Under the pieces are notes generated by a model. The model was not told where the DNA came from. It saw only the letters and a list, made by a program, of their open reading frames with translations, and did not search any database. From Bacteroidota bacterium (GTDB lineage: Bacteria > Bacteroidota > Bacteroidia > UKL13-3): a stretch of 33,128 nucleotides of DNA. Location: positions 1-33,128 of the forward strand of contig CANNQU010000038.1 of assembly GCA_947507965.1 (NCBI GenBank), in the 5' to 3' direction. Below are positions 1 to 33,128 of the stretch, piece by piece; position 1 is the stretch's first letter; every line of letters starts with the position of its first letter. A program made the position numbers and the translations under genes.

Positions 1-85
1 GGAATAACCCCATTTTATCCTTCTGCGAGATGGCGTTGGCGTTATTTTTAGTATCCCTTGTTTCTAGAATCAACAATATAATTAT

Positions 86-118
86 TTTGTTAAGTCTGCA
101 TTAAAAGGCTTATATTTG
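86..118 (+). promoter_or_regulatory. Bacteroidota-type promoter of the phase-variable surface operon
   Basis: TTTG at 86-89 and TATATTTG at 111-118 are separated by 21 bases. This fits the -33/-7 pattern TTTG, about 20 bases, TAnnTTTG recognised by the primary sigma factor of Bacteroidota. Transcription would begin near 125, leaving a leader of under 20 bases before the ATG at 142. The position supports 142 as the intended start codon. Confidence 0.65.
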
Positions 119-141
119 TTTGAATATTATCTAAACCTATC

Positions 142-2435
142 ATGAAAAACTTCTCTTCTCTTCTCTTCTCTTCTCTTCTCTTCTCTTCTCTTCTCTTAAT
201 GTTTTCTCCCAGGATGTAACCTTTGGTTATCAAAACTCAGTGGCCACCATTTCAACAAACGGTACATATAACAGCATAACGCTTAGTGCAGGGGCCTATG
301 TCGTTATCAGTAATTGTACCATCAAGCTCAAACCAGGTGGAACAATAACGGTGAATGCCAAGTCCGTTCTAAAAATAATTAATAGTACCATCACGCGAGA
401 GGCTACTTCAGGTTCAACTACATGGAATGGTATAAATATAGTTGGCAATCCGAATTACGATCAAATTACTGAAACTATAGATGATTATGAGTTTTTTTAT
501 GGCCATAATACCTACAACGCAATGCAGCATGGGTCGGTATGGGTCGATCATAGCACCATTTCCTATGCTGATAAAGCAATCGCATCATCAGGTGGAACAG
601 GTGGAGGATATTGTTTTGTAGATCATGGAACTTTTCGAGACAACGACTTTTCAATTTATCTTACAAATTACGCATCGCATGCGCAGAATTCAAGGATTTA
701 TAGTTGTACATTCGACAATCCACATAGATTATCAGGTTACCAAAGTGGCATATACTATGCCGCAATTTACCTATCAAATGCCTCAAATATTAGTATTAGG
801 GTAGAAAGCTGTTCCTTTGGCAATACGGGTATAATGAGCAGTCTGATTGGTATTAGGGCAACAGGGACTTATATTAATATTTTAGATTGTTATTTTAATA
901 GCTTAAATGTTGGCTTTCTTTTAGAAAAAGGGCTCTATTACACCGGGGCTCTATTAAGTGGAGCATTCTTCGAAAAATGCGATAGAGGCGCTGTAGCACT
1001 TGGAGCTGATGATTTTTATGTTACCTACTCAAGTTTTGATATTAATAAAGAAATAAAATTTGGCACTTTTAGTAAAATTAGCCCAGCTGCATTACCTATA
1101 GGACTTTTTATTGCCGGCACTCATAACTATTTTGTCACTAATTCGTTTTTTGAAAAAATCATTGGGCCGCTTACCGGCAATCAACTTAGCTACGGCCTTG
1201 TTGTGGATGGGAATTCAGAATCTGGGTACAATTTGGTTGCGAAAAACACATTTACTACGATAGATATCGGTTTTCAAACCCAAAATGAGAATTCAAGTAC
1301 CTTTCTACAGTGCAATAATTTCTCCTATAGAACTTTTAATTATGACATAACAATTCCATCAGGCAGCTTACGTCGTCACGATGGTTGTATTAGCACATCG
1401 GTTTTTGATGGAATGCCGGGAAATACATTTAGTTCGAATCCAATACATGGTGATAGAAATATTAAAATAAATTCTACTAAATATTCCCCAATTAATAAAT
1501 TCTTGTATAGTTATTATGATAATAATCAGAAGCCCAACTACTTTACTGTTTCAAAAGTTGCCACAATTAAATGCTATCTCGCTAGTTCCTGTGAAACAGT
1601 AGCTAGTTTACTAGGATTTAACAAGAGTGCTTCTGATTATATCGAAGCGAATAGAATAGTCGATTCTCTGAGAACTGCTAATGCGGATACCAACGAAATT
1701 GAGGCCGCCGAGTTTTTTAGAGGTTGTTTTTTAAGTCAGATGGTATTTACACTCTCCAATACTGACCAATACGATTCCGCTATAAATATATTGAAAAACG
1801 ATACGTCCCTAGCGAGTAGCTATCATAAATTGAAATTGTATTTAAATAAAGGTAACTATACCAGTGCGCAATCGATACTTGATAACCTTACCAACACAAG
1901 CAACGAAGCACTCGCCTTTAAGGAACTTTATAATATTTTAATTCCGGTATATCATAACTATTCGTTTGAAGCTCTCGATAGTATCCGTTCGCAAATTGAT
2001 TCTATTGCCGCCGATTCCGGATTTATTGGAAAACAAGCCCAATATTTAGTAAATTATATTGATGAAACAAATGCAATTCTTGATAGTAATGAGCAATTTG
2101 TGCCTCTCTATACCGACTTTATTCTGCCTGTTGACAGTACTGATGCTATTGATACTACCGTGAACAACTACTTGGTTACGGTATATCCAAATCCATTTGT
2201 CGATGATTTGAATGCCGATTTTACAAATAATTCAGGTACTACAGGGGTTTTCACATTGAAACTTTATGATTCCTATGCCGGGCTTATTGGTGAGAATCAA
2301 ATTTCAATAAATAATACTGAAACACAAACGTTTCATTTAAATACCTCCGACTTGGAATGGGGCTTTTACTATTTGCAAATTATGGATAGTAGTGCTGCTG
2401 TTATCACCGCTCGCATAATATACAAAGCGCCATGA
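142..2435 (+). CDS. Phase-variable secreted beta-helix protein with T9SS sorting domain (frame off in this sequence)
   Basis: The body is open from about 135 to 2435, but its only plausible start, ATG at 142, is in another frame because of the TTCTC repeat count. Removing one unit gives a signal peptide starting MKNFSS and ending LNVFSQ, typical for Bacteroidota, running straight into DVTFGYQNS. The N-terminal half (codons after 240, about residues 10-400) has the regular short strands of a right-handed beta-helix, with NCT/NST turns and WNGI. Residues about 475-610 look helical and TPR-like. The last 85 residues are a T9SS type A sorting domain with VYPNP, so the product should be exported and attached at the cell surface. 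A GTG at 240 could be called as a start but would leave no signal peptide. The stop overlaps the next gene's start by four bases (ATGA). Substrate or ligand is unknown. An indel in the assembly is the main alternative explanation of the broken frame. Confidence 0.85.
150..197 (+). repeat. TTCTC pentanucleotide microsatellite inside the signal-peptide coding sequence
   Basis: Nine perfect TTCTC units occupy 151-195, followed by a partial TT; period-5 identity runs from 150 to 197. The tract begins three codons after the ATG at 142 and encodes a repeating F-S-S-L-L pattern, which is a usable hydrophobic signal-peptide core. Because five is not a multiple of three, each unit gained or lost changes the reading frame. 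With nine units the frame from 142 reaches TAA at 217-219; with eight or eleven it joins the 731-codon body downstream. Confidence 0.95.
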
Positions 2436-4054
2436 GAATCCTAATTTTCATTTGTTTGCTTTCCTCGTTTTGGAGCCATGGACAAAACTATTGGCCAAAA
2501 AACTATAGTCAGCCGAAACTCGGGTTATATGACCTAATTGAAGATGATGATGGGGGCTATTTGGCCTTGACAACGAAGAATAACGATGGCAATTCCTATT
2601 TATTGAAATTCGATGCCAACGCAAATCTATTATGGAAGAAGTGCTTGGCATTTAAAGTAAAACCAGAGTTATGGGCCACCCATTTCATAAAAGATAAATT
2701 TAAAAACCTTTATATTATCGGATCTTCATGGGATACGGATACCCTTGATGGAGATGCGTTTATTTTAAAACTGGATAGTTGCTATAATAAAGTGAAATGT
2801 GTTGTTTATACCGATACCGTTTATAAGTATCAACAATATCTTTACCACAATATTGATTTTAGCGACTCTTTATTTTTTATGGCTGGGTGGGGGTTTAATA
2901 GATATTCCAATCAGTTTATTGTGGTGAATAAATCTGACTTGCTTCCAAAAAAGGCATTTAATACACAAGCCAATTTCGAAAGCAGTGATTGCTTCAATGA
3001 TTCTAGTGCAGTTTATCTTCCTGCAGATGATTATTTCTATCTAAAGGGTGGTGATACTACTGTTGGAGCCTTAAGAACCTCCATACTTAAATTAGACAAA
3101 AACTCTGGGCAAGAAATATTATATAAATTTTTAGGGTTCGATGAAAATCTGTTGTCAATAGGAATGGTACTTTTTAAAAACAAACGCAATAATTTAAACG
3201 TTTTTGCGCTTTTTAGAGCAATCGTTGATAATTACAGCTATAAAGAGTCTAGTCCAATTCTATTCGAATGTGATACAAATTTAAATCTTATAAAATATCA
3301 GATTTATAATGATTGGCAAATTGACCAAACCTTTGATAATGTAGTTAAATTGAACGATAGTACCTATATATTAGCAATGCTTTATAGAGAATTAGCTACA
3401 CCTCCAACCTCATTAGGGAAAATCAAACTATACAAAATGAACGAATCTGGTAAATTATTAGACTCGTTTTACCTGAAAAACTTAGGACATACTTTTTATA
3501 CCCAAGAAGGCTTTAGAATAATCCGACTAATTAAAACGTTCGATAATAAATTGATGTGCGTATTTTTAGAAAAGGATATTGATTTCAAAAACCCTAGGAT
3601 AACCTTTTTGAAATTTGATGAGAATTTCAAATTGGACACTACCGAATACCGGAACAAAAAATACGATATTAATTGCAGCGTCCTCAACGACTCTATAAAT
3701 TTGTCAGACGCTACTATCTACTATTTATCGGCCGATAGTACTTTTCCTGTTTTGGAGTTGAAAAAGCCATCGGGTATAATTCCTGTACTCGAAAAATATA
3801 GCGTTGCTTTTTACCCTAACCCAATAACTACCAGTGCCACCTTTGAGTTTGAAAATTTTAAAGCAGATGAATTAAAAATTGATCTGGTTGACTCCAAAGG
3901 TGCCTTTATCAAAGAAATTTATTTTAGTGAAAAAGTAAACCATGGTAAAAATGAAATCAAACTCAACTTTGACGCTATTGCCGGTGGGCATTATTACCTA
4001 AAGGTCTATTTAGATTCGGCCCTCAAGCATACCATAAAAATTATAAAAGAGTGA
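2432..4054 (+). CDS. Secreted protein with T9SS type A sorting domain
   Basis: A 540-residue protein that starts with a signal peptide (MRILIFICLLSSF, cleavage likely before QNYW at about residue 18). The middle, about 20-450, carries repeated blocks of the kind 'L.kfD...nl...k' with GG/GD turns, resembling WD-like or delta-60-type beta-propeller repeats; I could not assign a family firmly. Residues about 455-540 form a T9SS type A sorting domain (FYPNPITT...GGHYYLKVY...IKE). The start ATG overlaps the stop of the upstream gene (ATGA at 2432-2435), so translation is probably coupled and the gene has no separate promoter that I can see. Its expression may therefore follow the phase state of the first gene. 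Substrate unknown. Confidence 0.85.
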   Translation: MRILIFICLLSSFWSHGQNYWPKNYSQPKLGLYDLIEDDDGGYLALTTKNNDGNSYLLKFDANANLLWKKCLAFKVKPELWATHFIKDKFKNLYIIGSSWDTDTLDGDAFILKLDSCYNKVKCVVYTDTVYKYQQYLYHNIDFSDSLFFMAGWGFNRYSNQFIVVNKSDLLPKKAFNTQANFESSDCFNDSSAVYLPADDYFYLKGGDTTVGALRTSILKLDKNSGQEILYKFLGFDENLLSIGMVLFKNKRNNLNVFALFRAIVDNYSYKESSPILFECDTNLNLIKYQIYNDWQIDQTFDNVVKLNDSTYILAMLYRELATPPTSLGKIKLYKMNESGKLLDSFYLKNLGHTFYTQEGFRIIRLIKTFDNKLMCVFLEKDIDFKNPRITFLKFDENFKLDTTEYRNKKYDINCSVLNDSINLSDATIYYLSADSTFPVLELKKPSGIIPVLEKYSVAFYPNPITTSATFEFENFKADELKIDLVDSKGAFIKEIYFSEKVNHGKNEIKLNFDAIAGGHYYLKVYLDSALKHTIKIIKE

Positions 4055-4351
4055 CGTCTTAATTTGGATTTTTTTTCCTAGATATTTAGTCACAAGAGCC
4101 GCTGCCTTTTATTTTACAGGAAAAGTTGATCTTAAATAAATAAGCGACCCTGTTTTAAAGTTTCTCTTCACGGGAAACGTATTGAATTAGATCGTACGAT
4201 GCGAAAAATAAAATGCGATTTATTTGATGACTACCAGAGTGGTTCTTTCTGTTTTCATCACTTCACAACAAATAGGCTATAACAATTGATTTTATTAATT
4301 ATATTTTTTAATGTGTTTTTCGCTATACAAGTCTTGAAAATGGGGTATAGA
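4055..4351. other. Intergenic region without recognisable gene
   Basis: About 300 bases of AT-rich sequence between the T9SS operon and the repeat array. I see no convincing coding frame and no stem with a T-run that would serve as a terminator for the upstream operon. The only local symmetry I noticed is the 10-base palindrome ATCGTACGAT at 4191-4200. Confidence 0.5.
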
Positions 4352-4496
4352 GGGTATTTCCGTATTTGATGAGCTGGATTACACTTAATTTCCAATGCTG
4401 GTCAAGTAAGAACAAAGAAACCCTTGTCTCTGCCATTAATCTTAAATTGAAGTTTTTTAAGATGAAATACAATAGATCCTTCCTGCGTCAGGATGA
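4352..4496 (+). repeat. Dispersed 145-base repeat, copy 1
   Basis: This stretch aligns without gaps to 32984-33128 at the right edge of the window, in the same orientation. The segment 4384-4443 is identical over 60 bases to 33016-33075. The 3' end of the unit runs into the GATCCTTCC...CAGGATGACA core that is then repeated in tandem. There is no transposase gene and no terminal inverted repeat, so it looks like an intergenic repeat family rather than an insertion sequence. Confidence 0.9.
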
Positions 4497-4790
4497 CAAT
4501 ACAACAGGGTCAACACCTCCATTTTCTCGTCGCTTCATGAGGGGGGTGATGGTTGCTGATGAATGGCGTTTTTTCGAGATCCTTCCTTCGTCAGGATGAC
4601 AATGCAACAGGGTCAATGCATCCGGTTTCTCGTCGCTTCATGAGTGGGTTGATGGTTGATGATGAGTGGTGTTTATCGTGTTGGTTTTTGAGATCCTTCC
4701 TTTGTCAGGATGGCAGTACAACAGGGTCAATACCTCCATTCTTCCGTCGCTTCATGAGGGTGTTGATGGATAAGCAAACACCTACGACAG
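4475..4790 (+). repeat. Three tandem REP-like repeats
   Basis: Three imperfect copies begin at 4475, 4578 and 4692 (steps of 103 and 114 bases). Each has the core GATCCTTCC, 4-6 variable bases, TCAGGATG, then AA/AGTACAACAGGGTCAA, a TCGTCGCTTCATGAG block and GTTGATGG. The core can fold on itself through ATCCT pairing with AGGAT. Short open frames here only translate the repeat (RSFLRQDD in each) and are not credible genes. The array ends about ten bases from the stop codon of recB and sits between two convergent transcription units. Confidence 0.85.
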
Positions 4791-4800
4791 TGACCTATCA

Positions 4801-7800
4801 TCAAGCAAAACAAGTGGCGAGTTGATCAATCACCCGCTTCTCCGGCTTATGAAAAAACATACCACTATTTTGGTCTTCTCTCATCCCTCTTACAAACAGA
4901 TAAATCGCTCCTCCAAAATCTCGTTCATAATCAAAACCCGGAATTCTTAAGGCGAGGTATTTACAGATAGCTACCGTGTAAATATGATATTGAAGATGGT
5001 AATTATTTTCGGCCATCGCTTCCCATACCTTCTTGCTGGAGTAGTCTTCCAGGCGGTCGCCGAGGAAATTCGACTTCCAGTCGAGTATATAATATTTCCC
5101 GTCTTTTTCAAAAAAGAGATCCATCTTGCCATTCATTATACCTTCAAGCTGTTCAAACGATTTAACATGAAAAGGCACCTCCTTCGTCGACAAGGCATCG
5201 ATTTGTTCGGCGTGAAAGGGCTTTACGATGAAGTCGAACTCCAACTCACTCAACCGTTCATTTTGCTTAACAGAAGAGAGTGTGAAAATATGGGTATTGC
5301 ATGAAAGCTTAGCATGGGTAACATGCCTCAGAAGTGTAAGCAAATGCTCGGCATGATCGCTTTTACCTTCCTTAGATAAACGTACCATTGCATTAGAAAT
5401 CACGTTGTTCCACATCCGGTTATCATAAAAATTGATGTGTTCGAAAATATAATGCAATAAATTTCCGGTGAAAGCTCCTTTCTTTAATCGCCTAAAAATA
5501 AAATCACCATAGGTGTCGAGTGGAGCACCTACCATGGACTTCGGCAACCAATCATGTTCCGGATTTAAAAAGGTATAACTCAAACGGCGCCAGTGTAGTT
5601 GAAGCAAACTAAAACCCGCTGCCTTTTGATAGACTACCGGGAAGTGCGTCCCTTTGGGGCTATAAGTATATCCTAACGGAATTTTGGGCACATCACTAAA
5701 ATCAATACCAGCAGGCAGTGCGGCTGTTAATTCGGCAACGAATGGCTTTAACGATGATTTTTTGTTGTACGCTGAATTGTTGCTATTAATATAGCATTTA
5801 TACTTCGCTCTGGTAATGGCCACGTATATTAATCGGCGGTTTTCCTGTTCCTGTTGCTCATTAAATAGTTTTATCTGGGCCGCATCCAAGAGGTTTGATT
5901 GGGCGAAAGTGTAAATACCTTCGGCATTTCTGAAACTGGAGAAATCATGCTTCGTCAGCGTCATATCTAAAAATGGAGCGATCACAATATGATATTCCAA
6001 ACCTTTGCTTTTGTGAATGGTAACGATCTTCACCGCATCCTCATCACTCTCCATTCGTTGCTCAAATTCATCACCTACCGTGGTTTGTCCTTCGGTGGCT
6101 TTCTGTAACCAATTCACCAGCTCAACCGACGTGTATCGGCTTTGTGATTGCTTTTTGTGAAGAATCTCGAGTAACTGTAACGTATTAGAAAGTCTCCGTT
6201 CTCCATTAATGGCGTCTTCCGAGAGCAATCGCGACTTCACTTGGTAATCGGTAATAAACTTCATCAACATCACATAAACGCCGCTGTTGGCCAGTGTATA
6301 TTGGTAACGCTTAAATTGTTGTAATACCCATTCTTCATCCAGATTCTCCATATCATTGATGGTAAAGCCAGTAATACCGGTGAGTAATGCTCTATTAATA
6401 TTCGACGCACTGATATCGATTACCGCACGAAGCAAGAATAAAATTTCCCTGGCTTCGGTGGTCTCCGACAATTTTGTTTCATCAATGGTGATCGCAGGAA
6501 TATGGTAGAATGCCAAATTTTCTTTAATCCTACGACCCTGCCTATTACTTCTCACCAAAATACCAATATCGGAAGGCTTCACCTCATGTGGCTCACCCTT
6601 GGTAAGAATCTTTAATGATTTATCGCTTAAAAGTTGTATCACCGTCGCAGCAACCGTATCAAAGACTTCATCATTATTCGCATCATTTAAAAATGTAATC
6701 GGCGTAACGGGTGCATTGTCCGATAAGAGGTTGCCTGATTTATTTTCATTCGGAGATTTTACCTCTTGATATTGAATAGCGTCTTTCGCCGTTCCAAAAA
6801 GAAACGTATCAAAAGTGGCAGAAGGTTTAAAAAAATGATTCTGAGCCGCTATAAATCCTTCGCTCGAACGGTAATTGGTATCCATTGTAAATCGATTCGA
6901 CACCGCATGGCCGGCCTTGATATACGTATTCAAGTCGGCCTTGCGCCAGGCGTAAATCGACTGCTTGGGATCGCCAATATAAAAAAGTAGGGTATCCTTT
7001 CCGAATAATACATCAAAAATTTCGTACTGCTTTTTATCGGTATCCTGAAATTCGTCGATAAATACCGCTTTAAATTTCTCACGTATCGCTCCGATAAGTA
7101 CTTCATTCGACTTATTCACCACCGCCTCATGCAGTTTATCAATCATATCATCGAAAGTAAGCATCGATTTATGGTCTTTTCTAAAACGAATCTCATCACC
7201 AATAACACCGATAGCCATCTGATAAATTTTATTGGTAAACAAATTTAGAATTCTATCTTTCTCTTGTTCCGCAGGTGCCACCGGTTCAAGCAGGATAAGT
7301 ATTTCGCTGAATATCTCTCGCACATATCCGGTGGTGGGTGCCGCTTCACGAATGGTTTCTAGGAGTACATCCAAATTCTCGAACAATTCAAAATATTTTT
7401 TAGCAGCGTAGGTATTCGATTGCACTTTACTTTTAAGTTCCTCTTTATGGTCTTCAATATAAACCATAGCCGACATCCAAGCTTCGGCAATGAGGTCGAG
7501 TTGAATCTGTAGTTTTTTCGCTATGATTTTCTGATTCGATAAGGTCAATAAATCCTTCTCCACGAGTTCGAGTACCAGCAGCGTCTTACCACTTAGATGG
7601 TTATTAATAATTTCAGCCAGTGCTTTACGGCTGAGTGCAGATTGGAGTAAATGCTGGAGTAATTCTTTTTCAATCATCACCACATGATTACGCCAAAACA
7701 TATTCATCTGATCTTCTTTTAATTCATTGAATGCCCCTTCATCCATGGCTTCAGCACCAAAAATTTGATCGGCTTCAAAGGAGAACTCTTTAAGGGTACG

Positions 7801-8181
7801 CTGACAAAAGCTATGAATGGTAAGCACGGAAGTTTCATCTAAAAACAGAACGGCATTTTTTAATAAACGCTCCGTTACTTCAACGCCGATTGAACGGATA
7901 GAACCGTTTATTATTCTTTGAATGGTATCATCAGCAACCTTTTTACCCATACTAGCCTGATGGGCCATTCTAACAAAGAGCCTTATCCGTGTTTCGAGTT
8001 CTGCCACAGCGGCTTTAGTAAAAGTAACCATAAGGATCTCCTGTATCGTAACTTTCTTCTCTAGTAAAAGCCGAATTACCAGTATCCCAATAGAATGCGT
8101 CTTGCCGGTGCCGGCACTCGCTTCAATGAGATTGCTGTCATGCAAGGGTACAGTTTCTGAAGAAAAGGGTATGGACGTCAT
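4801..8181 (-). CDS. recB: Exodeoxyribonuclease V subunit beta (RecB)
   Basis: An 1126-residue RecB: 3'-5' helicase and the only nuclease of the RecBCD complex, which processes double-strand DNA ends for recombination repair and degrades foreign linear DNA. Superfamily 1 motifs appear in order: Walker A ASAGTGKT at 21-28, Walker B IDEFQDTD with D376 and E377, GDPKQSIYAWR, TNYRSS, VTIHKSKGLEYHIVIAPF, and RLIYVAITRAK. The C-terminal nuclease domain has GNLLHYIFEH (equivalent of the metal-binding His), GKMDLFF, LDWKSN with D1034 and K1036, and QYHIY, so it should be catalytically active. It starts seven bases after the recC stop codon and is the last gene of the recD-recC-recB operon. Slightly shorter than the about 1180 residues of E. 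coli RecB. Confidence 0.95.
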   Translation of the reverse strand: MTSIPFSSETVPLHDSNLIEASAGTGKTHSIGILVIRLLLEKKVTIQEILMVTFTKAAVAELETRIRLFVRMAHQASMGKKVADDTIQRIINGSIRSIGVEVTERLLKNAVLFLDETSVLTIHSFCQRTLKEFSFEADQIFGAEAMDEGAFNELKEDQMNMFWRNHVVMIEKELLQHLLQSALSRKALAEIINNHLSGKTLLVLELVEKDLLTLSNQKIIAKKLQIQLDLIAEAWMSAMVYIEDHKEELKSKVQSNTYAAKKYFELFENLDVLLETIREAAPTTGYVREIFSEILILLEPVAPAEQEKDRILNLFTNKIYQMAIGVIGDEIRFRKDHKSMLTFDDMIDKLHEAVVNKSNEVLIGAIREKFKAVFIDEFQDTDKKQYEIFDVLFGKDTLLFYIGDPKQSIYAWRKADLNTYIKAGHAVSNRFTMDTNYRSSEGFIAAQNHFFKPSATFDTFLFGTAKDAIQYQEVKSPNENKSGNLLSDNAPVTPITFLNDANNDEVFDTVAATVIQLLSDKSLKILTKGEPHEVKPSDIGILVRSNRQGRRIKENLAFYHIPAITIDETKLSETTEAREILFLLRAVIDISASNINRALLTGITGFTINDMENLDEEWVLQQFKRYQYTLANSGVYVMLMKFITDYQVKSRLLSEDAINGERRLSNTLQLLEILHKKQSQSRYTSVELVNWLQKATEGQTTVGDEFEQRMESDEDAVKIVTIHKSKGLEYHIVIAPFLDMTLTKHDFSSFRNAEGIYTFAQSNLLDAAQIKLFNEQQEQENRRLIYVAITRAKYKCYINSNNSAYNKKSSLKPFVAELTAALPAGIDFSDVPKIPLGYTYSPKGTHFPVVYQKAAGFSLLQLHWRRLSYTFLNPEHDWLPKSMVGAPLDTYGDFIFRRLKKGAFTGNLLHYIFEHINFYDNRMWNNVISNAMVRLSKEGKSDHAEHLLTLLRHVTHAKLSCNTHIFTLSSVKQNERLSELEFDFIVKPFHAEQIDALSTKEVPFHVKSFEQLEGIMNGKMDLFFEKDGKYYILDWKSNFLGDRLEDYSSKKVWEAMAENNYHLQYHIYTVAICKYLALRIPGFDYERDFGGAIYLFVRGMREDQNSGMFFHKPEKRVIDQLATCFA

Positions 8182-8187
8182 GATTGG

Positions 8188-11100
8188 TTATTTTATTATT
8201 TTAGGCATCAATTCCAGAATCGGGTTATATATATTATCGGTATTCATTTTTATCATTTCAAAATTATCTTCTTTAAAGAAATTATTTTGATGGGCTTTAT
8301 TCATATAGGCATCATCGAAGACATGGTTATTTTGATTTGATTGCATCTTTTCGATCTCAGCAACAAAAACCAACCCATCATCCTTAAATAATTTGGTGCC
8401 CAATGAAGGCGAAAACAAGAAGGGCTCATGAAACCCCTTTTTAAAGTTAACCAACCATGCCGTGAGCCGTTCATTAGCATCCTGCTTGCTTATCGTTCCA
8501 GCAACCATATTAAAAAGACTACCCGATTTGAACTCCTTAAAATAGAAATCCAAAACTTCGCCTGCAGCGGTGGCGATCAAATAACTAAGATAGCCGTCGA
8601 TAACGTATTTATGATACAGATTCGACTCGGAATAACAAACCATTCGGTTATTATAAATATTTCCGATATTCCCAATAAGCACGCTATCTCCTAATGGTAA
8701 CCTGATATCCATGTTTTTAGGATTTGCCCCTAAGGTGATTTCTTTTAAACGCTCTCCTTTTAACTTAATTTCGTCGACCAGTTTCTCAAAAGCAATACGA
8801 CCACTGTTTTTTAATGGTAACTTACCATTTAATCGTTGGCGATTATAGTAAGCTTCGTAATCGGCATCCTCCAAGTTCAAGAGGTCGTTTTTAATTTGCC
8901 AACTACTTAAAAAATCGAGTTCAAACACTTCGGTGTCGGGTAGTAAAATCTCCTCCTCACGATAATAAATACCCAACCCTTTATTAAAATACCATTGGAT
9001 AGGAGCTCTATAAAACTTCAACAAATCGCTCACCGAAATTTCATCGAAACAAAAGGCTACCGGCTCTTTCTTACCCGATGGCATTACTTCGGGCGCCTTA
9101 TATTTATCATCACTTAAATAGGAATACAACCCACTACCATTAAAATATTTCTGACTAAACCCGTGCAAAGGATGAACGGTGACCAGGTTCTCTTGGAGTA
9201 TTTCATGGGTACCCGATTCCTGGCGAATGATGTACTCGATGAGTTCATCTACCATCGACGAAGGTGGAACTTTTGATGCATCTTTAGCACTGCTCCCGAT
9301 ATAACTCAGATAAAAATATTGTTCTGCTGAGAGCAAGGTTTCGAGAAACAAATGTTTATCGTTGTCTTTTACGTTTCTATCGCCTTTCCTTTTTTCCTTT
9401 TCGAGTAAACTAAAACTAATTTTATTCTCTTTACGAGGAAACTTATCGAAGCTCATCCCCAACATAGCCACCACCTTGAAAGGAATGCTGCGCATGGGTA
9501 TCAGAGAACAAAAGGTAATACCGGCACCGGCAAACGAAAGGGTTTTGGTCTCGGTATTTAAAATTTCTAAAAAGCTATGCCTGAACACCTCAAAGGAAAT
9601 GGCATCGGTACTCACATGTTCAAGCAAGGTAAGTTTTTCCAGATAGGCAATCAGCCGATGGTAATCTTCATCTTCTTTCTCACCCGACTCAAAAACTAAA
9701 CTTTCCACTAACTCTTGCAAATAAACACCCCAATCTCCTATACTTCTGGGTTGATTTCTTCTCTTTACGAAATCTTCGAGCACCTGGAACATATTCCAAA
9801 ATCGAATCAGCTCCAACGAATCGGCACCTTCGAAATGATCAAGCGGAATGAGCGTATCACCATCTAATGTTACTACAGGCTCACCACTAATGCATATACC
9901 ATATAGAATGCGCTTAAAACCGTATTGCCAACTTACTAGCCGGGTTTCATTTTCTACTGAACCACGATCTCCAAAACGAATGCTGGCGGCATCCACTGCT
10001 TTGCGTATCAACTCGGTGTCGCTAATGGAGAAGCGCTCACGTATATAGGTCGACTCTAATAATTCTAAAACTTCTTCCGCCTTAAAACCATCCGACTGCA
10101 AATTGAGAATCATTTCAATACTGCTAAAGATAGAATTACCTACGGTAATACGTTCATCGGCAATAGTATAAGGAAAATGGTATGGTGCGTTATCAAACAC
10201 GGCACGGATATAGGGAGCGTATTGATCAATATCACTTACCATCACCACGATGTCGCGAGGAGAAAGCAAGGAGTTTCGTTGATCGACCCGATGAACAAGA
10301 TAATTATACAATACCTCTACCTCCCTTACCAAGGTAAAACAACTGTTGATGGTAATAGAACCATCGGAAATATCATCGATGCTAATTTTGTTCCGTTCAT
10401 CGGCATTGGCATTAAAATAAATATCGTGCTGAATCTTTTGCAATAAGGTATTCGGCGCCGTTGGTTCTTCAGCAAGACCATCATTATATGAATTAATAAA
10501 AGCATCTTCTTCAAACAGTAACGAGAAACTATCTTTGATAATATGGCCCCAACTTTGAAGTAACTCATTCCCTTCCGTTGAAAATGGGGTGGGCAATAAT
10601 TTCCTTTTTGATTTTTGGATGATACGTGCAATTTCTTTTTCAGATTTGTCTTCTAGCCAATACGATGTGGGGGCCGGGTTAAGAAGGTAGAAATTGATAT
10701 GAATATGCTTTGACAACGCATAAAACAAATGCAAATAAAATGGCGTGATAACCGCGATTCCGAAGAAATGAAGATGCGAAAGTTTGCTTTTTAATATTTT
10801 TACCTTTTCTTCATTTCCCAGAAAGTCAATAACAGCTCGAATAGCATCGGTCTTATCGAACATTTTGTTTTTTGCCTGTTGGTAAAGTTTAACCCATAAG
10901 TATTGTTGCCAATCGTTCGTTAGATCGGCCAAATCGGTTTTCCCCCAAGAAACCATGAGGTCGGGGCGATACACTTGATACTGATCAAATAAGTCGGCAA
11001 CCTTGGTGGCCAGTGCAATACGCTTTATATCCTGATGATGGTAATAACCATAGATTGATGGAAAACGACTCGTAAAATCGTTCTCATTTAAAAAATGAAA

Positions 11101-11379
11101 AAGGTTCCACTTTACAAAATCCGAACTCATCATGGGCTTATCAAACCCACCAAGCCAACGATAAATCATAGAAACGACATCGTTAGGCTTTACAAATGCA
11201 CAATTGGCCGTGATACCCAACGATTCGGCTAAGGTAATTTTAAGCCAATTGTTCATCCCATCGGTTTGCGTAACCAGATGCTGTTGATCGAAAACACCTA
11301 ACTTGTTTTCACGAAGATCGATAGCCAGTTGATTGGCTAGTTTCGAAAGTTGGTTCGAGACCAATAGTTGAATGCCCAT
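8188..11379 (-). CDS. recC: Exodeoxyribonuclease V subunit gamma (RecC)
   Basis: A 1063-residue RecC, the subunit that splits the DNA strands and, in the E. coli complex, scans for Chi. The N-terminus has the family pattern of a degenerate helicase domain: VTQTDGMNNWLKITLAESLG followed by ITANCAFVKPNDVV, comparable to the 'GMxxWL...LA...GIxAN' signature of RecC. Later blocks such as ITFCSLIPMRSIPFKVVAMLGM and FPRK are also typical. The helicase motifs are degenerate, as expected. It lies five bases from recD upstream and seven from recB downstream, so the three are one transcription unit. Whether this complex recognises a Chi site, and which, cannot be read from the sequence. Confidence 0.93.
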   Translation of the reverse strand: MGIQLLVSNQLSKLANQLAIDLRENKLGVFDQQHLVTQTDGMNNWLKITLAESLGITANCAFVKPNDVVSMIYRWLGGFDKPMMSSDFVKWNLFHFLNENDFTSRFPSIYGYYHHQDIKRIALATKVADLFDQYQVYRPDLMVSWGKTDLADLTNDWQQYLWVKLYQQAKNKMFDKTDAIRAVIDFLGNEEKVKILKSKLSHLHFFGIAVITPFYLHLFYALSKHIHINFYLLNPAPTSYWLEDKSEKEIARIIQKSKRKLLPTPFSTEGNELLQSWGHIIKDSFSLLFEEDAFINSYNDGLAEEPTAPNTLLQKIQHDIYFNANADERNKISIDDISDGSITINSCFTLVREVEVLYNYLVHRVDQRNSLLSPRDIVVMVSDIDQYAPYIRAVFDNAPYHFPYTIADERITVGNSIFSSIEMILNLQSDGFKAEEVLELLESTYIRERFSISDTELIRKAVDAASIRFGDRGSVENETRLVSWQYGFKRILYGICISGEPVVTLDGDTLIPLDHFEGADSLELIRFWNMFQVLEDFVKRRNQPRSIGDWGVYLQELVESLVFESGEKEDEDYHRLIAYLEKLTLLEHVSTDAISFEVFRHSFLEILNTETKTLSFAGAGITFCSLIPMRSIPFKVVAMLGMSFDKFPRKENKISFSLLEKEKRKGDRNVKDNDKHLFLETLLSAEQYFYLSYIGSSAKDASKVPPSSMVDELIEYIIRQESGTHEILQENLVTVHPLHGFSQKYFNGSGLYSYLSDDKYKAPEVMPSGKKEPVAFCFDEISVSDLLKFYRAPIQWYFNKGLGIYYREEEILLPDTEVFELDFLSSWQIKNDLLNLEDADYEAYYNRQRLNGKLPLKNSGRIAFEKLVDEIKLKGERLKEITLGANPKNMDIRLPLGDSVLIGNIGNIYNNRMVCYSESNLYHKYVIDGYLSYLIATAAGEVLDFYFKEFKSGSLFNMVAGTISKQDANERLTAWLVNFKKGFHEPFLFSPSLGTKLFKDDGLVFVAEIEKMQSNQNNHVFDDAYMNKAHQNNFFKEDNFEMIKMNTDNIYNPILELMPKIIK

Positions 11380-11384
11380 AATCT

Positions 11385-13178
11385 TTATTTTATTTCTTCA
11401 AAACGATGAATTATTCCGGAGGTCCTCTTCACCAAAGCAGCAGCAGTTTGCAGCAATAAATGAGCTGAAGCTTGCACGATTACTTTTTCTTTAGCACGGG
11501 TAACGGCAGTATATAACAGCTCGCGCGTTAGTATTTTCTCACCATATTCCTGAGGAAGAATGACGAGTACCTGATCGTATTCCGAACCCTGGCTCTTGTG
11601 CACGGTCATGGCAAAAACCGTCTCGGCATGGGCAATATAGCCGGGCATTACGGCACGTATTTCGTTATCCGAATTTTCAAACCATGCGCGTATATTACCC
11701 AAACTATCTTTACGAATAATGCCGATATCGCCATTAAACAATTTCAAGTCGGGATAATTTTTAGTGATAATGATTGGCCTGTTTTCGTAGAATTCACCGG
11801 TGGGAATGAGCAGTTTCTTTTCAAATAAATAACGCTCGATGGCGAGGTTGGTGCTATACAACCCTTGAGGCCCTTCCCTTACGGCGCATAACACCCGAAG
11901 TTGATTAAGTTTTTTAAGTGCTACGGCGATATCTTTTTCCACAATATAATCTTTATATCCATCAATAAACGATTCAAATAGTAACGTGTTCTCTATTGAT
12001 TCAACTTTTACGGTAACCTCTGTTGTGGAAGAGGCCATTTCCAACAAAGAAGGAATGTCGTTATGAATGATGGCACGACTGAACTTGCCAATACCTCCTT
12101 TACTGCTGAATCGGTGACTTTTTTGCAATTCAACCAGATGACCTGCCATAGGATGATTAATAGATTGTATGGCATCACCTTTTATTTTCCGTTCGCCATC
12201 CGGAATAAATTCATTTATAAATTCGGCAGCGATTTCATTGAAAACATTTAGCTTTTCCATGGCACGGCACAAATCACCGAATAAGCTTCCTGCTTCTACC
12301 GAAGCTAACTGGTTTTTATCGCCCAATAAAATGATACGCGTGTTGGGGCCAATGGCATCCAACAGTTTAGCAAACAAGGCGACATCAATCATAGAGGCTT
12401 CATCCACAATGATCACATCAAAAGGCAGTGGATTCAACTGATGGTGTTTAAAATTTACGGAGCCTGGAATATATTTTAGCAACCGGTGAATGGTATTGGG
12501 CGATAGGCCTTTTAATTTATTCGTGATGGCATCACTCACGGGCAATACCGCATTCTTCAACGACTCGGCCATACGCATAGCCGCTTTGCCTGTAGGAGCG
12601 GCTAAAGCCACGCTGCAATCGCTATCCATTGTAAAAAGCAGCGCAAGGATCTTGGCTACCGTTGTGGTTTTACCGGTACCAGGCCCGCCGGTGATGATAG
12701 AAAAATTATGACGTACACTTTGTATGATGGCCACCATTTGCCAATCGGTTTGTTCTTCTTTTGGCAAGCCCTGAATATCATAGGAAGCGTTGAAATTGAA
12801 TAATACGTCGCGGTGCCGTTCCAAAGAAACCTTTCGAGCCTCATCATCTTTGGCTTCCACTTTAAGTAGGCGTCCGATAGCCTCTAAAATATGCGTTTCG
12901 TACGAAAAATAACGATGAAAATACAATTTGTTTTTATGCAGTACAAAAGGTCGAATGAATGATGAATCGGTAGTAACAAACTCTGTGAGCTGGGGAAGCT
13001 GTGCAGAAGATATTGCTTTTTGAAAAGGCATTTCCATTAAATTCTCTTTCACCTCATCAGCATCAATGCAAATATTTCCATCTTGCATTCGCTTGGAGAC
13101 GAGGTAGGCATACGGTTTTATTTTCTCATCCTTAAAAAACTCGGCAAATTGATGGTGTACGTCTTTGGTATTAATCAT
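11385..13178 (-). CDS. recD: Exodeoxyribonuclease V subunit alpha (RecD)
   Basis: A 597-residue RecD, the 5'-3' helicase motor of RecBCD. Walker A is GGPGTGKTT at about 164-172, Walker B IIVDEASMID, then LLGDKNQLASVEAGSLFGDLC, KSHRFSSKGGIGKFS, VFAMTVHKSQGSEYDQV and LLYTAVTRAKEKV, giving the full superfamily 1B set. Length is close to the about 608 residues of E. coli RecD. It is the first gene of the operon, transcribed away from the WYL gene across a 198-base divergent region. In E. coli recD is last, after recB, so the order here is reversed. Confidence 0.95.
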   Translation of the reverse strand: MINTKDVHHQFAEFFKDEKIKPYAYLVSKRMQDGNICIDADEVKENLMEMPFQKAISSAQLPQLTEFVTTDSSFIRPFVLHKNKLYFHRYFSYETHILEAIGRLLKVEAKDDEARKVSLERHRDVLFNFNASYDIQGLPKEEQTDWQMVAIIQSVRHNFSIITGGPGTGKTTTVAKILALLFTMDSDCSVALAAPTGKAAMRMAESLKNAVLPVSDAITNKLKGLSPNTIHRLLKYIPGSVNFKHHQLNPLPFDVIIVDEASMIDVALFAKLLDAIGPNTRIILLGDKNQLASVEAGSLFGDLCRAMEKLNVFNEIAAEFINEFIPDGERKIKGDAIQSINHPMAGHLVELQKSHRFSSKGGIGKFSRAIIHNDIPSLLEMASSTTEVTVKVESIENTLLFESFIDGYKDYIVEKDIAVALKKLNQLRVLCAVREGPQGLYSTNLAIERYLFEKKLLIPTGEFYENRPIIITKNYPDLKLFNGDIGIIRKDSLGNIRAWFENSDNEIRAVMPGYIAHAETVFAMTVHKSQGSEYDQVLVILPQEYGEKILTRELLYTAVTRAKEKVIVQASAHLLLQTAAALVKRTSGIIHRFEEIK

Positions 13179-13321
13179 AAAAAGAGATTCTTATTACTAT
13201 TTTATTTCGATAGGCGAACTTAAACTATAAGTAGGTTGATATGGTTGGTGGCTTGATTTTTTTATTCATTATAAATAAGCGGTTATTTCATCACAAAGTT
13301 CGGCAATTAATACGAAAACCA

Positions 13322-13329
13322 TATATTTG
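13322..13329 (+). promoter_or_regulatory. -7 box upstream of the WYL regulator
   Basis: TATATTTG matches TAnnTTTG exactly and lies 47 bases before the ATG at 13377. A good TTTG at the -33 distance is missing (TTCG at 13299-13302 is the closest), so the promoter may need help from an activator. The divergent recD promoter must lie in the same 198-base gap, which places both under possible control of the WYL protein. Confidence 0.45.
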
Positions 13330-13376
13330 ACAAATGCCTGATACTGGGTAAGAACTCACAAGAAAAACGCTCCTGT

Positions 13377-14348
13377 ATGGCCACCAATAAAAATGCCTTT
13401 TTCCGTTATCGAATCATCGATGAATGCCTAAATAATAAATTCAAGAAATTTTCAGCGCAAGCCATCTTAGAAAGAATAAAAGAGAAAACAAATCACGACC
13501 TCTCTCTCGACATGCTACACAAAGATTTTGCCGTATTGAGAAATGAGTTTCACGCCCCAATGCAGTATGACCGGGTGAACCATTGCTATAAATACAGTAC
13601 GAAATTCTCATTATCCGGTATTTCCTTAACCGAAGAAGAAACAAAAATATTAGATAATAGCATTGCCGCGTTAAGTTTGTTTAAAGGCACCCCTTTCTTA
13701 AAGGAATATGAAAACATCATCGATAAGTTAGAGGTAGGCCGAAATTACGACGCTACCAGGCATCATTTTATACAAATTGAATTGCCCAATATCGATTCCG
13801 GCATTCGTTGGTTCGACCCGCTTTACCACTCCATTAGCGAAAAAAAATCGATTATTCTCACGTATCAAGGCTTTGGCAAAGAAGTGAAGGACCATACTAT
13901 TTCCCCCTATCTACTCAAAGAATATCGAAACCGATGGTACCTGGTGGGTTATTCGCAACAATCGAAAAATATAAAAACCTTTGCTCTCGACAGGCTAAAA
14001 AAAATAGACGAAAGCATCACGCCTTATATAACCGACATCCATTTTAGTGCTTCCGAATATTTCCAATATAGCCTTGGCATTACCCGGGTCAACGAACAGG
14101 CCCCCATTGAATTGGTATTGGAATTTTCAGCGCATAATCTGCCCTATTTATTATCGCAACCGATGCATAGCTCTCAAAAGATATTATTTCAATCGCAAAC
14201 CTCGGTTACCATAAGCATAAAAGTTTATGAGTCGCATGAATTAGATATGAGTATTCTTGGCTATGGGGCCGGTGTAAAAGTACTTGGCCCCGAAATGTAT
14301 AAGAATAAGTTAAAGAGCATTATTGCCGCGATGAAGAAATTATATTAA
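13377..14348 (+). CDS. WYL-domain transcriptional regulator
   Basis: A 323-residue regulator. Residues about 8-75 form a winged helix-turn-helix of the DeoR/HTH_11 kind (YRIIDECL...FSAQAILERI...LSLDMLHKDFAVL). The WYL domain at about 145-210 contains ISPYLLKEYRNRWYLVGYS, with the RWYLVGY motif at 186-192 and the basic FALDRLKKI end. A C-terminal WCX-type domain follows (about 240-320). WYL domains bind nucleic acid or nucleotide ligands, and many members control defence or DNA-damage genes. It is divergent from recDCB and convergent with the AAA+ ATPase gene. Regulation of either neighbour is a reasonable inference but is not shown by the sequence. Confidence 0.9.
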   Translation: MATNKNAFFRYRIIDECLNNKFKKFSAQAILERIKEKTNHDLSLDMLHKDFAVLRNEFHAPMQYDRVNHCYKYSTKFSLSGISLTEEETKILDNSIAALSLFKGTPFLKEYENIIDKLEVGRNYDATRHHFIQIELPNIDSGIRWFDPLYHSISEKKSIILTYQGFGKEVKDHTISPYLLKEYRNRWYLVGYSQQSKNIKTFALDRLKKIDESITPYITDIHFSASEYFQYSLGITRVNEQAPIELVLEFSAHNLPYLLSQPMHSSQKILFQSQTSVTISIKVYESHELDMSILGYGAGVKVLGPEMYKNKLKSIIAAMKKLY

Positions 14349-14476
14349 TTTTTCTTGCAACGCTACAAGGTCAAACAAAGACGTTTTTCAATCCGTTTTT
14401 TTCACGTATTCAACTTGATTCATTAAAGAGTTTCAAATTCAAAGACAATAAAATTCATACCATAACTACACCTTAC

Positions 14477-16141
14477 TCAGTTCAAACAAAATCCTATGCT
14501 ACGCTCCGTATTCACCCGAAACTGGGTCTCCTCAGCCACATAGCTAAGTATCCGCTCGGCGTCGTCACCGGACTCGTCCAACAATAATTTATCTACCAGA
14601 TATTTCTTTTTTATATTCTGAATCTGCCCGCCACTTAAGCTGTTTTCGTTGCTTATATCGCGAAGCAGGCTTGTTGAAAACTCGGGAAACTGATGCTCTA
14701 AAATACGAAAACGCGTTTCGTAATTGGGGCTCTCAAATTTTAATTTATAAAGCAGACGTCGATCAAAGGCTTTGTCAATATTTTTGATCAGATTGGTAGT
14801 AGCGATAAAAATGCCTTTAAAATCCTCCAGCTCCTGAAGCAAGATGTTTTGCATGGAATTTAACATTTGATCGACGGAACTCTCCACTTGCCGTCGTTCT
14901 CCAAGAATGGCATCTGCTTCATTAAACAGTAGTATCGGTGTTCGGTCAAAATGTTTTATAGCCAACTTATAATCCTTAAAAACATTTTTTATGTTTTTCT
15001 CCGATTCGCCAACCCACATACTTTTTATATTCGCGATATCCACCTGAAGAATTGTTCGATTATGTAATTTGGCAATCTGCTTCACCAACTCCGTCTTACC
15101 GGTACCCGGTAATCCATAAAACATCATCGTTAATCCGGGCTTCATCCCAGCACCGGTGAATTTGGTCTCCAAATCAGAATACTTTTCGTGGGAAGTAAAA
15201 TTAGAAATCGTGTCGATAGCCAATTGGTTACCGGGATTGAAGAAAAGTACCTGCTCTTGAATTTCATCAGAATTCATGACCTGGCAGAATCGAGAAATGA
15301 ATTTTTTGCTTGCAATATAAGTACAGGAACAATGGATCTCATTGATTAACGCCTCATTCAAGGTAATAGCGGAAAAATCGGCTAAATTGGGATTAACAAA
15401 TTTAATATAACCGTCTCGCATCAAGGCGCTTTTTCCTGATTTAATTTGTTGCGGCAGATAGAATAAATCCGAACAACCCTCCGAAAGTTTTTCAATTATT
15501 TCATTCAAATCAAGTTCTTCTCTACCAAACAAAACCTCCGTACTAATAAACATCAAAATATATTTCTCATTGGGGAGAAGATCCATATTATGCAAGATGT
15601 TAGCAACAAAGGGGAAAGAGTTAAAACGCTCAAAAGACGCCAATATCGAATCGGTCAAATCTTCTTCCGGTATATTTTGTAAGTTTCCGGCTATTATTTT
15701 GCGAATTGCAAAGAGTGCATCGGTTAAATTTTCAGGGATCGATAAGTTCAACTTCGACTTATCATTCTGCATTACGGCTCCAATAATATCGCTAACGAAC
15801 TCACACGTTACAAGTGAGTTCCCAAGCTCGTTTGATGAAAATTTCAACCATCCTTTTTTACGAAACTCTTTCATCCATACACTGGCATTAAGAGAATCAA
15901 AGGCATCCAGACCCATTAACCGAATCGTTTTATTAATAGAAACGGGGTCACCAATAATTTGCCCACAAATTAATACTCCGATGACAGCAGAAGTCTTCTT
16001 ATCGACCTCAAAGAAATCAGAGACACACGTTAAACTCGACTCTAGCTCAGTGAGTACCGAGGGGTTTTTGAACAATAGTTTTTTCTTGTCGAAGAGAAGG
16101 GTGATACTATTTAGAATGGGATTGTCAAGTAAGTTTTGCAT
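14477..16141 (-). CDS. AAA+ family ATPase
   Basis: A 554-residue ATPase when started at the ATG at 16141 (MQNLLDNPILNS). An earlier ATG at 16198 would add 19 residues, but a -7 promoter box lies inside that extension, so 16141 is preferred. The first 300 residues are helical and unassigned. The AAA+ core has Walker A FYGLPGTGKTEL (K349), Walker B PILLFNEADAILGER with N407-E408 where many relatives have D-E, sensor 1 IFIATTNL, and the arginine-finger region AFDRRLLYKLKF. This resembles the FtsH/p97-like ATPase group COG0464 without a protease domain. Its 3' end faces that of the WYL gene across 128 bases. Partner and substrate unknown. Confidence 0.85.
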   Translation of the reverse strand: MQNLLDNPILNSITLLFDKKKLLFKNPSVLTELESSLTCVSDFFEVDKKTSAVIGVLICGQIIGDPVSINKTIRLMGLDAFDSLNASVWMKEFRKKGWLKFSSNELGNSLVTCEFVSDIIGAVMQNDKSKLNLSIPENLTDALFAIRKIIAGNLQNIPEEDLTDSILASFERFNSFPFVANILHNMDLLPNEKYILMFISTEVLFGREELDLNEIIEKLSEGCSDLFYLPQQIKSGKSALMRDGYIKFVNPNLADFSAITLNEALINEIHCSCTYIASKKFISRFCQVMNSDEIQEQVLFFNPGNQLAIDTISNFTSHEKYSDLETKFTGAGMKPGLTMMFYGLPGTGKTELVKQIAKLHNRTILQVDIANIKSMWVGESEKNIKNVFKDYKLAIKHFDRTPILLFNEADAILGERRQVESSVDQMLNSMQNILLQELEDFKGIFIATTNLIKNIDKAFDRRLLYKLKFESPNYETRFRILEHQFPEFSTSLLRDISNENSLSGGQIQNIKKKYLVDKLLLDESGDDAERILSYVAEETQFRVNTERSIGFCLN

Positions 16142-16173
16142 AAGATAAATTGAGCACGAGTAAAAACGGGGTG

Positions 16174-16181
16174 CAAATGTA
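16174..16181 (-). promoter_or_regulatory. -7 box of the AAA+ ATPase gene
   Basis: On the minus strand this reads TACATTTG, an exact TAnnTTTG, 33 bases before the ATG at 16141. A weaker CTTG occurs 24 bases further upstream, near the -33 position. Transcription would begin near 16167, downstream of the alternative ATG at 16198, which decides the start in favour of 16141. Confidence 0.5.
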
Positions 16182-16198
16182 TTCGATGATATTGCCAC

Positions 16199-16713
16199 CT
16201 ATTTACAAGGTGAAAATAAAAGCGACTTATTTTTGTGGTTGATATGAACTGTTCACGGTTAAACGTAAGAATAAAATAGCATTAAAAATAAAAATTGCCA
16301 TTTCATACCTTGACATAGGGAGATAAATATTCGTTAGCCAGACCATCTTATTTCATTTTTTTTGTGTTGTGGTATATTTTCTCTTAATTCGAAACAATAC
16401 CCTCTAGAAAAGAAATCGGAACAAACCCTCGAAAGCAATTTGCAAAACGAGCGTTTGATCATGAAATTAGCCTTTGAGCGACATCTTTTTACCTTTATAA
16501 AGGGGGTAGAGGCATATCATTGCCATCCGAGGTGAAAGCCAGTGTGCCAATTGGCAACGGAGCTTTTGAAAGAAGTGGTGGTGTTTCACTTTTGTTACAT
16601 TTTGGCAGAATGGATATGTGCTCCCAAAATCATCTTTTGCTATCGCGCCCATGCCGCCAGCAACAATTCACTAATTTTTTCAAACCATACTAAAATAAGT
16701 ACCCAATGAAACT
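16199..16713. other. Intergenic region, possibly containing decayed sequence
   Basis: 515 bases between the divergent AAA+ ATPase and hybrid kinase genes. All frames are interrupted and a 61-codon frame on the minus strand has no protein-like character. The stretch 16440-16660 is less AT-rich than ordinary spacers here. It contains the perfect 12-base palindrome TGCCAATTGGCA at 16545-16556. I found no tRNA, no clear terminator and no good TTTG/TAnnTTTG pair for the kinase gene. Confidence 0.45.
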
Positions 16714-19314
16714 ATGAATCCCTCAAATCAGCAAGATCAAAATATGTTGCCGGAAATCCATTTAGTAAAAAGATGGCGTTCTTTTGCAATTCTAATTGTT
16801 TCAATTTTTTTAACCATTTTAGCTACTATTTATACTTACCACGATTTGAAGGCTATTGCCAAGAGTGAATTCACTTTGGAATCGAACGAAATTAAAACAA
16901 AAATACATTTACGCCTGCACACCCATGCCCAACTTTTACGAAGTGGTTCTGCATTGTTTGCTACATCGAACGAAATTTCAAGAAAGGATTGGAAAGCATT
17001 TATCGAAAATTCTAAATTAAATTCGAATTTACCTGGAATTCAGGGTGTTGGCTTTTCAGTAATTATCAAAAAAGAACAATTAGAACAACATATCCTTCAA
17101 ATTAAAAAGGAAGGTTTTCCGGAATATGTAGTTCATCCGACAGGAGACAGGGAAATATATACTTCTATTATTTACCTTGAACCTTTTACCAACAGAAATC
17201 TACGAGCATTTGGTTATGATATGTATTCGGAAACGGTAAGAAGATCAGCCATGGAACAAGCCTGCGATTTAGACATGGCAACACTTTCCGGAAAAGTTAT
17301 ATTGGTGCAGGAAACGAAAACTGATGTACAGCCAGGTACTTTAATGTATGTTGCTGTTTACCGCAAGGGTATGCCAATAAATACCAAAGAAGAACGGCGC
17401 ACAGCCATTTTCGGCTGGATATATAGTCCTTATCGAATGGTTGATTTAATGCAAGGCATTTTAGGAGGCCGGAACTTAACTAATAATACCCGTTTGAGGA
17501 TATACGATAACGATGAGATTTCGCTAAGTTCTTTACTTTTCGACTCCCAATCAAAAGACACCATAGCACCTTCTGATAACGTTATTGAAACACATACCAT
17601 ACCCATCGTGTTTAATGGAAAAATATGGACTTTAGTGTTTTCAAAACCGGGTGGACCATTGGCAAATTTTCATGGCGAAGTGTTCACCGTTTTATTGAGT
17701 GGTATCACCATTAGCTTATTGTTATTTTCGTTGTCATGGTCATTAAATAATACACGTTTTAGGGCACAGCAAATCGCAAATCAATTAACCGCCAAAATCA
17801 ACGAAATTGAATCGAAATTTTCATTGTTTATGGACCATTTACCCGCTTCTGCATTTATTAAAGATAGGTATGGCAGAAATTTATTTTTTAATCGGCAACT
17901 TATTGAATTAATGGGCTTTAAAAACTGGGAAAATAAATTGAACCGCGATTTAATGGATGAAACTGACGCTCTTAGGGTTTCAGCTGACGATATAATGACG
18001 ATGGAAAAAGGAAATTTCAAACTTGAGGAAAATTTGATGGATGGGAATGGCCTTATTCGAACCTTTGAAACGCTAAAGTTCATCATTCCACGACAGGGGC
18101 AAGAACCTTTACTGGGTGGAATTTCAATAGATATCACCGAGCGCAAAATAATAGATGAAAAAATTAAACAACATGAAATCCATTTAAGCGAACTTAATGC
18201 CAGCAAGGATAAGTTTTTCTCGATCATCGCCCATGATCTCAAAAGCCCTTTTAACTCCATTATCGGTTTTAGCAGTTTGCTGGTACAACATATTAAGGAT
18301 AAAGATATTCAAGGTATAAACGAGTATGGTAATTTAATCTTAAAATCCGCCAACAATGCGATGGATTTACTTCAGAATCTGATGGATTGGTCGCGTTCCC
18401 AAACGGGCCGGATGGAATTCCAACCGGTGTATGTCGACCTCGTGCCATTGGTGAATAAAACGACCCTTTTCTTTGATGATATTGCTCGGCAAAAATCAAT
18501 CACCATAAAGCGTGTTTTAGAAAATACGGCTTCTATTTATGCTGATATTGCTATGCTAAATACGGTTTTAAGAAACTTAATTTCCAACGCTATAAAATTT
18601 ACCATGCCTGGTGGTGAGATTATCGTTTCAGTTATGAAAAAGCAAAACGAAATTATTTTTTCGGTAAGCGATACCGGTGTGGGCATATCAAAAAACGGCA
18701 TGGAAAAATTATTTCGGATTGAACATAGTTACTCAACCTCTGGCACCAATAAGGAGACAGGAACGGGACTGGGTTTAATCCTTTGCAAGGATTTCATTGA
18801 AAAGCACAATGGAAAAATTTGGGTCGAAAGCGAGGAAGGCAAAGGTTCAAAATTTTATTTTTCATTGCCTTTCAATGCCCAATTACAAGAAAAAAAACCT
18901 ATTGAAAATTTTGGTTCGTCAGCCACCAACAACCATGATGATCCAGTAATAGCGTCACTAAAAATACTAATTGCAGAAGATGATGAAATATCAAAAATTT
19001 TACTGTGCCATCAACTGAAGACCGTTTGTAAAGAAATATTGAAAGCAACGACGGGGATTGAAGCCATTACGATTTGTCGAGATCATCCCGACATAGACCT
19101 ACTCTTGATGGACATCAATATGCCTGAAATGAATGGCTTTATAGCCACACAGCAAATCCGTGAGTTTAACACGAAAGTTATCATCATAGCGCAAACTGCT
19201 CATGCATTAACTGGCGCAAGAGAAAAGTCAATAGCATCAGGATGTAACGATTTTATTTCAAAACCTATTAACAAAAACGAGTTACTGGCATTAATAAAGA
19301 AGTATTTTGGCTAA
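16714..19314 (+). CDS. CHASE-domain hybrid sensor histidine kinase
   Basis: An 866-residue membrane sensor. A membrane segment at about 22-43 and another at about 322-345 enclose a periplasmic CHASE domain (HAQLLRSGSALFATS..., PGIQGVGFS, PTGDREIYTSIIYLEPF, RAFGYDMYSE), which in other proteins binds small ligands such as cytokinin-like compounds or peptides. A PAS domain follows at about 360-480 (LPASAFIKDRYGRNLFFN, GISIDITERK). HisKA has FFSIIAHDLKSPFNSIIGF with phospho-acceptor H507. The ATPase domain shows NLISNAIKFT, VSDTGVGIS and GTGLGL. A C-terminal receiver (about 755-866) has EDD, D800 in LLLMDINMPEMNG, and the SKP lysine. There is no adjacent output regulator, so the phosphate must pass to a distant partner. 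The ligand is unknown. Confidence 0.93.
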   Translation: MNPSNQQDQNMLPEIHLVKRWRSFAILIVSIFLTILATIYTYHDLKAIAKSEFTLESNEIKTKIHLRLHTHAQLLRSGSALFATSNEISRKDWKAFIENSKLNSNLPGIQGVGFSVIIKKEQLEQHILQIKKEGFPEYVVHPTGDREIYTSIIYLEPFTNRNLRAFGYDMYSETVRRSAMEQACDLDMATLSGKVILVQETKTDVQPGTLMYVAVYRKGMPINTKEERRTAIFGWIYSPYRMVDLMQGILGGRNLTNNTRLRIYDNDEISLSSLLFDSQSKDTIAPSDNVIETHTIPIVFNGKIWTLVFSKPGGPLANFHGEVFTVLLSGITISLLLFSLSWSLNNTRFRAQQIANQLTAKINEIESKFSLFMDHLPASAFIKDRYGRNLFFNRQLIELMGFKNWENKLNRDLMDETDALRVSADDIMTMEKGNFKLEENLMDGNGLIRTFETLKFIIPRQGQEPLLGGISIDITERKIIDEKIKQHEIHLSELNASKDKFFSIIAHDLKSPFNSIIGFSSLLVQHIKDKDIQGINEYGNLILKSANNAMDLLQNLMDWSRSQTGRMEFQPVYVDLVPLVNKTTLFFDDIARQKSITIKRVLENTASIYADIAMLNTVLRNLISNAIKFTMPGGEIIVSVMKKQNEIIFSVSDTGVGISKNGMEKLFRIEHSYSTSGTNKETGTGLGLILCKDFIEKHNGKIWVESEEGKGSKFYFSLPFNAQLQEKKPIENFGSSATNNHDDPVIASLKILIAEDDEISKILLCHQLKTVCKEILKATTGIEAITICRDHPDIDLLLMDINMPEMNGFIATQQIREFNTKVIIIAQTAHALTGAREKSIASGCNDFISKPINKNELLALIKKYFG

Positions 19315-19435
19315 GGATAAAAAACTAACAACGACCTGCTAACAGCCTTTTCCACGGCTTATTATAGGAAGCCTGGCGAAATATCTTATACCTTATGGTG
19401 AAGTTATCAAAACGGTGCTGAACATGCTTCGATAT

Positions 19436-19555
19436 CTAATCCAAATAAAAAAGGTAATTACCTTCACCATTTTTATATACGTACCATTCGTATGTACCAC
19501 CGATTGTAATGGCATAAATTGAAATATCCTTTGAGGTAGTTGAATAAGAAATCGA
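19436..19555 (-). pseudogene. Decayed duplicate of the 3' part of the neighbouring small secreted-protein gene
   Basis: Read on the minus strand this gives ISYSTTSKDISIYAITIGG, then TYEWYVYKNGEGNYLFYLD and stop. It lines up with the last third of the protein encoded just upstream at 19598-19987 (FSVTSYGYTTIYCITTGG, then TYDWSAEGNCETYTFTLN and stop), including the GGTY[ED]W motif and nearly the same distance to the stop. An in-frame TAA sits just before the fragment and there is no start codon or signal peptide, so it is a remnant, most likely of a tandem duplication. Confidence 0.75.
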
Positions 19556-19597
19556 TTAATCCATCATGATTTATTTGGGTTCAAACAGACCGATATG

Positions 19598-19987
19598 TTA
19601 ATTCAAGGTGAAAGTATACGTTTCGCAATTCCCTTCTGCACTCCAATCATAAGTTCCACCAGTTGTGATGCAATATATCGTAGTGTAACCATATGAAGTG
19701 ACAGAAAAGCTTTCATATGGTGATAAAGTTCCTCTATAATAACCTTCAACGTAGACCTTAACATAATATCCCGAATTGTTTACAAATAATACAGTACACC
19801 CACCACGGGTCTTTGAAGTTTTCGGAGCTTCCACATCCGTTGTAGGAACATCATATTTAATGTTGGGATTCGCTCCTCGTGTGGCATCCACCTTCGTTTT
19901 TGAGACAACTTCCCCATTTTTGCTTTGAGAATACGATGCTGTTAATGCAAAAATGGTAATGACTATGGTTAAGAAAATATTTTTCAT
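19598..19987 (-). CDS. Small secreted protein of unknown function
   Basis: A 129-residue protein with a clear signal peptide (MKNIFLTIVITIFALTASYS, cleaved near residue 20). The next 40 residues are polar and low in structure (NGEVVSKTKVDATRGANPN). The C-terminal 65 residues form a beta-rich domain with aromatic strands: CTVLFVNNSGYYVKVYVEG, YYRGTLSPYES, TTIYCITTGGTYDW. The VYVEGYYRGTLSP stretch recalls PEGA-like or other small beta-sandwich repeats, but I cannot assign a family. There are three cysteines. It lacks a YPNP sorting domain, so it is probably periplasmic or released. A decayed duplicate of its C-terminal end lies directly downstream. Function not known. Confidence 0.75.
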   Translation of the reverse strand: MKNIFLTIVITIFALTASYSQSKNGEVVSKTKVDATRGANPNIKYDVPTTDVEAPKTSKTRGGCTVLFVNNSGYYVKVYVEGYYRGTLSPYESFSVTSYGYTTIYCITTGGTYDWSAEGNCETYTFTLN

Positions 19988-20150
19988 AAGAGATCGATTT
20001 TATGGTTGAATATTTATTCGGTGTGCACACTGCCGATGATTTTTATGGAACACACGATTGGCGAAGGTCTATAAAAACCTGTTATCCATTACGTTGATAT
20101 AGCGTTAGATGAATTATGACCTTCATCCTAGACCCTTATGGTTAAAGGCC

Positions 20151-20231
20151 CTAATGACTGAAACAAGGGAAATATAACAGGGCTACCAAAAGAAGACAAA
20201 CCCAATATCTTTTTAAAAATTTATTGACCAT
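20151..20231 (-). pseudogene. Possible orphan signal-peptide fragment
   Basis: A 26-codon frame reading MVNKFLKRYWVCLLLVALLY then FPCFSH and stop has the basic start and hydrophobic core of a signal peptide but nothing after it; the following frame is blocked. It could be the left-over 5' end of a secreted-protein gene in this patch of small and broken genes. It could equally be chance in AT-rich DNA. Confidence 0.2.
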
Positions 20232-20300
20232 CAAACAAAAAATTGCATAAAATAAACAAATCAAAAATTGACCGTCGTAAACGAGCCTAAAACAATATAA

Positions 20301-20507
20301 ATGCTTGGTGGTGGCTGCTTCCTGTTTTCTCATGCGATAGGAAATCCGCCTTTTACACACGCTGAAGAAGATTCAATCTCCTATCACGCTAGAGATATTG
20401 ACAATCCAATTAAACCCTTAACTGTTTTTAGTGAAAAAATTACGAGTTATGAAAACGATAAATTTGCTTTTAATAAGGATGAAATGTTTGATCCAGCTAG
20501 ACTTTAA
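20301..20507 (+). CDS. Small hypothetical protein
   Basis: A 68-codon frame starting at ATG 20301, directly after an in-frame TAA at 20298-20300. The C-terminal 45 residues (EEDSISYHARDIDNPIKPL..., ending KDEMFDPARL) are charged and protein-like in composition, while the first 15 are hydrophobic with a cysteine (MLGGGCFLFSHAIG). I do not recognise it. It may be a small real gene or a fragment, and it partly overlaps low-quality frames on the other strand. Confidence 0.3.
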   Translation: MLGGGCFLFSHAIGNPPFTHAEEDSISYHARDIDNPIKPLTVFSEKITSYENDKFAFNKDEMFDPARL

Positions 20508-20567
20508 ATGCACTTCACGAAATAATCTTTAAAATGGTGCACTAGATGTGGATTAAGTAATAATTAA

Positions 20568-20608
20568 AAAAGCTGTAAGTACTTATTAATAAAGTATTTA
20601 CAGCTTTT
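20568..20608 (-). terminator. Intrinsic terminator of the tRNA-Ala gene
   Basis: Arms at 20592-20608 and 20568-20584 pair over 17 positions with a single mismatch around a 7-base loop. On the minus strand the second arm ends in a run of T and lies four bases past the 3' end of the tRNA. It would also slow transcription from the left on the plus strand. Confidence 0.75.
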
Positions 20609-20612
20609 CTTG

Positions 20613-20685
20613 TGGAGAATATCGGACTCGAACCGACCACCTCAAACATGCCATGCTTGCGCTCTACCAGATGAGCTAATTCCCC
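20613..20685 (-). tRNA. tRNA-Ala (anticodon GGC)
   Basis: The minus strand gives a 73-base cloverleaf: acceptor GGGGAAT pairing with ATTCTCC (one G-T pair), D arm AGCTC...GAGC, anticodon stem CAAGC/GTTTG around loop ATGGCAT (anticodon GGC, reading GCC/GCT alanine codons), T arm GTCGG TTCGAGT CCGAT and discriminator A. The 3' CCA is not encoded, so it must be added after transcription. Confidence 0.93.
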
Positions 20686-20844
20686 ATATTTTTGATTCTC
20701 TTCGGGCTGCAATATTAAGGAATTATTTTAATTTTATAGAGCCTACCTTTCAAAAAAATAAAAGTTGGAATAAATAAACTTACCCACGAATTTGAAAATC
20801 AGGTTTTCTATGTGCATGTATTTTATATTTTTGCAGGCTTTATG

Positions 20845-21846
20845 ATGGAAAAAGTTGTTAGCGGAATACGCCCTACGGGAAACCTGCACTTGGGAAACTA
20901 CTTCGGTGCCTTGCAAAATTTTATTAAAATGCAAGATACCCATGAATGCTATTTCTTCATTGCCGACTATCACTCGCTCACCACTCACCCGAACCCAGCC
21001 GACCTCCATAAAAACGTACGACAAGTGTTGGTGGAATATTTAGCGGCTGGCTTAAGCCCCGACAAATCGGCCATTTATTTACAAAGCGATTTGCCCGAGA
21101 CCGCCGAGGTGTATTTGCTCCTTAATATGAACGCCTATCTGGGCGAGTTGGAACGTAATAGCAGCTTTAAAGATAAAATACGCACCCACCCCAATAACAT
21201 CAATGCCGGATTACTCACCTACCCTGTGCTGATGGCTGCCGATATTTTAATTCACCGGGCCCATAAGGTTCCTGTAGGGAAAGACCAAGAGCAGCACCTG
21301 GAGATGACGCGCGAATATGCCAGAAGATTTAATAGCATGTATGAGAATGATTTTTTTATAGAACCTACCGCTTTTAATTTTGGCGAGAAATTAATTAAAA
21401 TTCCAGGGCTCGACGGTACCGGCAAGATGAGTAAAAGTGATAATGGAATGAATGCCATTTTTTTGATGGACGATGATAAAACCATAGAAAAGAAAATAAA
21501 AGCGGCGAAAACCGATTTAGGACCTCAAGGAAGCGATACCGAATTCTCTCCTGAAATAGAAAATATTTTTGGCCTCTTCGCACTCGTTAGCACAAAGGAT
21601 ACCCTAAAACATTTTGAGGATAAATGGAAAAATGGTGAGGCGAAATGGTATGGCGAGATGAAAAAACAATTAACGGCCGATATGATAAAATTTATTACGC
21701 CCATTAGAAATAAAATAGTTGAATTGAACAATGACGATAACTACCTCAGTAAAGTAGCCAAGCAAGGTGCAGAGAAAGCCCATGAAAGCGGGGCAAAGAC
21801 GGTGAAGGCGATGAGAGAAATAATTGGATTCAGGAAATTTTTCTAG
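20845..21846 (+). CDS. trpS: Tryptophan--tRNA ligase
   Basis: A 333-residue class I aminoacyl-tRNA synthetase that charges tRNA-Trp. The nucleotide-binding signature is TGNLHLGN at 11-18 after GIRP, and the second is GKMSKSDNG with KMSKS at 194-198. Other family blocks are FIADYHSLT, AADILIHRAHKVPVGKDQEQH and LDGTGKMSKS. Length matches E. coli TrpS (334). I start it at ATG 20845 (MEKVVSGIRPTG); ATG 20842 would add one Met, and ATG 20812 would add an atypical hydrophobic leader. TATTTTTG at 20826-20833 fits a -7 box, so the mRNA could be nearly leaderless, although the -33 box is poor. Divergent from the tRNA-Ala gene. Confidence 0.97.
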   Translation: MEKVVSGIRPTGNLHLGNYFGALQNFIKMQDTHECYFFIADYHSLTTHPNPADLHKNVRQVLVEYLAAGLSPDKSAIYLQSDLPETAEVYLLLNMNAYLGELERNSSFKDKIRTHPNNINAGLLTYPVLMAADILIHRAHKVPVGKDQEQHLEMTREYARRFNSMYENDFFIEPTAFNFGEKLIKIPGLDGTGKMSKSDNGMNAIFLMDDDKTIEKKIKAAKTDLGPQGSDTEFSPEIENIFGLFALVSTKDTLKHFEDKWKNGEAKWYGEMKKQLTADMIKFITPIRNKIVELNNDDNYLSKVAKQGAEKAHESGAKTVKAMREIIGFRKFF

Positions 21847-21921
21847 GCGCTATTCATGACCGGTAATAACCAGAGTGAAAACAAAATTTTTAATTACTAA
21901 TATTTAATTCTTAATTGCATT

Positions 21922-22542
21922 ATGCATATAGCCATAGCCGGAAACATAGGCGCAGGAAAAACAACACTCACCACCTTGCTTGCCAAGCATTATGGTTGGA
22001 CACCACAATTTGAAGAGGTGGATAATAACCCCTATATTGAAGATTTTTATAACGACATGCAACGATGGAGTTTTAATCTTCAGATTTTCTTTTTGCATAA
22101 CCGCTATAACAATTTGGTTCAACTGAAAAAAGATAAAACAAAAACTATCATTCAAGACCGTACCATTTATGAAGATGCCTATATCTTCGCCCCAAACCTA
22201 CACGCCATGGGACTGATGAGCTCCCGCGATTTTGAAACCTACAGCAAATTATTTGAAACCATAAAATCGCAACTAAAAGGTCCCGATTTACTGATCTATC
22301 TGCGTGCCACTATTCCATCATTGGTTAATAATATCCAAAAGCGGGGTAGAGATTTCGAAGATAGCATACGCTTGGATTATTTGAAACGCTTAAACGAACG
22401 CTACGAAGCATGGATTAGTAAATATAAAGAAGGCAAACTACTCATTATTGATATTGACGATATGAATTTCGCCGAAAATAAAGAACATCTTGGTGAAATA
22501 ATTAATAAAATTGAACGGGAGATCAACGGACTATTCAAATAA
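21922..22542 (+). CDS. Deoxynucleoside kinase
   Basis: A 206-residue kinase of the dNK/dCK-dGK family, which phosphorylates deoxynucleosides for nucleotide salvage in the cytoplasm. The P-loop is GNIGAGKTTL at 7-16. EEVDNNPYIEDFY with E31/E32 and QDRTIYEDAYIFA (D79, R80, E84) carry the substrate and catalytic residues. The lid region has KRGRDFEDSIRLDYLKRLNERYEAW at about 140-164, with the usual arginines. Relatives in this phylum act on deoxyadenosine or deoxyguanosine; the precise substrate is not fixed by the sequence. It lies 75 bases after trpS on the same strand. Confidence 0.92.
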   Translation: MHIAIAGNIGAGKTTLTTLLAKHYGWTPQFEEVDNNPYIEDFYNDMQRWSFNLQIFFLHNRYNNLVQLKKDKTKTIIQDRTIYEDAYIFAPNLHAMGLMSSRDFETYSKLFETIKSQLKGPDLLIYLRATIPSLVNNIQKRGRDFEDSIRLDYLKRLNERYEAWISKYKEGKLLIIDIDDMNFAENKEHLGEIINKIEREINGLFK

Positions 22543-22591
22543 ATAGTCGTTTCCCCTCTTTTACCTTCATCGAATCACGGAATCATTTTCT

Positions 22592-24082
22592 ATGCAACAG
22601 AATTTACCGACAACCTTAGGCGCCCTTAAAAAATCAGGCTTTGCCTTGCGCAGCATCAAAGAGGAGATGCGTGATAATTTAATTCATGCTCTAAAAAACA
22701 AAATCGATTTGTTTGAAGGCATACAGGGGTATGAGTTAAGTGTGATACCTCAGCTGCAAACCGCCATCCTTTCAAAGCATAATATTATTTTATTGGGCTT
22801 AAGAGGACAAGCAAAAACAAAAATTGCCCGACTCATGGTTCGGCTTCTCGATGAATACATACCCATCGTGGAAGGCTCTGAAATTAATGACAACCCATTA
22901 CAACCTTTAAGTCGCTTTGCCAAAGACCGAATAGAAGAAAAAGGTGATGATACTCCTATTGCCTGGATCCATCGAGACCTTCGATACACCGAAAAACTGG
23001 CCACCCCGGATGTATCGGTAGCCGATTTAATTGGTGATGCCGACCCCATTAAAGCGGCTACCTTAAAGCTACCCTATAGCGACGAACGGGTTATACATTA
23101 TGGCTTAATTCCGAGAAGCAATAGAGGATTATTCGTAATTAATGAGCTCCCCGATTTACAAGCCCGTATTCAAGTTTCGCTCTTTAATATCTTACAAGAA
23201 GGAGATATTCAAATTCGTGGTTTTAAATTACGAATGCCACTCGACATCCAATTTATTTTTACCGCTAACCCCGAAGATTACACCAACAGAGGTAGTATTG
23301 TAACCCCGTTGAAAGATCGTATCGACTCACAGATATTAACGCATTACCCTAAAACATTGGAGATTGCGCAACGTGTTACCATGCAGGAGGCCGATATTAA
23401 TCCCGACGTTTCTTCTAAAATTTATTGCGCCCCGCTCTTAAAACGTATCCTTGAGCGAGTGGCCTTTGAAGCAAGAGAGAGTACGTTCGTAGACCAAAAA
23501 AGTGGTGTGAGTGCCCGGCTTACCATCAGTGCCTACGAAAACTTGTATAGTTCGGCCTACCGGCGTATGCTGATGCAACATAGCGACACCGAATTTGTTC
23601 GAATTACCGACCTGATGAGTATGATACCCAATATTACCGGTAAGGTAGAATTGGTGTATGAAGGTGAGGTGGAAGGCGTTTCCAATGTTGCACAAAATTT
23701 ATTGGGAAAAGCCATACGATCGGAGTTTTTGATGCATTTCCCCGACCCTAATAAACTAGCCAAAACAAAACAACGGGCTAACGGACCTTTCGAAAAAATA
23801 GTAACCTGGTTTAATGATAACACCCTGTTTCTAAATCCTGATTTAAGTTTCGATGAATATCGTAAAAGGATTTTAAACGTTAGCTACTTAAAAGAAGTGG
23901 TAACCAACCATCACCACGACCTGAGTGAAACGGACACCTTACTGATGATGGAATTTGTGCTCCATGGATTAGCCGAATATAATAAGCTTAGTAAATTTGT
24001 GAGCGACACCGATATAAAATTTTCCGACCTAATGAATAGCATGTTAAAGGTTCCATCATCTAATGAAGAAGAGGAAATCTAA
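22592..24082 (+). CDS. MoxR/magnesium-chelatase-like AAA+ ATPase
   Basis: A 496-residue AAA+ protein of the BchI/MoxR clade, usually annotated as magnesium chelatase in Bacteroidota although chlorophyll synthesis is not expected here. The P-loop is GLRGQAKT at 69-76, with Gln-Ala in place of the more usual Thr-Gly. Walker B is GLFVINELPDL, with N183-E184 instead of D-E. Sensor 1 is FIFTANPEDYTNRG and the arginine finger is LKDRIDSQ (R242). The last 200 residues are helical (LTISAYENLYSSAYRRM...). MoxR-type ATPases commonly work as chaperones with a von Willebrand factor A (VWA) protein encoded next door, but none is adjacent here. It lies 49 bases after the kinase gene. Confidence 0.85.
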   Translation: MQQNLPTTLGALKKSGFALRSIKEEMRDNLIHALKNKIDLFEGIQGYELSVIPQLQTAILSKHNIILLGLRGQAKTKIARLMVRLLDEYIPIVEGSEINDNPLQPLSRFAKDRIEEKGDDTPIAWIHRDLRYTEKLATPDVSVADLIGDADPIKAATLKLPYSDERVIHYGLIPRSNRGLFVINELPDLQARIQVSLFNILQEGDIQIRGFKLRMPLDIQFIFTANPEDYTNRGSIVTPLKDRIDSQILTHYPKTLEIAQRVTMQEADINPDVSSKIYCAPLLKRILERVAFEARESTFVDQKSGVSARLTISAYENLYSSAYRRMLMQHSDTEFVRITDLMSMIPNITGKVELVYEGEVEGVSNVAQNLLGKAIRSEFLMHFPDPNKLAKTKQRANGPFEKIVTWFNDNTLFLNPDLSFDEYRKRILNVSYLKEVVTNHHHDLSETDTLLMMEFVLHGLAEYNKLSKFVSDTDIKFSDLMNSMLKVPSSNEEEEI

Positions 24083-24133
24083 TTTTCGATATAAATTTGC
24101 AAACCATCACAACACCATACCAGAGAAACACAC

Positions 24134-24907
24134 ATGACCTATCAATACATTTTAACACAGCTCTCAGAAAATATTCTTACCATCACCATTAATCGCCCCG
24201 ACAAGCTCAATGCGCTTAACCGTGATTTACTGCAAGAGATAAAAGATGCCGTGATGAACGCACAAACGAATGAAGAGGTGGCGGGAATCATTCTTACAGG
24301 AAGCGGACAAAAAGCATTTGCTGCCGGTGCCGACATCGCTGAATTTTCAAGCTATTCGGTAGAAGAGGGCACTTCCCTTTCGGGAGCTGGGCATTTGGTG
24401 ATGAACGAAATCGAAAACTCCACGAAACCCGTTGTGGCTGCCGTGAACGGATTTGCATTAGGCGGCGGTTGCGAGTTGGCACTAGCCTGTCATATTCGAA
24501 TGGCCAGCACCAATGCTAAATTTGGACAACCCGAAGTAAAGCTCGGACTCATACCCGGTTATGGAGGCACCCAGCGATTAACCCGATGTATTGGTAAAGC
24601 ACAGGCATTAGAATTTTTGCTTACGGCCGATACTATTGGAGCAGAGAAAGCCAAGCTATTAGGACTCGTTAATGAGGTGGTAGCACCGGAAGAATTATTG
24701 AGTCACTGCAAAAGTCTTTTAGATAAAGTGAAAACAAAATCACCATTAACAATTGCCCAAATTTTAAAGCTCTCGAATAACTATTATCAAGGCAGCGGCT
24801 TTGAAGAAGAAATTAAAGAATTTGGGAATTGTTTCGGAACGGCCGACTTTAAAGAAGGTACCGACGCATTTTTTAATAAACGGGTGGCCATTTTTACAGG
24901 AAAATAA
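24134..24907 (+). CDS. Enoyl-CoA hydratase/isomerase (crotonase family)
   Basis: A 257-residue crotonase, the standard length. The acyl-CoA and oxyanion-hole signature is AFAAGADIAEF at 61-71 and NGFALGGGCELALACHIRMAS at 106-125. The two catalytic glutamates are present, E114 in GGCELAL and E134 in GQPEVKLGLIPGYGGTQRL, twenty apart as in rat enoyl-CoA hydratase. It should therefore hydrate 2-trans-enoyl-CoA in fatty-acid beta-oxidation or a related degradation pathway. It lies 51 bases after the MoxR-like gene on the same strand and no other beta-oxidation gene is present, so physiological substrate and pathway partners are unknown. Confidence 0.93.
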   Translation: MTYQYILTQLSENILTITINRPDKLNALNRDLLQEIKDAVMNAQTNEEVAGIILTGSGQKAFAAGADIAEFSSYSVEEGTSLSGAGHLVMNEIENSTKPVVAAVNGFALGGGCELALACHIRMASTNAKFGQPEVKLGLIPGYGGTQRLTRCIGKAQALEFLLTADTIGAEKAKLLGLVNEVVAPEELLSHCKSLLDKVKTKSPLTIAQILKLSNNYYQGSGFEEEIKEFGNCFGTADFKEGTDAFFNKRVAIFTGK

Positions 24908-25016
24908 GGATTCTTGACGCAAACCAAAAATCGATAACCCGGTTCAAGGTTCTACCTGTTCGTAGCTGCAAATTCGCCTTTATTTAAGGTGTCAAACACG
25001 TATCTCGTATTCGACG

Positions 25017-25721
25017 CTAATCCCGAAACTCATAACCCACCCCTCGGTGAGAAATGAAATGAGAAGGATGGTGTGAATCTTCTTCAAAATAACGCCTAAA
25101 CGTTAGAATAAAATTGTCGATCGTACGTGTTATCGGTGCAACTTTATAACCCCATACGGTATGTAAAATAGTTTCCCTACTCACCACGATACCTTTGTTT
25201 TCAATCAATAGCTTCAAAAGCATCATCTCCCGTTTGGTAAGTTTTGCTTTCTCATTCACACCTTGAGCATCGTACGTTTCGAAGTTGATCAGGTTTTTCT
25301 TTCCGAATTTGTAGATACTATTAATTTTTTGTGACGCCACGGCCCGATCATCCTTTAGAATCAAATTTTGAATTCGAAGCAGGAGTTCTTCCAGGTTAAA
25401 AGGTTTTGTAACATAATCATCGCCCCCTTTTCTAAGACCCAAAATCTTATCCTCGCTGGAGTTTTTTGCCGATAAAAACAATACGGGCATCGTGGCATTA
25501 TGAATTCTAATATTCTCACACAATCGAATGCCATCAATATCGGGAAGCATAACATCAAGTAATGCTAAATTATAGTCGTTGTTCGCCTTCAAAAGATTTA
25601 AAGCATCCGTACCGTTGCCAACGGCATCAACCGAATACCCATCCATTTCAAGGTTTAATTTTAATCCTTCCTGAAGATGTAATTCATCTTCAACCAAAAG
25701 TATCTTTTTCTTTAAAGCCAT
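25017..25721 (-). CDS. OmpR/PhoB-type response regulator
   Basis: A 234-residue two-component regulator. The receiver domain (about 5-118) has ILLVEDE, phospho-acceptor D56 in LALLDVMLPDIDG, LFLSAK and K106 in YVTKPFNL. The C-terminal DNA-binding winged helix (about 135-232) has LTKREMMLLKLLIENKGIVVSRETIL and TIDNFILTFRRYFE, ending HRGVGYEF. It is encoded 56 bases downstream of the histidine kinase at 25778-26917, its likely partner. Target genes are unknown; the strongly structured intergenic region beyond the kinase gene is a candidate. Confidence 0.95.
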   Translation of the reverse strand: MALKKKILLVEDELHLQEGLKLNLEMDGYSVDAVGNGTDALNLLKANNDYNLALLDVMLPDIDGIRLCENIRIHNATMPVLFLSAKNSSEDKILGLRKGGDDYVTKPFNLEELLLRIQNLILKDDRAVASQKINSIYKFGKKNLINFETYDAQGVNEKAKLTKREMMLLKLLIENKGIVVSRETILHTVWGYKVAPITRTIDNFILTFRRYFEEDSHHPSHFISHRGVGYEFRD

Positions 25722-25777
25722 AAGATGATAATTTAATAATTTAATAAACTCTTTCCTAGAGGTTATCGCTGGATTAA

Positions 25778-26917
25778 CTACAAAAACTCTATTTCAAAAA
25801 TACTCCCTTTTGGTACATTATCGAGTATTTTCACCTTCGCATTATGCTTTTTTGACACTTCTTTTACAATATAGAGCCCTAATCCCGTTCCTTTTGTTCT
25901 TCTGGTGTTTTCATTCCCTATTCTATAAAATTTATCAAAAACCATTTCCTTGAATTTATCGCTAATGCCTATCCCTTGGTCGGATATTTGCAATTTGGTT
26001 GTATTAAGCTTTAATAAACTCACATTGATGGTGCTATTCGGCTCTGAATATTTGCAAGCATTTTCAATTAGATTGCTAATGACGATCATCATGGTAAATT
26101 TATCACCACGTAGCATGATATCCGGTTCAATATCGTCATGGATGGTAAAATCACCTTCCTTCGAATGCCGAAACTTCTCCACCTCCTCACTCACTAAGTC
26201 GCTTAAACTAAAATCGTGAAACTCATATTGGTAACCTTGGCTTTCTATTTTTGTTGCTACCAGTACATTTTCTGAAAGTTCGTTTAGTCGTTCTATATCT
26301 TTTAACGAATTTACGATGATATGGTCAATCTGCACTTTCGTAAGAACCCGTTTCTGTAATGTTTGAAGATATAGTTTAATCGAAGAAATTGGAGTTTTAA
26401 ACTCGTGGGTTACCGACATTAGAAAATTACGTTGCTGATTTTCGGCTGCAATAACCTTTAAATTACTTCTAATTACAAACCAGATACCGAGCATTAGAAC
26501 GACAAAGAATGTGATACCTTCCGCTATCCACATACGCTCTACACGTTTAAACTTGCTTTGAAGTGCACTAAAATTAGCTTCTGAATTGTTGAAAAACAAA
26601 ACCGAATCTAAGTTTGTAGAATTTAACATCGAGATGGGTTCGTCGGGATAGGTTTTAGAAAAATAGGTTTTAACCCTTTCTTCGTCAACATTTAAAACGT
26701 TACCCCACCTTAGAAAAGGTTTCCCGTTTTCTCCTTTAAACTCGTTTTTAAAAGCCTGATGATAAAAATCTTTTCGAAGCTCCTCATATTTCTTATCTAA
26801 TAGGAGCTTATCCGATTGATAGTTCGATCGGCTCAATTCGAACAAGGAATAGAACCACCAACTAAAGGCAACTAAAATAAAGATAGCCAAAAAATAAATA
26901 AATTTATTCGATTTCAT
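25778..26917 (-). CDS. Sensor histidine kinase
   Basis: A 379-residue membrane kinase. Membrane segments at about 6-26 and 131-150 flank a short extracytoplasmic domain of about 100 residues with no recognisable fold. HisKA contains FLMSVTHEFKTPISSIKLYLQTL with H171, and the ATPase domain has NLIENACKYS, ISDQGIGIS and GTGLGLYIVKEV. It is the first gene of the pair with the response regulator. On the minus strand TACCTTTG (plus positions 26924-26931) matches a -7 box only a few bases before the ATG, which would make a leaderless mRNA; no good -33 box goes with it. The signal is unknown. Confidence 0.93.
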   Translation of the reverse strand: MKSNKFIYFLAIFILVAFSWWFYSLFELSRSNYQSDKLLLDKKYEELRKDFYHQAFKNEFKGENGKPFLRWGNVLNVDEERVKTYFSKTYPDEPISMLNSTNLDSVLFFNNSEANFSALQSKFKRVERMWIAEGITFFVVLMLGIWFVIRSNLKVIAAENQQRNFLMSVTHEFKTPISSIKLYLQTLQKRVLTKVQIDHIIVNSLKDIERLNELSENVLVATKIESQGYQYEFHDFSLSDLVSEEVEKFRHSKEGDFTIHDDIEPDIMLRGDKFTMMIVISNLIENACKYSEPNSTINVSLLKLNTTKLQISDQGIGISDKFKEMVFDKFYRIGNENTRRTKGTGLGLYIVKEVSKKHNAKVKILDNVPKGSIFEIEFL

Positions 26918-27187
26918 GGGTTACAAAGGTAACAATGTGGCATCCCTAATAAAAAAAACATTGCCCTTCCCCCCCTTTTTTACCCCCAAAAAGGAGGTTT
27001 TTGAAAAATAAACAGACTTTAATTTTAGGACACTTCCCATATTTTAATCCGATTTATTCCATGACTTTTAAAAACGTCTTAAATAATGTACTTCAAAAAA
27101 TACGTAAAAATGATTTTGAAATTTTTATTCATAATTTTTCTGGCACTATCAACAACCGTGCCAAAAAAACACCCTGATTTCATTGGT

Positions 27188-27219
27188 TTTGGTGGCACAA
27201 TTTAATTACTATAAACTTG
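27188..27219 (+). promoter_or_regulatory. Probable promoter for the structured leader and the 1278-residue secreted protein
   Basis: TTTG at 27188-27191 and TAAACTTG at 27212-27219 are 20 bases apart; the second differs from TAnnTTTG at one position. Transcription would start near 27226, just before the inverted-repeat element, so that element would be transcribed as RNA and the 5' leader of the gene at 27486 would be about 260 bases. Confidence 0.45.
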
Positions 27220-27239
27220 CACTGTGATAATATATTAAC

Positions 27240-27385
27240 ACCTAGGAGAGAAATTATTATTAACTATTAAATCGATTAAACAGAACCAATTTCAGGCTAA
27301 AATTGGTTCTCGATTGCCGACCCAAGAAAGCCAAGAACACAACTACGAAAACAAGACTTTTTTTTCTCTCCTAGGTAGTTTTTTT
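27240..27385 (+). ncRNA. Candidate structured RNA: nested inverted-repeat element
   Basis: A perfect 14-base inverted repeat, ACCTAGGAGAGAAA at 27240-27253 and its complement at 27363-27376, encloses a second perfect 11-base-pair hairpin (27282-27292 with 27300-27310, loop CAGGCTA) that itself has a 5-base outer stem AATCG/CGATT (27270-27274 and 27311-27315). Seven T follow at 27379-27385. As RNA this is a rod with an internal loop and a terminal hairpin, ending like an intrinsic terminator. It could be a leader regulator, an independent small RNA (6S-like shape is one possibility), or a small transposon remnant; I saw no target-site duplication. Confidence 0.4.
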
Positions 27386-27485
27386 AATATCATACGTAAT
27401 AAAAGGTCCCCCTTAGCTTTTTACTACTTTTTTAGGACGATGAGGGGTTTTAGAAAAAACTATTTACATACTTAACAAGTTTGCT

Positions 27486-30400
27486 ATGAAAGCATCAGTA
27501 CTCGTTATTACTCTTAATTCTATGATGGCTTCGGCTAGAAATAGAATTACTACCTTGAAGAACCCCACTCGACTAGGAACAAGATTAGCTTCTGTTTTGT
27601 TTGGCATATTACCGCTACAGGTGGTGTATGCACAACAGAATTTTTGTTCGTTGGTACCCAATGGTCTTTTTACAAGCTCAAACTATTCAAGCCCCGATCC
27701 TGTTAAAACAGGAAAAGTAGCCGGTTGGGTAGCAAGCCATGGATCACCTAGGTTGAACAGTGTTAACCCTTTAAGCAATTTAGCCTCTCCGGAAATTGAA
27801 GCAGCCACAAACACTTTTATTTTAGACATCGGGAGTGGACTTCGTACAGAAAATAAAATTTCATTTAAACAAGGCAAAAAATATTATATCGTATTTAACT
27901 ATCGCAACAATAATGGCGTTAATCTGCAAGAACTAAATGTAGCGTTGGTAGCCGATGCCGTTTGGGGTACTACCGGCAACACCTTACCCTTATCTGGCTT
28001 AACAGGCATTACCGCTATTGGAAGCAGCCTTAGTGTACCGAGTAGTATAAGCTCTTGGACGAAAAAAACAATTTGCTTTACCGCACCATATAACAGTGCC
28101 GATTTATGGTTCTATGCAAAAGTGTCTCATAGCACGACTACTTCTGCCCGTATCGGTATCGACAATGTAGAGATTTACGAAGACTTCGATTTTTGTGGTT
28201 CTGCGAAAACTCGTTTTACCTGTGATGCTCCCGTATCTCTTGGATTTAATATCGCTTCATGTGCTCCCATCAATACCATACCTACCTATAGCTGGCGCAT
28301 TTCTGGCACAAATACCGTGATTGCCACTTCTTCCGAATTAACCGTTTTTCCGGCAAGCACTACAACCTATACACTTACAAGGGATAATGGAGAATGCATA
28401 AAAACCGACTCCGTGAAGGTCGTTGTATCTCATATTCCTGTATTTACGTTAGGTGCCGACACCACGTTATGCCAATGTGCTGGTTTTACCCTCGACCCGG
28501 GAATCCGAAATGCTTGTTATAGCTACGTATGGAATGATGGTTATGTAGGTGTGCCGAGAATAATCAGTGAAAATATTAATGCTGCAGCCAATACACTTAG
28601 TCAGAAATACACCTTAACCATTACCGATATGTGTGCCGGATGCAGCTATACTAAAAGTATTACCTTAAACTATAAACCGGTGCCTAATTGCAAGCAACGA
28701 GCACAAGTATTTTGCGAAAACGAGTTTCCTAATGCAATAACAACGAAAGGAATTGGCAAAAGTTATAGCTGGTCATGGGTTGCTGCCATTGCCCCATCGG
28801 CCCCATTCGACGGAAAAAGCCTGACGATCAATAGTATTGGGCAATACGTGTGTATGGTTACCGATTCCAATACCAATTGTACGTATGGCTATGACACTAT
28901 TTTGGTTCAACCATGGGATAGCATGCCACTCGAAATTGTTTCGAACAGAATAATAAATCCTTGTTACCGCCAAGGACTCTATTTAGTAAATTCGTATGAT
29001 TACGTCACCGGCTGGACAACACCGCTAAATTGGTATAAAGACGGCGTTTTTAAACAAACTTCGGCTGTGTATTACACCATGGAGAATGGCACTTATTCTG
29101 CTGAATTAATATCTCCTTATGGACTTTGTGTTAAACGCGACACTTTCAAATTACAATTTATTGATCCACCGCTTACCAATCTGGCACCCATCTATGGCAG
29201 TTTCTGCAAAAATCAATGTGATACTGTATTAGATTTTACATACTGTGATACGTGTAGTGAGTTTATGGGACAGGTAATGAGTATTACTTGGAGTGGCAGT
29301 GGAGTTACTTCAAGGAAAGTAAATTCAATCGATAAATATTTCTTCTGCTCTCAGAAAGCACAATGTGGTAATAATTTACTTACGGCTACCATCATCTACA
29401 CTAAATTTAATATTATTTGTACTACATACGTCCATACCAATGCCTATAAAGTATGTCCATTGCAACTTGATAGTATTACACCATTATGTGCGAGCGATGG
29501 CGATGTCAATATCCTTAATCAAGGTAGTTTAATAACCAACGCCCAAATTATTGGCAAAGGTGTATACCAACAAATTGGAACCAAGTACTTTAAATTCAGT
29601 CCGCTTTTGGCTGGTACCGGACTGCATACTATTACCTACTATTATAGCGATAGCGCAGGATGTAGTGGTTGGGACAGCATAAAAGTAAGAGTGTACGGAA
29701 AACCAACAATTAAGCTATGGGTTGGCGATTGCGCCAATGGATTGCCTACTTGGAATGTATTAATTTATGCTGCTCAAGCCGATCCTTCAAACTATCGCCT
29801 AGAGTCGAGCGAATGGACGGGTACCAGTAATTACTCATTAGGCTATAATGCTAATTTTGAAACCCAATCTTTTTGGGGAAGCACCAAAAGCCCTTCTATT
29901 GAAGGACATACCTACTGGTTTAAAGTTACCAATGGGATTGGATGCAGTGATAGTGCAGGAATTACTCTTGGGAAAGAAAAGCCAATACATCTAACATACG
30001 TAAATAGCACCTGCATTACCGATGGTGTGCCTCTAAGTGCCTATTATAATACCACACTCGTTAATGGAACTTCTTATCCTGGTACGTTAGCATTTATATG
30101 GGATGATAATGATACCGCCTATATCAGCAGCTATAGCGGCACCGACAAAGATTATGCTATGATGTTAGATAGGGTAAAAGAAAATCAGGTTTTTGCTTCT
30201 GCCAATTTGTTCAATGCTTCGGATGCAACACATATGGTATATACACTGGGGTGGCATAAAATAAGAGTACTTACATTGGGGGGATGCGAATACACCGACA
30301 GCGTATTAATTCCATTCAACTGCTCGAATTGTAAACCCGCTTTGGCTAATATAGTAATTACCACATTTGAAAAATGGGATAATCAAGAAAAAATAATCAA

Positions 30401-31322
30401 TGGTAATATAATCATCGAAGCCGGTGGAAATTTAGAATTGAATAATTGCAATCTGCACTTCGCAGAGGGTAGTAAAATAATTGTAAAAAATAATTATGGC
30501 TCAAGTCTGCCTTCTGGCACACTTGCCATTATAAATAGTACATTGGATGGCTGCAGCAGTTGGAAAGGCATCGAGGTATGGGGTAGTCGCGACTTGTACG
30601 ACTGGAATGGAACAAACATCAATTTAGGCGACGACCCTAGAACCATGCTTCATGGAAGTAATACCCGCAATAGCAATGGAGTTATTAGCACCCACAGCTG
30701 GGCTTGGGTTTACGTAACAAATAGTGTTATTAAAGATGCAGATATTGCCATATTTGTTGGAAAATATGATGATTTAGACGACAAAAACTACTCACTAGAT
30801 GAAGTTTCGGGCGGAATGGCCTTCGTGAATAATTGTGTATTTAAAAACAACTACGTGGATGTTGTTTTCACTCCAAGACCCGGTGCAGAATTGATTAGTG
30901 GCCATTTTTCATGGGATGCCAGCTATATCGTTAAATGTACTTTCGACTCGCTTCGTAAGGCGGCACCGGTTGGCAGTAAAATGTATTGGTGCGATGAAAA
31001 TGGCAAAATAAACCCGATTGGATCTACGATATCAAACCAAAGTCCGGAATGCCGTATCGTTGACCTCACCGAGACTTTATTTCAAGACAGAAATGACCCA
31101 TTACTGTTTTTCGCTTATACTGGAAAGGGCTTTAACTACGTAAGTGGAGGAATGAATATGGTAAAAACAACATTAAAAAGAGATGAAAGAATTCCTTACA
31201 CCTTGCCGCATGCTGCCTACGTGGCTAGCCCTATGCCGATGCACCTCGGAGTGTATTCGTTAACTCAGATTAGAGCACGATTTCAAAATATAATATCCGG
31301 TAGTAACTGCAACAATTGGTAG
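27486..31322 (+). CDS. Large secreted multidomain protein with C-terminal beta-helix, no T9SS sorting domain
   Basis: A 1278-residue exported protein. The signal peptide is unusually long: a basic stretch (RNRITTLKNPTRLGTRLA) precedes the hydrophobic core SVLFGILPLQVVYA, with cleavage before QQNF at about residue 50. ATG codons at 27522 and 27525 are alternative starts. Residues about 60-235 resemble an extracellular ligand-binding jelly roll (NGLFTSSNYSS..., KVAGWVASHGSP, IGIDNVEIYEDF). Residues 240-950 hold several Ig/PKD-like modules rich in cysteine (YSWRISGTNTVIATSSELTV, YTLTRDNGECIKTDSVKV). Residues about 953-1250 form a right-handed beta-helix related to that of the first gene (LNNCNLHF, LAIINSTLDGCSSWKGIEVWG). 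It ends SGSNCNNW without a YPNP sorting domain, unlike the other large secreted proteins here. A strong terminator follows. Confidence 0.88.
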   Translation: MKASVLVITLNSMMASARNRITTLKNPTRLGTRLASVLFGILPLQVVYAQQNFCSLVPNGLFTSSNYSSPDPVKTGKVAGWVASHGSPRLNSVNPLSNLASPEIEAATNTFILDIGSGLRTENKISFKQGKKYYIVFNYRNNNGVNLQELNVALVADAVWGTTGNTLPLSGLTGITAIGSSLSVPSSISSWTKKTICFTAPYNSADLWFYAKVSHSTTTSARIGIDNVEIYEDFDFCGSAKTRFTCDAPVSLGFNIASCAPINTIPTYSWRISGTNTVIATSSELTVFPASTTTYTLTRDNGECIKTDSVKVVVSHIPVFTLGADTTLCQCAGFTLDPGIRNACYSYVWNDGYVGVPRIISENINAAANTLSQKYTLTITDMCAGCSYTKSITLNYKPVPNCKQRAQVFCENEFPNAITTKGIGKSYSWSWVAAIAPSAPFDGKSLTINSIGQYVCMVTDSNTNCTYGYDTILVQPWDSMPLEIVSNRIINPCYRQGLYLVNSYDYVTGWTTPLNWYKDGVFKQTSAVYYTMENGTYSAELISPYGLCVKRDTFKLQFIDPPLTNLAPIYGSFCKNQCDTVLDFTYCDTCSEFMGQVMSITWSGSGVTSRKVNSIDKYFFCSQKAQCGNNLLTATIIYTKFNIICTTYVHTNAYKVCPLQLDSITPLCASDGDVNILNQGSLITNAQIIGKGVYQQIGTKYFKFSPLLAGTGLHTITYYYSDSAGCSGWDSIKVRVYGKPTIKLWVGDCANGLPTWNVLIYAAQADPSNYRLESSEWTGTSNYSLGYNANFETQSFWGSTKSPSIEGHTYWFKVTNGIGCSDSAGITLGKEKPIHLTYVNSTCITDGVPLSAYYNTTLVNGTSYPGTLAFIWDDNDTAYISSYSGTDKDYAMMLDRVKENQVFASANLFNASDATHMVYTLGWHKIRVLTLGGCEYTDSVLIPFNCSNCKPALANIVITTFEKWDNQEKIINGNIIIEAGGNLELNNCNLHFAEGSKIIVKNNYGSSLPSGTLAIINSTLDGCSSWKGIEVWGSRDLYDWNGTNINLGDDPRTMLHGSNTRNSNGVISTHSWAWVYVTNSVIKDADIAIFVGKYDDLDDKNYSLDEVSGGMAFVNNCVFKNNYVDVVFTPRPGAELISGHFSWDASYIVKCTFDSLRKAAPVGSKMYWCDENGKINPIGSTISNQSPECRIVDLTETLFQDRNDPLLFFAYTGKGFNYVSGGMNMVKTTLKRDERIPYTLPHAAYVASPMPMHLGVYSLTQIRARFQNIISGSNCNNW

Positions 31323-31357
31323 GAGAAGTGCAGATAAAATATTAGTTTTTTCTTGAT

Positions 31358-31386
31358 AAGGTCGGTGTGATACACCGACCTTTTTC
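31358..31386 (+). terminator. Intrinsic terminator after the 1278-residue protein gene
   Basis: AAGGTCGGTGT at 31358-31368 pairs perfectly with ACACCGACCTT at 31372-31382 around the loop GAT, and the T-run continues to 31385. It lies 36 bases after the stop codon and separates this gene from the next, which has its own promoter. Confidence 0.9.
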
Positions 31387-31572
31387 GTTTAAACCAACTC
31401 CCCCTCTTCATCGTAACTTAAACCTGGCACTTCTACGAGTGAGCAGCTCCCCTTTACTGTTTAAAAAATGGATGCTGAAATCAAAGGCTGATGCAGCAAA
31501 AACAGGTGTTACAAACAAATTGCACCACGAAGTGTAGCCTATAATAGACAATTGCAATATATTTTTATTTTA

Positions 31573-31606
31573 TTTGTTTTTTATTAAAAATAATTTTATA
31601 TATTTG
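31573..31606 (+). promoter_or_regulatory. Promoter of the Asp-box T9SS protein gene
   Basis: TTTG at 31573-31576 and TATATTTG at 31599-31606 are 22 bases apart. The -7 box is identical to those at 111-118 and 13322-13329. Transcription would start near 31613, downstream of the alternative ATG at 31574, so translation must begin at ATG 31637. Confidence 0.65.
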
Positions 31607-31636
31607 AACTTTAATAGACAGAAGGCTATTTTTCAA

Positions 31637-32941
31637 ATGAAATCAATTAAACTATTTATTCTACTTTTGTTGGTAAGCAGCTATAATTTGAATGCACAAT
31701 TCACTTTATTAGAGAGCTCCCTAACGAATTCGGCAATAAATAATACAGAAGAAAATGCATTTCTCTTTTCGTTTAAGCCCGATGGGTTATCGAAATTCCG
31801 ATTAGAAAACAATGCCCTTGTTACCACCCAATTACCGATACCACACAACAGTGCACTGCAAGAAGTAAATGCCTTAAATGTAATCACCAGTGAGGTATTA
31901 TTGATTCGAATTAACGAGTTTAATAAATATACCTTTTCAAATAATTATTACATTACCATTGACGGCGCGAAAACCTGGACGAAAATACTAACTCCTGATG
32001 GCCAACTGCCTTTATTTACTTATGCCGATGCCATGTCGGGCATGCTTTATTTTACCAAAACCAATAACACAGGATACTATACCTACAAATACACCTCGGG
32101 TCAGTGGGATTTTATACCATACCACGATATTCCATTTGATATTATTAGCTTGAATAATGGAATCGGCTATTTACAACTTATCGCCAACGGAAGTGATCGA
32201 GTGGGATATACTACCAATGGTGGAAAAACATACCAGATTTTATCGAATATTGATTATACCAAAGCCCCATTTTCATGGTCCAATAACGGGATACTTCAAA
32301 AAATAACCATGGTAACCCATGATCACTGGTACGCTCAATATCAATACGACAGCAGCGGCGTTAAAATATCCAAATTAATGGCTACTGTTGATAAGGGAAC
32401 AACTTGGAAAGTAATATTAAACACGAGCGTAGATATTATAGAACCTGCCAGTGCGAGTTCTGTTTATGTATATAAACAAAATGGCTCAAAAGGCTTCTTG
32501 TATCTTATCAGCGACTTTGGAGATAAAATATGCCTTACAGGTTTTACGGGTAGAGTTCAGAATATGAACTTCTGGGACTCTAAAAACGGGCTCTTATTTG
32601 CCCTAGATTCCAGCACATCACAATACGGGGTATGGCTTGTTACCAACAGCGGTGGAGCCAATTGTTACACCTCCAATAGCAATGTATATGCTCCATTAAC
32701 AGCTAAAACCTTAGGAATCTCAATTTATCCGAATCCAGCGGCTAGCCTATTGAACATTAACCTGGATGGTTCTCTTATTTCGAATACGGCAACAACCTAT
32801 AGTATTCAAACCTTAACGGGGCAGGTGCTGCTAACCGGGGCTATCAACACGGTGGATACAGAGATCAACGTATCATCGCTTTCAGCAGGCGTATATATCA
32901 TAAAAGTTGGTGATGGAGTTCGAAAGTTTGTTAAAAACTAA
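31637..32941 (+). CDS. Secreted protein with Asp-box-like repeats and T9SS sorting domain
   Basis: A 434-residue exported protein started at ATG 31637, where a classical signal peptide begins (MKSIKLFILLLLVSSYNLNA, cleaved before QFTLL). An in-frame ATG at 31574 lies within the promoter and would bury the signal peptide. The central 300 residues carry at least three BNR/Asp-box-like motifs (TIDGAKTWTKI near 108, TTNGGKTYQIL near 191, TVDKGTTWKVI near 250), which mark beta-propellers of the sialidase/VPS10 type; no catalytic arginine triad of a sialidase is evident, so a binding role is more likely. Residues about 360-434 are a T9SS type A sorting domain (ISIYPNPAAS...LSAGVYIIKV...KFVKN). Monocistronic by its promoter and the upstream terminator. 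Confidence 0.9.
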   Translation: MKSIKLFILLLLVSSYNLNAQFTLLESSLTNSAINNTEENAFLFSFKPDGLSKFRLENNALVTTQLPIPHNSALQEVNALNVITSEVLLIRINEFNKYTFSNNYYITIDGAKTWTKILTPDGQLPLFTYADAMSGMLYFTKTNNTGYYTYKYTSGQWDFIPYHDIPFDIISLNNGIGYLQLIANGSDRVGYTTNGGKTYQILSNIDYTKAPFSWSNNGILQKITMVTHDHWYAQYQYDSSGVKISKLMATVDKGTTWKVILNTSVDIIEPASASSVYVYKQNGSKGFLYLISDFGDKICLTGFTGRVQNMNFWDSKNGLLFALDSSTSQYGVWLVTNSGGANCYTSNSNVYAPLTAKTLGISIYPNPAASLLNINLDGSLISNTATTYSIQTLTGQVLLTGAINTVDTEINVSSLSAGVYIIKVGDGVRKFVKN

Positions 32942-32983
32942 GCATCTATTCCGTTACCACATTTTTTGCCCGATTTAATTAAT

Positions 32984-33128
32984 GGGTTATTCCGAATTTG
33001 ATGTGCTGGGTTAAGCTTAATTTCCAATGCTGGTCAAGTAAGAACAAAGAAACCCTTGTCTCTGCCATTAATCTTGGATAGAAGTTTTTTAAGATGAAAT
33101 ACAATAGATCCTTCCTTCGTCTGGATGA
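32984..33128 (+). repeat. Dispersed 145-base repeat, copy 2 (runs off the window)
   Basis: Aligns without gaps to 4352-4496, with 60 identical bases at 33016-33075. It begins 43 bases after the stop of the T9SS protein gene and breaks off at the window edge in the GATCCTTCC core, where copy 1 continues into its tandem array. Both copies therefore lie downstream of genes for T9SS-sorted proteins and point the same way. Confidence 0.9.

Follow-up and report, generated by a model that had tools for sequence, protein, structure and literature searches.

The window analysed here is a whole contig (C38) of 33,128 nt from a draft assembly of 3.36 Mb in 147 contigs (G000). Close to its left end, with the start codon 141 bases from the contig end, an array of TTCTC units lies between an ATG and a long open frame, and a second gene overlaps the end of that frame (Table 1).

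Table 1. Coordinates of the features at the array locus
Feature	Position	Strand	Basis or remark
Promoter-like TTTG-N-TATATTTG	86..118	+	Pattern match; about two such matches expected by chance in the window
Start codon (ATG) of the putatively switchable gene	142..144	+	Sequence reading; followed by AAA AAC, then the array
(TTCTC)9 array, predicted signal-peptide core (FSSLL repeats in any frame)	151..195	+	Nine perfect units, three codons after the ATG
Stop (TAA) met from the ATG at nine units	217..219	+	After 25 codons
Body frame, comprising the predicted c-region of the signal peptide (LNVFSQ), the predicted mature protein (starting at D, 213), and the stop (2433-2435)	195..2435	+	
Predicted right-handed beta-helix domain	213..1520	+	AlphaFold model; mean pLDDT 62.5; five sequences in the alignment
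C-terminal sorting domain of the type IX secretion system (T9SS), PF18962	2181..2417	+	E 1.8e-7; 31.8 bits, cut-off 27
Downstream protein with PF18962 tail	2432..4054	+	ATG overlaps the body stop (ATGA)

Reading frames and encoded protein

A preliminary description of this DNA had placed nine TTCTC units three codons after the ATG, had let the ATG frame end early while the body continues in another frame, and had proposed that loss of one unit or gain of two joins start and body. The unit count agrees with the sequence and with TRF (positions 150-197, period 5, 100% matches), and the early stop is found 21 bases past the end of the array. Frame arithmetic confirms the third point: only one copy number in three puts start and body into the same frame, so that the number of units decides. 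At nine units they are out of frame, and the sequenced state is OFF. The description also gave the body 731 codons. An open reading frame of this length is present in a frame other than that of the ATG, but the figure is counted from an internal GTG at 240, and the body begins at the array, with 746 stop-free codons from 195. The nearest stop on the upstream side of the body frame is at 132-134, and from there to GTG 240 the frame contains no ATG, GTG, or TTG.

The longest period-5 run in the window spans 48 bases, compared with no more than 16 in any of 200 first-order Markov simulations. A run of four units, (TTCTC)4, gave no match in dinucleotide shuffles, even when three mismatches were allowed. 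Two repeats were looked for in the assembly, namely (TTCTC)4 and (CTTTT)4; the former gave six overlapping matches in 3.36 Mb, all at the array described here, which is the sole array of that unit.

For any repeated 5-mer, the three reading frames encode rotations of a single pentapeptide, as was checked in all 204 classes. TTCTC yields FSSLL, with a mean hydropathy of 1.76 (rank 19 of 204), and none of the three frames meets a stop within the array. Its complement encodes a KRREE-type peptide, which has the lowest hydropathy of the 156 stop-free classes; the repeat can therefore form a signal core in one orientation only, but in any frame. Since five is not a multiple of three, each in-frame count keeps the hydrophobic core and differs only in length.

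Homologues of the body protein are found in two congeneric genomes (G001 and G003) at 44-45% identity, whereas two further congeners (G002 and G004) gave no match to it. Both homologues carry an ordinary in-frame signal peptide without an array, that of G001 being MKKFLLTLPLFLLFFLNNNVKA. Signal peptides were assigned by alignment of the homologues and by eye. The predicted Sec signal peptide encoded at the 5' end of the window gene is in frame in the homologues, whereas in the assembly, with nine units, it does not share the frame of the body. The alignment runs across the cleavage region (NVFSQ-DVTFGYQN in the window, NVKAA-DITFTYSS in the homologue), and the residues upstream of GTG 240 align as well, so that the conserved mature N-terminus includes them. 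As judged from this alignment, the body frame starts at the array, and the GTG start is an artefact that the off state produces. The copies of the two congeners differ by a dN of 0.019 and a dS of 0.133, which indicates purifying selection.

The preliminary description had also put a consensus promoter directly upstream. The motif at 86-118 does fit the Bacteroidota-type -33/-7 promoter consensus, and TATATTTG is likewise located 5' of the start codon in both congeneric homologues; at the chance level given in Table 1, the motif is weak on its own, and it was left out of the evidence. A 47-base element at 11-57, just 5' of the array gene, has a second copy with 98% identity elsewhere in the genome (C16, 31110-31156).

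The product is probably a surface protein exported by the T9SS, to judge from its sorting domain and from the genome. A second profile of this kind, TIGR04183, scored 20.9 on the body protein, slightly below its cut-off of 23. SprA was the part of the T9SS translocon that was searched for, and SprA_N was found with 543.4 bits on another contig of the assembly (C7) and in none of 14 control genomes. A Pfam scan of the body at E 0.01 gave PF18962 alone, with no match to the outer-membrane beta-barrel of Neisseria Opa. The AlphaFold model predicts an N-terminal right-handed beta-helix, a helical middle, and a beta-rich end. With VIA-align, residues 1-442 of the model were superimposed on AlgG (Z 29.2, rmsd 3.4, 303 aligned) and on the Sf6 tailspike (Z 28.3, rmsd 3.2, 324 aligned). 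A predicted fold in common with these two proteins says nothing on function. Foldseek against the PDB returned no convincing whole-chain match, its top rows being spliceosomal helicases with a TM of about 0.1.

Because the ATG of the downstream gene overlaps the body stop, translation of the two genes is probably coupled, and the off state may also lower expression of the downstream gene. Both congeners have the same ATGA overlap, with a following gene that is weakly similar (22/71 and 20/72 residues).

Arrays in other genomes

The device is rare per genome. An unanchored search for (TTCTC)4 in 97 relatives found three genomes with arrays, namely the window genome, G027 (four units), and G070 (six units). 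In the last two, the array lies in the signal peptide of another gene and is out of frame with the body. The gene of G027 encodes S74-chaperone and T9SS domains, and the body of G070 is broken off after about 40 codons, which looks like decay and may be so. Among 395 genomes of the class, (TTCTC)4 occurred in two, the window genome and G219. No (CTTTT)4 was found in 64 genomes of the family to which the window belongs. In the Phaeodactylibacter family (centre genome G454), presumably Saprospiraceae to judge from record titles, (TTCTC)4 occurred in 5 of 248 genomes, as seven distinct arrays.

Homologous genes carry different numbers of units: 7 and 5 in a pair with 141/190 identical residues (74%), 6 and 7 in a pair with 294/325 (90%), and 4 and 6 in a pair with 31/38. 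One Phaeodactylibacter gene has CTTTT in place of the TTCTC of its homologue, with 328/490 residues identical. In G219, one family was followed over 30 loci (L216-L245). The NVGIG-type motif is missing from its expected position in 11 of these, which were set aside; 6 of the 19 readable loci carry 2, 4, 4, 8, 11, and 14 units between similar flanks, and the other 13 carry none.

G219 itself is a genome of 2.1 Mb in the class Bacteroidia, with 36 matches of this family of secreted proteins (AQNVGIG...), three of which share a single open reading frame. Four of its six array-bearing loci also have (CA)11-20 upstream. At L216, the same open frame also runs through (CA)20, which there encodes TH repeats, and two arrays may thus be stacked in one leader. 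In one genome of Candidatus Endomicrobiellum incisitermitis, three loci (L063, L084, and L103) have 14, 16, and 21 TTCTC units following closely similar leaders; the bodies of the first two are related (90/152 residues), and that of L103 extends past the sequence read.

An ATG-anchored scan for TTCTC in 84,980 species gave 113 stretches, 80 of which are given as loci. Leaving aside 19 with fewer than 400 bases on one side, 34 of the 61 assessable loci were gene 5' ends by a mechanical test, compared with 400 of 3465 other ATGA sites taken from these loci as controls. The anchor biases the scan towards gene starts; anchored figures are therefore read against the ATGA control, and the unanchored test is preferred. 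In that test, ten TTCTC arrays were assessed, i.e., the seven of the Phaeodactylibacter family and three from the relatives. Nine passed in the sense direction and none in the antisense direction, and without the array of the window and that of the centre genome 7 of 8 passed in sense. The failure of L033 is due to its body stopping after about 40 codons. Random positions, drawn in loci of at least 2500 bases, passed in 477 of 13280 cases (3.6%). The unanchored sample is not an independent one: G454 was picked for its anchored hit, arrays in G443, G444, G449, and G454 were known before and that in G631 is new, and L173 and L181 are relatives in one genome, so that binomial P values overstate independence. 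The arrays of G219 were kept outside the count of ten because they belong to one gene family with an unclear start codon; among the matches listed out of 46 for (TTCTC)4 in this genome, two ATGs lie within 34 bases of an array, and both meet a stop first.

In the same 248 genomes, (CTTTT)4 matched nine. Of 14 CTTTT arrays read, one of which (L214) is cut by a contig end, 7 passed the test in sense and none in antisense; for G528, the arrays read come from the 13 forward matches listed out of 20, and at least one further array is present there. For the two units together, antisense passes were 0/24. Half of the CTTTT arrays fail, and some arrays are thus simply tolerated repeats. Several CTTTT arrays of the Phaeodactylibacter family (L192, L207, L196-L199, and L213) occupy leaders that resemble signal peptides; part of them precede lipobox-like sequences, and both in-frame and out-of-frame cases occur.

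Of 43 survey loci that passed the test, a few of them doubtful, 30 are off, 7 are on, and 6 are ambiguous. Judged by eye, the doubtful ones are L045, L055, L097, L098, and L120, some with an antisense open reading frame; L073 is masked. The share in the on state among the loci called (7 of 37) is somewhat under one third (P 0.04). Most survey bodies extend for at least 100 codons while out of frame. In 33 loci picked by hand, 32 of them from the 80 and the other being L032, most bodies start with type I or lipobox cleavage regions such as ASAQ, VHAQ, MAQ, IIGC, TTSC, and FASC, as assigned by eye and with a simple pattern. Pfam was applied to 20 of these 33 bodies, and four scored over the cut-off (L032, L047, L069, and L124); the matches include a C10 peptidase, a C39 peptidase, and the S74/T9SS protein of G027. 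Record titles place the loci in Bacteroidota, Spirochaetes, Endomicrobia, Planctomycetota, Verrucomicrobia, and others, in addition to Neisseria opa. L124, from Alistipes, combines a seven-unit array and a lipoprotein-like leader with a marginal aerolysin-family match (24.8 bits, cut-off 24.3).

Proposed switch and its alternatives

Very likely, the locus is a contingency (phase-variable) locus, i.e., an Opa-like on/off switch that acts on the translation of a T9SS surface protein. In the proposed mechanism, (TTCTC)n would serve as the hydrophobic core in the signal peptide of a T9SS cargo, and slipped-strand mispairing would alter n. With start and body in frame, a full signal peptide (MKN, FSSLL repeats, and LNVFSQ) would lead the protein to Sec and then to the T9SS. 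Out of frame, translation would end soon past the array and no protein would be exported. The overlapping downstream gene may switch together with the array gene.

Several claims of the preliminary description bear on this mechanism. Its reading of a signal peptide is supported by the two congeners, in which an ordinary signal peptide occupies the corresponding position and the mature N-terminus is conserved, and its reading of a surface protein by the sorting domain on the body and by SprA in the genome. It had also expected in-frame counts to alter the length of the signal peptide, in line with a pentapeptide that is the same in every frame and a core that changes in length alone. The form of a locus switched by slipped-strand mispairing, which it had recognized, recurs in TTCTC arrays at the 5' ends of unrelated genes, often out of frame with a body that stays open over a long stretch, and in homologues with different counts. 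Slippage and a change of copy number in this species, switching itself, and its phenotype are what we infer.

A neutral microsatellite is a rather unlikely explanation. TTCTC would then have expanded in a tolerant signal-peptide core, the changes of frame would be accidental, and the gene would be a recent pseudogene in this strain. Neutral expansion in a permissive hydrophobic core could yield much of the same picture, and the broken body of G070 and the CTTTT arrays that fail the gene-start test would fit it. So would the congeneric homologues, which lack the array and thus make it recent or dispensable. However, the window body is open over its whole length from the array, arrays are found at homologous positions across species (in the pairs with 74% and 90% identity), TTCTC and CTTTT can be swapped for each other, and most bodies of the 43 survey loci stay open while out of frame.

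No less unlikely is an error of assembly or consensus, under which the true count would be in frame and the gene constitutively expressed. Repeats are error-prone in assembly, and this array lies near a contig end in a draft. On the other hand, a 48-base repeat would generally fit in an ordinary short read, and out-of-frame counts recur in many independent assemblies. Whatever the count, the array stays a slippage site. Expression independent of frame, in which ribosomal frameshifting in the array would give some full-length protein at every n and tune its level, is very improbable: the array is free of stops in each frame, and a 1989 title of Belland and colleagues reportedly links opa expression in E. 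coli to such frameshifting, but the path from the ATG meets its stop shortly after the array, which speaks weakly against it.

Beyond this translational switch at a single locus, we lean, with less confidence, towards a broader reading, in which signal peptides with pentamer arrays are a general secretion switch that was invented repeatedly across phyla, with opa as one instance of a broad class. As part of the same reading, a pentamer would be favoured because its three frames encode one pentapeptide, so that a unit such as TTCTC (FSSLL) or CTTTT (LFFSF) yields, at all in-frame counts, a hydrophobic core without stops. If this is true, the proteins that the class turns on and off are T9SS cargo, lipoproteins, and peptidases, in Bacteroidota, Spirochaetes, Endomicrobia, and others, and some leaders hold a second (CA)n array. 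The occurrence of the opa unit at the same position in unrelated secreted proteins of several phyla, largely in metagenome-assembled genomes, points to convergent evolution. A rule for finding candidates in assemblies would be to look for a pentamer whose single encoded pentapeptide is hydrophobic, as a mark of a phase-variable secreted protein. Gene callers will overlook such genes in the off state or give them a wrong start, and GTG 240 is an example of the latter.

Known systems and other features of the window

Within Neisseria, the opa switch is known in pathogens and in some commensals. TTCTC, which the preliminary description had not linked to opa, is CTCTT in another register, and in both systems the repeat lies in the signal-peptide region, with the start codon ahead of the array and frame-dependent translation, which is here read from the sequence. 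In contrast to opa, the gene of the window belongs to Bacteroidia and encodes a predicted beta-helix T9SS cargo with PF18962 as its sole Pfam match, and, unlike the opa multigene family, the genome has a single (TTCTC)4 array. The origin of the array is probably independent of Neisseria opa. As in other contingency loci with simple sequence repeats, a coding repeat near the 5' end shifts the frame; unlike in those loci, the repeat is the signal-peptide core itself, and the pentamer keeps the peptide in all three frames.

CTCTT in the opa leader peptide is described as undergoing slipped-strand mispairing, which causes phase variation with a frequency of about 1 in 1000 per cell per generation (PMC3960869). 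Like the survey loci, which are mostly off, opa genes are reported in a recent study to be in frame in very few cases simultaneously, as a rule (PMC13183285). Phase variation of surface molecules has a further parallel within Bacteroidota, since Bacteroides surface genes vary through invertible promoters (PMC10939037); the putative switch of the window differs in being a tandem repeat in the coding sequence that acts on translation. In the literature searched, largely outside subscription journals, we found no description of such arrays outside Neisseria, and no paper in which phase variation, tandem repeats, and type IX secretion occur together. Literature that names CTCTT mostly concerns Neisseria, apart from one centromere and one human-gene paper.

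Elsewhere in the window, three adjacent genes at 4801-13178 presumably correspond to recB, recC, and recD, judging by eye from their translations; to our knowledge, these genes are uncommon in Bacteroidota. An intergenic tandem repeat with a unit of about 103 bp lies at 4474-4769. The start of this unit recurs at the right contig end (33106-33128), which may be why the contig ends there.
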